This document shows, piece after piece, positions 1-64,000 of a stretch of DNA of 64,000 nucleotides. Under the pieces are notes generated by a model. That model was not told the origin of the DNA. It did not search any database and was given only the letters and a program-made list of their open reading frames with translations. Made by a program: the position numbers and the translations under genes. The stretch is from Haladaptatus paucihalophilus DX253 (GTDB lineage Archaea; Halobacteriota; Halobacteria; Halobacteriales; Haladaptataceae), in assembly GCF_000376445.1 (NCBI RefSeq), contig NZ_AQXI01000001.1, positions 900,962 through 964,961 on the forward strand. Reading direction: 5' to 3'. Every line of letters begins with the position of its first letter. The stretch's first letter is position 1.

Positions 1-2
1 GA

Positions 3-1445
3 GCGACTGGAACCGTCGGCGCGAACGCGATGCTCGGCGATACCGCGCTGGCAAATCGAACGGAGGACGACGATGAGACGAGGGAATCGGGGTGCTCTGC
101 CGTGGAGCGGTTACTCGAACGCGCATCCGAGAAGTTTCCCGGCGGTATCGTCTCCGTGTACGCGAAGGAGGCCGGGGCGGACGGCGATGTCCTCGCAAGT
201 CATCAGGCGGACACGGTGGTCAAACCGGCATCGAACACGAAGCTGCTCACCACCGCATTGGCGTTCGAACATGTGGGACCGGACGAACGGTTCGAGACCA
301 GTGTCGTCGGCGACGGGTCGATAACCGGGAATCAACTCCACGGCGACCTCGTGCTACGCGGCACCGGTGACGTGTTGTCCACCGCCGACCTCGAACGATT
401 GGCGGAACAGGTCGCGGAGAACGGAGTACGGACGGTTCACGGCGACCTCGTGGCCGACATCACCGCGTTCGACACCTCTGGGTACGGCCCCGTCTTTTCG
501 GTTCGCGGCCCCGGGTACCCCGAGGGATGGACGTGGGAGGACCCGCAGTACTCTTACGGCGCACCGAGTTCGACGCTCGCGCTCCACTGGAACAAGGTGT
601 CCCTCACCGCCAAGCGAACCGAGAACGGCATCGACCTCGCCGTCGAACCCGACTCGGAGTTCGTCACCGTCGAATCGCACCTCTCCACGGCACCCGAAGG
701 GGCGAACGGCTATTTCTACACCTATCTCGACCGGGTGAACGGCACCATCTACGCCATCGGCGAACTGCCGCCGGGATACGAGGAGACGGAACTGGCACCC
801 GTGATGCGACCCGACGAACACGCGACAGCGGTGTTCAGGGACCGCCTCGCGGACGCAGGCGTCTCCGTCAAAGGTGATGTCGTCCTCCAAACGGAACCCA
901 CGGAGCGGGAGGCGGCGTTCGAGACGAGCATCGAATCCGAACCGCTCCACGAGACGACCGGTCCGATGCTGTTGTACTCGAACAACGTCGATGCCGACCA
1001 ACTCGCATTGATGACGGCCCGCCGTGCGCTCGATGACGGGTCGTTCGACGCGTGGACGGAGCTAACCGGCGCCTACTTCGAGAGCTTGGGTTCTCCCGCA
1101 ACCGTTTTCCGGGACGGCTCCGGGCTCTCGCAGTTCAACCTCGTTTCGGCGGCGGACATGGTTTCCCTGCTCGAATGGATACGGAAGAAGCCGTGGTCGG
1201 AGACGCTCATCGGGTCGCTTCCGACGCCGGGCGAGGGCACGCTCGCGTATCGGTTGCGGGACGTGGACGTTCCGGTTCACGCGAAGACGGGAACGGTTCG
1301 CGGAACACGTGCGCTTTCGGGTGTCATCGAGCGGCCGACGGACCCGGACGTACTGTTCTCTATCCTCATGTCGAACGTGACCGTCGGACTCGGCGATGCT
1401 CGCAACTATCAGGACGATTTGGTTCGTGCGCTCATCGACGCGTAA
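3..1445 (+). CDS. dacB: PBP4-like D-alanyl-D-alanine carboxypeptidase (5' end outside window)
   Basis: Serine peptidase of family S13 (PBP4/DacB). Counting from the ATG at 30, the SxxK active-site motif is SNTK at 68-71, the second motif SNN starts at 317 and the KTG motif at 419, so all three penicillin-binding signatures are present in order. The frame stays open to the window edge, and the residues before that ATG (TGTVGANAMLGDTALA) look like the end of a Tat or lipoprotein signal. The true start is therefore probably upstream and this entry is 5' partial. Haloarchaea lack peptidoglycan, so the natural substrate is unknown; such genes do recur in halophilic archaea. An extracytoplasmic peptidase or esterase role is inferred. 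Confidence 0.85.
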   Translation, partial: ATGTVGANAMLGDTALANRTEDDDETRESGCSAVERLLERASEKFPGGIVSVYAKEAGADGDVLASHQADTVVKPASNTKLLTTALAFEHVGPDERFETSVVGDGSITGNQLHGDLVLRGTGDVLSTADLERLAEQVAENGVRTVHGDLVADITAFDTSGYGPVFSVRGPGYPEGWTWEDPQYSYGAPSSTLALHWNKVSLTAKRTENGIDLAVEPDSEFVTVESHLSTAPEGANGYFYTYLDRVNGTIYAIGELPPGYEETELAPVMRPDEHATAVFRDRLADAGVSVKGDVVLQTEPTEREAAFETSIESEPLHETTGPMLLYSNNVDADQLALMTARRALDDGSFDAWTELTGAYFESLGSPATVFRDGSGLSQFNLVSAADMVSLLEWIRKKPWSETLIGSLPTPGEGTLAYRLRDVDVPVHAKTGTVRGTRALSGVIERPTDPDVLFSILMSNVTVGLGDARNYQDDLVRALIDA

Positions 1446-1647
1446 CCGTTGTCGATGACGAATTCGGTGACCGGTATGCCCGGATTTACGGGGACCGATT
1501 CCGACTGTGCGTCTCACGACACGACCGCCCGTGGACATGATTAGCGACCGCTTAACGCCGAATTCCGCATTGTGAACTGTTGCTCGCCGTTCCTGCCAAC
1601 ACAATTATCGGACGGTTTTATACTGCCTCCGAGCCTGTTCCTTCTCC

Positions 1648-2037
1648 ATGAGTCGCACCCAGAGTGTCCCCCTCTGGATGGCGTCGCCCGAGGAGTTCCA
1701 GAGTACGCTCAAGATGGTACTCAGTACGGCGTACAAAAACGACCGCCGGTTCGACCGAGCATGGACGTTTCGCTATCCCGACGACACACCGGATTTGATG
1801 GCGGAGATAACCCACCTCGAAAAGGGTGGGACGAAAGAGATAACGAACCCTCCCCAGCCGACGAAGCCGCCCGAGCAGGCCGTTCTCAAGGACTTCCGCG
1901 ACGTGCTCGGCGACCTCTTGTTGAAGGGGTACCGTCGAGGGATCGACTTCGACCGAGCGTGGACGTTCCGCTACCCGGACGCCGAGCACCCCGACCTGAT
2001 GGTCGAAGTGACCTACCTCGAAGAGCAGATCGACTGA
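1648..2037 (+). CDS. hypothetical protein with an internal tandem repeat
   Basis: 129-residue soluble protein that I do not recognise. It contains two copies of one module: FDRAWTFRYPD followed by PDLMxExTxLE occurs near residues 34-60 and again near 101-126. Each copy is preceded by a helical stretch (FQSTLKMVLSTAY and FRDVLGDLLLKGY), so the protein looks like an intramolecular duplication of a module of about 60 residues joined by a proline-rich linker (TNPPQPTKPPEQ). There is no signal peptide or membrane segment. An A/T-rich box (ttttata) lies about 30 bp upstream, consistent with a leaderless transcript starting at this ATG. It is followed by a macro-domain gene on the same strand, 36 bp away. 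Confidence 0.75.
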   Translation: MSRTQSVPLWMASPEEFQSTLKMVLSTAYKNDRRFDRAWTFRYPDDTPDLMAEITHLEKGGTKEITNPPQPTKPPEQAVLKDFRDVLGDLLLKGYRRGIDFDRAWTFRYPDAEHPDLMVEVTYLEEQID

Positions 2038-2073
2038 CCCGAAAATTTTGTTCGAGAACCGCGTAGCGGGGAT

Positions 2074-2583
2074 ATGGAGTTCAGCGTGATTCAGGGCGAC
2101 ATCGCCGCACAGCGTGCTGACGTGCTCGTCAACGCCGCGGGAACCAGCCTCCGGATGGGCAGCGGCGTCGCCGGGGCGCTCCGCCGTGGCGCGAACGGGC
2201 CGATAAACGAAGAAGCGATGGAGAGGGGACCGGTCGAACTCGGTTCCGTCGCGGTCACCGACGCCTACGAACTCGACGCCGAGTTCGTCGTTCACGCGGC
2301 GGCCATGCCACACTACGGGGACGGACGGGCGACGCCCGGGAGCGTTCGAGACGCGACCCGAAACGCGCTCCGCGAAGCCGACGAGCGGGGAGCGAGGTCA
2401 GTGGTGCTTCCCGCGCTCGGATGCGGTATCGCGGGATTCGACCTCCGAGAGGGTGGTCGAATCATCTGCGAGGAAATTCACCGCTTCGACCCCGAGTCCC
2501 TCGAAGACGCGCGCCTCATCGCCTACAGCGACGAGGAGTACGAAACGCTCCGTGAGGTTGCCGCCGCTGTCCGCTCGGGCTAA
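2074..2583 (+). CDS. macro domain protein (ADP-ribose/O-acetyl-ADP-ribose hydrolase-like)
   Basis: Single macro domain of 169 residues. The N-terminal strand and loop VIQGDIAAQRADVLVNAAG and the glycine-rich MGSGVAGALRR are the family's ADP-ribose-binding signatures; LPALGCGIAGF near the C-terminal half is the second phosphate-binding loop. Members bind ADP-ribose and many hydrolyse ADP-ribosyl esters or O-acetyl-ADP-ribose. The length equals one domain, with no fused module. It starts 36 bp after the repeat protein, and the YbjQ-like gene follows on the same strand. The exact substrate cannot be told from sequence. Confidence 0.9.
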   Translation: MEFSVIQGDIAAQRADVLVNAAGTSLRMGSGVAGALRRGANGPINEEAMERGPVELGSVAVTDAYELDAEFVVHAAAMPHYGDGRATPGSVRDATRNALREADERGARSVVLPALGCGIAGFDLREGGRIICEEIHRFDPESLEDARLIAYSDEEYETLREVAAAVRSG

Positions 2584-2622
2584 CCAGCAGGATTATGATT
2601 CGTGGCTGAAAAGAACCGACCG

Positions 2623-2973
2623 ATGACCGCGTTCAGCTACCACGACGACGAGATATTGGTGACGACGAGCCACACCGTTCCGGGACGGGAAATCACGGGC
2701 CACCACGGCGTGGTCGTCGCCGACGTGACGCCGGGACGAAACATCGGGAAGGACATCGCCGGTGGGTTGCGCGACATCGTTGGCGGACGCTCCAAATCGT
2801 GGGAGAAGACCCTCGAAGAGAATCAGGAAACTGCCCTCGACGAACTCGTCGAGGAGGCAAAATCGGTCGGCGCGGACGCGGTAGTCGCGGTGGACATCAC
2901 CGACGAATCCCTCGGCGGACAGGGCGGAATGATGAACATCAAGGCGTTCGGAACCGCGGTTTCGATTCGCTGA
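2623..2973 (+). CDS. YbjQ/UPF0145 family protein
   Basis: Matches the YbjQ (UPF0145) family of small oligomeric proteins: early ILVTTSHTVPGREI, a central KSWEKTLEENQETALDELVEEAKSVGADAVV helix-strand unit (quoted in part), and a C-terminal strand ending AFGTAVSIR. Function is unproven; the bacterial family is often labelled putative heavy-metal binding. I chose ATG 2623 (116 residues) because an A/T-rich TTATGA box lies about 27 bp upstream, as expected for a leaderless haloarchaeal start. A GTG at 2602 would add seven residues and cannot be excluded. The next gene is convergent. Confidence 0.8.
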   Translation: MTAFSYHDDEILVTTSHTVPGREITGHHGVVVADVTPGRNIGKDIAGGLRDIVGGRSKSWEKTLEENQETALDELVEEAKSVGADAVVAVDITDESLGGQGGMMNIKAFGTAVSIR

Positions 2974-2979
2974 GATTGC

Positions 2980-3276
2980 TTAAGAGCCGTTTAAATCTAC
3001 GTCCTCACCCGCGTCCCCTCCCCCGATTTCGATAGTTGCGGCGGTTTCTATCGCCTCCAGGCCGTCGAGTTCGCACAGGTCGGCCACGGCGGGTTCCGGG
3101 AGGGTGACGCGAAGCGTCTCGAATTCGAGTTCCTCGAGGACCTCGCCGCCGAGGTCTTCAACACGGGCGGTGGTCGTTTCTACGCTCGCATCGGCGAGTC
3201 GGAGGAGAAGCGTGGCCGACTCGTCGGACATCGGGTCGTCGCGAATGGCACGGACGGGGTGTGAAAGGTACGTCAT
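2980..3276 (-). CDS. small protein resembling a stand-alone inhibitor-I9/subtilisin propeptide fold
   Basis: 98 residues if started at the ATG at 3276, which overlaps the bcp stop as ATGA and so implies translational coupling; a second ATG at 3231 would give 83 residues. The core (TARVEDLGGEVLEELEFETL, then RVTLPEPAVADLCELDGLEA) has the strand-helix-strand pattern of subtilisin propeptides: a GG-turn, a strand ending in V-L-P, then a helix followed by 'L-x-G-L-E-x-I-E'. There is no protease domain attached. The I9-like assignment is by eye and uncertain. The coupling to a peroxiredoxin is firm. Confidence 0.7.
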   Translation of the reverse strand: MTYLSHPVRAIRDDPMSDESATLLLRLADASVETTTARVEDLGGEVLEELEFETLRVTLPEPAVADLCELDGLEAIETAATIEIGGGDAGEDVDLNGS

Positions 3277-3725
3277 TCGAGGGTTTCGAGGAGTTCGTCC
3301 GCGTGTCCGTCCGGCGAGACGTCCTCGAAGACGGCTTCGACGGTCCCGTCTGGAGCGACGACGACCGTGTTTCGAAACACGCCGTCGAAGGTCTTTCCGA
3401 ACATGTTCTTTTCGCCGTAGGAGTCGTAGGCGCTCGCAACCTCGCCGGACTCGTCGCTGAGGAGGTCGAACGGCAGGTCGTATTTGTCTCGGAATTTCAC
3501 GAGGTCGGATACCGGGTCGTCGCTGATTCCGAGGACCGGAACGCCGCGCGCCTCGAATTCGTCCCACGAATCGCGGAAGCCACAGGCTTCGGTGGTGCAG
3601 CCGGGCGTGTCCGCCCGGGGGTAGAAGTAGACGACGACCGTGGTATCGAAGTCGGCGAGCGAGACTGTCTCGCCGTCTTGGTTCGGCAGTTCGAACGGAG
3701 GTGCCGGTTGGCCGGGTTCGAGCAT
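3273..3725 (-). CDS. bcp: Bcp/PrxQ-type thioredoxin-dependent peroxiredoxin
   Basis: 150-residue atypical 2-Cys peroxiredoxin of the Bcp/PrxQ class. The PxxxTxxC motif is PRADTPGC, with the peroxidatic cysteine at 43 and the resolving cysteine five residues later at 48 (CTTEAC), the helix-internal arrangement of PrxQ. It reduces hydroperoxides using thioredoxin-type donors in the cytoplasm. The gene sits between a 56-residue protein upstream (39 bp gap) and the I9-like protein downstream (ATGA overlap), forming a three-gene minus-strand operon. Confidence 0.93.
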   Translation of the reverse strand: MLEPGQPAPPFELPNQDGETVSLADFDTTVVVYFYPRADTPGCTTEACGFRDSWDEFEARGVPVLGISDDPVSDLVKFRDKYDLPFDLLSDESGEVASAYDSYGEKNMFGKTFDGVFRNTVVVAPDGTVEAVFEDVSPDGHADELLETLE

Positions 3726-3764
3726 GGGATGGCTTCGGAGCGAGCGACCAACTGCGTTGCGGTG

Positions 3765-3935
3765 TCACTCGCCGACGACGACGAACGTTCGTCCGCCCTT
3801 GCGTTCGAGGTGGACGGCACCTTCCTCGGCCGAGGTACGAACGTACGCGGCGACTTCGCTGGCTGACAACCCGGAGACGTCTGCCGAATTCCACGGTCGC
3901 ACTGTCGACTCCTGCGTGCTCATTTCGACGTTCAT
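3765..3935 (-). CDS. 56-residue conserved-looking hypothetical protein
   Basis: Short frame upstream of bcp, read from ATG 3935 to TGA 3765. The protein begins MNVEMSTQESTVRPW and ends HLERKGGRTFVVVGE. Its basic-then-hydrophobic strand (RKGGRTFVVV) and the SASEVAAYV helix look like real protein rather than random frame, and codons are G/C-ending like the neighbours. A TTATCT box lies about 25 bp upstream of this ATG, supporting a leaderless start; ATG at 3923 is an alternative. It is probably the first gene of the bcp operon. Function unknown. Confidence 0.6.
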   Translation of the reverse strand: MNVEMSTQESTVRPWNSADVSGLSASEVAAYVRTSAEEGAVHLERKGGRTFVVVGE

Positions 3936-4008
3936 GTCCGAATGTTGTCCGGTCAGATAATGAAGGCAAGCCTAGCGCAGTGAAAGTGAACGTGAAGCGA
4001 TTCCGGAG

Positions 4009-4230
4009 TTAGGCGGCGAGCGTCAGCGCTTCGCCGTCTTGGCGGACGAGTCCGCGCTCTCGAAGCGTTCGAATGATGGTGTACAGCGTGATTTTCGGCA
4101 GGTCGAGACCCGTCTGGAGTTCGTCGAGCGTCGCCCCGCCCGTCGTCGCGAGCGAGAGATAGACCAGTTTGGCGCGCGGCGAATCCAGTTCGTCCGGCAA
4201 CGGTGCGAGAGGCGTTGTTTGAACACTCAT
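4009..4230 (-). CDS. small winged-helix DNA-binding protein
   Basis: 73 residues, essentially one MarR/TrmB-like winged helix: SPRAKLVYLSLATTGGATLDELQTGLDL gives helices 1-2 (quoted in part), PKITLYTIIRTLRERGLV is the recognition helix with the start of the wing, and RQDGEALTLAA is the wing strand. No ligand domain is attached. Such mini-regulators are common in haloarchaea. It is divergent from the gene at 4380, with about 150 bp of shared A/T-rich spacer, so it could regulate either side; that is inference. A ttttatta box lies about 35 bp upstream of its ATG. Confidence 0.8.
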   Translation of the reverse strand: MSVQTTPLAPLPDELDSPRAKLVYLSLATTGGATLDELQTGLDLPKITLYTIIRTLRERGLVRQDGEALTLAA

Positions 4231-4379
4231 GTTGGTATGCTGGTCCAGACATTCGACGATAATAAAATTACCCTACGACAATCGTCGAAATCTGTCGGAG
4301 TCGTCGTTTCTTGGAGAGGTATTCTCACCGAGGTAAACTGCCGGTGATTTTATGTAACGAGCCGTGGTAGGCGTGGGCA

Positions 4380-5060
4380 ATGAGTCCAGCGCGGGACGAT
4401 TCTGACCCGGAGGGCCGAAAGGTCATCTCTCCCGAAGAACTCGACATCGAGGACAGCGAGAACGTCGTCACGCTGGACGATGGCCGGTTCGTCATCGGCG
4501 CGTCCGGGAGGCCGTCCGTGCCCGACGACCCGGAGGCAGTGACGACCGGCGAACCGACCGCCGACGCGAATCCCGGTGTCGAACCTGCGCCCCCGGAGAA
4601 ATCGCCGTCATCGACGGACTCCCCGCCCGCCATCGACCCGGCGTCGGCACCGGACACTCCGAGTCAATCCGCGCCATCGGACGGGGAACCCCACATCGAT
4701 TCCCAAGACGTCCGCGAATGGCTCGAAGACGACGTTGGCGACGTGGCGTCCAGATACGGGTTTCACATCACGGCGAAGGCCGAGGACGAAATCAACCATC
4801 AGCGGATGTTTTCGGACGACATTGGAACCGTCTTCGACAGCCTTCTCATGTGGTACGCCCAGCAGGTCGAACCGAGCATGCCCGTCGAGGACGTGCTCGG
4901 CATTCTCATGATGGAGTCGAACGTTCGCGTCCGTTACCCGTCGCGTTGTTTCCGTGGTGTTCTCGGAACGTACGACTTATCACCCGACGATAGCATCGCC
5001 GACCTGTTTCGAGCGATGCAGGACGCGAACGGCATCGTCTTTCCCCCGGAAAACGGCTAG
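4380..5060 (+). CDS. conserved haloarchaeal che-cluster protein with a disordered middle
   Basis: 226 residues in three parts. The N-terminal motif is KVISPEELDIEDSENVVTLDDGRFVIG. Residues of about 50-105 form a P/S/D/E-rich low-complexity linker. The C-terminal domain begins near DSQDVREWLEDDVGDV and ends IVFPPENG. I recall this architecture as a haloarchaeal family beside che genes (possibly catalogued as DUF7500, from memory, unverified). There is no signal peptide or membrane segment. A ttttatg box lies about 26-30 bp upstream of the ATG. It precedes cheW by 68 bp on the same strand, so a link to taxis is suggested by position only. Confidence 0.8.
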   Translation: MSPARDDSDPEGRKVISPEELDIEDSENVVTLDDGRFVIGASGRPSVPDDPEAVTTGEPTADANPGVEPAPPEKSPSSTDSPPAIDPASAPDTPSQSAPSDGEPHIDSQDVREWLEDDVGDVASRYGFHITAKAEDEINHQRMFSDDIGTVFDSLLMWYAQQVEPSMPVEDVLGILMMESNVRVRYPSRCFRGVLGTYDLSPDDSIADLFRAMQDANGIVFPPENG

Positions 5061-5128
5061 CGATTATCCGCCGTGATAGTCGGGAGTAGGTTTTATGTAT
5101 TGCCGTTCGATGTATTCGGTAACTGACT

Positions 5129-5611
5129 ATGAGCGTTCAGAAACAGAATCCGTCGGCCGGGGAAACCCAAGTCGTGGAGTTTCGACTCGGCGAAGACGTG
5201 TGCGCCATCGATATCGAGCAGGTAGACAGCATCGTCGAGGTGAAAAAGGTCACGCGCATTCCCCGGACACAGGATTCCATCGAGGGGGTCATGGACCTCC
5301 GCGGCGAGACGACGGCCATCATCGACCCCAAGGAGTTCCTCAGCGTCGCCTCCGACGAGCGAGGGAACGACGTTCTCGTTCTGGACCGTCCCGACGACAA
5401 ACAGAAAATCGGGATTCGGGTGGACGAGGTGCTCGACGTGACGACCCACGCCCCGGAGCACATCGACACCAGCGACGAACTGGAGAACCTCGACACCCGC
5501 GGCATCCGCGACCAAATCGCACAGGGAATCATCAAGCGACCCGACGACGAAAACGGTCTCGACCTCATCATCTGGGTCGATATTGACAAAATGATTACTA
5601 GCCTGAGTTAA
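5129..5611 (+). CDS. cheW: CheW chemotaxis coupling protein
   Basis: 160-residue CheW that couples transducers to the CheA kinase. The fold is visible as VEFRLGEDVCAIDIEQVDSIVE, then IPRTQDSIEGVMDLRGETTAIIDPKEFL, the hallmark GVMDLRG loop that contacts CheA and receptor tips. A C-terminal extension ends in KMITSLS. The length is normal. A ttttatg box lies 33-39 bp upstream. It is the first core che gene here; cheY follows after an 85-bp spacer that holds a perfect palindrome and its own TATA-like box, so cheY may be separately controlled. A second, shorter CheW lies at 26950. Confidence 0.95.
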   Translation: MSVQKQNPSAGETQVVEFRLGEDVCAIDIEQVDSIVEVKKVTRIPRTQDSIEGVMDLRGETTAIIDPKEFLSVASDERGNDVLVLDRPDDKQKIGIRVDEVLDVTTHAPEHIDTSDELENLDTRGIRDQIAQGIIKRPDDENGLDLIIWVDIDKMITSLS

Positions 5612-5631
5612 GAATCTCGATAAATCATCAA

Positions 5632-5646
5632 CTGTGATAATCACAG
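5632..5646. promoter_or_regulatory. perfect 15-bp palindrome upstream of cheY
   Basis: CTGTGAT-A-ATCACAG is a perfect inverted repeat with a single central base. It is followed at about 5652-5660 by an A/T-rich atttatttt box, then by cheY at 5697. The position just upstream of a TATA-like box is that of an activator or repressor site. A related half (TGTGATAACTCAGG) occurs near 12333, upstream of the archaellum genes. The binding protein is unknown. Confidence 0.55.
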
Positions 5647-5696
5647 GGGAGCATTTATTTTGACCGCTTTCAAAAGCTCTCGATAGTGAAAGTTGA

Positions 5697-6059
5697 ATGG
5701 TGAATGACGTACTAATTGTCGACGACTCGGAATTTATGCGGAATCTACTGCGCGAGATTCTGGAGGAAAATTTCGAAATCGCCGACGAAGCCGAGAACGG
5801 CGTCGAAGCGATAGAACTGTACAAGGAAAAGCAACCGGACTTCGTGATGATGGACATCGTGATGCCGATTCGAGACGGCATCGACGCGACGGCCGAAATC
5901 AAGCAGTTCGATTCGAGCGCGAACATCATCATGTGTACGAGTATCGGACAGGAAGAGAAGATGAAGAAGGCGATCAAAGCTGGTGCCGACGGATACATCA
6001 CGAAGCCGTTTCAGAAGCCCAGCGTGATGGAAGCCATCAACGACGTTATCTCAGCATGA
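5697..6059 (+). CDS. cheY: CheY response regulator
   Basis: 120-residue single receiver domain. The acidic pair is D9-D10 (LIVDDSEFMR), the phosphoacceptor is D53 (FVMMDIVMP), the conserved hydroxyl follows in IIMCTSIG, and the lysine is in GYITKPF. Phosphorylated CheY carries the CheA signal to the archaellum motor, in haloarchaea through CheF-type adaptors, which are also present here. Its stop overlaps the cheB start as ATGA, so the two are translationally coupled. Confidence 0.96.
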   Translation: MVNDVLIVDDSEFMRNLLREILEENFEIADEAENGVEAIELYKEKQPDFVMMDIVMPIRDGIDATAEIKQFDSSANIIMCTSIGQEEKMKKAIKAGADGYITKPFQKPSVMEAINDVISA

Positions 6060-7093
6060 CGCGGGCGGTCGTCGTCGACGACTCGCATTTCATGCGCACC
6101 GTTATCACCGACGTTCTCGAATCGGGCGATATCGACGTGGTTGCACAGGCGACGAACGGGAGGGAGGCGGTCGAAGTCGTCGCCGAACAGGAACCCGACG
6201 TCGTGACGATGGACGTGGAGATGCCGACGATGAACGGCATCGAAGCGGTCGAGGAGATAATGGAAACGACGCCGACCCCGATTCTCATGCTGTCCGCACA
6301 CACCGAAGACGGCGCGGAAGCGACGTTCGATGCCATCGACCGGGGGGCCATCGACGTCCTGGCGAAACCCGGCGGCGAGGTTTCGACCCGGATTTCGGCC
6401 CACAGAGACGACCTCATCGAGAAGGTTCGGTCGGTCGCGCGCGCTGACGTCACCGTCAGCGCACCGGACAATTCGACGGCGACTCCGGTGGAACCCGACG
6501 ACACATACGTCGAGAACGCGACCATCATTATCGGCGCATCGACCGGCGGGCCGCGAGTCGTCGAGAGCGTTCTCGCCGGGTTGCCGCGGTCCGCTCAGCT
6601 TCGTGTTCTCATCGTTCAACACATGCCCGACAGCTTCACCGCTCGGTTCGCAAAACGACTCGACGACCGAACCGAGTACGACGTGAAAGAAGCGTCGGAC
6701 GGCGACAGAATCGGTGCGGGACAGGCGCTCGTCGCACGGGGGGACTACCACATGGAAGTCTCGAACTACGCGAAAGGGCGAATCCGTGTTCGACTCACAC
6801 AGAACGAGGTACGACACGGCGTTCGCCCGGCCATCGACGTGACGATGGAGACGGCCGCCGAGACGATTACCGATCCGCTCACCGCGGTCGTTCTCACCGG
6901 AATGGGTGCGGACGGTGCGGTCGGCGTGGAGGCGATAAAGAACGCCGGAGGACGAACCATCGCGCAGAACGAAGCGACCTGTTCGGTGTTCGGAATCCCG
7001 GCACGGGCCATCGAAACCGGCTGTGTCGACGACGTACTTCCCGCCGACGAGGTTGCCCAGGGGATACTTTCGACCGTACGAAAACCGACGTGA
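6056..7093 (+). CDS. cheB: CheB protein-glutamate methylesterase
   Basis: 345 residues from ATG 6056, chosen because it overlaps the cheY stop (ATGA) and begins directly with the receiver domain (VVVDDSHFMR); the same frame is open further upstream inside cheY but has no homology there. Receiver phosphoacceptor D53 (VTMDVEMP). The C-terminal methylesterase domain has catalytic S162 (GASTGG), H189 (QHMPDS) and D286 (GMGADG). It demethylates and deamidates transducer glutamates for adaptation, opposing CheR at 11433. Length and domain order are standard. Confidence 0.96.
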   Translation: MTRAVVVDDSHFMRTVITDVLESGDIDVVAQATNGREAVEVVAEQEPDVVTMDVEMPTMNGIEAVEEIMETTPTPILMLSAHTEDGAEATFDAIDRGAIDVLAKPGGEVSTRISAHRDDLIEKVRSVARADVTVSAPDNSTATPVEPDDTYVENATIIIGASTGGPRVVESVLAGLPRSAQLRVLIVQHMPDSFTARFAKRLDDRTEYDVKEASDGDRIGAGQALVARGDYHMEVSNYAKGRIRVRLTQNEVRHGVRPAIDVTMETAAETITDPLTAVVLTGMGADGAVGVEAIKNAGGRTIAQNEATCSVFGIPARAIETGCVDDVLPADEVAQGILSTVRKPT

Positions 7094-7099
7094 TTCGAT

Positions 7100-9166
7100 A
7101 TGGATGAATACATACAGGACTTCATTCGTGAAAGCGAAGAGAACATAACGGAACTGAACAACTCGCTGCTCGAACTGGAGAACGACCCGAACGACGCGGA
7201 AGCGATGGATTCCATCTTCCGGACGGCGCACACGCTGAAAGGGAACTTCGCGGCGATGGGATTCCAGAACGGAAGCAACCTCGCACACGCCATCGAGGAC
7301 CTGTTGGACGAGATTCGACAGGGGCGGATGGACGTCACGCCGGAGATAATGGACCACGTGTTCGCTGGCGTGGACAAAATCGAGCTGATACTCGCCGAAA
7401 TCGAAGAGCACGGCGAGTCGAAAACCGACCCGAGCGCGACCATCGAGGACATCCGAAACACGTTGGAAACGGCAAACGAAGCGCCGGACGACGACGAGAC
7501 GGACGACGAAACGGCGACCGAGACGACGGCCGCCGAAGCGGCGCTCTCGCGGCTCGACGACCCCTCGGCGCTCGCAGACGTGGACGTCGTGTTCCACGCC
7601 GACGTGGAGATGCGCGACTCGCAGATGAAAGGCGTCGACGCGATGTTCGTGCTCGGCGAGGTGACGGAGCAACTCGAGCTCCTCGGTGCGGTGCCGTCCG
7701 TCGAAGCCATCAACGACGGAGACTACGACGACGGCTTCGACCTGTTCGTCACGGGTGGCGACGAGGAGAAAGCTAACGAAGTCGTCAACGGCGTCGGAAA
7801 GGTGGAAGCCGCCACCATCTCGGACGTGACCGACGACATCCCGGATGCGATTTCCGAGGCGGACGGAGCGGACGACGCCGATGAAACGGCGGATTCGGTC
7901 AGCGAATCCACGTCGGACCCCGACTCTGCCGACGATTCGGATGCGTCGGACGGTTCGAACGAATCTGATGCATCGAACGAATCCGACGCGTCCTCGGAAG
8001 CGGATACATCGACCACCAAAACGCAAGTGGACGAAATCCAGTCGATTCGCGTCGGCGTAGACCAGTTGGACGACCTCCACGGGTTGGTCGAACAACTCGT
8101 CACCAGTCGCATCAAACTCCGTCGATCGGTCGAACAGGGCGAACTCGGGAGCGCCTCGGACAATCTGGACGAACTCGACAAGATAACGACCAGCCTGCAG
8201 GATACGGTCATGGACATGCGGCTCGTGCCGCTCAAGAAAATCGTGGACAAGTTCCCGCGGTTGGTCCGGGACCTCGCACGCACGCAGGAGAAGGAGATCG
8301 ACTTCGAGATGGAGGGGAAGAGCATCGAACTCGACCGCACCATCCTGAACGAGATCAGCGACCCGCTCATGCACCTGCTTCGCAACGCGGTCGACCACGG
8401 CATCGAGACGCCGGACGAGCGTGAAGCGAACGGAAAGCCGCGGACCGGGACGGTTCATCTGCGCGGTAAACGGGAGCGCGACCGCGTTACCATCGAAGTG
8501 TCGGACGACGGCGCCGGTATCGACGCGGATGCCGTCCGAACGAAGGCGGTGAGCAAGGGTATCATGTCGCGCCAAGAAGCCGACGAGCTCTCGGACGAGG
8601 AGGTGTACGAACTCATCTTCCACGCCGGATTCTCGACGACCGACGAAATCACCGATGTGAGCGGTCGCGGCGTCGGCATGGACGTGGTGAGAAACACCAT
8701 CAAACGGCTCGACGGCGACATCAGCGTCGAGAGCGAACTCGGGGACGGCACGACGATAAGCCTCTCGCTCCCCGTTACGGTCGCCATCGTCAAGGTGTTG
8801 TTCGTGGAGTCAGGTGAGGAGGAGTACGGAATCCCCATCAAGAACGTGGACGAGATACGGCGGATGGGCGAAGTACAACACATCGAAGGCGAGGAGGTCA
8901 TCACCCACGACGATACGGTATATCCGCTCATTCGACTCGGGCGGGCGCTCGACGTTCCCGGCGAGACCAAAAACGGGGACGGCATGCTCGTCCGCGTCAA
9001 CGAGTCGGAGCGACAGGTGGCGATTCATTGCGATGCGGTGAGCAGACAGGAGGAAGTCGTCGTCAAACCGTTCGAGGGAATCCTGTCCGGCATTCCGGGC
9101 CTCTCGGGCGCGGCGGTGCTCGGCGAAGGTGACGTGGTGACCATCCTCGACGTGGAGAGTCTTTAA
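7100..9166 (+). CDS. cheA: CheA chemotaxis histidine kinase
   Basis: 688 residues. The P1 Hpt domain has phospho-histidine H44 (RTAHTLKGNF). A P2-like CheY/CheB-docking region follows around 150-250. Then comes an acidic S/D/E-rich linker of about 50 residues (SESTSDPDSADD...), the P3 dimerisation helices (VDQLDDLHGLVEQLV), the P4 ATPase with N box LRNAVDHGIETPDER and G boxes DDGAGID and GRGVGMD, and the P5 CheW-like domain at the C-terminus. It phosphorylates CheY and CheB under transducer control. It starts 6 bp after cheB and its TAA overlaps the next ATG (TAATG). Confidence 0.97.
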   Translation: MDEYIQDFIRESEENITELNNSLLELENDPNDAEAMDSIFRTAHTLKGNFAAMGFQNGSNLAHAIEDLLDEIRQGRMDVTPEIMDHVFAGVDKIELILAEIEEHGESKTDPSATIEDIRNTLETANEAPDDDETDDETATETTAAEAALSRLDDPSALADVDVVFHADVEMRDSQMKGVDAMFVLGEVTEQLELLGAVPSVEAINDGDYDDGFDLFVTGGDEEKANEVVNGVGKVEAATISDVTDDIPDAISEADGADDADETADSVSESTSDPDSADDSDASDGSNESDASNESDASSEADTSTTKTQVDEIQSIRVGVDQLDDLHGLVEQLVTSRIKLRRSVEQGELGSASDNLDELDKITTSLQDTVMDMRLVPLKKIVDKFPRLVRDLARTQEKEIDFEMEGKSIELDRTILNEISDPLMHLLRNAVDHGIETPDEREANGKPRTGTVHLRGKRERDRVTIEVSDDGAGIDADAVRTKAVSKGIMSRQEADELSDEEVYELIFHAGFSTTDEITDVSGRGVGMDVVRNTIKRLDGDISVESELGDGTTISLSLPVTVAIVKVLFVESGEEEYGIPIKNVDEIRRMGEVQHIEGEEVITHDDTVYPLIRLGRALDVPGETKNGDGMLVRVNESERQVAIHCDAVSRQEEVVVKPFEGILSGIPGLSGAAVLGEGDVVTILDVESL

Positions 9167-9762
9167 TGAGCTTGCAGATTGACATTCGGAAGTTGAGCCT
9201 GTTCAACAAGATGGCAAAGCAGGGTGCGAACACGGTGGCGAACCATCTCAGTCAGATGACGGGGATGGAGACGGAGATGGAGATAACGAAGACGAACTTC
9301 ATCGACATCCGCGACGTTCGCGCCCACATGGGCCACGAGAAACAGGTCGGCATCCACATCGAACTGGTCGAACAGCCCTACGGCTACATCCTGTTTCTCT
9401 TCTCCGTGGGAAGCGCAAAACAGCTTGCACACGGCATGATGGGAGGAATGGGAGAACCCGCGAAGAAGGGGTTCAGCGACATGGAGAAGTCCGCCGTTCA
9501 GGAGATCGGCAACATCATGACCAGCGGATTTATCGACGGGTGGGCGAACGTTCTCCAGACGACTATCGACTTTTCGACGCCGAAGTTCACCTACGGCCCG
9601 GCCAGCCGCACGGTCGAGGCGCTCGTCGGGCACCGCGACGACGACGTGGCGATGGTGCTCGACTCGCGTGTCCGAGTTCCCGACTCGAACGTCGAGGTGA
9701 AGGTGTACACGTTCCCCGAACTGGAGGACTTGGTTCGGATGATGCGGAAGATAGAGGTCTGA
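9166..9762 (+). CDS. cheC: CheC-family CheY-P phosphatase
   Basis: 198-residue CheC/CheX/FliY-type protein. The C-terminal active-site helix has the diagnostic E-x2-N-x22-P (EIGN ... FSTP), the arrangement that places an amide and an acid at the CheY phosphoryl group. The corresponding N-terminal half (FNKMAKQGANTVANHLSQMTGME) lacks a clear ExxN, so only one functional site is likely. CheC proteins also bind CheD and modulate adaptation; cheD lies two genes downstream. The start overlaps the cheA stop, and the next cheC gene follows with one base between. Confidence 0.93.
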   Translation: MSLQIDIRKLSLFNKMAKQGANTVANHLSQMTGMETEMEITKTNFIDIRDVRAHMGHEKQVGIHIELVEQPYGYILFLFSVGSAKQLAHGMMGGMGEPAKKGFSDMEKSAVQEIGNIMTSGFIDGWANVLQTTIDFSTPKFTYGPASRTVEALVGHRDDDVAMVLDSRVRVPDSNVEVKVYTFPELEDLVRMMRKIEV

Positions 9763-9763
9763 G

Positions 9764-10933
9764 ATGGAAGTGGACATCCGAAAGCTCGAAGCGGCAAACA
9801 GAATGGCACACGAGGGGGCGGAACGCGCGGCGTCGCACCTGTCCGCGATGACCGACATCGAGACGTCCGTGGACGTGACGCGAACGCACGTTCGCTCGGA
9901 TGCGACTGCGCTGGAACGTCAACAGTGTGTCGGCGTCGTCATCGAATTGGACGGCGGGCTACGTGGGCGCACCGCGTTTACGTTTCCCGCGGAAGCCGTC
10001 GAACGCGTGCGCGACGTTCTCGCGCCCGGAATGGAGGATATGGACGAGAGTCTGGTTCGAGAGCTCGGGAACGTGATGGCGGGTGGGTTCGTCGACGGAT
10101 GGGCGGACTACCTCGGAACCACCATCGACATCTCGCCGCCGACGTACGTGGACGGCGACCCGACGCTTCTCTTCGACGATGCGGACGAGACGTTCGTTTT
10201 CGCGAGTTCTATCGGGGCCGTGGACGAGTCCATCTCGTTCAGCGTCCACCTCTCGCCCGAAGTCGGGGAGTACGGCGAACTCCTCGGGGACGACGGGGAG
10301 ACGGTCTCCGTCGAAGACCTCTCTCATTTCGACGAGATGACACGCGGAGGTGCGACGACGGTCGCCGAGAACATCACCGCCATGACCGGCATCGAGACGA
10401 CGGTCGAAATCACGCACGTCAGTTTCGTTCCGGTCGAAGAGGTCCCGGAAGCGTTGGGTGACACGACGTACGTCGGCGTTGTCATCGAACTCGAAACGTC
10501 CCCCGGCGGATTCGTTCTGATTCTGTTCGACGAAACGTCGGCGCGCGACATCTCCGGTGCGCTGCTCCCCGGCGATGACGGCTTTTCGGACGGCGAGTTG
10601 AGCGAAACGGAGCAAAATGCCATCCAGGAACTCGGAAACATCATGGCGAGCAGCTTCATCGATGGGTGGGCGAACGCGCTCGAAACGACCATCGACATCT
10701 CGCCGCCGACGTTCGCCCACGACATGGGCAGCGCGATTGCGGACCCGTTGGTCGCCCAACTCGGCCAGAAACAGGAGTTCGCGTTCGTTTCCGATGCGAC
10801 CATCCGTGCCGCCAAGACGCCGTTCGACTGCTCGTTGTACGTGCTTCCCGACGAATCCGAACTCCGGGAAGTCCTCTCGTCGCTCGACGCCGACGCGACG
10901 TCGGAACGGAAAACGAACGCGGGACGATTATGA
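9764..10933 (+). CDS. cheC: double CheC (two CheC domains fused)
   Basis: 389 residues made of two complete CheC domains in tandem, about 1-190 and 190-380. Each begins with an amphipathic 'RKLEAANRMAHEGAERAASHL'-like or 'SHFDEMTRGGATTVAENI'-like helix followed by 'SAMTDIET' or 'TAMTGIET', and each has its own E-x2-N-x22-P site (ELGNVMAGGFVDGW... and ELGNIMASSFIDGW...). With the preceding cheC this gives three CheC units in a row, clearly from duplication. The fused form may act as an internal dimer. Its stop overlaps the cheD ATG (ATGA). Confidence 0.92.
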   Translation: MEVDIRKLEAANRMAHEGAERAASHLSAMTDIETSVDVTRTHVRSDATALERQQCVGVVIELDGGLRGRTAFTFPAEAVERVRDVLAPGMEDMDESLVRELGNVMAGGFVDGWADYLGTTIDISPPTYVDGDPTLLFDDADETFVFASSIGAVDESISFSVHLSPEVGEYGELLGDDGETVSVEDLSHFDEMTRGGATTVAENITAMTGIETTVEITHVSFVPVEEVPEALGDTTYVGVVIELETSPGGFVLILFDETSARDISGALLPGDDGFSDGELSETEQNAIQELGNIMASSFIDGWANALETTIDISPPTFAHDMGSAIADPLVAQLGQKQEFAFVSDATIRAAKTPFDCSLYVLPDESELREVLSSLDADATSERKTNAGRL

Positions 10934-11436
10934 AGGTGTATCGTAGCGACTCGAAGCGTGGGGGAAGTGGGCCGATAAAAGTCGGCGTGGCGGAGTACGT
11001 CGTGACGGAAGCGGAAACGCGACTGACGACGACCGGACTCGGCTCCTGTCTCGGAATCGCACTGTCCGAGCCGACCAGCGGAGTTGCGGGACTCGCCCAC
11101 GCAATGCTCCCGTCCACGGCCGAATCGGATGATAACGAAGCCAAGTTCGTCGACACAGCTATCAACAGAATGCTCACAGAGATGGAAGACGCGGGTGCAA
11201 ATATGGAGACGGTCGAAGCGAAAATCGCGGGCGGAAGCAACATGCTCGAACTATCAGGAATTGGAAGCGAGGTCGGGACGCGAAACGTCGAAGCGGCCGA
11301 GGCGTCGCTGGCCGATGAAAGAATTCCAATCGTCGGCGAAGATACCGGCGGGGACTACGGACGTTCGCTCGAATTCGACACGAGGACGGCGGTGCTCGTC
11401 GTGAAGAGCGCCCACCGAGGGGTGAAGCGAATTTGA
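10930..11436 (+). CDS. cheD: CheD transducer glutamine deamidase
   Basis: 168 residues from the ATG at 10930, chosen because it overlaps the cheC stop and removes an out-of-homology N-terminal stretch. Catalytic Cys40 is in GLGSCLGIAL and the partner His57 in GLAHAML, as expected for CheD. It deamidates receptor glutamines and is competed for by CheC and CheY-P, so its coupling to the two cheC genes is functionally sensible. The TGA at 11434-11436 overlaps the TTG start of cheR. Confidence 0.95.
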   Translation: MKVYRSDSKRGGSGPIKVGVAEYVVTEAETRLTTTGLGSCLGIALSEPTSGVAGLAHAMLPSTAESDDNEAKFVDTAINRMLTEMEDAGANMETVEAKIAGGSNMLELSGIGSEVGTRNVEAAEASLADERIPIVGEDTGGDYGRSLEFDTRTAVLVVKSAHRGVKRI

Positions 11437-12227
11437 GTTCGTTCGACACGTTGCTGTCGTTCATCGAGTCGGAACTCGGGTTTGCGACGAGCCATTACGA
11501 CACCTCGTATCTCGACAGACGGGTTTCCTCCCGGATGCGCCGGACCGACGTCGAGAAGTACGAACAGTATCGGGCGCTACTTGCGGACGACCCGGACGAG
11601 CGGGATGCGCTCCTCGATGCGCTTTCGGTCAACGTGACGAGCTTCCTCCGGAACCCGGACGTCTGGGAGGAAATCCGCGATGTCTTGCGCTCGCTCGCGG
11701 ACTCACACCGACAGGTGAAACTCTGGAGCGCGGCGTGTTCCGACGGACGGGAACCGTACTCGTTGGCGCTGCTCGCGCTCGTGGATTCCGATATCGATGC
11801 GACGAAAGTGCGAATAACGGCGACCGACATCGACCGAGAGGTGCTGGCGAAGGCACGGCGCGGTGTCTATCGGAGCACTCGAACGACCGATATCGCCGAA
11901 CAGCTCGAACCCCTGGACGGGTACGAGCAGTACGTCGAACGGGACGGGAACGAGTTTCGCGTCTCGAATCGAGTAAAGCGACTGGTCGATTTCGAGCGTC
12001 ACGACCTGATCCACGGCAGCTCGAAGTCGGATTTCGATTTCGTGTCCTGTCGAAACCTGTTCATCTACATCAACGCCGAGCACAAACTGCCGATGCTCCG
12101 AACCATCACGAACTCGCTTCGAACCGGCGGCTACCTCGTCATCGGAAAGACGGAGACGCTTCCAGAAGTATTGAAAAAAGAATATGAACCAGTAGACAAA
12201 CGTCTTAGAATATATCAGAAATCATAG
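11433..12227 (+). CDS. cheR: CheR chemotaxis protein methyltransferase
   Basis: 264 residues, starting at TTG 11433 which overlaps the cheD stop (TTGA). The N-terminal helical domain has a CheR pattern (SRMRRTDVEKYEQY ... NVTSFLRNPDVWEEI). The SAM-binding motif is LWSAACSDGREPYSLAL, and FDFVSCRNLFIYI is the second conserved block. It methylates transducer glutamates using S-adenosylmethionine. It is the last che gene of this run; an A/T-rich spacer of about 150 bp follows, so the archaellum genes probably have their own promoter. Confidence 0.95.
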   Translation: MSSFDTLLSFIESELGFATSHYDTSYLDRRVSSRMRRTDVEKYEQYRALLADDPDERDALLDALSVNVTSFLRNPDVWEEIRDVLRSLADSHRQVKLWSAACSDGREPYSLALLALVDSDIDATKVRITATDIDREVLAKARRGVYRSTRTTDIAEQLEPLDGYEQYVERDGNEFRVSNRVKRLVDFERHDLIHGSSKSDFDFVSCRNLFIYINAEHKLPMLRTITNSLRTGGYLVIGKTETLPEVLKKEYEPVDKRLRIYQKS

Positions 12228-12385
12228 CGTCTAGGTCGGCAAGTAATACTACCCGAAACGAGATTATTGCGACTTATAGGACGAATGCATCAAATTCTTC
12301 CTTTTAAATGTGCGATTTTCTTCATAGTATCAAATGTGATAACTCAGGCAGAAGATTAATGTGGTGACGTTCGGTGGTGTCCATA

Positions 12386-13669
12386 ATGAAACTTATAACT
12401 CTTGCTCCCCACTTCGCTCCGCTCCTGAGCGGGTCGGTTGCCATGGGTGCCATGGGAATCATGGACTTCATGGAGGACGACGAGAGTGCCGAGTCGGAGT
12501 CGGGCGGTGATGACCTGTTCGATGATGACCTCGGTGGCGACGACTTCGGCGACTTAGATGACGGCATGGACGGCGGTATGGACGATTGGGGTGGTGGCGG
12601 TGACGACGGGTTCGGAGACATGGGCGGTGGCGGGTCGACCCAAGAACTCGAAAATCGTCTCCAAGACCTCGAAAACGAGGTCGGCGACATCGCGTCCACC
12701 GTCAGCACCGTTCGGAGCGAAAACGAACAGATAAGCGAAAAAGTGGACGACGTAGAGGAGAACGTCCGCAAACTGCTCGAAATCTACGAGATGGTCACGC
12801 GCGGTGTCAACCCCTTCGTGGACGACGTGCCGAACGGCGGCCTCGGCGGTGACGCGTTCGGCGGCGGTGAGTCCGGCGGCTTCGGTCTGTTCGACGAAGA
12901 GGAAGAAGAAGCGGACGATGATCTGGACGATGACATCGCCGATGCCGACGCGGACAGTTTCTTCGACGACAGCTTCGACGACATCGAAGACGAGGAGATG
13001 GATGACATGGAAATGGACGATATGGGGATGGAGGAAAAAGAAGGCGACGGACAAGCGGGTGGTTCGACGTTCCAAGAACTCAAAGAGGAGTACGAATCCG
13101 GCGAGGCGGACTGGGCGGAGGAAGCCGATGCCGAACCCGACGACGCAGCGGAATCGGACATCGAGTTCGACGTCGAACCCGAACCGGCGCCGGAAGAGGA
13201 AGCGGCACTGGAGACGGCGCCGGAACCCGAGACGGGCGACTTCGAGTTCGAAGAACCCGCTCAGACCAACGAATCCCAAGCGGCGGAGACGACCGTGGAG
13301 ATGCGAAACGGCATGCAAAAGCCGTATCTCGCCACCCTTCCCGCGGGGTACATCGTCGATCTCGTCGTGATGGAGTGGTTGGAGTTCCTCGTCGAGGAGT
13401 TCGGGTCCGAAGACGCCGTTCGAACCATCGCCTACTACGAGGACATCGACTGGATAAGCGAACCTGTTAAAGAGCAACTACTCGCGTTCGTTCGCGGGAT
13501 TGCTGACGTGACGGATGTCGATACCGACGCGACTCCCGCCACTCTCGGCGTGGACGACCACATTCGGAGTCTCACCTTCATGAGCCAACTCACCGGAGAC
13601 GCAATCGAGCAGAAAGTCGTCGACCACTGTGCACAGATACGGGGAGAGGGCCATGGGCTTCAGCGTTAG
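12386..13669 (+). CDS. arlCE: ArlCE (FlaCE) archaellum switch-complex protein
   Basis: About 427 residues. The very acidic, glycine-rich N-terminal half contains a coiled coil (STQELENRLQDLENEVGDIAS, quoted in part) and repeated D/E tracts. The C-terminal FlaE-type domain starts near PYLATLPAGYIVDLVVMEWLEFLVEEFG. Haloarchaea carry this FlaC-FlaE fusion, part of the cytoplasmic ring that receives CheY-P through CheF. ATG 12386 was chosen because a TTAAT box lies 26-30 bp upstream; an in-frame GTG at 12374, or later ATGs near 12443-12452, are possible. It overlaps arlF by 17 bp. Confidence 0.88.
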   Translation: MKLITLAPHFAPLLSGSVAMGAMGIMDFMEDDESAESESGGDDLFDDDLGGDDFGDLDDGMDGGMDDWGGGGDDGFGDMGGGGSTQELENRLQDLENEVGDIASTVSTVRSENEQISEKVDDVEENVRKLLEIYEMVTRGVNPFVDDVPNGGLGGDAFGGGESGGFGLFDEEEEEADDDLDDDIADADADSFFDDSFDDIEDEEMDDMEMDDMGMEEKEGDGQAGGSTFQELKEEYESGEADWAEEADAEPDDAAESDIEFDVEPEPAPEEEAALETAPEPETGDFEFEEPAQTNESQAAETTVEMRNGMQKPYLATLPAGYIVDLVVMEWLEFLVEEFGSEDAVRTIAYYEDIDWISEPVKEQLLAFVRGIADVTDVDTDATPATLGVDDHIRSLTFMSQLTGDAIEQKVVDHCAQIRGEGHGLQR

Positions 13670-14084
13670 TGGTTCCACGGCCATCATTTTCCTGGCAATG
13701 TTCATCAGCTTCGGAATGATCTACTCGGCCGCCTACAACGGGTTCGAGCGGATCAACGACGCTCGAACAGACCACTCTGAGAACGTGCTCGACCAACAGA
13801 ACACCGCACTGAATATCACAACAGTGAACTATTCGGCAGGATACCTGAACATTACTGTGAACAATACCGGTTCGACCACGCTGGATATCAACGACACTGA
13901 CGTGTTGGTCGATGGCGTCTACCCCGATTCGGGGGCCATCGTGGCACGCGACGTTAACGGTGTCAACGATACGGAACTGTGGCTTCCCGGTGAGACCCTC
14001 CACTACCGAATCAACGTTTCGACGGGTCCAACCCGAGTGAAAGTCGTAACTGGACCAGGGCTCGCCGATACGGAGGCGGTCTGA
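13653..14084 (+). CDS. arlF: ArlF (FlaF) archaellum stator-associated protein
   Basis: 143 residues from ATG 13653. One N-terminal membrane helix (TAIIFLAMFISFGMIYSAAY), then a beta-sandwich ectodomain with several N-glycosylation sequons (for example NITT, NITV, NVST). ArlF and ArlG form the extracytoplasmic stator part that ArlF anchors to the S-layer. The start inside the end of arlCE is preferred over an upstream GTG at 13629 because the membrane helix then begins near the N-terminus. arlG follows immediately. Confidence 0.92.
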   Translation: MGFSVSGSTAIIFLAMFISFGMIYSAAYNGFERINDARTDHSENVLDQQNTALNITTVNYSAGYLNITVNNTGSTTLDINDTDVLVDGVYPDSGAIVARDVNGVNDTELWLPGETLHYRINVSTGPTRVKVVTGPGLADTEAV

Positions 14085-14543
14085 GTGGCGAGTGTCTCCA
14101 CGTCCCACCTCATCCTGTTCATCGCGAGCCTCATCATCGCGGCGAGCGTCGCGGGAACCTTCACGACGGGAATTCAGCGACTGTCGGGAGCGTTGGGCGA
14201 CAGAAGCTACGACGTCAGTCACGACGTTCGGACGGACATCGAAATAATCAGCGACCCTGGAAGCGGCGCAGTTTATAATGCCAGCGGAAATGAAAATATT
14301 ACCGTTCTAGTGAAGAATACAGGGGCAGAGAATTTAAAAGGGTCAAGCGACCAAATTGATATACTACTGGACGGGAAGTATCAATCGAATGTCTCGGTCC
14401 AAGTCGTAGACGGAAGCGACTGGGACGTCGGAAATGTGCTACGAGTTACAATCGGAAACGACGCGCCAATGGCGCCCAACGAGGACCATCGTGTGAAGAT
14501 GGTCGTCAACGGCGACTCGGAGGTGTTGGAGTTTAGAACATGA
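14085..14543 (+). CDS. arlG: ArlG (FlaG) archaellum stator protein
   Basis: 152 residues, GTG start directly after the arlF TGA. N-terminal archaellin-like helix ([19 protein letters not shown]), then a beta domain ([12 protein letters not shown] ... [11 protein letters not shown]). In known archaella ArlG forms filaments capped by ArlF in the pseudo-periplasm. The stop overlaps the arlH ATG (ATGA). Around 14270-14345 the gene is locally A/T-richer than its neighbours. Confidence 0.92.
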
Positions 14544-15307
14544 GTTCAAATAATCTCTACTCGCTCGGCCTGCAAGACCACGACCGTCTGAACAACGAAC
14601 TCGGCGGTGGAATCCCACGCGGCTCTATCGTGCTCATCGAAGGCGACTACGGTGCCGGAAAGAGCGCCATGAGCCAGCGGTTCAGCTACGGATTATGTGA
14701 GACGGACCACAGCGTAACGCTGCTCTCGACGGAGCTAACGATTCGTGGGTTTATCGACCAGATGCACTCGCTTTCCTACGGCGTCGAAGAACACCTGCTG
14801 AACGAGCGGCTGTTGTTCCTCCACGCCGACGTGGACTCCGGCACTCGTCAGATCACCGCACCCACGGACGACGCTGACGACGGCCAGCGAAAGGAACTCC
14901 TGAATCGTCTGATGCAGGCGGAGGCGATGTGGAAGGCCGATGTCGTCATCATCGACACGTTCGATGCGATTCTCCGCAACGACCCGACCTTCGAGGCGTT
15001 GGTTCGCCAGAACGAGGAACGACAGGCGGCGCTCGAAATCATCTCGTTCTTCCGAGACCTCGTGACGCAAGGGAAAGTTGTCGTCCTGACGGTCGACCCA
15101 TCGACGGTCGACGAGGATGCCATCGGCCCGTTCCGTGCCATCGCGGACGTGTTCATGGAGCTGCAGATGGTCGAAGTCGGAAACGACGTCCGTCGGAACA
15201 TCTCCGTGAAGCGGTTCGCCGGAATGGGTGAACAGGTGGGTGACAGCATCGGGTACTCGGTTCGCGCCGACGCTGGTATCGTCATCGAGAGCCGTAGCGT
15301 CGCCTAA
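14540..15307 (+). CDS. arlH: ArlH (FlaH) KaiC-like ATP-binding protein
   Basis: 255 residues, RecA/KaiC-like fold. The Walker A motif is GDYGAGKS at 35-42, and the Walker B region is [14 protein letters not shown], with the aspartate after the hydrophobic strand. ArlH is the nucleotide-dependent partner of ArlI at the base of the archaellum motor and is regulated by ATP binding and autophosphorylation in other archaea. The start overlaps arlG (ATGA); arlI begins two bases after its stop. Confidence 0.95.
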
Positions 15308-15309
15308 AA

Positions 15310-17124
15310 ATGACCGAACACGGGACCACCCAAATCGAAGGCGAACTCCGCGAGGTCGCCATGCGCCGCCCACACCTCCGCGACTACTTGAAGCGCTTCA
15401 AGCAGTTTACGGGTGAGTTCCCGAAACTCATCGAAGAGCCGTCGGGAGAGTGGGAGGCGGATAAACCGAACGTCATCTACTCGGCGGGCGGTCCCATCTA
15501 CTGCCACATCTACGGCGACATCGGTCGGGATACGAAATACTACGCCATCGAACCGGACCTGAGCGACACCGAACAGGAGTTGTTCTGGAACGTTCGGAGC
15601 AAAATTTTGGAAAAGAGCGTCACCAAACCCGCCCCCGAGAGCGAGTCCGAGTACGACGACAGAATCGAGGAACTCCTGCAGGATACGGTTCGAATCGGCG
15701 AGGGAAACGACAGCATCTCGGCGCGCATCGGGAACTTCTCGCCGAAGAGCCTTCAGAAACGGATTCAAAGCGTCTCCCCCCAAGACCTCGCACGGCGAGT
15801 CAGTAGCATCTCCTACGGGGACGTACGGGCGGGCATCCAGTTGCTGCGCGAAAACGACGTCGTAGAGGAGCTAATGAGCTTCTCCGGCGTCGGGAGGTAC
15901 CAGGTTTCGGACCAAACGTACGAGAACATCCGCTATCGGCTGAATCGGGATATCGTTGGGTTCGGACCGTTGGAACCCATCATGCGCGACCCGTCGAACG
16001 AGGACATTCACGTCATCGGCCCGCACGAGACGTACGTGGACCACGGCACCTACGGCATGCTCGGGACCACCGTGGACTTCGGAACGAACGACCGGTTCGA
16101 CAACTGGCTCCGAAACATGGGCGAGCGAATCGGTGACCCCGTGTCCGACTCCGACCCCATCGTCGACTCGACGCTCCCCGACGGGTCGCGTATCAACATC
16201 ATCTACAGCGACGACGTGAGTATCAAGGGGCCGAGCCTCACCATCCGTCAGAGCGAAGGGACGCCCCTCTCGGTCGCACAGATTACGAAGTGGGGCACGC
16301 TGTCGCCGCAACTCGCCGCGTATCTCTGGCTCTGTCTGGAGAACGAACAGACGGTGTTCGTCGTCGGGGAAACGGCGTCGGGAAAGACGACGACGCTCAA
16401 CTGCGTCCTGTCGTTTATCCCCCGCGACAGCAAGATATACACTGCGGAGGACACCGCCGAAGTCCTGCCGCCACACAACACGTGGCAGCAACTCCTCACG
16501 CGCGAGGGGAAAAGCGAAGCCAGTGCCGACGTGGACATGTTCGACCTCGTAGCCGCCGCGCTTCGTTCTCGCCCCGACTACATCATCGTCGGGGAGGTTC
16601 GTGGTGCCGAGGGACGCATGGCGTTTCAGGCGGCACAGACCGGTCACCCGGTGATGCTCACCTTCCACGCGAGCGACATCGTTTCCATGATTCAGCGGTT
16701 TACCGGCGACCCCATCAACGTCCCGGAGACATTCATGGACAACGCCGACGTGGCGCTGTTCCAGAACCGGGTCAAGCAGGGCGATAAGGTCCTGCGCCGC
16801 GTGACGAGCGTGCAGGAAATCGAGGGGTATTCGAAGGACATGGGCGGCGTGGTGACGCGCCAAGCGTTCTACTGGGACCCCGTTGAGGACGAAATCGTCT
16901 TCCAGGGGATGAACAACTCCTACGTACTGGAAGAACAGATAGCGACGCTCCTCGGTTACAAGAACACCCGCGACATCTACCAAGACCTCGATTTCCGGGC
17001 GCAGATTATGGAGCGGATGATAGAAGAAAACATCCTCGGCTACCACGAGGTGAACGAAGTCATCGAGGCCTTCCAGCGCGATGGCGTCGATGGGCTTCCG
17101 TTCAACGTTCATCGGTCGATCTGA
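15310..17124 (+). CDS. arlI: ArlI (FlaI) archaellum motor ATPase
   Basis: 604-residue secretion-type hexameric ATPase (GspE/PilB superfamily). Walker A GETASGKT is at 353-360, Walker B is in PDYIIVGEVRG, and an Asp/His box region is seen in SKIYTAEDTAEVLPPHNTW and HPVMLTFHASD. The haloarchaeal form carries a longer N-terminal domain than crenarchaeal ArlI, as here (about 200 residues before the conserved core). It powers both assembly and rotation of the archaellum. arlJ follows with one base between. Confidence 0.96.
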   Translation: MTEHGTTQIEGELREVAMRRPHLRDYLKRFKQFTGEFPKLIEEPSGEWEADKPNVIYSAGGPIYCHIYGDIGRDTKYYAIEPDLSDTEQELFWNVRSKILEKSVTKPAPESESEYDDRIEELLQDTVRIGEGNDSISARIGNFSPKSLQKRIQSVSPQDLARRVSSISYGDVRAGIQLLRENDVVEELMSFSGVGRYQVSDQTYENIRYRLNRDIVGFGPLEPIMRDPSNEDIHVIGPHETYVDHGTYGMLGTTVDFGTNDRFDNWLRNMGERIGDPVSDSDPIVDSTLPDGSRINIIYSDDVSIKGPSLTIRQSEGTPLSVAQITKWGTLSPQLAAYLWLCLENEQTVFVVGETASGKTTTLNCVLSFIPRDSKIYTAEDTAEVLPPHNTWQQLLTREGKSEASADVDMFDLVAAALRSRPDYIIVGEVRGAEGRMAFQAAQTGHPVMLTFHASDIVSMIQRFTGDPINVPETFMDNADVALFQNRVKQGDKVLRRVTSVQEIEGYSKDMGGVVTRQAFYWDPVEDEIVFQGMNNSYVLEEQIATLLGYKNTRDIYQDLDFRAQIMERMIEENILGYHEVNEVIEAFQRDGVDGLPFNVHRSI

Positions 17125-17125
17125 T

Positions 17126-18856
17126 ATGGCAGAGGCAGAAGCACAGCAAACGGATGCGAAACAGCTCCTGAGCGCTGCCGCTTCCTCGACCATCGAAGCG
17201 TACCACCAGATGGAGATGCCGATGGTGCGGTACGTTGGGCTGGTCATCGTTCCGTCGATACTGTTCTTCTTCATCAGCCTCGTCGTCGTCTTTTCGGTCG
17301 ATTTGCCGTTCCTCGTCGCGTTGCCGGTGCCGCTGCTCGGAGCGCTCGCCCTGACGACGGCGGTCATCTACCCGAAGCTACTCCGGGACCGCCGTCGCAA
17401 GCAGATAGAAGATCGGTTGCACCTGTTCATCACGCACATGACCGTCCTCTCGACGGCGAACATGGACCGCGTGCAGGTGTTTCGAATCCTCTCGGAGGAG
17501 GCGGAGTACAAGGAACTCGCGTTGGAGATGCAACGTATCGTCCAACTCGTCGATACGTGGAACCAGAGCTTGGACGACGCCCTGCAGATTCGGGCGAAGA
17601 AAGTGCCGAGCAAGCCGCTTTCCGACTTCTTCGACCGCCTCGCGTACACCATCGGTTCCGGCGGTGAGATTCAGGACTTCCTCCTCTCCGAACAGGACGT
17701 GGTGATTCAGAACTACGTTACCATCTACGAGGGCTCGTTGCGGAATCTCGAAGTGATGAAGGACCTCTATCTGTCGATGATTCTCTCCGTCACCTTCGCG
17801 CTCGTGTTCGCGACGGTGCTCCCCATCCTCACGGGGACGAATCCGACGATGACGGTCGGTGCGGTCGTCGTCATGTTCGCGTTCGTCCAGATGGGGTTTC
17901 TGTTCATGATACAGACGACGGCACCGTACGACCCGGTCTGGTATCACCCGGAGGAGAAGGGACGGACGGACTCCGAACGAAAAGTTCGAATCAGCGTCAT
18001 CGTCGGAATCGTGTTGACCGTGATCGCTATCGTCATCTGTCTGCTCGTCCTGCTCGGCCGCACCTCCGTCGATCCCAGTTCGATACCGCTTCCCATCTTC
18101 GCGGCACTACCGACGACGCCGCTCGTGCTACCCGGACTGGTGGTCCGCCGGGAAGAGGGCAAGGTGAAAGAGCGGGACGACGAGTTCACGAACTTCATCC
18201 GCGCGCTCGGCGCGAGCGAGACGGCGAAACAGAGCACTACCTCGCGCGTGCTCAAAACCCTTCGAACGAAGGATTTCGGCGCGCTGTCCGACGACATCGA
18301 CGACCTGTACAAGCGGCTTAGCATGCGAATCGAATCGGAACTCGCGTGGCGACATTTCACCGCCGACGCCCGCTCGTATCTCATCCAGAAGTTCAGCGAG
18401 ATGTATCTCATCGGCAGGCAGATGGGTGGCGAACCGAAGCACCTCGGCGAACTCATCAGCGGAAACATGAACGAGGTCATGCAGTTGCGCGAGCAGCGCG
18501 AACAGTCCACGATGACGCTCATCGGCGTCCTCTACGGTATCACCGCCGCCTCGACGTTCGCGTTCTTCATCGGGCTCGAAATCGTCAATATCCTCTCGGG
18601 GATGTCCATCGGACTGAACACGCCGCAGTTCAACTTCGGGACGCTGATTCACACCGGTGTGTACAACAACATCATGATAGAGTACCTCCTCGTCATCATC
18701 ATCCTCCTAAACTCGGTACTCTCCTCGCTCATGATACGAATCGTCGATGGCGGTCACAAGGTGAACGCCTACATGCATTTCGTCCTGCTGACGTGGGTCA
18801 GCGGGGTCGTTGCGTGGATCACTCGTATCGTCGTCGGGACGTTCTTGAACGTATAA
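17126..18856 (+). CDS. arlJ: ArlJ (FlaJ) archaellum membrane platform protein
   Basis: 576 residues from ATG 17126, just after the arlI stop. It has two TadC/GspF-type repeats with groups of membrane helices (early: VGLVIVPSILFFFISLVVVF and VALPVPLLGALALTTAVIY; middle: SMILSVTFALVFATVLPIL and VVVMFAFVQMGFLFMI; late: several from TLIGVLYGITAASTFAFFIG to the C-terminus) and basic cytoplasmic loops that contact ArlI. It anchors the motor in the membrane. It is the last arl gene of the run. Confidence 0.95.
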   Translation: MAEAEAQQTDAKQLLSAAASSTIEAYHQMEMPMVRYVGLVIVPSILFFFISLVVVFSVDLPFLVALPVPLLGALALTTAVIYPKLLRDRRRKQIEDRLHLFITHMTVLSTANMDRVQVFRILSEEAEYKELALEMQRIVQLVDTWNQSLDDALQIRAKKVPSKPLSDFFDRLAYTIGSGGEIQDFLLSEQDVVIQNYVTIYEGSLRNLEVMKDLYLSMILSVTFALVFATVLPILTGTNPTMTVGAVVVMFAFVQMGFLFMIQTTAPYDPVWYHPEEKGRTDSERKVRISVIVGIVLTVIAIVICLLVLLGRTSVDPSSIPLPIFAALPTTPLVLPGLVVRREEGKVKERDDEFTNFIRALGASETAKQSTTSRVLKTLRTKDFGALSDDIDDLYKRLSMRIESELAWRHFTADARSYLIQKFSEMYLIGRQMGGEPKHLGELISGNMNEVMQLREQREQSTMTLIGVLYGITAASTFAFFIGLEIVNILSGMSIGLNTPQFNFGTLIHTGVYNNIMIEYLLVIIILLNSVLSSLMIRIVDGGHKVNAYMHFVLLTWVSGVVAWITRIVVGTFLNV

Positions 18857-18919
18857 GGTAGTTACTTATGAGTTTAGCACACAGAACACGAAAACGAACG
18901 CGAATCGTGGAGCAACGTC

Positions 18920-19789
18920 ATGTCTGAAAAAGTCATCGCCGATTTCGTCGCACGCTACAGTCTCGATACCCAACCGTCGCCAGAGCCGGTGCGGGGTCGA
19001 ATCATTCTGAGCCAAAAACGGCTCGTTTTGGCGACGAGCGAGTCGAAAACGACGATTCCGCTCACGTCGGTATTCGACATCTCGGTCGGACACGTTCCCT
19101 CCGAACTCGAAGGGTTCTTCCAGGACACAATCACCGTCGCGTTCGAGCGAGACGGTGCAGGCCATTCGGCGGTCATCGAAGCGGAAAACGATAACGTCGG
19201 GAAGTTCAAAGTCTTTCTCTTCAAGGCCATCCTGAGCGGCACGCCCGTGACGGTGAAACACCCGGCGCGAGTCGGCGGGCGCGTCACCGGCGAGACGTTC
19301 GAAACCGGAAAACTGCGTATCCAACCCGGAAAAGTCGAGTTCCTCTCGATTCCCGAACCGTTCGCGGTTGACCTCTCCGGCGTGAGCTATTTCCAGAAAC
19401 AGGACCGCGACGTCGGCGGACAAACCCGAACCGTCGTTGCGATTCGACACAACGACAACGGACAGACAGTCACCTCCGAATTCGCCGTCGGTGCCGAGCG
19501 AAAACTGAACCTTCTCGGTCGCTATCTCCGCCTCGAATACGCCGAGATATCCCAGCGTGCGGAACGTATCGACGTCACCGAACAGGAGATGGAGGCCCTC
19601 GTCGCCATCTACTCCGGCGCGAACAGCGGCAACCTCGCGGGAGCGCTCGGTATCGACGCTGGCAGCGCCGCGATGGTTCTCACCGAAATCGAAAAGAAAG
19701 AACTGGTGGACCCCTCCGACGACGGACTGTCGTTGACGGCACCCGGAAAGATGCTCGTCAGCGACCGCATCGAGAAAGTGAATACGTAG
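18920..19789 (+). CDS. cheF: CheF-family Che-archaellum adaptor
   Basis: 289 residues of the archaea-specific CheF family (formerly DUF439), shown in Halobacterium salinarum to bind CheY, CheC and CheD and the archaellum accessory proteins. Visible features: an N-terminal all-beta region (GRIILSQKRLVLATSESKTTIPL, quoted in part), a long beta-rich middle, and a C-terminal winged-helix-like end (TEQEMEALVAIYSGANSGNLAGALG). It lies 63 bp after arlJ. The paralogue at 20449 shares the whole architecture, including 'LSxxRLxLA' and the final helix-turn-helix. A 19-codon frame at 18869 overlaps this start but looks accidental. Confidence 0.9.
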   Translation: MSEKVIADFVARYSLDTQPSPEPVRGRIILSQKRLVLATSESKTTIPLTSVFDISVGHVPSELEGFFQDTITVAFERDGAGHSAVIEAENDNVGKFKVFLFKAILSGTPVTVKHPARVGGRVTGETFETGKLRIQPGKVEFLSIPEPFAVDLSGVSYFQKQDRDVGGQTRTVVAIRHNDNGQTVTSEFAVGAERKLNLLGRYLRLEYAEISQRAERIDVTEQEMEALVAIYSGANSGNLAGALGIDAGSAAMVLTEIEKKELVDPSDDGLSLTAPGKMLVSDRIEKVNT

Positions 19790-19884
19790 CGCGGCGCGAA
19801 GTTCGGTTCATCTGGCGACCGATTCTATCGCAGATATTATATTCGATACAGGAAATATTAATAAACTGAACTATTTGTGGCCGT

Positions 19885-20421
19885 ATGGAAGTCGCAATCG
19901 TTTCCGACATGCACGTGCCCGGCCAAGCGGAGCGGATTCCCGACGCGTTTCGTGAGCACATTCGGACGGCCGATCACGTTATCCACGCTGGCGACTTCGG
20001 CTCGGAGGACGCTCTCGTCGACGTGCAGGCGCTCGCATCGGATCTGACGGCCGTTTACGGGAACGCGGATCCCAACGACATCGACCTTCCGAGTGTCGCG
20101 TCGGTGGACATCGCGGGCGTGACGTTCGTCGTCGTCCACGGCATCGTCAACCCCGTCGAACGGGCGGTTTCCAGTTCCGAGGGCGTCGTCATGAATCGCG
20201 ACGATTGGTTGGACGCGATTGCCGATACGGCGCGTGCGAGGAGCGACGAACCGGTGGTCGGAATCGGCGGACACACTCACGAGGTTGAAGACACGATGCA
20301 CGACGGCGTTCGACTGTTGAATCCGGGGTCGGCAACGGGGGTCGGACCGGACACCGAGGCGACGATGCTGACCGTCGAAGTCGTCGATGGGGACCTCGAC
20401 GTAACTCGGCACGAAGCGTAA
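19885..20421 (+). CDS. YfcE/MJ0936-type metallophosphoesterase
   Basis: 178-residue calcineurin-like phosphoesterase of the YfcE/MJ0936 group. Metal-binding motifs in order are SDMHVP (D-x-H), HAGDFGS (GD), GNADPND (GN with the GNxD pattern), VVHG and GHTHEVE (GHxH). The first motif has Met where Thr is usual. Homologues hydrolyse phosphodiesters with Mn or Ni in vitro. An A/T-rich aatattaata box lies about 25-32 bp upstream, so it probably has its own leaderless promoter. It lies between the two CheF genes; whether it acts on a taxis-related signal is not known. Confidence 0.9.
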   Translation: MEVAIVSDMHVPGQAERIPDAFREHIRTADHVIHAGDFGSEDALVDVQALASDLTAVYGNADPNDIDLPSVASVDIAGVTFVVVHGIVNPVERAVSSSEGVVMNRDDWLDAIADTARARSDEPVVGIGGHTHEVEDTMHDGVRLLNPGSATGVGPDTEATMLTVEVVDGDLDVTRHEA

Positions 20422-20448
20422 AAGAGAACGGACGCCAACTCGCTCGGA

Positions 20449-21315
20449 TTACTTTTCGCTGATCGAGCCACTGGCGATATTTCGTCCCCGCGTCTTCAAA
20501 CTCACCTCGCGACGCTTTCTGACCTCCTCCAACACGTCGAGTTCGATGAGTCGTTCGAATATCTCCTCTACTTTGTCCACGTCCATCCCGAGGAAGTCCG
20601 GGATTTCGAACGCGGAGACGCCGGTGTATAGCGCCATCAACACCTCCTTTTCCGTCTCCGAGAGGTCGGCACCCGACTCGCTCTGCTGTTCGCCCTTCTG
20701 AAAGAGCGACCCGAGGAGGGAACAGCGCCGCGCTTTTCCGGAGATGTACGTCTGGATGCTGGTGCTTCCCTCCGAGTGCTCGACTTCGAGGACGGTTCGA
20801 GTCTCTCCTTCCACGGTTCGCTTTGCGGTGTCCACCTGCCCGATGTCGTCGAGTTCGAGCTGGATGAAGACGCCACTGGCGACCGCGATACCGACCTCGC
20901 CGACTTCGATTTTAACCCGAGCGCGCTCCCAGTCCGTATTCTGCACCACACCACCTTTGACGGCGGGGTGCTTGACGAGAATCATCGACTGGTTCAACAT
21001 CGCGCCGTACAGCTTGGCCTCGAACTCCTCGATATCTAACTGTGAGGAGACGAGAAACACGTCGCCGTCGTACTCCAAACTGACGTAATCGGAGACGCTG
21101 GCGACCGACTGGTTCACGTCGTATCGGCCGCTCATGCCGCTGATCTTGGAGAGGGGAATGGTTCGTTTCCCGCCGTTTCCGGCGAGGATGAGCCGCCGGT
21201 TCGAAAGCAGAACGCGGCCGCTCGTCCAAGCGGCGTCCTTCAGCTTGTGGCCGCCTTTCATCGCTTGGAGGAACTTCCCCCTCGTATCCGTGATTTTGTA
21301 TTCGCCTTCACTCAT
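20449..21315 (-). CDS. cheF: CheF-family adaptor, second paralogue
   Basis: 288 residues, same family as the gene at 18920 but divergent in sequence. It begins MSEGEYKITDTRGKFLQAMK; the strand SGRVLLSNRRLILAGNGGKRT parallels GRIILSQKRLVLATSES of the other copy (both quoted in part). The C-terminal helix-turn-helix-like part is LSETEKEVLMALYTGVSAFEIPDFLGMDVDKVEEI (in part). Halobacterium salinarum also has two such paralogues, of which one is essential for switching. It faces the phosphoesterase and shares the minus strand with the transducer upstream (27 bp gap), suggesting an operon. Confidence 0.9.
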   Translation of the reverse strand: MSEGEYKITDTRGKFLQAMKGGHKLKDAAWTSGRVLLSNRRLILAGNGGKRTIPLSKISGMSGRYDVNQSVASVSDYVSLEYDGDVFLVSSQLDIEEFEAKLYGAMLNQSMILVKHPAVKGGVVQNTDWERARVKIEVGEVGIAVASGVFIQLELDDIGQVDTAKRTVEGETRTVLEVEHSEGSTSIQTYISGKARRCSLLGSLFQKGEQQSESGADLSETEKEVLMALYTGVSAFEIPDFLGMDVDKVEEIFERLIELDVLEEVRKRREVSLKTRGRNIASGSISEK

Positions 21316-21342
21316 GAGTGAGAGAGATGGAAATCGTACCCG

Positions 21343-23295
21343 TTAGTTCGACCCGTCGGTGAGGTCGCCAACACGGTCCGCGAGTTCACTGATTGCGGCC
21401 GTCTGTTCCATGGTGGCACCAACGATGTCTTCGGTGGCGGATTCGACCTCCTCGGTCGTATCGCGCACGTCTTCGACGGTCGCCATGACCTGTTCGACGT
21501 TGGCGGCTTGCTCGTCGTTCGCCTCCGCGACTTCCGTCACGCCGGTTGCGGCCTCGTCCACCGCGTCCGCGATTTCCTCGAGGGCGATGAGGGCGTCTTC
21601 GATCTCCTCACCCGCATAGCGGACCTGCTGGTTCGATTCTTCGACGGCGACGACGGTTTCGTTGGCCTGTGACTGGATATCTTCGATGCGACCGGCAATC
21701 TCTTCGGTGTGCTCGCGGGTCTGGTTCGCGAGTTCTTTTACCTCGTCAGCGACGACTTCGAACCCGCTTCCGGCATCGCCCGCACGGGCGGCCTCGATGT
21801 TCGCGTTCAGTGCGAGGAGGTTGGTCTGGTCGGCGACTTCCGCAATAACCTCGATGACACCCTCTATTTCTGACATCTGGGATTCGAGTTCTGTGACGGT
21901 TTCCACGAGGTCGTCGCTCATCTCGATCACGTCGTCCGTCGCTTCACGCGCGCCTTCACTGGAGCCGAGACCGCTGTCGGCGGCCGCCTTCGCCTGCTCT
22001 GCCGCGGACGCGACTTGATCGGAACTCGCCGCGACTTCCTGCATGCTCGCGCTGAAGTTCTCCATCTCGGTTGCGACGGTCGAGAGAAGCGACGTCTGTT
22101 CGTCCACGCGTTCTTCGATGGTGTGTGCGGACCCGGAAGCTTGGTCTACCGACTCGGCGAGTTCGGACGCCTGTTCGTCGACCCGGCTTGCGAGGAGTTC
22201 GAACCGTTTCCCCATGTCGTTCACTTGATCGACCACGGAGATGAGCCGGTCGTCGACCACGCCGTATTCGTCCGTGAAGTCGGCACGGGCGGACAGGTTG
22301 CCGCTCCGCATGGCGGTCAGCGTGCTTCCGAGTTCTTCGACCAATCCAGTCACGCTCTCGTGGCGACGAGCGTCTTCGGTCCGATCGTTAACCGTCTCGA
22401 CCACCGCGATGAGTTCACCGTCCTGATAGAGCGGTTTGGCGGAGAAGACGATTTCACGTTCCTCCCCGTCTTTCGTCATCATGTGGCTTTCGTCGCGGTA
22501 GAGTTGATGGTCGTCCTCGTCTTGTTCGATATTGAATTCGAGGTGTGCGTTCTCCGGCACTTCGAGGATTTTATCGGCAAGCGTCTTGGCACGGCGGCCG
22601 TCGGGATAGAACGCGGTACTCGCTTGCTCCGTCCCGATGGCTTCCGCTCGCGGCGTGCTGGTCAGTTCCTCGATAGAACTGTTCCACGCAACGACTCGGT
22701 GGTTGGCATCGAGCATGAACACCGGAACGCCGATGCCATCCAGAAGCGCCTCGTCATCGACGTTGAGCTCGTCCTCATCCTCGTCTTCGTCCCCCAGCAG
22801 TGATGTTTCGTGTGCTTCCAAACCGGCCTGCATGCCCGAAACACCAGCCCAGACCCCATCCACGAGTTCGGACTCGGCTCGCACGAGTTCGTCGGAAACC
22901 GCATCGTTTCCCTCCCCGAGTCGGTGGTCGAGTCGGTCGAACGTCGCTTCGATCATCGCCTCGAATGCCGCACCGTACGTCGCGGCGAACGCCGCCCCCG
23001 GAACCGCGGCGTCCGCGTGCTTGCGACCGAGTTGGGGAGCCTCCGCGATAGCTGCCTCGGTGTTCGAGAACAACCCGTTCAGATGCTCGATTTGCGCTCG
23101 CTGCAAATCGTCACCGGCGTTCGTCCCGCCGTACACGTCCGTGATAGAATCAGTCGATATGCTGTTCTGATCGGAGACAGTAACCGACTCGTTTTGTGTC
23201 CCTCCATCGAATTTTATACGTTTTTGAGACTCACCAGACATGTCGGAACCCAGAATAGTGTCCTTTAAAACCCGGATGAGCGAGTCCGTAACCAT
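21343..23295 (-). CDS. soluble methyl-accepting taxis transducer with PAS domain
   Basis: 650 residues and no membrane helix, so a cytoplasmic transducer. In order: an N-terminal helical region ([24 protein letters not shown]) of unknown type; a PAS domain from about 178 ([19 protein letters not shown]) to about 300 with a PAC-like end ([17 protein letters not shown]); a HAMP-like segment ([19 protein letters not shown]); and a long coiled coil with the signalling tip around [21 protein letters not shown]. The ATG at 23295 fits a ttttata box about 27-32 bp upstream; MSGESQ at 23241 is an alternative start. PAS implies a redox, light or small-ligand input; the stimulus is unknown. Confidence 0.92.
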
Positions 23296-23389
23296 TGTTG
23301 GCGAATCAAGACACTAGGCGAATATAAAACTTTAGTAAAATCTCAAAAGAGATAACGAGGGCGTCGAAAACGTTGACAAAACGGTGATA

Positions 23390-24610
23390 CTATGCCCGTC
23401 CGCCGAGCTTGGAAAGTGCGGAGAACGCACGCTTTCTCACCTCTTCGTCGTCGGTGGTGTCGACCAGCGTATCGAGTCGTTCACGTGAGCGCTCTCCGCC
23501 GACTTTTCCGAGACCGAACGCGGCCATCGCTTGTGCATCCGTCGTCGCTTCCGGGTCGGAGAGGACTTCCAAAAGCGCGGTTTCGACGGACTCACCACCG
23601 ATCGTCGCGAGGCTGGTGACCGCGAATTGGGCAGTCATGCCATCGTCGGCGTCCAAGACGCCGACTAACGTTTCGATGGCCTCCCACCGATGTTGCGTGC
23701 CCGTAACTCGTCCGAGCAACCACGTGGCGTTCCGGCGTTGGTGCGCTTGGGAGCCTTCCTCGATGATATCGACGAGCGAACTGACGACGACACGGTGGTC
23801 GCTCGTGCTCAACTTCTGGACCATCGTCTCGCGGAGTTCGTGACTCTGCTCCGGCGGTACGTTAGAAAGCAGTTCGATCAACGAGAACACGGCGGCCTTC
23901 CGAACCGCTTCCGATTTGTCGCCCAGCAGACCGACGAGCGCGTCGAGCGGTTTCACGCTGCCGAAGTTACCGAGCGACCCGGCGGTGATTCGTCGGACCG
24001 CTTCCGCGGGGTCGTTGAGCATCCCGAGCAGTGCAGAGAGCGCTTCGTCGCCCTCTATTCGACCCAACGCTTCGGCCGTTTCGCGCCGGACGTCGACCTC
24101 CTCGTCGGTCCGCCGCTCGGCGAGATGCGACACGGCCCGCTTATCCTCGAGTCGCCCCAGCGCACGCGCAACGCGTGCACGAACCCGAGGGTCCGGGTCG
24201 GGGAGTCGACGAATCAGGTCCTCCGTCGCCGACCTGCTGCCGATTCGTCCGAGGACGTTTGCGGCGGCCATTCTAAGCTCCGGTTGATCGGACGTGAGCG
24301 CATCCGTAAGTTCCTCCGCTCGTGCCCACTCCGCTTTGCTACCGCTGATCTCCTCGCCAACGATTGCGCTGATGAGTTGTTCGACCGCTTCGCGCTGGTC
24401 GAGAGCGTCGATAGCGGCGGCTCGAACCGCACCGTTCGAATCGTCCTGTGCGGCCGTGGTCAGTGAATCAACAACTTCATCGTCCGGAACGTCGAGGTCG
24501 CCAAGGATTTCCGCGGCTCGCTGTCGGACGGTGTCGTTGTTGCTCTCGCTAAGCAACGTGACGAGGCGTTCGGCGTCTGCCTCTTTTTCGAGAGTGAACA
24601 GCGATGTCAC
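23390..24610 (-). CDS. HEAT-repeat protein of the taxis cluster
   Basis: 406 residues built almost wholly of HEAT/PBS-lyase-type repeats of about 31 residues. Recurrent units read 'D..VR..AA..LG.L..' (for example TVRQRAAEILGDL, RVRARVARALGRL, EAVRRITAGSLGNF, EAVRKAAVFSLIELL, RKRAFSALSKLGG). There is no catalytic domain. In Halobacterium salinarum a HEAT-repeat protein beside the two CheF genes (OE2401F) was found to interact with Che proteins and the archaellum; this gene has the same context. It probably scaffolds protein contacts. Confidence 0.88.
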   Translation of the reverse strand: MTSLFTLEKEADAERLVTLLSESNNDTVRQRAAEILGDLDVPDDEVVDSLTTAAQDDSNGAVRAAAIDALDQREAVEQLISAIVGEEISGSKAEWARAEELTDALTSDQPELRMAAANVLGRIGSRSATEDLIRRLPDPDPRVRARVARALGRLEDKRAVSHLAERRTDEEVDVRRETAEALGRIEGDEALSALLGMLNDPAEAVRRITAGSLGNFGSVKPLDALVGLLGDKSEAVRKAAVFSLIELLSNVPPEQSHELRETMVQKLSTSDHRVVVSSLVDIIEEGSQAHQRRNATWLLGRVTGTQHRWEAIETLVGVLDADDGMTAQFAVTSLATIGGESVETALLEVLSDPEATTDAQAMAAFGLGKVGGERSRERLDTLVDTTDDEEVRKRAFSALSKLGGRA

Positions 24611-24712
24611 GGGTTGGAATTACCGTACTGAATGAAAAACCTACCTTTCCGACAAGGAGTCGATACGCTCCGCTAGGCAATATGGCGTCGATAAAAGAAA
24701 GGGAAAAATCGT

Positions 24713-25345
24713 TTAGACCGTCACCGCGCTCTCTTGCGAGAGCGACTGCGGGATGCTTGCGCGGTAGAGGGTGACTGCACCGTACTGCGTGGTGAGTCGG
24801 AGTTCAACCGTCTGACCTTCACTGAGTCCGTAGACGCCGGACCCCGAGATTGCGGTTGCGTTCATTGTGATGGTGAAGCGGTCGTCCTGACTGTTAAGGA
24901 CCGGCACGGAGTCATCCGTGTCCTTGATGGATGAGACGCTGAAGTTACCGGCATCGGCGGTATCGCTTTTCGTCAGCGTCGTGGCCGTGTTCGGGCCGAT
25001 CCACTCGATAGTGGCCGTCGAGAGGTTGATGTCGTCCGAACCGGAACCGCGCATGACCGTCAGGTTGATTTCGTCAACGGTTTCGACGCCATTCGTAGCA
25101 TCGTAGTCACCCGAGCTATTGAGGAGCGTCACGTTCCCGAAGCCGGAGACGACTTCGACGCGGTTGGACACCTGTGCCGTACTGTCTTGGCCCGTCTGTT
25201 CGGATTTCGACTGGAGGAAGCCCGCCGTGTTGATGAGCACGCCCGCCGCGATTGCGGCGACCAATACCATGGCGATGAACACGATGAGCGTCCCGATGCC
25301 GACCTGACCTCGATTGTTGAGGCGTTGTTGGATTGCGTCTTTCAT
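24713..25345 (-). CDS. arlA: archaellin (flagellin), downstream copy
   Basis: 210 residues. Class III signal peptide MKDAIQQRLNNRG, cleaved before [20 protein letters not shown], the hydrophobic filament-core helix. The outer domain is beta-rich, with about six N-x-S/T sequons (NVT, NSS, NLT, NLS, NFS, NAT), so heavy N-glycosylation is expected. N- and C-terminal parts are nearly identical to the upstream copy, while the middle differs (residues about 75-130). It starts 10 bp after the upstream archaellin and is co-transcribed with it. Confidence 0.95.
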   Translation of the reverse strand: MKDAIQQRLNNRGQVGIGTLIVFIAMVLVAAIAAGVLINTAGFLQSKSEQTGQDSTAQVSNRVEVVSGFGNVTLLNSSGDYDATNGVETVDEINLTVMRGSGSDDINLSTATIEWIGPNTATTLTKSDTADAGNFSVSSIKDTDDSVPVLNSQDDRFTITMNATAISGSGVYGLSEGQTVELRLTTQYGAVTLYRASIPQSLSQESAVTV

Positions 25346-25355
25346 TCTAATTACC

Positions 25356-25982
25356 TTAGACTGTCACCGCGCTTTCCTGCGAGAGCGACTGCGGGATGTT
25401 CGCGCGGTAGAGGGTGACTGCACCGTACTGCGTGGTGAGCTTGAGTTCGACCGTCTGACCTTCCTGCAGCGACTGGGCGCTGATCGCCGTCGCGTTCATC
25501 GAGATAGTGAAGCGGTCGTCCTGACTGTTGAGGACCGGCGCGGATGCATCCTCGTCCTTGATGTCAGAGACGTTGAAGTAGTTGCTACTTCCGGGCGTAC
25601 CAGTTCCGGCGCTAGTTGCGTCAGCCTGGGACATATTCCCGGCGACCAACGTCTTCGCCTTGTTCGGACCGATCCACTCGATAGTGGCCGTCGAGAGGTT
25701 GATGTCGTCCGAACCGGAACCGCGCATGACCGTCAGGTTGATGTAGTCAACCTGTTCGTTATTTGTTACGTTCCCGAAGCCGGAAACGACTTCCACGCGG
25801 TTGGACACCTGTGCTGTACTGTCTTGACCCGTCTGCTCGGATTTCGACTGGAGGAAGCCCGCCGTGTTGATGAGCACGCCCGCCGCGATTGCGGCGACCA
25901 ATACCATCGCGATGAACACGATGAGCGTCCCGATACCGACCTGACCTCTGTTGTTGAGGCGCTCTTGAATTGCGTCTTTCAT
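25356..25982 (-). CDS. arlA: archaellin (flagellin), upstream copy
   Basis: 208 residues with the same signal peptide ([13 protein letters not shown]), cleavage site and core helix as its neighbour. The variable middle is different and carries its own sequons (NVT, NLT, NLS, NMS, NVS, NAT in total). A tattaaaa box on the minus strand at 26054-26061 probably starts the transcript, giving a leader of about 45 nt. As promoter-proximal archaellin it is probably the major filament subunit; this is inference. Upstream of it are a winged-helix regulator and its membrane partner. Confidence 0.95.
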
Positions 25983-26162
25983 GATTTCTCACTTCATGTC
26001 CGACCCGATATGTATCACGGTTCGGACGCTATGCGGAACGAATCAAAGGACCGTATTAAAACTACGTATCCAATTATCAGGCATGATATCGAATTTAGAC
26101 GGCTCCAAACCAAAGAATACGCCCAATATTGTCGAGTAAAAATAGCTACTTGTGAGAATATG

Positions 26163-26441
26163 TCATCTAGACATGATTGAAAATATTATGAATAGAAATC
26201 CGATGATCGAGAACAAATAGTTAACCGACAACAAGAATCGGATGCCTTCGAAATCGTAGATGAACGCACTGACGGTCGTCGCGAGGGCCGCCGCGACGAC
26301 GAGGGTAAAGCCGATCGAGAGATGGAACAGCGTCCGGCGACCGGTTCGTCGGTACGCGCGAACCGCGAATGCGACCATCGATAGTCCCGCGATAGCAAGT
26401 GTGACGCTAAAAACACCATAGAGAAGCTCTATCGTCTGCAT
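26163..26441 (-). CDS. small three-helix membrane protein partnered with a winged helix
   Basis: 92 residues with three predicted membrane helices (VFSVTLAIAGLSMVAFAV, LSIGFTLVVAAALATTVSAF, FLLSVNYLFSIIGFLFIIFSI, quoted in part), separated by a basic loop (RAYRRTGRR). There is no catalytic motif. It follows the winged-helix gene with a single base between (TAA-C-ATG), so the pair is one unit. In haloarchaea small membrane proteins of this kind often accompany an HTH gene; a role in signalling to the regulator is a guess. The family may be one of the recent haloarchaeal DUFs. Confidence 0.8.
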   Translation of the reverse strand: MQTIELLYGVFSVTLAIAGLSMVAFAVRAYRRTGRRTLFHLSIGFTLVVAAALATTVSAFIYDFEGIRFLLSVNYLFSIIGFLFIIFSIMSR

Positions 26442-26442
26442 G

Positions 26443-26781
26443 TTAGCGCTCCTTCAAGTCACGCCACACGTCGACCAGCGCGTTTTCGACCTCGGGCCGA
26501 TTCTCGATGGACACGTCGATACCGTCACGCTGAAACGAAATCGCAACGGCATCGATGTCACGCCGGTACACCTTCGTTCGACGTCCCTCGTTCGAGAATT
26601 CCCGTCCGGTCAGTTCGAGTAGGTTCGCTTCCGTGAGTTCTTCGATTCGTCGGTAGCTCGTCGCTATCGGGATACCGAGTTCGTCGCTTAGCTCCTGTGC
26701 GGATTTCGGCTCGTGTGTTGCGTCGAGTATTTCGGCATTATATTTGTTGCCGAGAACTCTCAGCAGTTCCACAGACCCCAT
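26443..26781 (-). CDS. ArsR-type winged-helix transcription regulator
   Basis: 112 residues. Winged helix at about 1-75: VELLRVLGNKYNAEILDATH, then AQELSDELGIPIATSYRRIEEL as helix-turn-recognition helix, then LLELTGREFSNEGRRTKVYRR as the wing (quoted in part). The C-terminal helix may dimerise. The ATG at 26781 is preceded by a perfect inverted repeat (26783-26802) lying between this ATG and a ctttttatgg box, the position of an auto-operator. By location it is a candidate regulator of the adjacent archaellin genes. Confidence 0.88.
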   Translation of the reverse strand: MGSVELLRVLGNKYNAEILDATHEPKSAQELSDELGIPIATSYRRIEELTEANLLELTGREFSNEGRRTKVYRRDIDAVAISFQRDGIDVSIENRPEVENALVDVWRDLKER

Positions 26782-26782
26782 C

Positions 26783-26802
26783 GGTTATCGACTTTGATAA
26801 CC
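26783..26802. promoter_or_regulatory. inverted-repeat operator in the promoter of the winged-helix gene
   Basis: GGTTATC, six bases, GATAACC: a perfect 7-bp inverted repeat. On the minus strand it lies between an A/T-rich TATA-like box (about 26804-26813) and the ATG at 26781, so a bound protein would cover the transcription start. This is the classic layout for self-repression by an ArsR-like dimer. Binding itself is inferred. Confidence 0.6.
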
Positions 26803-26949
26803 AGACCATAAAAAGATACCGTCACCGTTCCTCTAGAAACTTATCATGAGAAAATTTGAATTGTAGAGAGCTGCACTCGACGGAAAAGCGAATCTCCCTC
26901 GACAGCCGTCGGCGGAACAGTAAAGTGGACTCCAACAGGAGAACCAGTC

Positions 26950-27360
26950 ATGTCAAAAACTGTTTCTGCGTTGCAGGTGTTGGTCTTCCGACTTGAAGAC
27001 AAACAGTACTGTATCGATATAGCACATATCGACGAAATTGTCGATAGACACGAATTGACTAAGCTTCCCGATTCGAAGCCGCACGTCGAAGGCGTCATGG
27101 ACCTCCGTGGCACGACGACGACTATCGTCAATCCGAAGACGGTGCTCGGATTGTCCGGCTCGGGGACCGGGAACCGCGTTATCGTCTTCGAGACGGAGGA
27201 CGAACGGAGCATCGGGTGGGTCATCGACGAGGTGAATCAGGTCATCAGTCTGGACGATGTAGAGGTGGACGAGTCGGTCGAGAGCCAGTCGGTTCACGGC
27301 GTCATTCGACAGGACGGCGAGTTCATCATCTGGGTAAAGCCCTCCGCAATCAACGTCTGA
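26950..27360 (+). CDS. cheW: CheW coupling protein, second copy
   Basis: 136-residue CheW: VLVFRLEDKQYCIDIAHIDEIV, then HVEGVMDLRGTTTTIVNPKTVLGL, then IGWVIDEVNQVISL (quoted in part). It is shorter than the CheW at 5129, which has a C-terminal extension. It may serve a subset of transducers. It lies alone on the plus strand, divergent from the winged-helix gene and facing a 517-bp spacer before the glycan island, so it marks the end of the motility region. Confidence 0.94.
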   Translation: MSKTVSALQVLVFRLEDKQYCIDIAHIDEIVDRHELTKLPDSKPHVEGVMDLRGTTTTIVNPKTVLGLSGSGTGNRVIVFETEDERSIGWVIDEVNQVISLDDVEVDESVESQSVHGVIRQDGEFIIWVKPSAINV

Positions 27361-27666
27361 GAGTGACAGGTCGCAACGAACTCGAGGGTCTCGTCTCATC
27401 CCGTTCTACCGTGCCCATTTGCCGCCGGTTTCCGCATCGAGCGCGACTTTTCGTAGATGGGCGGTACCCGATATCGGTAGGTCCGTCCGCTCGACGAATT
27501 GCTTCCCGGGTCAGCGACTCGAAAGTAGTGAAACCGTAATCGTGAGCACCGAACGTTTTCCGAAGTCTATCGCTGGTACGACCGGTGTTCGGCCCGGCGG
27601 CGAGAATCGCGGGTACGACCATCTTGGCGGGTCCTAAGACCGTCCTTCGTCGTGGTCAGTATGCGT

Positions 27667-27675
27667 ATAACAAAG
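27667..27675 (+). promoter_or_regulatory. ATAACAAAG element 1
   Basis: Exact copy, 211 bp before glmS and 89 bp (centre to ATG) before the first of two leader frames. Its distance makes it less promoter-like than other copies, unless transcription starts near 27700 and the mRNA has a long leader. Confidence 0.6.
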
Positions 27676-27759
27676 AGGCAAAACGGGTATTCGTAATTAC
27701 CGTTCAACCCCCGATGCCGGACACCGGGGGGAGCTGAACACAGCAGAGGCGAGTTACCT

Positions 27760-27846
27760 ATGAGATTCCCGAACGCTAGACGAACAGTCTATCGAAGTCG
27801 CACCGTCCATCGGAACAAACACCAGCTATCGCTTCGTCGGCAATGA
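27760..27846 (+). CDS. possible 28-codon leader frame before glmS
   Basis: ATG AGA TTC ... CAA TGA. The product is basic (MRFPNARRTVYRS...). Its TGA overlaps the ATG of the next short frame as ATGA. No conserved motif is seen. It could be a real minicistron in the glmS leader or a chance frame; the chained overlaps are the only argument for reality. Confidence 0.3.
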   Translation: MRFPNARRTVYRSRTVHRNKHQLSLRRQ

Positions 27847-27878
27847 GTGACAACAACTTCTCGGAGGTATTCGGCTAA
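27843..27878 (+). CDS. possible 11-codon minicistron coupled to glmS
   Basis: Encodes MSDNNFSEVFG and ends in TAA whose last base is the A of the glmS ATG (TAATG). Ribosomes terminating here could reinitiate directly on glmS. A role in controlling glmS by amino-sugar or translation status is speculation. Confidence 0.35.
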   Translation: MSDNNFSEVFG

Positions 27879-29698
27879 TGTGTGGTATCATCGCCCGAGT
27901 TGGCGAAACGAAAGACGCTGTGGACGAACTGCTCGTCGGTCTCGAAAACCTCGAATATCGGGGCTACGATTCGGCCGGGCTGGCCGTGAAAAACGGCAGT
28001 GGTCCCGCGGTCTTCAAACGCGAAGGACAGATTTCCCACCTGAAGGACATGCTGATAGACGAGGTGCCTGCGGGCGGACTCGGTATCGGTCACACACGGT
28101 GGAGTACGCACGGTCCGCCGACCGACGAAAACGCACACCCGCACACCGGTTGCGCCGGGCAGGTCGCCGTCGTTCACAACGGCATCATCGAGAACTACGA
28201 ATCGCTCCGGGCGGAGCTTTCGGACCGCGGTCATACGTTCGAGAGCGACACCGACACCGAAGTGATTCCCCATCTCGTCGAGGAGCACCTCGACCGAGGG
28301 GCGACGCCGGAACAGGCGTTCCGACGGACTATCCGTCGGCTCTCGGGAAGCTACGCCGTCGCGATGTTGGTCGAGGGAAGCGACGCGGTGTACGCGACTC
28401 GCTCGGGGTCGCCGCTCGTCCTCGGCGTCCAGGACGGCACGTACTTCCTCGCAAGTGACGTTCCCGCGTTTCTGGATTTCACCGACGACGTGATATTCCT
28501 CGACGACGGGGATGTCGTCGTTATCGAACCGGGCGGCCACGAGATAACGAAACTCGACGGCACGCCGGTCGAACGAGCCGTCCAGACCGTCGATTGGGAC
28601 CCCCAAGACGCCGGGAAGGGTGGCTACGAGCACTACATGCTCAAGGAGATTCACGAGCAACCGACGGCGCTTCGTCAGACGCTTCGAGGACGTATCGAAC
28701 ACGTCACTGGCGACATCTCCCTTGAGGACTTCCCGGAGGGGACGTTCGACGGAATTCGGCGCGTCCAGTTCGTCGCCTGCGGGACGTCCTACCACGCCGG
28801 GCTCGCCGGAAGCCACTTCATCGAGAGTCGCGGCGTCCCGTCGCAGACGTTCCTCGCCAGCGAGTACGCCGTCTCGACGCCACCGGTCGACGACGAAACG
28901 CTCGTTATCGGCGTCACGCAGAGCGGCGAAACCGCTGATACCCTTTCGGCGTTGCGACGTGCGAACGCGAGCGGCGCACGGACGCTCGCACTGACGAACG
29001 TCATCGGTTCGACCGCCGCCCGCGAGTGCGACGATGCACTGTTCATCCGCGCCGGTCCGGAGATCGGCGTCGCCGCCACGAAGACGTTCTCCTCACAGGT
29101 CGCGTCGGTGTCCCTCCTCGGCGAACGAATCGTCCGGGACGTCGTTGGCCATCGGAGCGAGGACATCGAAGCGGTGTTGTCCGCATTCGCCGACCTTCCC
29201 GACCACGTTCAACAAATCCTCGACTTCACGAAGGCCCATCGTATCGCGAAACGGTATCACGACAGCGATGCCTACTTCTTCATCGGCCGCGGGACGGCTT
29301 TCCCGGTCGCGTTGGAAGGGGCGCTCAAATTCAAGGAGATATCGTACGAACACGCGGAGGGCTTCGCGGCGGGCGAGTTGAAACACGGACCGTTGGCGTT
29401 GGTAACGCCGACGACCCCGGTATTCGCGGTGTTCGACGGCCAGAACGACGAAAAGACGCTCAGCAACGTCAAGGAAGTAGAGGCCCGTGGCGCACCGGTT
29501 ATCGCGGTCACGAGCGATGCAAACGAGACGGTTTCCCAGCACGTGGATGACGTGTTAACGATTCCGGACACGCATCCCGACGTGGCGGGGGTCCTCGCCA
29601 ACGTGCAATTGCAACTGCTCTCGTACCACGCTGCTGCCCTGCTCGACAGACCCATCGACAAACCACGCAACCTAGCGAAGAGCGTGACTGTCGAATGA
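27878..29698 (+). CDS. glmS: glutamine-fructose-6-phosphate aminotransferase (GlmS)
   Basis: 606 residues. Class II glutamine amidotransferase domain with N-terminal nucleophile Cys2 (MCGIIARVG), and GHTRWSTHG and HNGIIENY for glutamine binding. Then two SIS domains with ACGTSYHAGLAG and TQSGETADTLSAL for fructose-6-phosphate, ending in KPRNLAKSVTVE. It makes glucosamine-6-phosphate, first committed step to UDP-GlcNAc. Position at the head of the glycan island fits supply of UDP-GlcNAc to the operon at 43-49 kb and to archaellin and S-layer glycans. Length is normal for the family. Confidence 0.97.
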   Translation: MCGIIARVGETKDAVDELLVGLENLEYRGYDSAGLAVKNGSGPAVFKREGQISHLKDMLIDEVPAGGLGIGHTRWSTHGPPTDENAHPHTGCAGQVAVVHNGIIENYESLRAELSDRGHTFESDTDTEVIPHLVEEHLDRGATPEQAFRRTIRRLSGSYAVAMLVEGSDAVYATRSGSPLVLGVQDGTYFLASDVPAFLDFTDDVIFLDDGDVVVIEPGGHEITKLDGTPVERAVQTVDWDPQDAGKGGYEHYMLKEIHEQPTALRQTLRGRIEHVTGDISLEDFPEGTFDGIRRVQFVACGTSYHAGLAGSHFIESRGVPSQTFLASEYAVSTPPVDDETLVIGVTQSGETADTLSALRRANASGARTLALTNVIGSTAARECDDALFIRAGPEIGVAATKTFSSQVASVSLLGERIVRDVVGHRSEDIEAVLSAFADLPDHVQQILDFTKAHRIAKRYHDSDAYFFIGRGTAFPVALEGALKFKEISYEHAEGFAAGELKHGPLALVTPTTPVFAVFDGQNDEKTLSNVKEVEARGAPVIAVTSDANETVSQHVDDVLTIPDTHPDVAGVLANVQLQLLSYHAAALLDRPIDKPRNLAKSVTVE

Positions 29699-29786
29699 GG
29701 CGGTCGGGTAATCCTCGCTTACCCACCAGAACGAAACTGAACGGTCGGCGCGGTTTAATCGCAGTCCGACCGCATTTTCGACACAT

Positions 29787-30746
29787 ATGAACGCCGTCGT
29801 CCTCTCTCTCGACGCCGAACTCGCATGGGGGTATCACGACTTCGAAGAGGTACCCGAACACGTCGAGAGCGCTCGCACATCGTGGTCGCGGCTCCTCGCA
29901 CTGTTCGACGAGTTCAACGTCCCGGCCACGTGGGCCGTCGTTGGCCATCTCTTTCTCGACTCGTGTGACGGCACACATGCGGGGCATCCGACGTCGACCG
30001 GCGACTGGTTCGACCGAGACCCCGGCGGCGTTGCGGCACAACACCCGCTCTGGTTCGGCGACGGACTCGTCGATTCCATCGTCGATGCCGACGCGAACCA
30101 CGAAATCGGCTGCCATACGTTCTCCCACGTCGAGTTCGGTGACGAGGAAACCGACCGCGAGGTGGCCGTCGCGGAAGCACGGACGGGGTTGGAGGTGGCG
30201 GACGATGCGGGACACACCCTCGAATCGTTCGTCTTTCCGCGGAACAACATCGGCCACCGGGACGTGCTCGCCGCCTACGGCTTCACCTGCTACCGCGGCG
30301 AAAGACCGGAACTCTGGTACGACGGGTCGCGCTTCGACTCGCTGGGTAAGCTCATCGACCTGACCGTGAGCAAGACGAACCCGCCGCTGGTCGACCCCGA
30401 GGTGGACGAGTACGGACTGGTGAACATCCCCGCGTCGATGTTCCTGTTCGGCTACGAGGGACGGGTTCGGACCGTCACGGAACGGCTCTGGGACGACCCG
30501 CTCGTCCGGTCGGCCAAACGGGGCATCGACCGCGCCGCCGACGCCGAGGACGGGATTTTCCACCTCTGGATGCACCCGAACAACTTCACGGAGGAGCGGG
30601 ATTTCGAGCGGTTGCGAACCATCCTCGAACACCTCGCCGCCCGGCGCGACGAGGCCAGACTGCAAGTCCGGACGATGGGGGACGTCGCCGGTGAGATTCG
30701 CGGTGTCGACCCCGCGACGACGCGGACGCCCATCGGTCCGCGGTAA
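29787..30746 (+). CDS. NodB-type polysaccharide deacetylase
   Basis: 319 residues. Early catalytic aspartate D9 (VLSLDAELAWGY), metal-binding H110-x3-H114 (EIGCHTFSHVEF), and FVFPRNNIGHRDVLAAYGF as motif 3; the late IFHLWMHPNNF matches the C-terminal histidine motif. Such enzymes remove N- or O-acetyl groups from glycans. No signal peptide is visible, so a lipid- or nucleotide-linked precursor on the cytoplasmic side is plausible. It has its own TATA-like box (ggtttaatc) about 30 bp upstream and no ATAACAAAG element. Confidence 0.9.
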   Translation: MNAVVLSLDAELAWGYHDFEEVPEHVESARTSWSRLLALFDEFNVPATWAVVGHLFLDSCDGTHAGHPTSTGDWFDRDPGGVAAQHPLWFGDGLVDSIVDADANHEIGCHTFSHVEFGDEETDREVAVAEARTGLEVADDAGHTLESFVFPRNNIGHRDVLAAYGFTCYRGERPELWYDGSRFDSLGKLIDLTVSKTNPPLVDPEVDEYGLVNIPASMFLFGYEGRVRTVTERLWDDPLVRSAKRGIDRAADAEDGIFHLWMHPNNFTEERDFERLRTILEHLAARRDEARLQVRTMGDVAGEIRGVDPATTRTPIGPR

Positions 30747-31015
30747 CCGTTCGGTGGGTTCGCTTTTCGCGGATGCGTTTTCACGGCTTCCCAGCGGCGC
30801 GTCGGTCGGGACTGCGCGGATGTGGCTGACGCTATCGACACCGACCACTTTTCGGGGGCGAGTACGGTCGCGGCTCGCTTCGCTCGCCGTCCCCGGTGCG
30901 ATGACTTCGAGCGTCGTTCGTTGTTCGCATCCGGCGGCCGGTCACGCACACCCATCCCGACGAATCGACGAGGAAAATTTCGAGTAGACCGAGCCGGAAC
31001 GCCTGAAATCAGCCC

Positions 31016-31024
31016 ATAACAAAG
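31016..31024 (+). promoter_or_regulatory. ATAACAAAG element 2
   Basis: Exact copy, centre 67 bp before the ATG of the phosphodiesterase gene at 31087. A hairpin lies between the two, so the transcript, if it starts near 31050, would begin with that hairpin. Confidence 0.65.
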
Positions 31025-31055
31025 CGAATCCCGGTGGTGAATCCGAGAGAGCCAC

Positions 31056-31071
31056 GGGCAGGCATCTGCCC
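31056..31071 (+). other. 6-bp stem hairpin in the 31087 leader
   Basis: GGGCAG-GCAT-CTGCCC, perfect stem with four-base loop, 15 bp before the ATG. It could limit ribosome access or act as a protein site. No T-tract follows, so it is not a terminator. Confidence 0.4.
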
Positions 31072-31086
31072 CGGCAACGATAACCT

Positions 31087-32673
31087 ATGTCGATGGAAAC
31101 TGCGAGCCCGGAGCGGGCGTTCGTCCTCGGACTGGACGGCGTCCCATGGGATTTGATTCGCCGATGGACAGGGGAAGGAAAGCTACCGAACTTCGCTCGG
31201 TTGCTCGAAGAGGGGGCCGCCGGACCGCTCACGAGCACGACACCGGACGCGACGCCGCTCGCGTGGCCGACGATCGCCACGGGTGTATGGCCCGACAAGC
31301 ACGGGCTGTACGGCTTTCAGCATCTGGAGAAGGGGTACACCCACCGAATGAACACCAGTGCGGACGTTCGTCGGCCGGAACTCTGGGACATCATCTCGCC
31401 CGCCGTCGTCGGCAACGTTCCGATGACCTACCCGGCGAGCGACATCGACGGGTCGCTCGTCACGGGGATGATGACGCCGGAGATGGACGACGGATTTACC
31501 CACCCGCCCGAACTCGCGGACGAAATCAAAGACACCATCTCCGACTATCGAATCGGACTGTCGTGGGACGAGTACCGCGACCGCCCCGACGAGTTCCGCG
31601 AGGAACTGTCGAAACTGCTCGACACGCGGCGGACCCTGATGCGACGGCTGATGGAGGAAGACTGGCGCCTGTTCTTTTTCGTCTACACCGCGCCGGACCG
31701 CCTCCAGCACCTCATTTGGGAGGACGACGTGCTCCTCGAACACTACCGCGAACTCGACGCCATCCTCGGCGAGGTGATGGAGTACCTCGAATCCCGCGAT
31801 GCGGTGTTGTTCGTCGTCTCCGACCACGGCTTCGGCCCGATTTCGCGGTTCGTCTTCCTCAACACGCTCCTCGAACGCGAGAACCTGCTGATGCGGAAGA
31901 GCGGCGACGGAACGCGGGGGACGCTCGCCAAAGTCGGGTTGACGAAGGACCGCATCGAGGGGTTGATCTCTCGCCTCGGCATCAACGAGAAGACGCTCAT
32001 CGAACACCTACCGCGGCAACTGGTCGATTCGGTCGCCGGCCACGTTCCCGGAGACCACAACCTCTACGACGTCGATTTCAGCGAGACGGTCGCGTTCGCT
32101 CACGGGTCGGGTAACGTCTACGTCAACGACACCATGCGATTCGACCCCGGCGTCGTCTCGCCATCTGACGTACCCGCACTCAAGGAGGACCTCCGTTCGT
32201 TGTTCGAGGGGTTGACCGACCCCGAAACGGACGAGGAGGCGTTGAACGTCTACGACGGCGACGAACTGTTCCCGACCGACCCCTACTCGCCAGACCTCGT
32301 GGTGAAGGGCGACGAGGAGTACGAGACGGCGGTGTCGCTGACGCGCTCGGTGTTCTCCGACAGTGGCAGCAAAGTCGCCAGCCACCGTCCCGAGGGAATC
32401 TTCTTCGCGTGGGGAGCGAGCGTCGAGGCCGAATCGACGCCCACCGACGCGACCGTCGCGGACGTGGCGCCGACGCTTCTTCACTCCCTCGACGAAGCGG
32501 TTCCGTCTGACGCCGACGGTCGCGTCCTAAAGGAGATATTCCACTCGCGGTCGAAACCCGGTCGCCGCGCCGTTTCACAGCGTGATTACGGCGATTCCGA
32601 GTCCTCCGATGCCGTCGAAGCGGACTTCGACGACGTGGAGGACAGACTCCGCGGACTGGGGTATATGGAATGA
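31087..32673 (+). CDS. alkaline-phosphatase-superfamily phosphodiesterase (type I PDE/nucleotide pyrophosphatase)
   Basis: 528 residues of the type I phosphodiesterase/nucleotide pyrophosphatase group. The first metal aspartate is in FVLGLDGVPWDL, the nucleophile threonine is in LAWPTIATGVWPDKHGLYGF, and later metal residues are in FVVSDHGFGP and the His motif near ASHRPEGIFFAWG. There is no signal peptide, unlike many secreted members, so action on a cytoplasmic or membrane-facing nucleotide- or lipid-linked sugar is likely. A paralogue of similar length lies at 53244, also preceded by ATAACAAAG. Its stop overlaps the epimerase start (ATGA). Confidence 0.88.
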   Translation: MSMETASPERAFVLGLDGVPWDLIRRWTGEGKLPNFARLLEEGAAGPLTSTTPDATPLAWPTIATGVWPDKHGLYGFQHLEKGYTHRMNTSADVRRPELWDIISPAVVGNVPMTYPASDIDGSLVTGMMTPEMDDGFTHPPELADEIKDTISDYRIGLSWDEYRDRPDEFREELSKLLDTRRTLMRRLMEEDWRLFFFVYTAPDRLQHLIWEDDVLLEHYRELDAILGEVMEYLESRDAVLFVVSDHGFGPISRFVFLNTLLERENLLMRKSGDGTRGTLAKVGLTKDRIEGLISRLGINEKTLIEHLPRQLVDSVAGHVPGDHNLYDVDFSETVAFAHGSGNVYVNDTMRFDPGVVSPSDVPALKEDLRSLFEGLTDPETDEEALNVYDGDELFPTDPYSPDLVVKGDEEYETAVSLTRSVFSDSGSKVASHRPEGIFFAWGASVEAESTPTDATVADVAPTLLHSLDEAVPSDADGRVLKEIFHSRSKPGRRAVSQRDYGDSESSDAVEADFDDVEDRLRGLGYME

Positions 32674-33617
32674 CCGAGGGTTCCGCTTCGACACCTCGAA
32701 CGGCACCACGCGACCGAACGATTCTCATTACGGGCGGTGCGGGCTTCGTCGGCAGTCACCTCGCCGAGTCCCTCGCACGCGACAACGACGTTCGAATCCT
32801 CGACGATTTCTCCACCGGAAAGCGCGGCAACGTCCCGGCGGACGCCACGCTCATCGAGGGCGACGTCCGCGACCCGGAAGCCGTCGCCGAAGCGATGGCC
32901 GACGTCGATATCGTCTTTCACGAGGCCGCGATGGTCAGCGTCTCCCGGTCGGTCGAACACCCGCTTCGAAGCCACGCCGTCACCGGAAACGGTTCCCTGG
33001 TCGTCCTCGACCGCGCCCGGCGCGAGGATGCACGCGTCGTCCTCGCCTCCAGCGCCGCGGTGTACGGCCACCCCGACGCCGTTCCGGTCGTCGAATCCGA
33101 GCACAAGCGACCCACCTCGCCGTACGGCATCGACAAGCTGACCGCCGACCAGTACGCCCGCCGATTTTCGGACCTCTACGGGATTGAGACGGTCACCCTC
33201 CGCTACTTCAACGTCTACGGCCCGCGCCAGAACCCGGAGTACAGCGCGGTCGTCCGAACCTTCCTCGACCAAGCGCGCCGAGGCGAGGACATCACCATCC
33301 AAGGCGACGGCACCCAAACCCGCGATTTCGTCCACGTGGACGACGTGGTGCAGGCGAACTGCCGCGCCGCCACGACCGACCGGACCGGCGAAGCGTTCAA
33401 CGTCGGTACCGGCGAAAGCGTTACGATTCGAGAGCTCGCCGAGACGATTCGTTCGGTCACCGACTCCTCCTCGGATATCGTTCACACCGACCCCAGACCG
33501 GGCGACATCGACCACAGCAGGGCGGACATTACGAAGGCGAGAACCGCACTCGGCTACGAACCGACCGTCTCGTTGTCAGACGGCCTCGCCGAACTGGTCG
33601 AAGGACCGACGGTCTGA
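32670..33617 (+). CDS. NAD-dependent sugar epimerase/dehydratase (GalE-like SDR)
   Basis: 315-residue extended short-chain dehydrogenase. Nucleotide motif GGAGFVGSHL near the N-terminus, catalytic Y152-x3-K156 (SPYGIDK), and RYFNVYGPRQNP for substrate binding. It resembles UDP-glucose or UDP-GlcNAc 4-epimerases; the exact sugar is not determinable. It is translationally coupled to the phosphodiesterase (ATGA). It is the last gene of the plus-strand unit begun by element 2; 32 bp after its stop comes the next element, which heads the tRNA-like gene. Confidence 0.9.
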   Translation: MTEGSASTPRTAPRDRTILITGGAGFVGSHLAESLARDNDVRILDDFSTGKRGNVPADATLIEGDVRDPEAVAEAMADVDIVFHEAAMVSVSRSVEHPLRSHAVTGNGSLVVLDRARREDARVVLASSAAVYGHPDAVPVVESEHKRPTSPYGIDKLTADQYARRFSDLYGIETVTLRYFNVYGPRQNPEYSAVVRTFLDQARRGEDITIQGDGTQTRDFVHVDDVVQANCRAATTDRTGEAFNVGTGESVTIRELAETIRSVTDSSSDIVHTDPRPGDIDHSRADITKARTALGYEPTVSLSDGLAELVEGPTV

Positions 33618-33648
33618 TCGACGCCTTTCGAGCGGTTCAGGGACGCCA

Positions 33649-33657
33649 TAACAAAGT
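33649..33657 (+). promoter_or_regulatory. ATAACAAAG element 3, before the tRNA-like gene
   Basis: Exact copy whose centre is 31 bp before the first base of the tRNA-like acceptor stem. Because a tRNA has no coding leader, this spacing is the best clue that the element acts as a promoter at about -31. Confidence 0.7.
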
Positions 33658-33683
33658 TACTCTCGCTCCTCGTAAGGAGTGTG

Positions 33684-33766
33684 GAAGGGTGGCTCAGTGG
33701 TAGAGCACCACCGACTCGTCGGTGGGAGCTTGATAGGCTTCGCGTGGTTCGAATCCCGCCCCTTCC
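33684..33766 (+). tRNA. tRNA-like gene, unusual or degenerate
   Basis: Perfect 7-bp acceptor stem (GGAAGGG with CCCTTCC), a normal D-arm (GCTC-AGTGGTA-GAGC) and the T-loop sequence GGTTCGAATCC. The anticodon region CCACCGACTCGTCGGTGG is a palindrome that gives an 8- or 6-base loop instead of 7, so the anticodon is unclear (CGU, threonine, is one reading). A variable arm AGCTT-gat-AGGCT makes the molecule 83 nt, of class II length. The T-stem GCGTGG against CCCGC needs a bulged T. It is either a real but odd tRNA or a pseudogene. Confidence 0.45.
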
Positions 33767-33813
33767 GTTTTTGCGAGGAACGGACGTGACGAGAAAAATC
33801 GAACGCGGGGATT
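33746..33813 (+). repeat. 68-bp direct repeat, copy 1 (overlaps tRNA-like 3' end)
   Basis: Begins GGTTCGAATCCCGCC at the T-loop of the tRNA-like gene and runs through its 3' end into flanking sequence ending CGCGGGGATT. It is identical to 33881-33948 at an offset of 135 bp. Duplication of a tRNA 3' end is the usual mark of site-specific integration or its scar. Confidence 0.85.
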
Positions 33814-33880
33814 CGAATCCTGCCAGCGGCACGCCCGCGCACGTCGAACGTCAGTGAGACGAGCAGGAACCGTTGGCTTC

Positions 33881-33948
33881 GGTTCGAATCCCGCCCCTTC
33901 CGTTTTTGCGAGGAACGGACGTGACGAGAAAAATCGAACGCGGGGATT
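33881..33948 (+). repeat. 68-bp direct repeat, copy 2
   Basis: Exact second copy of 33746-33813, including CCCTTCC and the following flank. The 67 bp between copies hold no gene. After this copy the sequence turns A/T-rich. Confidence 0.85.
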
Positions 33949-34027
33949 TGAAGTAAACGAATCACAGCCTCAACACCGACCTCGACGTGATGGGTACACT
34001 GTGAAATACTGTTTTCGTCTCAAATTC

Positions 34028-34084
34028 TACTAAATGCCAATGTGTGACACTGATTGCTACTAAAAAGTACTAAATAGTACTATT
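34028..34084. repeat. TACTAAA iterated motif in an A/T-rich stretch
   Basis: TACTAAA at 34028, 34058 and 34068 plus TACTATT at 34078. Two AGTACT palindromes (34066-34071 and 34076-34081) are spaced 10 bp. One helical turn between the last three suggests cooperative protein binding, but the protein is unknown. Confidence 0.5.
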
Positions 34085-34190
34085 TCCTATTTTGCGCGGC
34101 GTCCCGGGGGCGAAACCGCTCGGTCGAACGAAACGGGAGCACGGCGGCGACCAACTCGACGCGGCGACGACCGCTGAAGGCGACCGCTCC

Positions 34191-34209
34191 GGTGACGCTT
34201 CGCGTCACC
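34191..34209. other. 8-bp stem hairpin
   Basis: GGTGACGC-TTC-GCGTCACC, perfect stem with three-base loop in the gene-poor region. No T-tract follows on either strand. Confidence 0.5.
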
Positions 34210-34326
34210 GTCGCTCACCGCCGCGCGGTTTCCGTCTCCGTTTCTCCGGTTCCCGTTCCTCAGCCAGTGCTGTCGGTGCCGACCTCCGCATCGACGACCC
34301 CCGCTCACTTCGTTCGCGGGGACAGC

Positions 34327-34360
34327 GGCGGCGGGCGAGTCTGTAAACTCGCCCGCCGCC
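34327..34360. other. 13-bp stem hairpin
   Basis: GGCGGCGGGCGAG, eight-base loop TCTGTAAA, then the exact complement: a 13-bp G/C-only-type stem about 190 bp beyond the end of the flippase gene. It could end or stabilise the flippase operon transcript, or be part of a small RNA. Confidence 0.55.
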
Positions 34361-34552
34361 CGGTCCACCACCGTATCATCGCCCTCGTCCGGTGTGCCAT
34401 CGACTTCGATGGGAGCCACAGCGGAAGGAAAGCGGGCCGATCGGTCACCATCGCGGCGACCGGTCGGCCATTCGTCGAGCGGTCGAGCCTTCGTCGAAAC
34501 TAGGACGGGCGACCGACCGAACGGGACGAAAAGAGTCGGCTGTGACGGTCGC

Positions 34553-36019
34553 TCACGACAACACGGCGACGACGCGGCGGAGGTCGAGCAGGCCGCTCAC
34601 TGTTGCGAGTCCGGCCCAGACCGCTCCGCCGAGCAGCACGACGGCGACGAGCGAGAGCGGGCCGGAGACGAACGGGAGGGCGGCGAAGACGACGGCGGAC
34701 ATGGCGAGCGTGATACCGAAGACGAACGCGACGTGGCGGAGCAGGCGCGAAACCGACAGGTCGAGTTCGTGGTGCACGACGTAGAGGTTGACCAGCACGT
34801 ACACCGAGTGGGTGGCGACGGTGGCCCACGCCGCGCCGACCGCGCCGAGCGAGGGGATGAGGACGAGGTTGAGCGCGAAGTTGGCCGCCGAGGTCGCGCC
34901 CTTGGCCCACGCCCGCTCCCGCGCTCTCCCGAGGTAGTCCAGCGCGTCGCTGGTGATCAGGGTCACGGCTTCGAGGACGACGTAGCCGGAGAACACCTGC
35001 ACGACGGGAACCGCCCCGGCGTACTTATCGCCGAACACCAGCGTCACCGCGGGTCCGGCAACGAGCACCAACCCGGCGGCGGCGGGGACGTAGAGGAGGA
35101 GCGTGTGCCGGAACGTCGTCTCGTAGAGGCGCGCGGCGGCGGTCCGTGCGTCCTCCGCCTTCTGCTCGCCGTAGGTCGGCGAGATGGTGAACCCGAGGGA
35201 GGCCGCGGGTGCCTGAATGAACGTGGCGATGTTCTTGGCGAGGTAGTAGTAGCTGACCGCGACCGGTCCAACGATGGCTCCGACGAGGATGGTGTCGATG
35301 CGCTTGTCGAGGACGTTCGCGCCTTGGGTCGCCGTGAGCGGAACGCTGTACCGGAGGACGCGCCGCGAGAGTCCGTCATCGGGCGCGTCAGCGCTGTCGA
35401 TGGTCGCGTAAAACTTCCAGTAGAGGACCCCGAGTCCGACGACCGTCGCCAGTCCGTAGCTCACGACGTAGCCGAGGAGCGCCCCGCCAGCGCCGCCGAA
35501 GACGAGGACGCCGACGACGACGAAGACGATGAGGCTCGCGCTTCCGGTCGCCCGCGTCACGGCGCTCCACGTCACCTTGTTGAACCCTTGGAACACGACG
35601 ACGGCGAACGTCGAGAGAGAATAGAACGCGATGTACGCCCCGCCGAAGGTCATCAGCGGCGCGAGGTCGGGTTGGTTGACGAGGCGGGCGATGGTCCCGG
35701 AAAAGAGGGTGAACGCCGCGGCCACGACGACGACGGCGGCGAGTCGGTATCGAAGCGCGGCGCGAAGGACGTAGGGCACCTGTCCCGGGTCGTTCTCGCG
35801 GTATTCGGTAACGTACCGGGCCGCCGACTTCGAGGTGCCGAGGTCGGCGAACAGCCCCGCGACCCCGAACACCGCGAGCGCGCTGCCGAGGATACCGTAC
35901 TCGGTGGGGGTGAGCAGGAATCGGGTGAGGACCAGCACCAGCAATCCGTTCGAGGCGATGTGAATCGTTCGGGCGCCCAGCGTCGCTTTGAAACCGCGTG
36001 CGAATGATTTTGCGTCCAT
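34553..36019 (-). CDS. Wzx-type polysaccharide flippase
   Basis: 488 residues, about 12-14 membrane helices along the whole length (for example NGLLVLVLTRFLL, IAFYSLSTFAVVVFQGF, ASLIVFVVVGVLVFGGAGGALLGYV, LSLVAVVLLGGAVWAGL). The pattern is that of the MOP/PST polysaccharide exporter family (RfbX/Wzx). It would flip lipid-linked oligosaccharide across the cytoplasmic membrane. It ends the operon that begins at element 37899. A 17-codon frame (36019-36072) bridges it to the upstream gene with overlapping stop and start codons at both ends. Confidence 0.92.
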   Translation of the reverse strand: MDAKSFARGFKATLGARTIHIASNGLLVLVLTRFLLTPTEYGILGSALAVFGVAGLFADLGTSKSAARYVTEYRENDPGQVPYVLRAALRYRLAAVVVVAAAFTLFSGTIARLVNQPDLAPLMTFGGAYIAFYSLSTFAVVVFQGFNKVTWSAVTRATGSASLIVFVVVGVLVFGGAGGALLGYVVSYGLATVVGLGVLYWKFYATIDSADAPDDGLSRRVLRYSVPLTATQGANVLDKRIDTILVGAIVGPVAVSYYYLAKNIATFIQAPAASLGFTISPTYGEQKAEDARTAAARLYETTFRHTLLLYVPAAAGLVLVAGPAVTLVFGDKYAGAVPVVQVFSGYVVLEAVTLITSDALDYLGRARERAWAKGATSAANFALNLVLIPSLGAVGAAWATVATHSVYVLVNLYVVHHELDLSVSRLLRHVAFVFGITLAMSAVVFAALPFVSGPLSLVAVVLLGGAVWAGLATVSGLLDLRRVVAVLS

Positions 36020-36072
36020 TATCGGCTGCCTCCGTGGTGTCGTCCGTGCGTCTGGTGTCGTCGGTTCGTCAT
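36019..36072 (-). CDS. 17-codon His/Arg-rich bridging minicistron
   Basis: ATG at 36072 overlaps the TGA of the 36069 gene (ATGA) and its TAA overlaps the flippase ATG (TAATG). The peptide MTNRRHQTHGRHHGGSR has four histidines and five arginines. The double overlap would let terminating ribosomes pass from one membrane-protein gene to the next. Whether the peptide matters or only the coupling does is open. Confidence 0.45.
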   Translation of the reverse strand: MTNRRHQTHGRHHGGSR

Positions 36073-37868
36073 CGGATGTAGTAGAGGTCGAACCCGCCGC
36101 CTGACTGCACCCGGTTCACGCCGGGGCGACTCTCCAACGTTCGGAACCCCTTCTTCGGGAACCGAAGTCCGCGATAGACGGCCAGTTCGCGCTCCCGTGC
36201 GGCCTGCGTCACCGGCAGATAGCGCGGGCCGTCGAAGACCCGCTTCAGTCGAGCGGCGGTGAAGTTCTCCTCGGTGGCGTTGTAGTTGCCGTATATCCCC
36301 TCCCCACGGAACTCGGCGTCCCGGCTCCGCTCGAACCCGAGGATCGCGTCGGAGTACCGTTCACCCGGCGCTCGAAGCCCCGTGAACGTCGCGTCTCCGC
36401 GGTGGGATATCGCCGCCGAAAAGCCCGTCATCTCGCCGTCCGATACCTGCCCGGACGGCTGGTACATGTACGGCGAGTGGAAGACGGTCAGCAACGAGAG
36501 GACGAGCATGACCGCGAACAGCACCGCCGCGACCGCGCCGAGCCCCCCGTCGGGGCGCACCGGAAGTTTGGTCCCGAGCGCGCCCACGCCGCGGGCGAAC
36601 GCGACGCCGCCGAGCATGGTGATTGGAACCATGATGAACCCGAGGACGCGGAAGTGGAACTGGCCGTAACTGGCGGCCAAGAAGGCCACGAAGAGGATGC
36701 CCAGCGGGAAGGTACCGACCGCGATGTACTTGCTGAACGCGCTGGCGTCGGTCCCGCGGACGCGGTTGAACAACCCGCCGAGCATGAAGAACCCGGCGAT
36801 GACGAGGAAGACGAAGCTAACGAGAAAGAGCTTCAGGAACAGCAGTTTGATGCTGCCGCCGAGTTGCGAGAGGCTCGCGGCCGCGTGGGCGGAGTCGGCA
36901 CCCGCGGTCGGGTCCGAGAGGAGGCTGCTGATGAGCGCCTTCACCGCCCCGCCCGAGCGCTGATGGAACGGGGACCACGCGAGGAACATCGCCGTGAGGA
37001 AGAACGTCTGTGCGTACAGCGGGCGATGTCGAGCGATGGCGTGTTCGTCGTGGAACAGTCGGTACAGGAACTGCACGAAGACGACCCCGCCGAACAGCAG
37101 GATGAGGTTGGCGGCCTGCTGTGGATGGACGAAAACGATGGCGAGCGAGGACAGCGCGAGGAGCGCTCCGGCCCCGGTTCCGAACAGCGGGACTCCCCGC
37201 GGGTTCGTCGCGGTGACGTACTTCGCCACGAGGTAGATGACCAGCGGGAGGAACAGTATCGCTTGCGAGGTCGGGTGGGGCATGACGAAGACGCTGATGG
37301 CGTTTATCGGGAGCAACAGGAACCCGGCGAGCGCCGCGTAGGTGACCGACCGGTCGTCGTCCACCACGACGCTCACGCCCAAGGGAACGAACAGCAGGTA
37401 GACGAGGACGAACGCGGAGACCATCACGAGCATGGCTCGCGCGAGCGGAACCCCCGTCGCTTCGTGAACGACGATGGCTATCGTGTGCGTCCCGGGGTAG
37501 AGCAGGTCGTAGGTGGGCATCGCGCCCGAAAGGATGTCCTTCGTCCAGCCGAGGTGCGTCAGCGAGTCCCCCGGCCCGTAGAAGTGATAGCCCCTGATGA
37601 GCGGAAGCGACGCGACGGAGAGGACAGTCGTCCCGCCGAGGACGAGTCCGAGCGAGCGGTACCAGTCGGGCGTGGACACCGCGACTCCGACCCCGAGGAA
37701 GAGTGCGATGCCCGAGCCGACCCAAAAGAGGAGCGGCGTCGCTCGGTAGATCGAGAGTTCGTAGGCTCGCGCTGGCGAATCGTGTGCGATGAAAACGCCG
37801 ACGGCGAGCGCGCAGAACCCGAGAACGAGCGCCGCCTTTTCCGGTCGGTGTGCGAACGTACGTGCCAT
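36069..37868 (-). CDS. multispanning membrane protein, probable GT-C-like glycosyltransferase or polymerase
   Basis: 599 residues with about 12 membrane helices and a soluble C-terminal domain of about 130 residues (from TVFHSPYMYQPSGQVSDGEM). The first large loop has GYHFYGPGDSLTHLGWTKDILSG, with D-x-H residues such as those in the first extracytoplasmic loop of GT-C enzymes and EPS polymerases; that assignment is by pattern only. A polytopic GT-C transferase using lipid-phosphate sugars, or a Wzy-like polymerase, both fit its place between flippase and glycosyltransferases. The ATG lies 35 bp after the centre of an ATAACAAAG element. Confidence 0.82.
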   Translation of the reverse strand: MARTFAHRPEKAALVLGFCALAVGVFIAHDSPARAYELSIYRATPLLFWVGSGIALFLGVGVAVSTPDWYRSLGLVLGGTTVLSVASLPLIRGYHFYGPGDSLTHLGWTKDILSGAMPTYDLLYPGTHTIAIVVHEATGVPLARAMLVMVSAFVLVYLLFVPLGVSVVVDDDRSVTYAALAGFLLLPINAISVFVMPHPTSQAILFLPLVIYLVAKYVTATNPRGVPLFGTGAGALLALSSLAIVFVHPQQAANLILLFGGVVFVQFLYRLFHDEHAIARHRPLYAQTFFLTAMFLAWSPFHQRSGGAVKALISSLLSDPTAGADSAHAAASLSQLGGSIKLLFLKLFLVSFVFLVIAGFFMLGGLFNRVRGTDASAFSKYIAVGTFPLGILFVAFLAASYGQFHFRVLGFIMVPITMLGGVAFARGVGALGTKLPVRPDGGLGAVAAVLFAVMLVLSLLTVFHSPYMYQPSGQVSDGEMTGFSAAISHRGDATFTGLRAPGERYSDAILGFERSRDAEFRGEGIYGNYNATEENFTAARLKRVFDGPRYLPVTQAARERELAVYRGLRFPKKGFRTLESRPGVNRVQSGGGFDLYYIR

Positions 37869-37893
37869 TTAGTCGTCACCAGCGTCGCCGGAT

Positions 37894-38946
37894 TCACCCT
37901 TTGTTATAGACCGCCTGATTGGTACCGGCCCGAATGAGGAGGTCGGTGGCGAACCCGGCGACGTCGATTTTGTCCGCGAGCAAGCGTTCGCGGCGGCGAC
38001 GGAACGTGTCGTGGTTCGCCGTTCGGACGAGCGACTTCGCCTTCTCGACCGCCTGCCGGTCGTCCGCCGTCGAATAAAGCAACCCGTACTCCGCGAGTTC
38101 GAGGAAGTTCGTCATGTCGTCCCGCCCGGCGAACGACTGGGCGCGCACGGACGGCGTGCCGAGGACGGCCGCCTCGGTCGCCATCGTCGCCGAATCGCCG
38201 ACGTAGAGGTCGGCGAACGCGAGCAGGTCGTGGACCAGATGGGGCGGGACGGGAAGCTGGTACGACGCGAACTCCTCGGGCAAGTCGGATTCGCTGGAGA
38301 CGTACAGGTCGCCGTGGTCCGCGAGGAACGACACGAGGTCACGCTTGGCCTCGTGAGAGAACCCCGCCTCGCCCACGTCGTGAAGGGCCGACCACTCCCG
38401 GAACCGAACGAAGAAGTACGGGTCGGTCGGCTCGATGCCGTACTCCCGAAGACGGTCCGGGTCGGGCGAAAACCGGTTCGGGTGGAGGTACGCGAGTTCG
38501 TGGAACCCGTCGTAGCGCACGTGCCCGTCGCCGAAGTCGTCCCGGAACCGCTGGGGCGTACAGACGATGTGGGCGAGCGGCGTCATGATGCGATGGGACT
38601 GGACGCCTTCGTTGTCTATCCAGACGACGCTTCGCGACCCGACCAGCGGCGCGACGTGCGAGACGGCCACGCCGCCGATGGCCGTCATCACGTCGGGTCG
38701 GATGCGGAGCGCCTCCCGGAATAGCCGGGCCTCGTAGGTCGCTTGCACCCGCGCGAGTTCGGTTATCGAATCGGCGGTTCCCGCGAGGACGGTGTGGTCG
38801 ATGTCGTACTGTTCGAGGAGCGACAGCGCGATGTCCTTGTCGCGGGCGAAGACGAACACCTCGTGGCCGCGTTGCTGCAGCGCGGAGATGATTCCCCGAT
38901 AGAAGTGGACGTGGGCCGGATGCTGGATGGTGATGATGATTCGCAT
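37894..38946 (-). CDS. DUF354-family UDP-sugar epimerase/transferase-like protein
   Basis: 350 residues with GT-B-like fold. It begins IIITIQHPAHVHFYRGIISALQQRGHEV; the second half has YVGDSATMATEAAVLGTPSVR, the sugar-nucleotide-binding style loop of the GT-B/UDP-GlcNAc 2-epimerase superfamily. DUF354 proteins are widespread in archaeal glycan clusters but lack a firm activity. A paralogue lies at 40007 with the same HPAHVH-like start (NTPAHVHLYRHAI). It overlaps the upstream glycosyltransferase by one base. Confidence 0.85.
   Translation of the reverse strand: MRIIITIQHPAHVHFYRGIISALQQRGHEVFVFARDKDIALSLLEQYDIDHTVLAGTADSITELARVQATYEARLFREALRIRPDVMTAIGGVAVSHVAPLVGSRSVVWIDNEGVQSHRIMTPLAHIVCTPQRFRDDFGDGHVRYDGFHELAYLHPNRFSPDPDRLREYGIEPTDPYFFVRFREWSALHDVGEAGFSHEAKRDLVSFLADHGDLYVSSESDLPEEFASYQLPVPPHLVHDLLAFADLYVGDSATMATEAAVLGTPSVRAQSFAGRDDMTNFLELAEYGLLYSTADDRQAVEKAKSLVRTANHDTFRRRRERLLADKIDVAGFATDLLIRAGTNQAVYNKG
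37899..37907 (-). promoter_or_regulatory. ATAACAAAG element 4
   Basis: Exact copy on the minus strand, centre 35 bp before the ATG at 37868. It lies inside the last codons of the upstream gene (its Y-N-K-G end), so the element has constrained or been recruited from coding sequence. It marks a new transcript within a same-strand gene run. Confidence 0.7.
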
Positions 38947-39920
38947 CAGACGACGGATTCGTAAACCGCGTGAATTCGTTCTCCCATGCGTTCGAGGCTG
39001 ATGTCGCGGACGTTCTCGCGGCCGTTCGAGCGGCGCGGCGAGGAGAGCACGTCCACCAGCCCGGCGACGAGTTCGTCGTCAGACTGGCAGACGTGCGACG
39101 GCGAGACGTCCGCGATGCGTTCGGCCACGTCGCCGACGTCGGTCGTCACGACCGGCACGTTGCAGGCCATCGCCTCCTTGACGGAGTTCGGCGACCCCTC
39201 GCTCTTGGAGGGGAGCAAGAGCACGTCCGCCGCGTTGTAGTAGGTGGACATCTCGTCGTGGGGTACCCCGTACACGCTCTGGAGTTCGACGAGGCCGTCC
39301 ACCTGCTTCGCGGCGGCCGTGACCACGCGCTCCGCCCGCGGGAAGTCCTTTACCTCGCGCGTCGGCGGGTAGGGAAAGAGGACGTGTTTGGCGTCCCGAC
39401 TCCACCCGACTGCATCGCGCGCCTCGTCCTTCGGTTGGGGTGAGAACCGCGAGAGGTTGATTCCGTGGGGGATGACGTGACACGGGGCGTCGAGTTCCGC
39501 CGCCATCGCGTCCGACATGACGATGACCGCATCGCAGTGACGTGCACAGCGTTTGCTCAACCAACCGTACTCGCCGAGCAGGTCCGACCCCCACAGCGAG
39601 AGCACGACGGGCAGTCGAAGTTGTGCCAGCGCCATCGGCGCGGTCAACCCGTAGTTCGCGTGTATCAGGTCGTAGTCTCCGATGGAGTTCCGGAGGACCG
39701 TCGGGAGGAATCGCAGGTAATCCGTCGGCGTCCGGCGCGTGACCGATTCGCGGGCACGGTGGGTTCCCGGCGGCGCGAGTGTCTCTCCGTGGACGCCGCG
39801 CTCCGCGAGAACCCGCAGTTGTTCGTTGTAAAAGCGGGCGTCTGTATTCGTCACGAGGTTCAGCACCTGCAGTGACTCCTGCTGGGTGCTAGTCCTCGGC
39901 TGTGAAGTTCCTCTCGACAC
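38946..39920 (-). CDS. family 4-type glycosyltransferase
   Basis: 324 residues, GT-B fold. Early HANYGLTAPMALAQLRLPVVLSLWGSDLL is the acceptor side. CHVIPHGINLSRFSP and FPYPPTREVKDFPRAERVV lead into the donor site, and LLLPSKSEGSPNSVKEAMACNVPVVTTDVGDV is the GT4 'E-G-x-P-x(3)-E-A-M-A' motif. It starts at GTG 39920, 32 bp after the centre of an ATAACAAAG element. The stop overlaps the next start (TGATG). It retains a nucleotide-sugar transferase role in glycan assembly; sugar unknown. Confidence 0.92.
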   Translation of the reverse strand: MSRGTSQPRTSTQQESLQVLNLVTNTDARFYNEQLRVLAERGVHGETLAPPGTHRARESVTRRTPTDYLRFLPTVLRNSIGDYDLIHANYGLTAPMALAQLRLPVVLSLWGSDLLGEYGWLSKRCARHCDAVIVMSDAMAAELDAPCHVIPHGINLSRFSPQPKDEARDAVGWSRDAKHVLFPYPPTREVKDFPRAERVVTAAAKQVDGLVELQSVYGVPHDEMSTYYNAADVLLLPSKSEGSPNSVKEAMACNVPVVTTDVGDVAERIADVSPSHVCQSDDELVAGLVDVLSSPRRSNGRENVRDISLERMGERIHAVYESVV

Positions 39921-39947
39921 GTTGCCGAAGTCGATGGCCGAGTCGGC

Positions 39948-39956
39948 CTTTGTTAT
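39948..39956 (-). promoter_or_regulatory. ATAACAAAG element 5
   Basis: Exact copy on the minus strand in the 86-bp gap between two same-strand genes. Its centre lies 32 bp before the GTG start of the GT4 gene, one of the four copies with promoter-like spacing. Confidence 0.72.
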
Positions 39957-40006
39957 CCACCGCTTTCCCGGTTGCAGGAGTGGCGTACCGAAAAGAGTCG
40001 TTTTCG

Positions 40007-41080
40007 TTACCGGTGGGTCACCGCGACCGTCCGTTCGATGCGTTCCTTCGGAACCACGGCGGTCGTTGCGACGTCCACGATGACGTCGGTGAGGTTCACC
40101 TTGTCCGAGAGGTACTCGTCCCGGCGTTTCCGGAGGCGCTCTTTCGCCGAATCGTTCGCGAGAATGATGAGCGCCTGTGAGAGAACGTCGTCGAAATCAC
40201 GGAGGTTGTGGATGAGTCCCTCGCGTTCGAGCTCGACGAAGTTTCCCATATCCGACTCGCCGACGAAGGAGTTCGACCGAATCGCGGGCGTGCCGAGCAG
40301 GGCCGCCTCCGTCACCATCGTCTGGGTGTCGGCGACCAGCAGGGACGCCTCCGCCAGCGCGTCGTGGAGCAGTGCGGGATGGAGGTCGAACTCGTGCGAT
40401 TCGCCGGGGGCAGGGTTACCCCCCTCGTCGGAGACGAACACCGTGACGTGCTCCGAGAGGGCCGAAACGAGCTCCCGCCGTTTTTCGGGCGAGAATCCGG
40501 AGTGGCCGACGTCGTGGTGGGACCCGAAGGCGTTGAACCGCACGATGGCGTACTCTTCGTCCGGGCCGACCCCGAGGCGGTCCCGAATCGTCGGGTCGGG
40601 GTCGTACACGTCTGGGTGGAGGTAGGCGAGTTCCTTGAACCCGCGGAACTCGTAGTGGTTCGCACCGAGGTCCTTGCCGAAGGTGTGCGGCGTGAGGAAC
40701 GTGTCCACGAACGGCCGGGCGGCGATGTGGTCGAACGTCGTCGGTTCCGAGTCGGCGACGACGACGACCGGCGTCCGCGACATCGCACCGGCGTGGGCGG
40801 CGTAGGACCCGACGCCGAAGATGAGGTCGGGGTCGTATCGACGGGTCCGCCGGAATATCTGGACGTAGTGCTGTGGCAGTTCGCGGAACAGCGAGTACTT
40901 CGTCGTCTCGCACTTGCCGTATATTTCGTGCGGGAGGTCGTGGTACTCCAGCAGGGCGCGGGTACAGCCGTAATCACGCCCGAGGACGAGCACGTCGTGA
41001 CCTTGCTCTTGCAAGTCCTCTATCGCGTGCCGATAGAGGTGGACGTGCGCGGGCGTGTTGGTGAAGAACAGGTATCTCAT
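40007..41080 (-). CDS. DUF354-family protein, second copy
   Basis: 357 residues, clear paralogue of the gene at 37894: YLFFTNTPAHVHLYRHAIEDL at the start, FGVGSYAAHAGAMSRTPVVVV in the middle, and LLVADTQTMVTEAALLGTPAIRSNSFVG as the second-domain loop (quoted in part). Both copies share 'ELAYLHP' and 'DKV/I ... VA' ends. It is coupled to the FemAB-like gene upstream (ATGA overlap). The pair DUF354 plus neighbour occurs twice in the island, suggesting duplicated glycan steps. Confidence 0.85.
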   Translation of the reverse strand: MRYLFFTNTPAHVHLYRHAIEDLQEQGHDVLVLGRDYGCTRALLEYHDLPHEIYGKCETTKYSLFRELPQHYVQIFRRTRRYDPDLIFGVGSYAAHAGAMSRTPVVVVADSEPTTFDHIAARPFVDTFLTPHTFGKDLGANHYEFRGFKELAYLHPDVYDPDPTIRDRLGVGPDEEYAIVRFNAFGSHHDVGHSGFSPEKRRELVSALSEHVTVFVSDEGGNPAPGESHEFDLHPALLHDALAEASLLVADTQTMVTEAALLGTPAIRSNSFVGESDMGNFVELEREGLIHNLRDFDDVLSQALIILANDSAKERLRKRRDEYLSDKVNLTDVIVDVATTAVVPKERIERTVAVTHR

Positions 41081-42150
41081 CCTCGGACGAACTGGTATGC
41101 CCGTTTGGCGGCGTCCATGGTCGTGCCGCTCGATTCGACGAGGTAGTAGGGAACGAGGTCGGCACCGAACTTCGCCTTGTACCGACAGAGCCGCTCCGTG
41201 TTCGCGCCCATCAGGTCGTAGGTCGTCACAGACTCGACGGGCGGGTCGTCCACGATATCCTGAATGATGCGCCAGTGGACGAGACTGTTCACGCTGGTGC
41301 CCTCATACACCGAGCGGGCACCCCCTTGCCAGAAGTACGCGGCGTCGTTGGAGTAGAGGGCGGTGATGCCGGTCAGATAGTTCCCGTCGTCGTCGCGGGC
41401 GACGTAGGTTTGGGCGGCGTCACCCAGCCCTTCCCAGAGGTCGCGGACGTAGTTCCACGACAGACCGAGGGTTTCGTCCTGTTCGTCGTACCGCTCGACG
41501 GTGTGTTCGAACACGTCGCGCGCGCCGTCGGTACCCTCGCGGGTGACGGTCACGTCGAGGTCCTCGGCGTCGCGGATTTCCCGCCGGAGACTCTTGCTGA
41601 ACGATTTCTTCACGGCGTCGGCCGTGGTCGATTCCAAGTCCAATTCGTACGTGAAATAGGGTTCGACGCTCAGGTCGCCCCACGAGTAGGGTCGGGGGTC
41701 GCCGTAGTCGGTGCCACAGATCATGCGAAACAGGGTCAGCCCGGACTCCATCTGTTCGCCCACGCGCTGTGCCATGGGTGAATCGAAACCGACTCGCGCT
41801 AGCCGCCCGGTGTAGTCGGTTCGAATCCGGTCGAGCACCGTCTCGGTGAACTCGCGGTTGACTTTCTCCTGTTTCCGTCGCTTCGGACTCGTGGGCATCA
41901 GTATCGGTCCCAGCCGCGGAATCGCCATGCCCGGCGGCGGCGACATCGCGGCGGTTCCGAGCGGCCCGTTCCGAACGACGACCGGGAGCAGGGCGATAGC
42001 CTGCTGTCCCTTGAATCCCCCGTACAGGTGGAGTTCCCCCGGCGCGTGCCGCTCGATGGCGGTCAGCGCGGCCGGTCGGTGAAACACCTCGAACCCGTCG
42101 CTGGGGAGTGCATCGTCCCATTCTGTAATATCTAAACGTTCGACTCTCAT
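41077..42150 (-). CDS. FemAB/CelD-like GNAT-fold transferase
   Basis: 357 residues. Early FEVFHRPAALTAIERHAPGELHLYGGFKGQQAIALLPVV and a second GNAT-like half (FEHTVERYDEQDETLGLSW, then YLTGITALYSNDAAYFWQGG and SLVHWRIIQDIVDDPPVESVTTYDLMGANTERLC), quoted in parts. This is the FemAB / CelD-BcsL 'acetyltransf_6' architecture. Relatives transfer amino acids from aminoacyl-tRNA or acyl groups onto envelope glycans. A paralogue lies at 54854 (shared YDLVGANERRLCGYKAKF-type ending). The ATG is 39 bp after the element centre. Confidence 0.85.
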   Translation of the reverse strand: MRVERLDITEWDDALPSDGFEVFHRPAALTAIERHAPGELHLYGGFKGQQAIALLPVVVRNGPLGTAAMSPPPGMAIPRLGPILMPTSPKRRKQEKVNREFTETVLDRIRTDYTGRLARVGFDSPMAQRVGEQMESGLTLFRMICGTDYGDPRPYSWGDLSVEPYFTYELDLESTTADAVKKSFSKSLRREIRDAEDLDVTVTREGTDGARDVFEHTVERYDEQDETLGLSWNYVRDLWEGLGDAAQTYVARDDDGNYLTGITALYSNDAAYFWQGGARSVYEGTSVNSLVHWRIIQDIVDDPPVESVTTYDLMGANTERLCRYKAKFGADLVPYYLVESSGTTMDAAKRAYQFVRG

Positions 42151-42184
42151 TCGTCGTCTCGCCAGTCGATAACGGTGGTTTTCA

Positions 42185-42193
42185 CTTTGTTAT
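42185..42193 (-). promoter_or_regulatory. ATAACAAAG element 6
   Basis: Exact minus-strand copy, centre 39 bp before ATG 42150, in the 136-bp gap after the deacetylase gene. A GTG that begins at its final G opens a 12-codon frame (MKTTVIDWRDDE) whose TGA overlaps the ATG; that frame may be chance. Confidence 0.7.
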
Positions 42194-42286
42194 CCCCCAC
42201 CTGCCGACGAGAAGGCACCACGGAACGGCAGGTAGGCCGTCGCTACGACGAACGAGAGAGAACTATCGACTTCATACTCGCGCGAC

Positions 42287-43180
42287 TCATCGACCGTGGA
42301 CGCTCGCAGTTCCGGTTCGACTCTTGGAAGCGGTGCCGATGCGGTCGGCGAGTTCGCCCGGCGGACCGACCCACGCACCGCGCTCTATCGCGGACTCGAT
42401 GAGGCGACGATAGAGGCGTCGGTGACCGGGGAACTCGTCGGCGAACATGCGCGGATGCCACAGCACCGTCATCACGGCGTCGTTCTCGGCCGCTTCGTCC
42501 AGCAGATCCTCGCACGCTTCCCACGCTGCCTCGAAGTCGTCACCGGGGTCCGGCACCGCGATGTCCATCATCGTGAGCGGGAAGACGACGAAATCGTCGT
42601 CGAAGGGGCGTTTCACGCCGTAGCCGTGGTCGAACCCGTACTCGGAGCTCGACCCGAGGGTCGCGTCGTACTCCAACCCGATGTCGCGGTGGTGCTCCCA
42701 CGTCGAGTCGGCGCGGTTCAGGTGGTGTTGCCGACCGCCGCGAACCCGGTGGCCGAGCGCGGCCTCCAGCGCCGTCTTCTGGTCACGGAGGGCTTCCGGG
42801 TCGTCGTAGGAGTCGTACGAACCGTGAAGTCCGACCTCCCACCCGCCGTCGTCGAGGTCGTGGAGCACGTCGAGGATGGCCGTATCGAACAGGTCGTACC
42901 GACCGAGATGCTCTATCCAGTAGCGCGGCGTGAGCCAGTCGTCCGGCGACTTCTGGAAGATGGACTCCTCCTGGAGGAAGTAGAACGCCGAGCGCACGCC
43001 GAGCGACTCCTCCAGTTCCATTATCTCCTCGAACTGCCACCACGGGTTGACGCCGGGTGCCAGCGCCGAGAGGTGGCTCGGGTCGCGGTCCTTCAGCGCG
43101 TAGTACGGGGCCTGCAGTCGCTTGTACGGTCTATCCACGTCGTGGGTCAAACAGAGTTCGAATTCATACCCGGGTAACAT
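42287..43180 (-). CDS. polysaccharide deacetylase-like protein
   Basis: 297 residues from ATG 43180; the frame is open further upstream but that part is arginine-rich shadow of the epimerase gene. LCLTHDVDRPYKRL gives the D-x-D-type start of the NodB fold. WEVGLHGSYDSYDDPE gives the H-x(2-3)-S/D region, and VMTVLWHPRMFADEFPG the C-terminal histidine motif. It resembles the group of deacetylases acting on glycan precursors with a modified metal site. It is the last gene of the seven-gene operon and overlaps the epimerase gene by 17 bp. Confidence 0.85.
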   Translation of the reverse strand: MLPGYEFELCLTHDVDRPYKRLQAPYYALKDRDPSHLSALAPGVNPWWQFEEIMELEESLGVRSAFYFLQEESIFQKSPDDWLTPRYWIEHLGRYDLFDTAILDVLHDLDDGGWEVGLHGSYDSYDDPEALRDQKTALEAALGHRVRGGRQHHLNRADSTWEHHRDIGLEYDATLGSSSEYGFDHGYGVKRPFDDDFVVFPLTMMDIAVPDPGDDFEAAWEACEDLLDEAAENDAVMTVLWHPRMFADEFPGHRRLYRRLIESAIERGAWVGPPGELADRIGTASKSRTGTASVHGR

Positions 43181-44225
43181 CGGAAAGCACCTCCACGATT
43201 CGTTCGGCCGCGTTCCCATCGCCGTAGGGCGTGGGCTTCTCGGTCGGCGTCGTCGCGTCGGAGAGCGCGGTTCGAATCGCACCCTCGTCCGCGCCGACCA
43301 ACGTGTTCCACCCGCTCTCGACCGTCTCGACCCACTCGGTCTGCTCGCGGAGCGTGACACACGGGGTGTCGAGGAAGAACGCCTCCTTCTGGACGCCGCC
43401 CGAATCGGTGGCGACGACCGTCGCGGCGTCGAGCAGGGCGACGAACTGCCGGTAGCCGACCGGCTCGGTGAGCGTCAGTCCGCGCTCCGCCCGTCCGTAC
43501 AGGCCGAACTCCTCCAGTCGGGCGACCGTCCGGGGGTGGGCGGGCAGGACGACCGGACGCGGATCCGAAACCAGCGCGTCCACGATGGCTTCCAGTTTAT
43601 CGGGGTCGTCCGCGTTCGTGTCCCGGTGGACGGTGGAGAGGACGAACTCCCGGTTTGCCACGCCGAGCTCGGAGAGGACGTCCGTGTCTGCCCGGTCGCG
43701 CGCCCAGAGCAGGGCGTCGTAGCCCACGTCCCCGGAGAAGTGAACGCCGTCGGTGATTCCCTCGCCGTCGAGGTTGTTCTCGGCGTCCGGCGAGGGGACG
43801 AACAGCAGGTCGGCGGCGTGGTCGGTGAGGACGCGGTTCGTCTCCTCCGGGATGTCGCTCCCGCTCCGCATTCCGGCCTCGACGTGGGCCAGCGGCGGGT
43901 CCATCTTCGAGGTGGCGATGGCCGCCGCGAGCGTGGAGTTGGTGTCGCCGTAGACGAGCACGGCGTCGGGGTCTTCGTCCTCTATCTCCGCTTCCAGCCC
44001 GGCAAGCATCGCGCCGGTCTGTCTGCCGTGCGTGTCGGACCCGACGCCGAGGTTGGTGTCCGGGAACGGGATGGACAGTTCCTCGAAGAACACGTCCGAC
44101 ATGTCCTCGTCGTAGTGCTGGCCGGTGTGGACCAACACCTCTTCGTGGTCCTCGCGGAGGACGCGGGAGACGGCGGCGGCCTTGACGAACTGCGGGCGCG
44201 CGCCGACGACGGTCAGCACCTTCAT
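43164..44225 (-). CDS. wecB: UDP-GlcNAc-type 2-epimerase (WecB/WbpI-like)
   Basis: 353 residues from ATG 44225, which overlaps the stop of the upstream glycosyltransferase (ATGA); the frame upstream of it is not homologous. VVGARPQFVKAAAVSRVL and HTGQHYDEDMSD are the family start, HVEAGMRSGSDIPEETNRVLTDHAAD (in part) the catalytic region, and TDSGGVQKEAFFLDTPCVTLRE the UDP-binding end. It interconverts UDP-GlcNAc and UDP-ManNAc, or the 2,3-diacetamido uronic acid forms as WbpI does. The operon context favours the second. Confidence 0.93.
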   Translation of the reverse strand: MKVLTVVGARPQFVKAAAVSRVLREDHEEVLVHTGQHYDEDMSDVFFEELSIPFPDTNLGVGSDTHGRQTGAMLAGLEAEIEDEDPDAVLVYGDTNSTLAAAIATSKMDPPLAHVEAGMRSGSDIPEETNRVLTDHAADLLFVPSPDAENNLDGEGITDGVHFSGDVGYDALLWARDRADTDVLSELGVANREFVLSTVHRDTNADDPDKLEAIVDALVSDPRPVVLPAHPRTVARLEEFGLYGRAERGLTLTEPVGYRQFVALLDAATVVATDSGGVQKEAFFLDTPCVTLREQTEWVETVESGWNTLVGADEGAIRTALSDATTPTEKPTPYGDGNAAERIVEVLSDVTRV

Positions 44226-45205
44226 TCTTCGTGCACCTCCAGGTCCGCGTTCTCCTCCCTGTCGAACGCCATCGCCAGCACGAGACAGAGGCCGCCGAGG
44301 AGCGTCGCGGCGAGTCCGTCGCTCGACTCCCGTTTCCGTCGAATCATCGAGAGCAACCCGGTGGCGGTTCCGAACGCCCCGAGGCCGTACAGGAACGCGA
44401 GCGGGTGGAAATCCCGGACGAGGTACTTCGCTTTCAGTCGCCAGAGGAAGCTCCACAACAACAACACGGAGAGCTTCGGGATGAACGTCGAGTAGCGAAT
44501 CGTGCTCTGCTCGTCGCCGTAGACCGCGGGCATCGTCACGTCGGCGACCCGCATCTCGTGGACGTTCAGGCGAACCAACAGGGCGTTGGCGAAGCCGTAA
44601 TCGTCGTACACGTCCTCGATGTCGAGTTCGGAAAGCGCCCGCCCCGAAATCGCGGTGTAGCCGTTCTGCGGGTCGACCATCCCCCAGTAACCGCTGGCGA
44701 CCTTCGTGAGGAAGGTCAACAGCCAGTTGCCGAAGCTTCGCCACGCCGACATCCCCTCGCGGAACCCCGGCGTCGAGAGGCGGTTCCCCTTCGTGTAATC
44801 GGCCCGGCCATCGACGACGGGTTGGATGATCCGCTCCAACATCTCCGGGCGCATCTGGCCGTCACCGGCCATCACCGCCGTCACGTCGATGTTCTCCTCG
44901 TGAGCGCGACAGTAGCCCGTCTTGATGGCCGCGCCGACGCCGCGGTTTTCCGTGTGGCGGATCGGCACGACGCGCTGGTCGAACGACGTCCGGCCGTCGT
45001 CCGCCGACCCGCCGTCGGCGGCCGCATCGGACCGCTCGGCGTGGGACCGTATCTCCTCCCACGTTCCGTCCGTCGAGCAGTCGTCGACGGCGTACACCCT
45101 ATCGACGAACGCGGGAACGGTGTCGATGACCCGTCCGACGAGTCCCTCTTCGTTGTACGCCGGAACGACGACGGCGACGGTGTTTCCCTCGTACAATTCA
45201 GTCAC
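44222..45205 (-). CDS. family 2 (dolichyl-phosphate-mannose synthase-like) glycosyltransferase
   Basis: 327 residues. GT-A domain with VVVPAYNEEGLVGRVID at the N-terminus, D-D at YAVDDCSTDGTWE, and AVMAGDGQMRPEMLERI as the metal-binding D-x-D-like region (DGQ). Two C-terminal membrane helices (HPLAFLYGLGAFGTATGLLSM and ATLLGGLCLVLAMAF) are separated by a basic loop. It probably loads a sugar onto dolichyl phosphate, or adds a sugar to a lipid-linked glycan. An acidic insert of about 20 residues (SDAAADGGSADDG) is present in the GT domain. Confidence 0.9.
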   Translation of the reverse strand: MTELYEGNTVAVVVPAYNEEGLVGRVIDTVPAFVDRVYAVDDCSTDGTWEEIRSHAERSDAAADGGSADDGRTSFDQRVVPIRHTENRGVGAAIKTGYCRAHEENIDVTAVMAGDGQMRPEMLERIIQPVVDGRADYTKGNRLSTPGFREGMSAWRSFGNWLLTFLTKVASGYWGMVDPQNGYTAISGRALSELDIEDVYDDYGFANALLVRLNVHEMRVADVTMPAVYGDEQSTIRYSTFIPKLSVLLLWSFLWRLKAKYLVRDFHPLAFLYGLGAFGTATGLLSMIRRKRESSDGLAATLLGGLCLVLAMAFDREENADLEVHEE

Positions 45206-46553
45206 CTCCGATGGTGTAGACGCGATGGTCGGTCCACGAGAGGTCGAGGGAGTTGCGGCCGTCCACGACGACCATCGGGTCGAACCCGGCCCAGTCGATG
45301 CCCGCGAACTCGTCGTGGTCCGTCACCAGCACCGCCGCGTCGAAGTCGTAGTCGGCGAGCGCTTCGAGCGGGAGTTTCGTCGCGTCGAAGCCGTCCGCGT
45401 TCGGGAGCACCGGGTCGGCCGCGAACACGTCCGCGCCGCGCTCGGTCAGGTCGGCACAGATGGGTCGGGCCGGGGCCGCTCGCGTCTCCTCGACGCCGGG
45501 GCGGTAGGTCAGTCCGAGGACGAGCACCCGTGAGTCCGACACGGACTTCTCTTCCTCGGATAGCAACTCTGCGACCTTCTCCACCGTGAACGCGGGCATC
45601 GAATCGTTCACCTCGCGGGCGGTGGTCAGCAGCGAGAACTCCTCGTCGAACTGCCGGATGAGGAAGTACGGATAGTACGGAATGCAGTGACCGCCGACGC
45701 CCGGTCCCGGTTTGTGGATGTCACAGAACGGTTGGGTGTTCGCCGTCTCGATGGCTTCGTTGACGCTGATGTCCGCCGCGTCGGCGATTTTGGCGAGTTC
45801 GTTCGCCAGCGCGATGTTGACGTCGCGGTAGACGCCCTCGAACACCTTCACGGCCTCCGCGGTGGTCTCGTTCGGCACGGCGATGACCTCGTTGTCGGTG
45901 AGTTCGCCGTAGACGAGTTCCGCGACGCGCGTGCTCTCCTCGTCCACGCCGCCGACCACCTTCGGGTAGGCACCCCGAATGTCCTGCAGCGCGCGCCCGC
46001 TGGACGTTCGTTCGGGACAGACCGCGACGCCGAACTCCTCGCGCGACAGGTCGCTCTCCGCCTCCAGCATCGGAAGCAGGAGGTCCCGGGTCGTCCCCGG
46101 CGGCACCGTGCACTCGACGACCACGAGGTCGCCGGGCGTGAGTCCCGCGGCGATGCTCTCCATCACGGACTGGAGGATGGCGAGGTCGGGTTCGTCGTCG
46201 TCGGTTATCGGCGTCGGGACGATGGCGACGTGAATCGTCGCGTCCCGCGCCGCTTCGGTCGGCGATTCGACCGCGCTGAGCGCCCCCGCCGCGACCGTTT
46301 CCGAGACGAGTTCGTCCAATCCGGGTTCGCGCTGGACGTGACAGTCGCCGCGATTGACGGCCGACACCACGTCCGGGTCGATGTCCGCACCGACGACGTT
46401 CCCACAGGTTTCCGCGTACACCGCCGCGAGCGGCAGGCCCATCTTTCCGAGGCCGTACACGGCGACCGGAATATCGCCGGACAGGAACGCCTCGCGCTGT
46501 TCTTCGGTCGTCGCGTCGCTCGCGTAGAGTGTCGTCTGCTCCCGGAGGCTCAC
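45198..46553 (-). CDS. UDP-sugar 6-dehydrogenase (WbpA/WecC-like)
   Basis: 451 residues from GTG 46553, which overlaps the oxidoreductase stop (GTGA). Rossmann motif VAVYGLGKMGLPLAAVYAE, TVPPGTTRDL, EVFGVA-VCPERTSSG-type block (EEFGVAVCPERTSSGRA), FCDIHKPGPGVGGHCIPYYPYF with the catalytic cysteine in GGHCIP, and the C-terminal UDP-binding domain (LGLTYRPGVEETR). It oxidises the 6-OH of a UDP-amino-sugar to the uronic acid by two NAD steps. In this operon it fits UDP-GlcNAc 6-dehydrogenase (WbpA), or UDP-ManNAc dehydrogenase. Confidence 0.92.
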   Translation of the reverse strand: MSLREQTTLYASDATTEEQREAFLSGDIPVAVYGLGKMGLPLAAVYAETCGNVVGADIDPDVVSAVNRGDCHVQREPGLDELVSETVAAGALSAVESPTEAARDATIHVAIVPTPITDDDEPDLAILQSVMESIAAGLTPGDLVVVECTVPPGTTRDLLLPMLEAESDLSREEFGVAVCPERTSSGRALQDIRGAYPKVVGGVDEESTRVAELVYGELTDNEVIAVPNETTAEAVKVFEGVYRDVNIALANELAKIADAADISVNEAIETANTQPFCDIHKPGPGVGGHCIPYYPYFLIRQFDEEFSLLTTAREVNDSMPAFTVEKVAELLSEEEKSVSDSRVLVLGLTYRPGVEETRAAPARPICADLTERGADVFAADPVLPNADGFDATKLPLEALADYDFDAAVLVTDHDEFAGIDWAGFDPMVVVDGRNSLDLSWTDHRVYTIGGD

Positions 46554-47527
46554 CCGAGATGCACCTCCCGTTCTTTGGGGCCGGACGCCAACCCGTCTAT
46601 CTCCCGCGCGACTTCGAGGACGCGGAGACCGTCTTCGCCCGTGACGACCGGCGTCGAACCGTTCTTCGCGCTCCGCACGAACGACCGGAGTTCGTTCTTC
46701 AGCGGTTCGCCGTTCTCGACGGTCGGCCGCTCGATGATACTCTCGTGGCGGTAGCGGAGGTCGCCGTTGTCCTCGATGTACTCCGGCATGGAGTGGCGGT
46801 GAATCTCGACCGACTGGTTCGTGTAATCGACGTTCACCCGGCACTCCGCCGCCGTGATGGAGAGCTTTCTGACCTTCTCCTGTGTCACCCGACTGGCCGT
46901 GAGTCCGGCGACGACGCCGCCGTCGAACTCGATGCTCGCGCTCGCATAGCGGTTGTCCCGCGTCCCGACCGCGGCGACCGAGGAGATGTCGTCGTCCACG
47001 AGTGACAGGAGGACGTCGATGTCGTGTATCATCAGGTCCATCACGGCGCTCACGTCCACCGCTCGTCCTTCCGGCGGCGGCCCGAGTCGCTGGGCGTCGA
47101 TGGCGATGATGTCGAGTTCGGAGACGATTTCGGAGAGCGTTCGAATCGCCGGGTTGAACCGCTCGATGTGCCCGACCTGTATCGTCACGCCCGCGTTCTC
47201 CGCCCGCGAAATCAACTCGACTCCTTCGTCCGGGTCGGCGACGAACGGCTTCTCGACGAGGACGTCTACCCCCCCGTCGATGCACTGCTTCGCCGTTTCG
47301 TAGTGATACGGGGTCGGGACGGCGATGGAGGCGACGTCCGCGGCGCGGATGGCCGTCTGCATGTCGACCGCTTGCGTCCCGTGGTTTCGAGCAACTTCGG
47401 CCGCGTTGGCCTCGTCCACGTCGTGAATCCCGACGAGGTTCACCTCGGGGAGTTCGCTGTAGACGCGAGCGTGGTGGCGGCCCATGCTTCCGACGCCGAT
47501 GACGACTGCGTTCGTTGGTTCACTCAT
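46550..47527 (-). CDS. Gfo/Idh/MocA oxidoreductase (WbpB-like 3-dehydrogenase)
   Basis: 325 residues from ATG 47527, which lies in the last codons of the aminotransferase gene (8-bp overlap). Rossmann start VVIGVGSMGRHHARVYSE, the family EKP motif (VDVLVEKPFVADPDE), then GHIERFNPAIRTL as the substrate region with the catalytic lysine/histidine pattern. In the WbpB pathway this enzyme oxidises the 3-position of UDP-GlcNAcA before transamination. The role is assigned from family plus operon partners. Confidence 0.9.
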   Translation of the reverse strand: MSEPTNAVVIGVGSMGRHHARVYSELPEVNLVGIHDVDEANAAEVARNHGTQAVDMQTAIRAADVASIAVPTPYHYETAKQCIDGGVDVLVEKPFVADPDEGVELISRAENAGVTIQVGHIERFNPAIRTLSEIVSELDIIAIDAQRLGPPPEGRAVDVSAVMDLMIHDIDVLLSLVDDDISSVAAVGTRDNRYASASIEFDGGVVAGLTASRVTQEKVRKLSITAAECRVNVDYTNQSVEIHRHSMPEYIEDNGDLRYRHESIIERPTVENGEPLKNELRSFVRSAKNGSTPVVTGEDGLRVLEVAREIDGLASGPKEREVHLG

Positions 47528-48596
47528 AACTTTTGATAGCGGATGCGATGGTTCGCACGTCGTCCCCCGACAGTCCGGGGTGAACGGGGAGCGAGAGAAC
47601 GTTCCCCGCCATCTGCTCCGAAATCGGGGCATCGTGGTCGACGTGCTGGTATGCTGGCTGTTCGTGAATCGGCGTCGGGTAGTAGACGCCCGTCCCGACG
47701 CCCTTCGATTCGAGGTGTTCTTGGAGGCCGTCCCGGTCGTCCGCGCGAATCGTGTACTGGTGGTACACGTGACGACAGTCGTCCGGTTCGATGGGCGGTT
47801 TGACGGCCGCGTCGCGGAGGCGGTCGGTGAGATACGCCGCGTTGGCGCGTCGTGCCTCGTTGTACTTCGGCAGGCGCGACAGCTGCACGCGACCGATGGC
47901 CGCGGCCATGCTCGTCATCCGGAAGTTGTGACCGAGGCGAACGTGGTCGTAGCCGCCGTTCGCCGTGCGGCCGTGGTTGACGAAACTCGCCGCGCGCTCC
48001 GCGACGTCCCGACGGTCGGTCGTCACCATTCCCCCTTCTCCCGTGGTCATGTTCTTGGTCGGGTAGAAGGAGAAACACGCCGCGTCGCCGAACGACCCGA
48101 CGGTGCGACCGTCGTACTCCGCGCCGTGCGCTTGCGCGGCGTCCTCGACGAGCGCGAGGTCGTGGGTTTCCGCGATGTCCCGGAGGTGGTTCATCTCGGC
48201 TGGCAACCCGTAGAGGTGCACCGCGAGAATCGCGTCGGCCTCGTATTCCCGGACCGCCTGCTCCGTCGCGTACGGGTCGAGCGTGTACGTCTCCGGGTCG
48301 ATGTCGGCGAAAACCGGCTCCGCACCGGCCAACCGAATGGCGTTGGCGCTGGCGACGAACGAGAAGGGGGACGTGACCACCCGGTCGCCCGGTCCGATAC
48401 CGAGCGCCGCGAAAGCGGCGTGGAGGGCGGTCGTCCCGTTGCTCGTGGCGACGCCGAACTCGGTGCCACAGAAGGCCGCGAACTCGTCCTCGAACTGCCG
48501 GACTTCCGGCCCGTCGGCGAGTTGGCCCTCCTCGATGCACGCGACGGTCGCTTCTATCTCCTCGCTTCCCATCTCCGGGTCGGCGATGGGAATCAC
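47520..48596 (-). CDS. DegT/DnrJ/EryC1 sugar aminotransferase (WbpE-like)
   Basis: 358 residues, PLP fold type I. SNGTTALHAAFAALGIGPGDRVV is the cofactor phosphate loop. LALVEDAAQAHGAEYDGRTVG gives the conserved D-x-A-x-A-H/Q. The PLP lysine is in FSFYPTKNMTTGEGG, and YHQYTIR is near the C-terminus. GTG start 48596 overlaps the acetyltransferase stop (GTGA). In the pathway it adds an amino group at C3 of the oxidised UDP-sugar. Confidence 0.94.
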   Translation of the reverse strand: MIPIADPEMGSEEIEATVACIEEGQLADGPEVRQFEDEFAAFCGTEFGVATSNGTTALHAAFAALGIGPGDRVVTSPFSFVASANAIRLAGAEPVFADIDPETYTLDPYATEQAVREYEADAILAVHLYGLPAEMNHLRDIAETHDLALVEDAAQAHGAEYDGRTVGSFGDAACFSFYPTKNMTTGEGGMVTTDRRDVAERAASFVNHGRTANGGYDHVRLGHNFRMTSMAAAIGRVQLSRLPKYNEARRANAAYLTDRLRDAAVKPPIEPDDCRHVYHQYTIRADDRDGLQEHLESKGVGTGVYYPTPIHEQPAYQHVDHDAPISEQMAGNVLSLPVHPGLSGDDVRTIASAIKSYE

Positions 48597-49171
48597 AGGT
48601 CGTTCCCCCCGGCGAGCGATTCGGGAAGCGGGCGGATTTCGGCTGGTGCGCCGACCGCGAGCGTCTCCGGCGGTACGTCGTCCGTCACGACGGCACCGGC
48701 GGCGACGAACGACCCGGCACCGACCGTGACGCCGGGAAGGAGGGTCGCGTTCGCCCCGACGCTAACGTCGTCTTCGAGCGTCGGGCCTTCGAGGTCGGCC
48801 GACTGCCGAATCGGATACGGGTCGTTCGTGAACGTGGCCGCCGGGCCGACGAACACGCGGTTTCCGATGGTAGTGTTCGTCGGAACGTACACGTTCGTCT
48901 GCATACTTACGTGCGATCCGATGGTCGTTTGGCCGTCGATAACCGTGTTCGTGCCGACGATAACGTCATCGCCGATGGTCGTCTCTTCCCGGACGAGCGC
49001 GCCGTGACCGGTCGTGAAGTCGTCACCGATAGTTACGTCGTCGTAGATGACCGTTCCCGACCGGATGGTCGCACCGTCGCCGATGACCGGCGACGTCGAA
49101 TCGTCCGAATAAGCGTATCCGACCGTCGCGTCCGGGTGGACGGTCCGGTCGTGGCTCTGCGATTCGGTCAT
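48593..49171 (-). CDS. left-handed beta-helix acetyltransferase (WbpD-like)
   Basis: 192 residues from ATG 49171. Most of it is hexapeptide repeats (IGDGATIRSGTVIYDDVTIGDDF, IGDDVIVGTNTVIDGQTTIG, LEDDVSVGANATLLPGVTVGAGSF, in part), with the catalytic-type loop TNDPYPIRQSADLEGP. It would N-acetylate the new 3-amino group using acetyl-CoA. The GTG at 49195 was rejected in favour of 49171, whose ATG overlaps the stop of a 21-codon leader frame (ATGA). It is the first enzyme gene of the operon under element 49309. Confidence 0.93.
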   Translation of the reverse strand: MTESQSHDRTVHPDATVGYAYSDDSTSPVIGDGATIRSGTVIYDDVTIGDDFTTGHGALVREETTIGDDVIVGTNTVIDGQTTIGSHVSMQTNVYVPTNTTIGNRVFVGPAATFTNDPYPIRQSADLEGPTLEDDVSVGANATLLPGVTVGAGSFVAAGAVVTDDVPPETLAVGAPAEIRPLPESLAGGNDL

Positions 49172-49233
49172 GGACGACCACCCCAGCGGAGACACGATTC
49201 ACAGGGCGTGTCAGTGGATGGTAGTGAGTTCAT
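49168..49233 (-). CDS. possible 21-residue CxxC leader peptide
   Basis: MNSLPSTDTPCESCLRWGGRP, read from ATG 49233; its TGA overlaps the acetyltransferase ATG (ATGA). One C-x2-C pair is present. It may be a leader peptide coupling translation to the operon, or a chance frame. An out-of-phase 27-codon frame overlaps the same leader. Confidence 0.35.
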   Translation of the reverse strand: MNSLPSTDTPCESCLRWGGRP

Positions 49234-49308
49234 AGGTTGAGTCGTGAATCGCCCGATTCCGCCGCGTACGCGACGGACAGGCGTTATCCTCCATGCCCTA
49301 CCTGTCCT

Positions 49309-49317
49309 CTTTGTTAT
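49309..49317 (-). promoter_or_regulatory. ATAACAAAG element 7
   Basis: Exact minus-strand copy 80 bp (centre to ATG) before the CxxC leader frame and 142 bp before the acetyltransferase ATG. It heads the seven-gene operon. Confidence 0.68.
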
Positions 49318-49459
49318 ACGCTCCTTGGCGGCGGGTAGTTCGGGACTAGCCCGTTCACGGGTGGTTACCGCGCCGAAATCCGCGTTACGCCTCCGGGAAC
49401 GGGCGGTATGAACGAATAGACGGGATGTATGGGGAGGCTACCCCCGAACAGCACCGTGG

Positions 49460-49467
49460 TAACAAAG
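49460..49467 (+). promoter_or_regulatory. TAACAAAG element (one base short of consensus)
   Basis: GTAACAAAG differs from the consensus only at the first base. It faces the membrane winged-helix gene at 49584, about 120 bp away, and is divergent from element 7 at about 150 bp. Confidence 0.5.
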
Positions 49468-49583
49468 TGGGGAAGCGGTGATTGCCGGTGTATGCGGTGG
49501 TGGCATCCGTGACCACAGGGTGGTCGCGTACTCGAATGGGGGTGTATTGGTTTCGATGAGCGAGCGACTGCTGTCTTCACACA

Positions 49584-50135
49584 ATGGCTAGTTCCGGACT
49601 CTCACAGGACCAAGTGTTCGAGGTTCTCAAGAGTCCACGACGGCGCTACGCGCTCTACTACTTGCGGCGGGAAGGAGGTGTCGTCGACCTCTCCGACCTG
49701 ACCGATCAAGTGGCCGTGTGGGAAAACGACACCACGCTGTCGGGGCTGACGAGCGAACAGCGAAAGCGCGTCTACATCTCGCTCTACCAGACTCATCTTC
49801 CGAAGTTGGACGACGCGGGTATCGTCGAGTACGACCGCGATGCGGGGACGATTTCGCTCTCGCGTCGCGCCCGCGAACTCGATACGTACCTCGGCGACGT
49901 TTCCCGGCCCGCGATTCCGTGGGACCGGTACTACCTCGCGCTCTCGCTCGGAAGCATCCTGCTCGTTCTCGGCGTGTGGTTCAACATCTACCCGTTCACG
50001 CTGGTTTCGGGCATCGCCACTGCCATGATAATTCTCATCGCGTACGGGGTTTCGGCCATCGGGCAGTACCTCTACTACCGACGCCGAACCGTGCAGGGAC
50101 TACCGCCGGAACTGCGGCGAGCGGAAGGCCAATAA
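49584..50135 (+). CDS. membrane-anchored winged-helix protein (DUF7344-like)
   Basis: 183 residues. The N-terminal winged helix (QDQVFEVLKSPRRRYALYYL, then GVVDLSDLTDQVAVWEND, then YQTHLPKLDDAGIVEYDRDAGTISL) is followed by two membrane helices (YYLALSLGSILLVLGVWFNI and TLVSGIATAMIILIAYGVSA) and a basic tail. I recall this haloarchaeal HTH domain as DUF7344 (name unverified). It sits between two divergent ATAACAAAG-type elements, so it is a candidate membrane-linked regulator of the glycan island. Confidence 0.88.
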   Translation: MASSGLSQDQVFEVLKSPRRRYALYYLRREGGVVDLSDLTDQVAVWENDTTLSGLTSEQRKRVYISLYQTHLPKLDDAGIVEYDRDAGTISLSRRARELDTYLGDVSRPAIPWDRYYLALSLGSILLVLGVWFNIYPFTLVSGIATAMIILIAYGVSAIGQYLYYRRRTVQGLPPELRRAEGQ

Positions 50136-50144
50136 AAAGGCCGT

Positions 50145-50354
50145 CTACTGTCGGTGTTCGACGTTGCAAACGGCGTCCGGGTCAGCGAGGATGAACGCGT
50201 CGTCGCGGAGCATCTCCGTGTCCTTCGGAAGGAACATGAGACGGCCGCGTCCGTCCCGACGCGCGCGGATGACGTCCCATTCGTCCATTTCGTAGCCGAG
50301 GTCTCCTTCGAGGTCGGGGTCCGCGGGGACTCGCTCCCATCGCTGCTGGTTCAT
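50145..50354 (-). CDS. small acidic haloarchaeal protein
   Basis: 69 residues: MNQQRWERVPADPDLEGDLG, then WDVIRARRDGRGRLMFLPKD and EMLRDDAFILADPDAVCNV. No membrane segment or known motif, but the composition and the compact beta pattern (VIxA ... LMFLPKD ... AFILAD) look like a real small haloarchaeal family. The ATG overlaps the stop of the beta-helix protein gene by one base (TGATG), so it is probably co-translated with a secreted protein. Function unknown. Confidence 0.72.
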   Translation of the reverse strand: MNQQRWERVPADPDLEGDLGYEMDEWDVIRARRDGRGRLMFLPKDTEMLRDDAFILADPDAVCNVEHRQ

Positions 50355-51784
50355 CAGTTCCCTCCCGACCCCACGGAGATGCGCGCGTTGCCATCGATGC
50401 GAAGTCGCTTGAGGTCGCCCGAGAAGCGGTAGCCGTCCTTACCGCCGAACACTTTGCCCTTCACGCGGGTGCCGTGAACGGTGTCGTGCTTGTTTACCGA
50501 CCCGAGGGCGCGGGATTTCGTGACGTCTCCGCCGACGTCGAACGAGTAGCTGTTTGAACCCTTGTTCACGCTTCCGTCGATGACGATGGTTTTCGGCAGG
50601 CCGAGTTTACCCGGTGTGACTCGCTCGCCGTTGAAGAAGACGGTCGCGTTGCCGTCGAGGCTGAAGCTGGCGAGCGTGCCGGAGAACCGGTAGCTGTCGG
50701 TGCCGCCGGCGACGGACCCCTTTGCGATACCGTTCTTGAGACTGTCGTCGCCGTCCTTCGACGCACCGCGGTCGGTCGACTTCTTGACCTTTCCGGCGAC
50801 CTCGAACTCGTAGGAGGCGGGCGCACCGGAGTTCGAACTGGAGATGCTGATGACGTTCGGAAGGCCCTGTGCTTTGGCCTGCTTTTTCGTGGTCATCTGC
50901 TTACGGTTGCCGGAGCTACCGCCCGCACCGCTCGCGGCCTGTTTCGCGGTCATCGGGACGCCCTTGGGCGGGGTCGGGTCCGCGTTACCGCCGATTCGCG
51001 TGTTCGTCTTGGTGACCGACCCGCCGTGGGCGGTCGAGATGGAGCCGACGATATCGCAGTTCCGGAGGTGAGTTTCGCCGTACCACGACCAGACCCCTCG
51101 CGTGTTCTTCGAACCGGGGGCGGAACAGCCGACGCCGCAGGCTTGGTTCCCGCGCGTATCGATGACGGTGTTCGTCACGTTGCAGGGTCGCGCCTTCGCG
51201 TTGAGGCGGACGTTGGCGATGGTGTTGGCCTTGAAGTACGAGGACTCGACGTGGAGGTTACCGCCGTAGCCGCGCGCACCGGGACCGCTCCCGTACAGGC
51301 CGTTGTCTATCATCTTCGCCACGTGGATGTTGCGGAAGGTGATCGTGCCGCGGTGGGGGAGGTTCGCGTTGACCCAGATGCCGCCGCTTTTCGTCCGGGC
51401 GACCTGCCCGTCACCCATGTAGACGTTCTCGACCAGTCCGGTGCCGTTCGCGTCGGAGACGCCGGGAACCATGAGGTAGTGTCCGCCGGGGTGCGTGCCT
51501 TTGAACCCGACGTTGCGAATCTTCCAGCCCGAACCGCTGGTCTGAACCATTGCGGATGCGCCGTCCGCCGTCATGTCGATGAGGACGTTCTCGAACGTCT
51601 CGCCGTCGCCGACCGTGATGACCTTCGTGTCACCCGCGGGGACGGTAATGGTTCGATACTGCTTCGCGTTCGCCGCGCCCGCCGCCGCGAACGCCGCAGC
51701 TGTCGCTCCGGCGAATTTCAGATACGAACGTCGGTTTAACAGACTATCGTCTGGTGTATCGCGTACCGCTTCGTCGCGTGCCAT
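50354..51784 (-). CDS. Tat-exported beta-helix protein with duplicated C-terminal domain
   Basis: 476 residues. Twin-arginine signal NRRSYLKFAGATAAAFAAAGAA. Residues of about 45-270 form a right-handed beta-helix (repeats such as WKIRNVGFKGTH, GLVENVYMGDGQ, ITFRNIHVAKM). A linker follows with a degenerate KQA motif, then two copies of a domain of about 70 residues (YEFEVAGKVKKS ... YRFSGTLASFSLDGNATVFFNG and YSFDVGGDVTKS ... YRFSGDLKRLRIDGNARISVG). The first part is pectate-lyase-like; no catalytic residues can be claimed. A paralogue lacking the C-terminal pair lies at 51987. Confidence 0.85.
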   Translation of the reverse strand: MARDEAVRDTPDDSLLNRRSYLKFAGATAAAFAAAGAANAKQYRTITVPAGDTKVITVGDGETFENVLIDMTADGASAMVQTSGSGWKIRNVGFKGTHPGGHYLMVPGVSDANGTGLVENVYMGDGQVARTKSGGIWVNANLPHRGTITFRNIHVAKMIDNGLYGSGPGARGYGGNLHVESSYFKANTIANVRLNAKARPCNVTNTVIDTRGNQACGVGCSAPGSKNTRGVWSWYGETHLRNCDIVGSISTAHGGSVTKTNTRIGGNADPTPPKGVPMTAKQAASGAGGSSGNRKQMTTKKQAKAQGLPNVISISSSNSGAPASYEFEVAGKVKKSTDRGASKDGDDSLKNGIAKGSVAGGTDSYRFSGTLASFSLDGNATVFFNGERVTPGKLGLPKTIVIDGSVNKGSNSYSFDVGGDVTKSRALGSVNKHDTVHGTRVKGKVFGGKDGYRFSGDLKRLRIDGNARISVGSGGN

Positions 51785-51787
51785 GGA

Positions 51788-51836
51788 TTCAATGCCACAT
51801 TACCAATTTAAATAGATTCCGATTCAGTCTCAATGC
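51788..51836 (-). promoter_or_regulatory. GCATTGA-flanked promoter of the 476-aa beta-helix gene
   Basis: On the minus strand: GCATTGAG at 51836-51829, TTTAAAT within 51805-51814 as TATA-like box, and GCATTGAA at 51795-51788, just before the ATG at 51784. The box-to-box spacing is 41 bp, identical to the promoter at 52938-52986. Confidence 0.75.
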
Positions 51837-51986
51837 AGAATCGTGTGTTTAAAAGTCATTGGTGTCGAGGATCCGTGAGGAGAATGGTGTCGTTTCTTCC
51901 CGGAAACGGCACGTTACCGGGCGAGAAACGCAGCTACGGCCAGCAAATCAGCCAAAATTCGTCAAATCGTCGTTAGAATCGTTCGC

Positions 51987-52931
51987 TCAGTTGCCGTTCG
52001 CAGCTTGCTTCGCAGTTCGCGGGACCTTCTTCGGAACCTTCGTCTTCGGCTTGCCGCCGACGTTCTTCGTCGCAACGTTTCCGCTCGTCGGGCCCTTGAC
52101 CCGCGAGTTCTTCACTTCGACCTCGCCGCCGTGGAATCCGCCGTTCACCGCGTCGTATTCGGTGACGTTCACGTCGCAGTTCTTCACGGTGATCGGGACG
52201 TACCAGCCCCAGATTCCGCGCTTGTTCGGTCCGTTCGGGTGGTGGACCGGTGCGCCGTTGTCCTCGATGACGGTGTTCTTCACGTACGACCCCGGCGTAC
52301 CGAGGCGGACGTTGGCGATGTCGTTGTTCGCACAGTAGCAGCCTTCGACTTTGACGGGACCGCCTGACCCAGCCCCGTGCGCCGCACCGGGACCGCTCCC
52401 GTACAGACCGTTGTTCGCGTACTTCTGGATGTTGACGTTACGAAGCATCAACTCGCCCTCGTGGGGCGTGTTCGCGTCGACCCACAGTCCGCCGGGCTGG
52501 GCCTCGTTGGCGCTGTTCGTCTCCGCACCGTCGCCCATGTACACGTTCTCGATGGTTCCCGTGCCGCCCGACGAGACGCTCGGGATGATGCTGAAGAAGC
52601 CGAAGTTCGTCGCGCCACAACCGCCTTTAAACCCGACGTTGCGAATCGTCCAGCCGCTCCCGGAGGCGCGGATCGTCGCCGCCGCGCCCGGAGCGCTTTG
52701 GTCGATGAGCTTGTTCTCGAACGTCTGCCCATCTCCGACCGTAATGGATTTCGTCTGGCCAGCGGGGACGGTAATCGTCTCATACTCGCTCGCACTGACG
52801 CGGCCACCCGCCACGCTGAGACCGACAGCGGACGTTACCGTCGCGCCAGCAGCTTTCAGGAAGGACCGCCGATTACGCTCGAATTTCTCACTGGTTTCGG
52901 TTCGCTCGTGTGTCGTTTGGTCGCGTGCCAT
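51987..52931 (-). CDS. Tat-exported beta-helix protein, short paralogue
   Basis: 314 residues. Twin-arginine signal NRRSFLKAAGATVTSAVGLSVAGG. The rest is a right-handed beta-helix closely matching the first part of the 50354 gene (YETITVPAGQTKSITVGDGQTFEN against YRTITVPAGDTKVITVGDGETFEN; shared NGLYGSGPGA and GIWGWY/GVWSWY stretches, in part). The C-terminus is short and basic (KPKTKVPKKVPRTAKQAANGN), recalling the KQA linker of the paralogue, as if the downstream domains were lost or never joined. It has its own near-identical promoter. Confidence 0.87.
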   Translation of the reverse strand: MARDQTTHERTETSEKFERNRRSFLKAAGATVTSAVGLSVAGGRVSASEYETITVPAGQTKSITVGDGQTFENKLIDQSAPGAAATIRASGSGWTIRNVGFKGGCGATNFGFFSIIPSVSSGGTGTIENVYMGDGAETNSANEAQPGGLWVDANTPHEGELMLRNVNIQKYANNGLYGSGPGAAHGAGSGGPVKVEGCYCANNDIANVRLGTPGSYVKNTVIEDNGAPVHHPNGPNKRGIWGWYVPITVKNCDVNVTEYDAVNGGFHGGEVEVKNSRVKGPTSGNVATKNVGGKPKTKVPKKVPRTAKQAANGN

Positions 52932-52937
52932 TGCAGG

Positions 52938-52986
52938 TTCAATGCTATCTTACTGATTTAAGTACGTTGCGATTCCAGCTCAATGC
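52938..52986 (-). promoter_or_regulatory. GCATTGA-flanked promoter of the 314-aa beta-helix gene
   Basis: On the minus strand: GCATTGAG at 52986-52979, a TTAAAT box between, and GCATTGAA at 52945-52938, then ATG 52931. Intervening positions such as GAATCG and GTAA are also shared with the 51788 promoter, and the spacing is again 41 bp. Confidence 0.75.
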
Positions 52987-53207
52987 CTGCTTGCGAATTT
53001 AAATGTAGTGGCCGATTCGCGTGGGGGGACGAGTGGACCGCCGATAGGGGCGATTTTCGGGGGCGGTGCAGTCCGACTATATACCGAAATCGGAGTAATC
53101 GTCGCCGAATCGGAGAAACGTGCTATTGAGTAGCATGCTCGCTGTTGGGCGTCCTCTGATGCTGAATTCGGGGAGTACGACCCGACTATACGGCCGGAAA
53201 CCCACGC

Positions 53208-53216
53208 ATAACAAAG
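53208..53216 (+). promoter_or_regulatory. ATAACAAAG element 8
   Basis: Exact copy, centre 32 bp before the ATG at 53244, the same spacing as for the GT4 gene and, within one base, the tRNA-like gene. Confidence 0.72.
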
Positions 53217-53243
53217 GACGCAGGTGCGGTTTCCCGAAACAGC

Positions 53244-54857
53244 ATGGACTGTCAGATGCAGACCCTTCTCATCGGCATCGACGCGGGGTGCCGGTCCGTC
53301 CTCGAACCCCTGTTCGAGGAGGACGCGCTGCCGCACCTCGCATCGATTTTCGACGAGGGGTCATCCGGGCCACTGGAATCACAACTTCCGCCGTGGACGC
53401 CGAGCGCGTGGCCGTCGCTGTACACCGGAGTCAACCCCGGCAAACACGGCGTGTTCGGCTTCCTCCACTTCGACGGCTACGACTGGGACGTCATAAACGC
53501 CAGTCGCGTCCGCGAGTACACGCTTTGGGAACTGTTGGACCAACACGGACTGTCGAGCGTCGTCGTCAACGCACCCGTCACGCACCCGCCGCGCGAAATC
53601 GACGGCGCGATACTGCCGGGATACACGGCACCCGAGAACCCGACGTGTCACCCGGAGGGACTCCTGGACGACGTTCGGGACGAAATCGGCGGCTATCGCG
53701 TGTATCCCCCGCGAAACCTTCCCGACGACGAGTCGGTCGAATGGTATCGCCGCCTCACGCGCATGCGCGGTGACGCATTTCGATACCTCACGGACCGGTT
53801 CGACCCCGACTTCGGCTTCGTTCAGTTCCAGAGCACCGACACGCTGTTTCACGAACACCCCGGCGACGACGAAATCGTCCGCGCCGTCTACGAGGCGGTG
53901 GACGAGCAGGTCGGGAAGATTCTCGACGCCTGTGACCCCGAAACGGTCGTCGTCGCCAGCGACCACGGTATCGGCGAGTACAGCGGCTACGAATTCCGGG
54001 TCAACGACTTCCTGCGCGAGGAGGGCTACGTCGAAACGGCCCGCGGCGGCGAAGGCATGCCGTCGTGGTCCACCATCGCAGGCAACCAACTACAGCAGGG
54101 TGAAGAGAGTTCCGCGCGCGAACAGGGTGTCGCCGAACGAGGGCTCGCCCTCGCCGCGAAAGTCGGCATCACGAGCCAGCGAATCGGTGCCGTCCTCGAA
54201 CGCGCCGGGTTGGACGCGTTCGTCGCGGAGCGCGTTCCCGAGGACTTCATCCGGGCGGCGACCGAACAGGTCGATTTCCCCAACTCCGTCGCCTACATGC
54301 GCGACCGAATCGAGTGCGGCGTTCGACTCAACGTCGAAGGCCGCGACCCGAACGGCGTCGTCTCGCCGGACCAGTACGAGTCGATTCGCGCGGAGATAAT
54401 CGAAAAGCTCCGCGGCGTCAGGACCCCCGACGGCGACCCCGTGTTCGAGACGGTCGCCCCGCGCGAGGAGTTCTTCACCGGTCCGTACAGCGAGGACGCC
54501 GTGGACATCGCGTGCGTCCCCAACGAGTACGACCAGTTCCTCTCGGCCCAACTGCGCGGCCAGCAGTTCGGAAAGCCCCGCGAACCGTGGAACCACAAGC
54601 GAAACGGCATCTTCGCCGCGGCGGGCGAGGGCGTCGACCCCGACGCGAACCTCGCCGGGTCCCACCTCTTCGACGTGGCCCCGACGATTCTGGCGACCTT
54701 CGACATCCCGGCGAGCGACCGGATGGACGGTCGCGTCCTCCCCGTCGTCGAGTCGGCGGGCGAGCAGAGCTACCCCGCGTTCGACGCGGGCGAAACGGTC
54801 GAAACCGACGACGAGCGCGTGGAAACGCGACTCGCCGACCTCGGATATCTCGAATGA
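53244..54857 (+). CDS. alkaline-phosphatase-superfamily phosphodiesterase, second copy
   Basis: 537 residues, paralogue of 31087: TLLIGIDAGCRSVLEPLFEE with the first metal aspartate, PPWTPSAWPSLYTGVNPGKHGVFGF with the nucleophile region, TVVVASDHGIGEYSGYEFRVNDFL with later metal ligands. Both copies end 'VETRLADLGYLE' or 'VEDRLRGLGYME'. No signal peptide. The start at 53244 (MDCQMQ) fits the promoter element; ATG 53256 is possible. Its TGA overlaps the FemAB-like ATG, so the two are coupled. Confidence 0.88.
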   Translation: MDCQMQTLLIGIDAGCRSVLEPLFEEDALPHLASIFDEGSSGPLESQLPPWTPSAWPSLYTGVNPGKHGVFGFLHFDGYDWDVINASRVREYTLWELLDQHGLSSVVVNAPVTHPPREIDGAILPGYTAPENPTCHPEGLLDDVRDEIGGYRVYPPRNLPDDESVEWYRRLTRMRGDAFRYLTDRFDPDFGFVQFQSTDTLFHEHPGDDEIVRAVYEAVDEQVGKILDACDPETVVVASDHGIGEYSGYEFRVNDFLREEGYVETARGGEGMPSWSTIAGNQLQQGEESSAREQGVAERGLALAAKVGITSQRIGAVLERAGLDAFVAERVPEDFIRAATEQVDFPNSVAYMRDRIECGVRLNVEGRDPNGVVSPDQYESIRAEIIEKLRGVRTPDGDPVFETVAPREEFFTGPYSEDAVDIACVPNEYDQFLSAQLRGQQFGKPREPWNHKRNGIFAAAGEGVDPDANLAGSHLFDVAPTILATFDIPASDRMDGRVLPVVESAGEQSYPAFDAGETVETDDERVETRLADLGYLE

Positions 54858-55870
54858 GTATTACCATCGAAAAGAACGGCATCAGGGTAGAACGGACGAA
54901 CGACGTGGACCGCTGGAACGACCTCGTGGAGCGATCACCACAGGGGGCACTCTTCCATCGATTGGAGGCCCTCGAAGTGCAGGCCGACCACACGGGCGCG
55001 ACCTTCCATCCGCTCGTGGGCTACAAGGGACAGGAACCGGTCGGCCTGTTTCCCGCCTTCACCATCTCGAAGGGCGGCGTGACAACGGCGTTTTCGCCGC
55101 CGCCGAACCTCTGGCTCCCGCACCTCGGTCCCGTCCTACTGAACATGGGGAAGCTGAAGCGACGAAAGGCCGAGCGACGACACCGCCGGTTCATCGACGG
55201 CTGTCTCGATTGGCTCGACCGCGAGTACGCGCCGAAGTACGTCCACGTTCGGACGGGCGGGACCTACGACGACGTTCGCCCCTTCGAGTGGAACGAGTTC
55301 GAAATCCAGCCGCGACACACCTACGAGGTGGACCTCACGCCCGGCGAAGAGGACGTACTGTCCAGTTTCAGCGGCGACGCCCGCAGCAACATCAGGACCG
55401 ACGACGACCGGTACGAAATCCACGTCGGCGGGCCGGAAGCGATTCGTAAAATCATCGGACAGGTGAAAGCCCGCCACGACGAGCAGGACGAACCGTACCG
55501 CCTCTCCCCGCAGTTCGTCGTGGACCTCTACCGATTTCTGCCCGACGGCGCGGTCCGACCCTACGTCTGTGACGTGGACGGCGAGTTCGCGGGAGGAATG
55601 ATAGCGCTGGCGGACGACGAACGGGTGTACCGGTGGCAGGGCGGGGCGAAACACGACCTCGACGTGCCCATCAACGACCTCGTGGACTGGGCCATCATGC
55701 GCGACGCGATGGACGAGGGAATCCCGCGCTACGACCTCGTGGGCGCGAACGAGCGCCGACTCTGTGGCTACAAGGCGAAGTTCAACCCGGAACTCGTCCG
55801 CTATCACAGTCTGGAGCGCGGGACGCGGATGATGAACCTGCTGACGGACGTGTACAAGCGGTTCAGATAG
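54854..55870 (+). CDS. FemAB/CelD-like GNAT-fold transferase, second copy
   Basis: 338 residues from ATG 54854 (ATGA with the upstream gene). Paralogue of 41077: DRWNDLVERSPQGALFHRLEAL, then FHPLVGYKGQEPVGLFPAF, RHDEQDEPYRLSPQFV, AGGMIALADDERVYRWQGGA and PRYDLVGANERRLCGYKAKFNPELVRY. Same two-GNAT-lobe architecture. Likely transfers an amino-acyl or acyl group to a glycan or lipid-linked sugar; donor unproven. Its tight pairing with the phosphodiesterase suggests successive action on one intermediate. Confidence 0.86.
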   Translation: MSITIEKNGIRVERTNDVDRWNDLVERSPQGALFHRLEALEVQADHTGATFHPLVGYKGQEPVGLFPAFTISKGGVTTAFSPPPNLWLPHLGPVLLNMGKLKRRKAERRHRRFIDGCLDWLDREYAPKYVHVRTGGTYDDVRPFEWNEFEIQPRHTYEVDLTPGEEDVLSSFSGDARSNIRTDDDRYEIHVGGPEAIRKIIGQVKARHDEQDEPYRLSPQFVVDLYRFLPDGAVRPYVCDVDGEFAGGMIALADDERVYRWQGGAKHDLDVPINDLVDWAIMRDAMDEGIPRYDLVGANERRLCGYKAKFNPELVRYHSLERGTRMMNLLTDVYKRFR

Positions 55871-55917
55871 TCAATTCGACTGGCAAGATTTTTTATCCGA
55901 CCGTCGGTAGTCGAAGT

Positions 55918-56160
55918 ATGGAGAATCCCCTCGTCACGGCCGGACTCGCGCTGGTATTCTTCGGAATCGGCTCCTTTTTCGGCCAAGTCGGTATCATCGT
56001 CGCGGGATTAGCGCTGGTCGGCATCGGACTGTCGTCGTCGGAGTCGAACGGGACATCCGAGGACCCGTCGGAGAAAACGAACTGTCCGTCGTGCGGCGCG
56101 AGAAACGACCGCGAGAACGACCTCTGTCACCACTGCGGAACGGTGCTGTCCGAGGAATAA
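55918..56160 (+). CDS. small membrane protein with C-terminal zinc ribbon
   Basis: 80 residues from ATG 55918; a ttttttat box lies 20-30 bp upstream. Two closely spaced membrane helices (NPLVTAGLALVFFGIGSFFG and VGIIVAGLALVGIGLSSS) precede an acidic linker and a zinc ribbon with two C-x2-C pairs (CPSCGARNDRENDLCHHCGT). Such small 'two-TM plus zinc ribbon' proteins are common in haloarchaea; function unknown. It has its own promoter and is probably not part of the glycan regulon. Confidence 0.85.
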   Translation: MENPLVTAGLALVFFGIGSFFGQVGIIVAGLALVGIGLSSSESNGTSEDPSEKTNCPSCGARNDRENDLCHHCGTVLSEE

Positions 56161-56180
56161 GAAACGTCAGCCGGTGGACG

Positions 56181-56762
56181 TTATCGGCCGATTACCGGCG
56201 CGTAACGGACGATTCGCCGGGGTATTCCGGGCATTCCGTCGAAGAGCCAGAGGAAGAACACTCCGAGCAGGAGGCCGAGTTCGAGCGCGATGTATCCCCG
56301 AATCGCCGGGTCGCCGAGGTACGTCACGTACTCCCCGAAGTACTCGTGGAATCGGGCCAGAAATCCCATGCCCGACTGGTCGGTGGGAACGGGGACGAGG
56401 GGCCAGAGTAGGAAGTCGAACGACGGAGTTTGGCCGACTGCGGCGGGGTAGATGATGTCGCCCGCGAGGTGCGAGAGGTAGCCCACCGCGAACGCGACGC
56501 CGATGTCGGTTCGCTTCGCGCGGTGGGCCAACACGAGCGCGACCACCGACAGCGGAAGCGCGGTCAGGAGCGAGTGGGCCAGCGAGTGCCCGCTCGGAAG
56601 CACCGAAAGCGACCACGCGAGCGGCTTGTCCACGAGGTCTGGAAGTTGGGTCGCCACGCCGAGGACGACCACCGCATCGCTCCGCGGCGCGCGGCCCGTT
56701 CGGAGCCGGGTGTAGCCGGAGTAGGCGAGATACCCGAACGCGAGATGTTCCCACGGCCACAT
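56181..56762 (-). CDS. YdjM/DUF457-type membrane metal-dependent hydrolase
   Basis: 193 residues from ATG 56762, which shares a base with the stop of the upstream gene (TAATG); an upstream in-frame ATG at 56783 would lie inside that gene. MWPWEHLAFGYLAYSGY gives the H-containing start, LGVATQLPDLVDKPLAW the D motif, SLSVLPSGHSLAHSLLTALPL the H-S-x-x-H pattern and VGYLSHLAGD the late histidine-aspartate. Four or five membrane helices are visible. Family members are membrane-bound phospholipase-C-like hydrolases. Coupled to the DUF1616 gene. Confidence 0.87.
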   Translation of the reverse strand: MWPWEHLAFGYLAYSGYTRLRTGRAPRSDAVVVLGVATQLPDLVDKPLAWSLSVLPSGHSLAHSLLTALPLSVVALVLAHRAKRTDIGVAFAVGYLSHLAGDIIYPAAVGQTPSFDFLLWPLVPVPTDQSGMGFLARFHEYFGEYVTYLGDPAIRGYIALELGLLLGVFFLWLFDGMPGIPRRIVRYAPVIGR

Positions 56763-57784
56763 TATCCGGATACGTTTATCCAAATCTGGGTTTGTTGTGC
56801 GGCGTTGTTCGTCGCGGGGTCGCTCGGCGGGTCGCCCTTGTACAATAGGAACACGAGACGGAGGTCCTCACCCGCCATGCTCGGTTCGATGTCGTACCGG
56901 GTTCGCCACGAGTCGCCCGCATCGATTCGATGGTCGAGGCGACCCAACTCCGTCCGCTCGATGACGCGGGCACCCCCGTTCGGACGCTGTTCCACGCGTT
57001 GTAGTTGGACGACGACCGTGTACTCGACCGACCGGTCTTCGTGGTTCTGGACGCCGACGAACACGGGTTTCGAGTCGCCCGCGGTGATGTTCGTGGGATA
57101 GCCCTCGGTGACGTAGTTTCCGTTCTCCCCTTTCGTGTACAGCGACAGGTCGGAGAAGTGCTCGCCGTCCTGCGGGGCGGCGACGGCGAAGCCGACGGTC
57201 GTCAGCGCGACCACGACCGACAGGACGAGCGCGAGGTTGAGCGCCACGTCGGCCGCCGAGTCCTCGTGAAAGATGGTGCGGTACAGGTGCGCCGCACCGC
57301 CGCGAACGGACACCGATAGCCGGTCCTTCTTCGGAACGTTGAACCGGCGAATCACGGCGAAGAGCGAGACGAGGAGCGTGAAACCAGCGATTGCGCCGAT
57401 AACGTACATCGGGATGAAGGGAAGGCGGGCGAGCGAGAACAGCACGCCGAGTGGCGTGAGCAAGGCGACGCTGACCCCGAACGAGAGCGCACAGCGTTCG
57501 CCCGCCGTGACGCCGTGTTGGCGAACCCGACCCGGACTCGCCCACTTCGACGACTTCGACGCCCCCGCTTGCGGGAACAACAACGCGACGAGAGCGTACC
57601 CCGGCGCGAAGAACACGAGCGGGAGGCCCAGCGCGACGGCAAGCGGCGTCCCGTACACGACCGGTTGGACGAGCGCAAGCGACAGGAGTATCACGACGAT
57701 ACCGAGCACGGCCAAATCGACGGGGAACTCCAACACCGGACGCGTGAGACGGGTCCACAACGAGTCGTTCGTTTCGTGGCTCAT
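56762..57784 (-). CDS. DUF1616 membrane protein
   Basis: 340 residues from ATG 57784. Four N-terminal membrane helices (LAVLGIVVILLSLALVQPVV, PLAVALGLPLVFFAPGYALVALLFP, CALSFGVSVALLTPLGVLFSL, MYVIGAIAGFTLLVSLFAVI), then one more (VALNLALVLSVVVALTTVGFAVAAP) and a beta-rich ectodomain (YTVVVQLQRVEQRPNGG). The FFAPGYALVALLFP segment is typical of DUF1616. The family often lies in archaeal N-glycosylation clusters. The ATG overlaps a 22-codon leader frame that follows an ATAACAAAG element. Confidence 0.88.
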   Translation of the reverse strand: MSHETNDSLWTRLTRPVLEFPVDLAVLGIVVILLSLALVQPVVYGTPLAVALGLPLVFFAPGYALVALLFPQAGASKSSKWASPGRVRQHGVTAGERCALSFGVSVALLTPLGVLFSLARLPFIPMYVIGAIAGFTLLVSLFAVIRRFNVPKKDRLSVSVRGGAAHLYRTIFHEDSAADVALNLALVLSVVVALTTVGFAVAAPQDGEHFSDLSLYTKGENGNYVTEGYPTNITAGDSKPVFVGVQNHEDRSVEYTVVVQLQRVEQRPNGGARVIERTELGRLDHRIDAGDSWRTRYDIEPSMAGEDLRLVFLLYKGDPPSDPATNNAAQQTQIWINVSG

Positions 57785-57849
57785 GTCGGTGGAAATCCAC
57801 GGGTTGTCTTCGTGCGGTGCTGGTCCGTCCGTTGTTCTCCGGGAGACAT
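57781..57849 (-). CDS. possible 22-codon leader frame before the DUF1616 gene
   Basis: ATG 57849 to TGA 57781, product MSPGEQRTDQHRTKTTRGFPPT; its TGA overlaps the next ATG (ATGA). The ATG is 42 bp after the centre of element 57887. Hydrophilic with no motif. Low support beyond coupling. Confidence 0.3.
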   Translation of the reverse strand: MSPGEQRTDQHRTKTTRGFPPT

Positions 57850-57886
57850 GGAAATCAGTCCGTGAAGGTCGTATTCTCGGCTGGTA

Positions 57887-57895
57887 CTTTGTTAT
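57887..57895 (-). promoter_or_regulatory. ATAACAAAG element 9
   Basis: Exact minus-strand copy heading the DUF1616-hydrolase unit, with a right-facing copy (58007) 120 bp away on the other strand, so the spacer is divergently controlled. Confidence 0.68.
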
Positions 57896-58006
57896 CCAGC
57901 GCGTACCCTCCACCCGGCGTGGTTCGCCTCGCCTACGAACCGTCCGAACGGGCGAAACTGACGTTTTCGGCCCGGTAAGGGGTTCTTGTAACGCCGAAGG
58001 AAGTCC

Positions 58007-58015
58007 ATAACAAAG
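58007..58015 (+). promoter_or_regulatory. ATAACAAAG element 10
   Basis: Exact copy followed at once by GGAGGA and an ATG at 58024, which opens a 16-codon frame (MRCTPCARSVTAGEPR, stop at 58074) with a Shine-Dalgarno-like sequence, rare in this window. It is the rightmost copy and precedes the small gene at 58135. Confidence 0.62.
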
Positions 58016-58134
58016 GAGGAGAAATGAGATGTACCCCCTGTGCTCGCTCAGTAACGGCGGGCGAACCACGGTGATCGACTCTGAATTGGACACGCGCAAC
58101 CGACGACTCGGACGAACAGGCTCCCGACGGCGAC

Positions 58135-58260
58135 GTGATGTTCGCCGTCGACGAGGACGACGACGGTAACCAGTTGGCCATCATCGCGGACATTACACGG
58201 GACGAGGCGTGGATTTCTATGCCACTGGCGGGGGCACAAACACTCTCTCAGTGTCGCTAA
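58135..58260 (+). CDS. small DUF7556-like haloarchaeal protein, N-terminus uncertain
   Basis: From GTG 58135 the frame reads VMFAVDEDDDGNQLAIIADI, TRDEAWISMPLAGA and ends QCR. The 'IADITRDEAWISMPxxxA' core is one I associate with a small haloarchaeal family (DUF7556, from memory). Relatives usually have some 15 more residues. The same frame upstream reads ATDDSDEQAPDGD and is open back to a TGA at 58072-58074 but lacks ATG or GTG. A start lost by mutation, an unusual start codon, or a frameshift upstream could explain this. Confidence 0.5.
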   Translation: MMFAVDEDDDGNQLAIIADITRDEAWISMPLAGAQTLSQCR

Positions 58261-58302
58261 CTCCGAACTACTTTTCACTGCAGTCTCCGCAGTCCACATC
58301 CG

Positions 58303-58506
58303 ATGGAATACACACTGACCGCGCTCGCGCTACTGACCGGACTGCTGACCGGCGCACTGTTCAAGTTCGTCGGCGCGCCGATTCCCGCCCCGCCCGAACT
58401 GCCGGGCATCATGGGAATCGTCGGAATCTACCTCGGCTACAAACTCGTCGATGCGACCGGATGGAGCGTCAACGCGCTCCTCACGACGCTCGGATTCGCC
58501 GGATGA
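58303..58506 (+). CDS. XapX domain protein
   Basis: 67 residues: two membrane helices (LTALALLTGLLTGALFKFVG and GIMGIVGIYLGYKLVDATGW) joined by a proline-rich loop (APIPAPPELPG), the hallmark of XapX proteins. Function is unknown; in bacteria the family sits near xanthosine phosphorylase or transport genes. An actacttttca box lies about 30-40 bp upstream. It stands alone between the glycan island and the sdh operon. Confidence 0.85.
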   Translation: MEYTLTALALLTGLLTGALFKFVGAPIPAPPELPGIMGIVGIYLGYKLVDATGWSVNALLTTLGFAG

Positions 58507-58738
58507 GACGAACGACTTGACGCACCGGACGGGCCGACGAACGTACCGACGAAAGCGCACGAACCGACTCCTCCTACGCGACTCGACGACGCCGAAACCG
58601 ACGAGCGACGCAACCACCGGACATCGGCAGGTGACACGATCAACAGATATCAGCAGAAGACGCAACCGCGGAGTCCATCATTCGCCGAAAGGCCGCCGGT
58701 CTTTCGAGTCATCACGACCGCGGCGCGATTGTGAGACA

Positions 58739-58761
58739 CCGGAAAATAGGAGATTTTCCGG
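58739..58761. repeat. inverted repeat A
   Basis: CCGGAAAAT-AGGAG-ATTTTCCGG, a perfect 9-bp stem. Its core GAAAAT/ATTTTC and purine loop reappear in repeat C at 58819. Confidence 0.6.
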
Positions 58762-58780
58762 GCTACCGACTGAATGGAGC

Positions 58781-58807
58781 CGAACGACTCGCTGGGCGAG
58801 TCGTTCG
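58781..58807. repeat. inverted repeat B
   Basis: CGAACGACTCG-CTGGG-CGAGTCGTTCG, a perfect 11-bp stem with a five-base loop, lying between repeats A and C. Confidence 0.65.
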
Positions 58808-58818
58808 GGAAAATCGTT

Positions 58819-58837
58819 CGAAAATAGAGGATTTTCG
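58819..58837. repeat. inverted repeat C
   Basis: CGAAAAT-AGAGG-ATTTTCG, 7-bp stem; near-copy of repeat A with the same spacer length of five. Confidence 0.6.
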
Positions 58838-58865
58838 TGATGTCGTCAGATTTCACAGGAAGACT

Positions 58866-58900
58866 GCCAGCGGTCGGGTTGCTTCGACCCGACCGCTGGC
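58866..58900 (-). terminator. 14-bp stem hairpin after sdhA
   Basis: GCCAGCGGTCGGGT, seven-base loop, exact complement. It begins 24 bp beyond the sdhA stop on the minus strand. Its place fits a transcript end or 3' stabiliser for the sdh operon; no clear U-tract follows, so the mechanism is uncertain. Confidence 0.55.
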
Positions 58901-58923
58901 TTTCGACCGTCGTAAAAGGTGAA

Positions 58924-60759
58924 TTAGTACGACCGCTCTTTCGGCTCGTACGTCTTGTTCTCCCCTTCGAGGATGGTCGGCTTGTACCAGAGTTGCGGCG
59001 TGCCGTCCTCCCACGAGAGGAGCGTGTGCTTCAGCCACACGTCGTCACGGCGCTCCTGGTTCTCCTGTCGCCAGTGGGCACCGCGGAACTCGTCGCGGGC
59101 CAGCGCACCGAGCGTGATGGCCTCCGCGAGGTCGATGAGGTTCTGCATCTCGATGGTGTGGATGAGGTCGGTGTTGAACGTGCGCGACGGGTCGTTGACG
59201 TACACGTCCTGATACTCCTCGCGGACTTCGCGGATGTCGCGGAGCGCCTGCTTCAGACCGTCCTCGTTTCGGAAGACGTTGACGTTCGCCGTCATCGACT
59301 TCTGGAGCTTGGAACGGAGTTCGGCCTGCTGGATGCCGTCGTCCTTTTCGAGGAGGGATTCGACGCGGTTGCGTTCTGCTTCCAGCGTGGCTTCGACGGT
59401 CTGGGTCGGGTCGGCGAACGTCGCGCCGCCGTCGGCGACCGCGCTGTCGTCGTCCGACGCGACCGCACCTGGTTCGACGGGCGTGTCGACCTCGCCCATC
59501 TCGGCGTCGTCGGTCTTGCCGGTGGAGATTTCGGCCTCGCCGAGGTCCTTGCCAGCGGCGTGGCGGCCCGCGCGGGCACCGAAGACGATGAGTTCGGGCA
59601 GGGCGTTGCCGCCGAGGCGGTTCGACCCGTGGACGGACACGCAGGCACACTCGCCCGCGGCGTACAGTCCCGAGATGCAGGTCTCGCCGTTCTCGTCGGT
59701 TTCGATGCCGCCCATCGCGTAGTGCTGGCCGGGCTTGACGGGCATCGGTTCTTCGAGCGCGTTGACGCCCTCGAAGTCCTCCGCGAGGTGGAGGATGTTT
59801 TCGAGACGGTCCATGATGCGCTCCTCGCCGAGGTGGCGCATGTCGAGGTGGACGTACTCGTCGTTGATTCCCCGTCCGTTGTTCACTTCGGTCAGTTCGG
59901 CGCGGGCAACCACGTCACGGGACGCGAGTTCGCCCTCGTTGTTCGCGTAGCCGTGTTCGAACATGAACCGCTCGCCCTCGCTGTTGTAGAGGATACCACC
60001 CTCACCGCGCACACCCTCGGAGATGAGAACCCCGGTCGAGGGGAGCGTCGTCGGGTGGAACTGGATGAACTCCATGTCCTCCAACGGGACGCCCGCACGG
60101 TACGCCATCGCCGCACCGTCGCCGGTGTTGGCAACCGCGTTCGTCGTGTGGTCGAAGACCTGTCCGAGACCGCCGGTGGTCAGGATGACGCCATCTCGAG
60201 CGACGAAGCCCTCGACGTTGCCCGTCTGGATGTCGTAGCCGATGACGCCGTGACAGTCGCGTTCCTCGGGGTCGTCTTCGTTCGTGACGGCGAGTTGGCT
60301 CACGTACCACTCGTCGTACACCTGAATGCCGCGTTTGACGACCTGCTCGTACATCGTGTGGAGCAGGTGGTGACCCGTCTCGGCACCCGCGTAGGTCGTT
60401 CGGGCGAACGAGAGTCCACCGAACGGGCGCTGGGAGACGCGACCGTCGTCCTCGCGGGAGAACGCCATCCCCCAGTGTTCGAGTTGGATGGTCTCTTTCG
60501 GGCTGTCCTGACAGAGCGTCTCGATTGCCGGGGCGTCGCCGAGGTAGTCCGACCCCTTCATCGTGTCGTAGGCGTGGAGTTCCCAGTCGTCGCCCTCTCT
60601 CAGTGCCGCGTTGATACCGCCTTCCGCCGCGCCGGTGTGACTTCGCACGGGGTGAAGCTTCGTGACGAGGGCGACATCTGCGCCCTCCTCGTGGGCCGCG
60701 ATGGCCGCACGAAGCCCCGCACCGCCAGCACCGACGACGATTACGTCGTGTTCGTACAT
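58924..60759 (-). CDS. sdhA: succinate dehydrogenase flavoprotein subunit
   Basis: 611 residues. FAD-binding GAGGAGLRAAIAAHEEG, covalent-FAD histidine H41 in RSHTGAAEGGINAAL, the active-site arginine region HGSNRLGGNALPEL, and HPTTLPSTG for substrate binding. An acidic insert of about 50 residues (TGKTDDAEMGEVDTPVEPGAV, in part) before the helical domain is typical of halophiles. It oxidises succinate to fumarate and passes electrons to SdhB. Last gene of sdhCDBA, 16 bp after sdhB. Confidence 0.97.
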   Translation of the reverse strand: MYEHDVIVVGAGGAGLRAAIAAHEEGADVALVTKLHPVRSHTGAAEGGINAALREGDDWELHAYDTMKGSDYLGDAPAIETLCQDSPKETIQLEHWGMAFSREDDGRVSQRPFGGLSFARTTYAGAETGHHLLHTMYEQVVKRGIQVYDEWYVSQLAVTNEDDPEERDCHGVIGYDIQTGNVEGFVARDGVILTTGGLGQVFDHTTNAVANTGDGAAMAYRAGVPLEDMEFIQFHPTTLPSTGVLISEGVRGEGGILYNSEGERFMFEHGYANNEGELASRDVVARAELTEVNNGRGINDEYVHLDMRHLGEERIMDRLENILHLAEDFEGVNALEEPMPVKPGQHYAMGGIETDENGETCISGLYAAGECACVSVHGSNRLGGNALPELIVFGARAGRHAAGKDLGEAEISTGKTDDAEMGEVDTPVEPGAVASDDDSAVADGGATFADPTQTVEATLEAERNRVESLLEKDDGIQQAELRSKLQKSMTANVNVFRNEDGLKQALRDIREVREEYQDVYVNDPSRTFNTDLIHTIEMQNLIDLAEAITLGALARDEFRGAHWRQENQERRDDVWLKHTLLSWEDGTPQLWYKPTILEGENKTYEPKERSY

Positions 60760-60775
60760 TGTGTCTGAATTAGCC

Positions 60776-61642
60776 TTACCAGAACTTGAGGTTGTTCTTC
60801 ACCGCTTCTCGTTTGAGCTCCTGGATGTGCTCGGTCAGCGGGATGTCTTTCGGACAGACGTTCGTACAGGAGAACTGGGTCTGACAGCGCCAGACGCCGT
60901 GTTCCTGGTCGAGGATTTCGAAACGGTGTTCCTTCATGTCCTCGCCTTCGCGTTTGTCCATGGCGAACCGGAACGCCTTGTTCAGCGCCGCCGGGCCGAG
61001 ATACTGGTTGTCGCCCGCCGCGATGTTGCACGAGGACATACACGCACCGCACCAGATACAGCGCGTGGACATCTTGATTTTCTCGCGGTTTTCGCGGGTT
61101 TGGCGCTGTTCTTCCAGTTCGTCGCTCGGCTCGTCGTTGGTCTGGAAGTAGGGTTCGACCGAGTGCATCTGGTCGTAGAAGTGCTCCATGTCGACAACGA
61201 GGTCCTTGACGACCTCGGCGTGCGGGAGGGGTTCGACGCGAATCGGCCCGTCCAAGTCCGAAATTTGCGTCTTGCACCCGAGTCGCTGCGTGCCGTTGAT
61301 GAACAGCGCGTCGCTGCCACAGATGGCCTGTCGGCAGGAGTGACGGAACGTGAGCGTCGTGTCGAACCGATCACGTGCGTACATCAGCGCGTCGAGGACG
61401 GTCATCCCCTTCTCGAAGGGGACGTAGAAGTCGTCGAAGCGGGGGTCCATCTTGCCCTCGACTTCGGGGTCGTAGCGGAAGACCTTGAGGTGAACCGTCT
61501 CCTCGTCCGCCTCGGTCGGCTCTTGCACCTCTGACGACCGCCCTTGACGGGCCTTCTTTTCCGCCCGTCGGCGGTCGCCGGGGGTTTCGGTGCGCTCGGT
61601 TTCGGTCTCGCTCTCTGATTCTTCGGTTAGTTGCGTGCTCAT
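60776..61642 (-). CDS. sdhB: succinate dehydrogenase iron-sulfur subunit
   Basis: 288 residues. [2Fe-2S] ligands C103, C108, D111 and C123 (an aspartate replaces the third cysteine, as in E. coli SdhB), then CIWCGACMSSC and CQTQFSCTNVCP for the [4Fe-4S] and [3Fe-4S] centres. The N-terminal 50 residues are a charged halophilic extension. It links SdhA to the membrane anchors. The start follows the sdhD stop directly. Confidence 0.97.
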   Translation of the reverse strand: MSTQLTEESESETETERTETPGDRRRAEKKARQGRSSEVQEPTEADEETVHLKVFRYDPEVEGKMDPRFDDFYVPFEKGMTVLDALMYARDRFDTTLTFRHSCRQAICGSDALFINGTQRLGCKTQISDLDGPIRVEPLPHAEVVKDLVVDMEHFYDQMHSVEPYFQTNDEPSDELEEQRQTRENREKIKMSTRCIWCGACMSSCNIAAGDNQYLGPAALNKAFRFAMDKREGEDMKEHRFEILDQEHGVWRCQTQFSCTNVCPKDIPLTEHIQELKREAVKNNLKFW

Positions 61643-62008
61643 TTACATCAACCCGTTCATGACGAGTGCGACGTAGATTCCCTGCGCGGAAAGCAGGACG
61701 CCAGCCACGACGAGAACCCATTTGACCGCGGTCTTTCGACTCCCCGTGAGACCCTGATTTATCAGGGCAGCGTAGACGCCGTTGACGCCGTGGAACGCCG
61801 CCGTGATGAGGAACAGCGTCATCGTGAGGAAGTACCCGATTTGGGACATCCGGGCCTGTGTGCCCGCGAACGTCACTTCGGGCGCGTGGTGGACGAAGTG
61901 GAGCATGAAGAAGTGGAACGCCAGCACCACGACGAGGAACGCCGCCGTGACGCGCTGGAGGAACCACGACATGCTTCCGCTCTGGAAGGAGGAGTAGCGC
62001 TCCGCCAT
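61643..62008 (-). CDS. sdhD: succinate dehydrogenase membrane anchor (SdhD)
   Basis: 121 residues with three membrane helices (VTAAFLVVVLAFHFFMLHFV, GYFLTMTLFLITAAFHGVNGVYA, WVLVVAGVLLSAQGIYVALV). Histidines in FHFFMLHFVHH and AFHGVNG are candidates for haem or quinone contact. It pairs with SdhC to form the cytochrome b membrane part. The gene abuts sdhC and sdhB with no gap, so the order sdhC-D-B-A is fully coupled. Confidence 0.93.
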   Translation of the reverse strand: MAERYSSFQSGSMSWFLQRVTAAFLVVVLAFHFFMLHFVHHAPEVTFAGTQARMSQIGYFLTMTLFLITAAFHGVNGVYAALINQGLTGSRKTAVKWVLVVAGVLLSAQGIYVALVMNGLM

Positions 62009-62401
62009 TTAGAACGCCCCCTGCATGAACGTCGGAACGCTCGCCAACACGATGACTGCCGTCACGATGAGCGAGGCGTAGAAGCTCTTGTCCTGCGATT
62101 CCAATCCGACACCCAAATCGACGAAGAGGAGTCTGACGCCGTTGAGAATGTGGAAAACGGCCACGGCGAGTAGGCCCACTTCACCGATTCGGACGATGGT
62201 CAGTTCTTCGAGACCTTGAATCGTTGCGGTGTAGGTACCCGGATTCGCCGTGGCGGTACTCAACACGGCGATGTGCGTGAACAGGTAGCCGATGAGTACC
62301 CACCCAGTAAATTTGTGGAAAATCCAGGCCCACATCCCGGCCGAAAACTCGCGCCATCGGCCGAAGTCCTCGATGAGGCCCCGGTTGTACGATTGACTCA
62401 T
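62009..62401 (-). CDS. sdhC: succinate dehydrogenase cytochrome b subunit (SdhC)
   Basis: 130 residues. [31 protein letters not shown] contains the 'S-G...H-x-x-T-G' motif of SdhC with the axial histidine (quoted in two parts by position, about residues 16-46). Two further helices ([21 protein letters not shown] and [18 protein letters not shown]) follow. First gene of the operon; the 250-bp spacer upstream to 62651 shows no other gene. Confidence 0.95.
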
Positions 62402-62651
62402 TCCAATCGGATGGTCGGTACTGGGAGCAAATAGAAGTTACTACCTGTCCGCGTTCTTTCCGGGAAGTTGCGTCCGCGCTGATAGCTCTCGCGGAGGCGA
62501 GCGGTGATTTCGCATCCCTGCGTGAGAGACTCTCTAACGTGCGAAATTTCGACCCGCATCGTGGTCGGCTCGCGTTCGGCGGCAAAAATAGCTGTCAACG
62601 ATTCGCCGACTCACAGATTGCCGCTTTTTTCGAGCCGACGACACCACCTCG

Positions 62652-63728
62652 TCACTGCTCGCCGAGTTCGGGTGCCCCCACGTATCCCGGCGGTTGGACG
62701 TCGCCCTCGGTTTCGGCGTGTGCCCGGTCGCGTTTCAGCGCCCGGCGGGTGTCCGCGTTCAGTTCGACGATGTGACAGAGCGGGTTCCCCGGATACACCA
62801 CGGGGTTCTCCAGAACACCGACGAGGAGGCCGGTGAAGGGAGCCTCGACGATTTCGCGTTCCGTCTTGAACGGGTTCGTGATGGAACAGATGGGCGTCCC
62901 CTCGTAGACGAGCGACCCGCGGTCGTAGTGCATTTCCACGAGGCCACCGGCGTCCGCGCGGAGCCACGTTTTTTCCTTCTCGTCGTCGATGACGGTCCGC
63001 CAGCCGGGCCACTTCACCGGGTCGTCCGGATGGAGGTTGTACTCCGCGAAGACGCTCATCACGCCTTCGAGCGCCTGGTCGATGAAGTTGCGCTGGAACC
63101 GGTGGGCCTCGCCCATCTCGATGGTTATCGTCGGCGCACCGCCCTCGGACGCCTCGCGTCGGAGCGCCCCGGACGGGCCGGAGGAGGAGATGATGACGTT
63201 CGACCCGAACGCTCGTGCGAGTCGAGCGACGTCGGGGTCTTGCATATCCGCCCGAACGTGGAGCATGTTGGTTCGACCGCGGGTTGACGTGTGGAAGTCG
63301 ATGCCGAGGTCGCACGGTTCGAGGAAGTTGCGATATATCTGGTCGGCCATCCGTTTCGCGCTCGTGGAATCCTCGCGGCCGGGGAACGAGCGGTTCAGGT
63401 CGCGGTCGTAGATGGGGAGGTATCGCTGTTGGGCGAGAAAGCCCGGAACGTTCAGCACGGGCATGCAGACGATGGTCCCGTGGAGTTCCTCGTGGTTCCA
63501 ATCGTAGGCGACTTCGCGCACGACCTCGATACCGTTGAGTTCGTCCCCATGGGCCGCCGCGGAAAGGAAGATGGTCGGCCCCGGATGCTCGCCGTTGATG
63601 ATAGTGACGGGTATCCGTACCGGATCACCGAGATACGTCTCGCTGATTCCGTACCGGATGTTCTGCGTCTCGCCCGGCTTCACGATACCGCCATTATACG
63701 TGAACGGCTCCGCCTCGTCCCCGGTCAT
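62652..63728 (-). CDS. succinylglutamate desuccinylase/aspartoacylase-family M14 protein
   Basis: 358 residues from ATG 63728, chosen because a ttttatgta box lies about 25 bp upstream; an earlier in-frame start at 63791 is less likely. Zinc ligands in SAAAHGDELNGIEV (H and E) and LGIDFHTSTRG (H). ITIEMGEAH supplies the catalytic glutamate region, and a beta-rich C-terminal domain starts near WLRADAGGLVEM. Relatives cleave N-acyl groups from amino acids or peptides. It is divergent from a RimK-type ligase gene, a pairing that suggests making and removing an amino-acid conjugate. Confidence 0.9.
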   Translation of the reverse strand: MTGDEAEPFTYNGGIVKPGETQNIRYGISETYLGDPVRIPVTIINGEHPGPTIFLSAAAHGDELNGIEVVREVAYDWNHEELHGTIVCMPVLNVPGFLAQQRYLPIYDRDLNRSFPGREDSTSAKRMADQIYRNFLEPCDLGIDFHTSTRGRTNMLHVRADMQDPDVARLARAFGSNVIISSSGPSGALRREASEGGAPTITIEMGEAHRFQRNFIDQALEGVMSVFAEYNLHPDDPVKWPGWRTVIDDEKEKTWLRADAGGLVEMHYDRGSLVYEGTPICSITNPFKTEREIVEAPFTGLLVGVLENPVVYPGNPLCHIVELNADTRRALKRDRAHAETEGDVQPPGYVGAPELGEQ

Positions 63729-63862
63729 GTACGTCACTCGGGGACCACTACATAAAAACATACTACTACACTTGTCTGATTCCGAAACCATTCTGTGAGA
63801 GCCGTTGACGCTTCAAAACGAGTGAGAACGATTTAAGGCCGAACGGACGAAATGTACCCTAC

Positions 63863-64000
63863 ATGGATTCTGACGGTTCGCCCGTTCGCGTAGGAGTACT
63901 CAGTCTACACAACAGCAAAGAAACGAAAGCGATCTGCAACGCCATCGAAGACCTCGGTCACGAACCGGAGTGGCTTCGCCACGAGAACACGGCGGTCGAA
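63863..64000 (+). CDS. RimK-type ATP-grasp ligase (3' end outside window)
   Basis: The first 46 codons only: MDSDGSPVRVGVLSLHNSKE, then ICNAIEDLGHEPEWLRHENT. The start VGVLSLHNSKETKAICNAIEDLGHE matches the N-terminal Rossmann-like part of RimK/LysX ATP-grasp ligases, which join an amino acid to a carboxylate. The catalytic domain lies beyond the window. The divergent neighbour is an aspartoacylase-like enzyme. The assignment rests on a short segment. Confidence 0.6.
   Translation, partial: MDSDGSPVRVGVLSLHNSKETKAICNAIEDLGHEPEWLRHENTAVE

Follow-up and report, generated by a model that had tools for sequence, protein, structure and literature searches.

A conserved tRNA-like RNA family of haloarchaea, very probably non-decoding, and its possible use as an aminoacyl donor outside translation

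The question raised by this locus is what a tRNA-like gene is doing among the genes of a surface-glycan island in Haladaptatus paucihalophilus DX253. The stretch of DNA analysed, referred to below as the window, comprises 64,000 nucleotides (positions 900,962 to 964,961 of contig NZ_AQXI01000001.1), and a preliminary description of it had suggested that the gene specifies a tRNA devoted to the modification of glycans or lipid-linked sugars rather than to translation. Our analysis leaves us highly confident that the RNA belongs to a conserved, non-decoding and non-translating tRNA-like family of haloarchaea. Taken as a whole, the data are best read, though tentatively, in terms of an RNA that serves as an aminoacyl donor outside translation.

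The cloverleaf first drawn for this RNA, with a perfect acceptor stem, D-arm and T-loop and with an odd anticodon loop, a variable arm and a bulged T-stem, is also what folding predicts: the minimum free energy structure is the class-II cloverleaf itself (-38.9 kcal/mol, z -2.45; Table 1). The covariance search proposed as a check likewise favours a tRNA-like molecule, with a match to the Rfam tRNA family RF00005 of 44.1 bits (gathering score 29, E 4.3e-6), and the sole call made by ARAGORN on the window is a 'tRNA-???' at 33682-33768, to which no anticodon is assigned. The 7-bp acceptor stem, the D-arm, the T-arm and a T-loop of the form UUCRANU are found in the window RNA and in 92 relatives. 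Two other features expected of a translating tRNA are absent. The window RNA has a 4-nt loop (CUCG) in the place of a decodable anticodon in a 7-nt loop with U33, and the uninterrupted 5-bp T-stem used for elongation-factor binding is broken, a single bulged base interrupting an otherwise fully paired stem in 92/92 sequences.

Table 1. Features of the tRNA-like locus and associated genes (window coordinates).
Feature	Position	Strand	Remarks
ATAACAAAG promoter element	33648..33656	+	35 nt (centre 31 bp) before G1 (33683), at the TATA position
tRNA-like RNA gene, 85 nt	33683..33767	+	no encoded CCA; ARAGORN, Rfam, fold, relatives
Acceptor stem 5' strand GGAAGGG	33683..33689	+	7 bp, pairs with 33760-33766
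D-arm GCUC-AGUGGUA-GAGC	33692..33706	+	D-stem 4 bp; Rfam match, fold
Hairpin in place of anticodon arm	33708..33725	+	7 bp, 4-nt loop CUCG (fold)
Class-II variable arm, 6 bp	33726..33740	+	3' strand end AGGCU-U, then C48
T-arm GCG-U-GG UUCGAAU CCCGC	33742..33759	+	bulged U at 33745
Acceptor stem 3' strand CCCUUCC and discriminator G73	33760..33767	+	fold
Downstream long hairpin reusing T-arm and acceptor 3' strand	33803..33902	+	fold -47.8 kcal/mol, z -3.24
fem1, FemAB-like transferase 1	41077..42150	-	PF13480 and PF02388
Type I phosphodiesterase/alkaline-phosphatase-family protein	53244..54857	+	PF01663; homologues in ten compared loci
fem2, FemAB-like transferase 2	54854..55870	+	PF13480 match G000:C1:956343-956717; overlaps phosphodiesterase gene end

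The RNA is present in 26 of the 28 searched genomes of its family, the window's own genome counted, and an exact pattern of its 3' half has matches in 57 named haloarchaeal contigs, from Haloferax, Halobellus, Halogranum, Halorientalis, Halorussus, Halostella, Halomarina, Halalkalicoccus and other genera. The pattern matches 0 viral contigs, and a viral origin was rejected since no match was found in viral contigs or phages. A covariance model identified strong copies in families f1, f4, f5, f7, f8 and f15 of Halobacteriales; outside this order it gives matches of at most about 48 bits, often several per genome, which we took to be ordinary class-II tRNAs. Weak haloarchaeal matches (23-47 bits) turned out, among those inspected, to be mostly ordinary Ser, Leu, Thr, Arg or Ala tRNAs, and for this reason our family counts are limited to matches of at least about 49 bits that carry the family sequence. 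Conservation on this haloarchaea-wide scale excludes a chance resemblance. The papers searched contain no description of this haloarchaeal RNA.

Within clades, identity is 0.87-0.96 in the gene versus 0.61-0.71 in its flanks, clearly the opposite of the decay in relatives that would have counted against the earlier proposal. Across 21 diverse sequences, the acceptor pairs are unchanged (7/7) and one T-stem pair is altered on both sides (C-G to U-A) in two. The bulged base is a U in 80 of 92 sequences and a C one position later in the other 12, all from Natrialbaceae, so that it is the bulge itself that is kept. Position 73 is always a purine (G in 64/96, A in 32/96). The loop of the anticodon-arm hairpin is hypervariable, from 3 to 14 nt with a 7-nt loop in just six of 92 sequences, and hence offers no anticodon to conserve. 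It is very improbable that the gene encodes a normal, intron-containing decoding tRNA or is a decaying tRNA pseudogene: the Rfam tRNA score does exceed the threshold, but the relatives lack a conserved U33 or 7-nt loop, their loops vary freely while the stems and the rest are preserved, and identity far above that of the flanking DNA argues against a pseudogene. Nor is this RNA needed for decoding in the genome, whose ordinary set of 46 other tRNA genes includes those for Ser (CGA, GGA, UGA and GCU) and five Leu anticodons.

The gene occurs in at least three genomic contexts. It lies directly after sdhA, at the end of sdhCDBA, in Haloferax, Halobellus, Halogranum, Halostella, Halomarina and others; it lies inside surface-glycan islands in Haladaptatus, two genera of family f7, two Haloarculaceae genera and others; and in Natrialbaceae its neighbours are a helicase gene and, usually, a DUF7531 gene on the opposite flank. 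Most family copies sit after sdhCDBA or beside the helicase gene, outside the glycan islands, and some genomes (G049) have both an sdh-linked and an island copy. The sdhCDBA genes of the window (58924-62401) are on the opposite strand, separated from the RNA gene by 25 kb that include the glycan island. A homologue of the phosphodiesterase/alkaline-phosphatase-family protein accompanies every glycan-island copy compared, and the pair made up of this gene and the overlapping FemAB gene (53244-55870) is found again in islands from other families as well as on plasmid pHOS100 of Halorientalis sp. IM1011. This plasmid carries a copy of the RNA gene inside its glycan island, unannotated in that record, with an alkaline-phosphatase-family/GNAT pair, a flippase, a second GNAT, a polysaccharide deacetylase and glycosyltransferase genes as neighbours.

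The preliminary description had placed the gene 31 bp after the centre of an element shared with the glycan genes, and this spacing is correct, with ATAACAAAG at 33648-33656 and G1 at 33683. Its further statement that the arrangement is exactly like that of the protein genes holds for some of them: the first base of the element lies 36, 36, 39 and 43 nt before the ATG in four genes, and 71 and 122 nt away in two others. ATAACAA[AT] occurs 10 times in the 27-58.5 kb portion of the window against 0.4 expected, with 0 copies in the first part (1-27 kb), and CATAACAAAG has 13 occurrences in the 4.3-Mb genome, four of them inside the window. The motif is strongly over-represented in the glycan islands of several families (six copies in L193, five in L194, six in L248 and eight in L191), and islands without a tRNA-like gene are enriched as well. 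It marks island promoters at 27.6-58 kb of the window and in L185, L191, L193, L194, L195, L197, L198, L200 and L248. We infer that ATAACAA is a special core-promoter element of glycan genes, not a separate operator. This motif or its Natrialbaceae form ATTACAA[AT] lies upstream of 17 of the 40 copies with a variable arm and of 9 of the 16 from Natrialbaceae, and upstream of 0 of 41 copies classed as having no variable arm, the sorting by a simple sequence pattern being approximate. A common promoter for the Natrialbaceae copies and their FemAB islands was rejected: the former have ATTACAA[AT] and the latter ATAACAAAG or neither, a difference that makes a shared regulon only suggestive.

In all contexts (96 copies), an A+T-rich box is found at -35 to -26 within G+C-rich flanks, with a peak AT fraction of 0.9 at -29. 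An archaeal TATA box is expected at about this position, and transcription should thus start at or near G1. This bears on the idea that the fold is a processing signal, a t-element that RNase P and tRNase Z would cleave so that the flanking transcripts are separated or matured. Many copies are located directly 3' of sdhA, and the T-arm and acceptor strand are repeated in downstream hairpins, both in line with such a signal; we nonetheless think it improbable, given the box 26-35 nt before G1 across contexts, the neighbours that are not constant, and an invariant acceptor sequence that processing does not need.

The repeated sequences deserve a description of their own. The 3' end of the gene recurs downstream in a 72-nt direct repeat (33746-33817 and 33881-33952, 99% identical), and tandem long hairpins reusing the T-arm and the acceptor 3' strand are found downstream of many copies (33746-33952 in the window; L193, L033, L043, L146 and L034). 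The exact 19-nt core motif has no further occurrence in the genome. L177-L181 contain, at a locus position of about 1500, a second and rare tRNA-like gene that lacks an anticodon; its acceptor sequence is GAAAGGG or GAACGGG, and its T-stem is normal. The carriers are G270, G176, G289, G180 and G114, and at least three of these five genomes have tRNA-Gly(UCC) directly 3' of it.

A direct repeat of the 3' end could also mean that the RNA gene is a landing site at whose 3' end mobile islands integrate, its function being unrelated to glycans. tRNA genes are common integration sites, and most copies lie outside glycan islands. Set against this, the repeat continues for 50 nt beyond the gene and folds into a hairpin of its own; the 21-nt 3' end recurs nowhere else in the window within three mismatches, so that no att pair flanks the island; the island of pHOS100 holds a whole copy inside it; and the Haladaptatus copy has the promoter element of its island. 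We therefore regard integration as an improbable explanation for the association with glycan islands.

If the RNA is charged, by which enzyme could this be done? For an RNA without an anticodon, SerRS, AlaRS and LeuRS are the only realistic synthetases. AlaRS requires G:U at 3:70, and although the D-arm resembles that of tRNA-Ala, the 3:70 pair of this RNA is A:U, which counts against AlaRS. The linker from the variable arm to the T-stem consists of position 48 and one unpaired base, which is also the arrangement in the four tRNA-Ser of the genome but not in its tRNA-Leu, and G73 is found in most variable-arm copies; this Ser-type linkage and G73 fit SerRS, which thus appears to be the best candidate for charging the variable-arm copies. 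The Ser-type features (long variable arm, linkage and G73) characterize the Haladaptatus copy and most copies of Halorussus and Natrialbaceae. Many sdh-linked copies have A73 and no variable arm, and copies without this main SerRS determinant, often with A73, fit no single synthetase. A search for SerRS paralogues showed one SerRS per genome, with two weak second matches below the cut-off.

The lack of one synthetase identity that suits all copies (with or without a variable arm, A or G at 73) is what an uncharged regulatory or decoy RNA might show, that is a tRNA mimic tuning a synthetase, RNase P or Z, the CCA enzyme or another elbow-binding protein. The conserved surface, which is the acceptor/elbow half, and the differing genomic contexts, as for a stand-alone trans-acting RNA, would also suit such a function. 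It would however leave the recurrent placement in glycan islands with the island promoter element unexplained, and the always-purine N73 and intact elbow residues exceed the needs of a decoy. On balance, we consider a decoy unlikely.

The two FemAB-like genes previously noticed in the island are indeed there, PF13480 being recognized in both fem1 and fem2; the start of fem2 was set by its homologues, which begin at residue 181 of the long ORF. In sequence, fem1 matches FemX weakly (E 6e-5 to 0.01). The best PDB matches of its AlphaFold model (pLDDT 84.9) are Sba18/Sbb17, FemX, FemA and MprF-type domains, ahead of acetyl-CoA enzymes (E 8e-13 to 5e-10, TMq 0.56-0.65 and 10-14% identity for Sba18/Sbb17, FemX and FemA), and these best-matching structures are all aminoacyl-tRNA-dependent. 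A PF13480 gene lies 4.4-10 kb from the island copy in Haladaptatus, G049/G075, G082, G137/G109/G353 and G400; some Halorussus and G078 show a wider spacing, of 17-23 kb. The lineages with the shorter spacing comprise Haladaptatus, two f7 genera and two Haloarculaceae genera, with plasmid pHOS100 included. Closeness in six of 22 genera has an estimated chance probability of about 2e-4 to 6e-3, but FemAB enzymes are typical of glycan islands, and the figure says chiefly that the RNA is associated with islands. PF13480 (E<1e-8) is present in 43 of 49 genomes with the RNA versus 11 of 31 without it, a comparison confounded by phylogeny.

The expectation that the same RNA would stand near FemAB genes in relatives was thus borne out in part: several unrelated lineages show it at 4-10 kb, often preceded by the ATAACAA motif of the island, while three Halobellus-like genomes with the RNA gave neither a PF13480 match nor an MprF domain, and fem1 orthologues, 47-59% identical, are found in islands of f6, f13, G165, G171, G259 and G118 without a tRNA-like gene nearby. 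In genomes without the family, neither ARAGORN nor the covariance model detected a hidden tRNA-like RNA beside FemAB genes (11 regions of 19-20 kb). MprF was discarded as a general partner, its domain occurring in just two of 80 haloarchaeal genomes; the MprF-type LPG_synthase_C (E ~1e-89) of two Haladaptatus lies at G005:C10:200909-201772 and G007:C3:252971-253831, with none in the other 78.

Our preferred reading, an aminoacyl donor outside translation, starts from the parts that have been kept: the acceptor stem, the D-loop/T-loop elbow and the purine at 73 are those used by tRNA-processing and aminoacyl-acceptor enzymes. RNase P, tRNase Z and the CCA enzyme would generate a mature tRNA-like molecule, which may be charged by a synthetase whose recognition is independent of the anticodon, with SerRS as the best candidate for the variable-arm copies. 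The T-stem bulge would keep the RNA off elongation factor 1A, hence off the ribosome, and the charged RNA could then donate its amino acid outside translation. For the island copies, the natural acceptor enzymes would be the FemAB-like transferases encoded nearby, leading to the decoration of an amino sugar or a lipid-linked glycan. That the island copies are dedicated non-decoding carriers feeding surface-glycan or lipid-linked-sugar modification via archaeal FemAB enzymes is, in our estimation, a plausible though less likely extension. The original proposal of a glycan-dedicated tRNA is favoured by the conservation of the RNA, by a build unsuited to decoding, by the island copies near FemAB genes and by the fem1 model, but the family is older and wider than its link to glycans. 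Were the RNA charged, its only aminoacyl role would lie outside translation, in a molecule retained by many haloarchaeal families, and its presence would suggest that surface glycans of archaea undergo an amino-acid modification not described to date. Even without charging, it represents a conserved archaeal RNA family hidden in the score band of tRNAs and unannotated in the one annotated record checked. The family can be tested directly in those haloarchaea that are genetically tractable.

Several known systems resemble parts of this picture. The non-proteinogenic tRNA-Gly isoacceptors of S. aureus show T-stem changes that agree with a weak affinity for EF-Tu, and FemX recognizes G2-C71 (PMC4052509), a pair that is invariant in the 21 diverse sequences of the haloarchaeal RNA. 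These FemXAB donors share with the role proposed here a use outside translation, an altered T-stem and acceptor enzymes of the FemAB fold; unlike the haloarchaeal RNA, with its T-stem bulge, its archaeal host and no anticodon, they keep their anticodon and serve bacterial peptidoglycan. On the enzyme side, Sba18/Sbb17, FemX and FemA are the best fold matches of the predicted fem1 structure, whereas fem1 itself is just 10-14% identical to them and comes from an archaeal glycan island. The haloarchaeal tRNA-Ser(UGA) has in common with the RNA a class-II arm linked by one base plus position 48, together with G1-C72, G2-C71 and G73, but the RNA differs from it in having no anticodon, a bulged T-stem, a tRNA-Ala-like D-arm and the invariant GGAAGGG acceptor sequence. 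Finally, the tRNA-like t-element upstream of 5S rRNA in Haloferax (Hoelzle et al., 2012, as cited in PMC7714728) is also a haloarchaeal tRNA-like fold recognized by tRNA-processing enzymes; it is a signal within a precursor, whereas the RNA described here looks like a stand-alone, haloarchaea-wide gene with its own promoter box.
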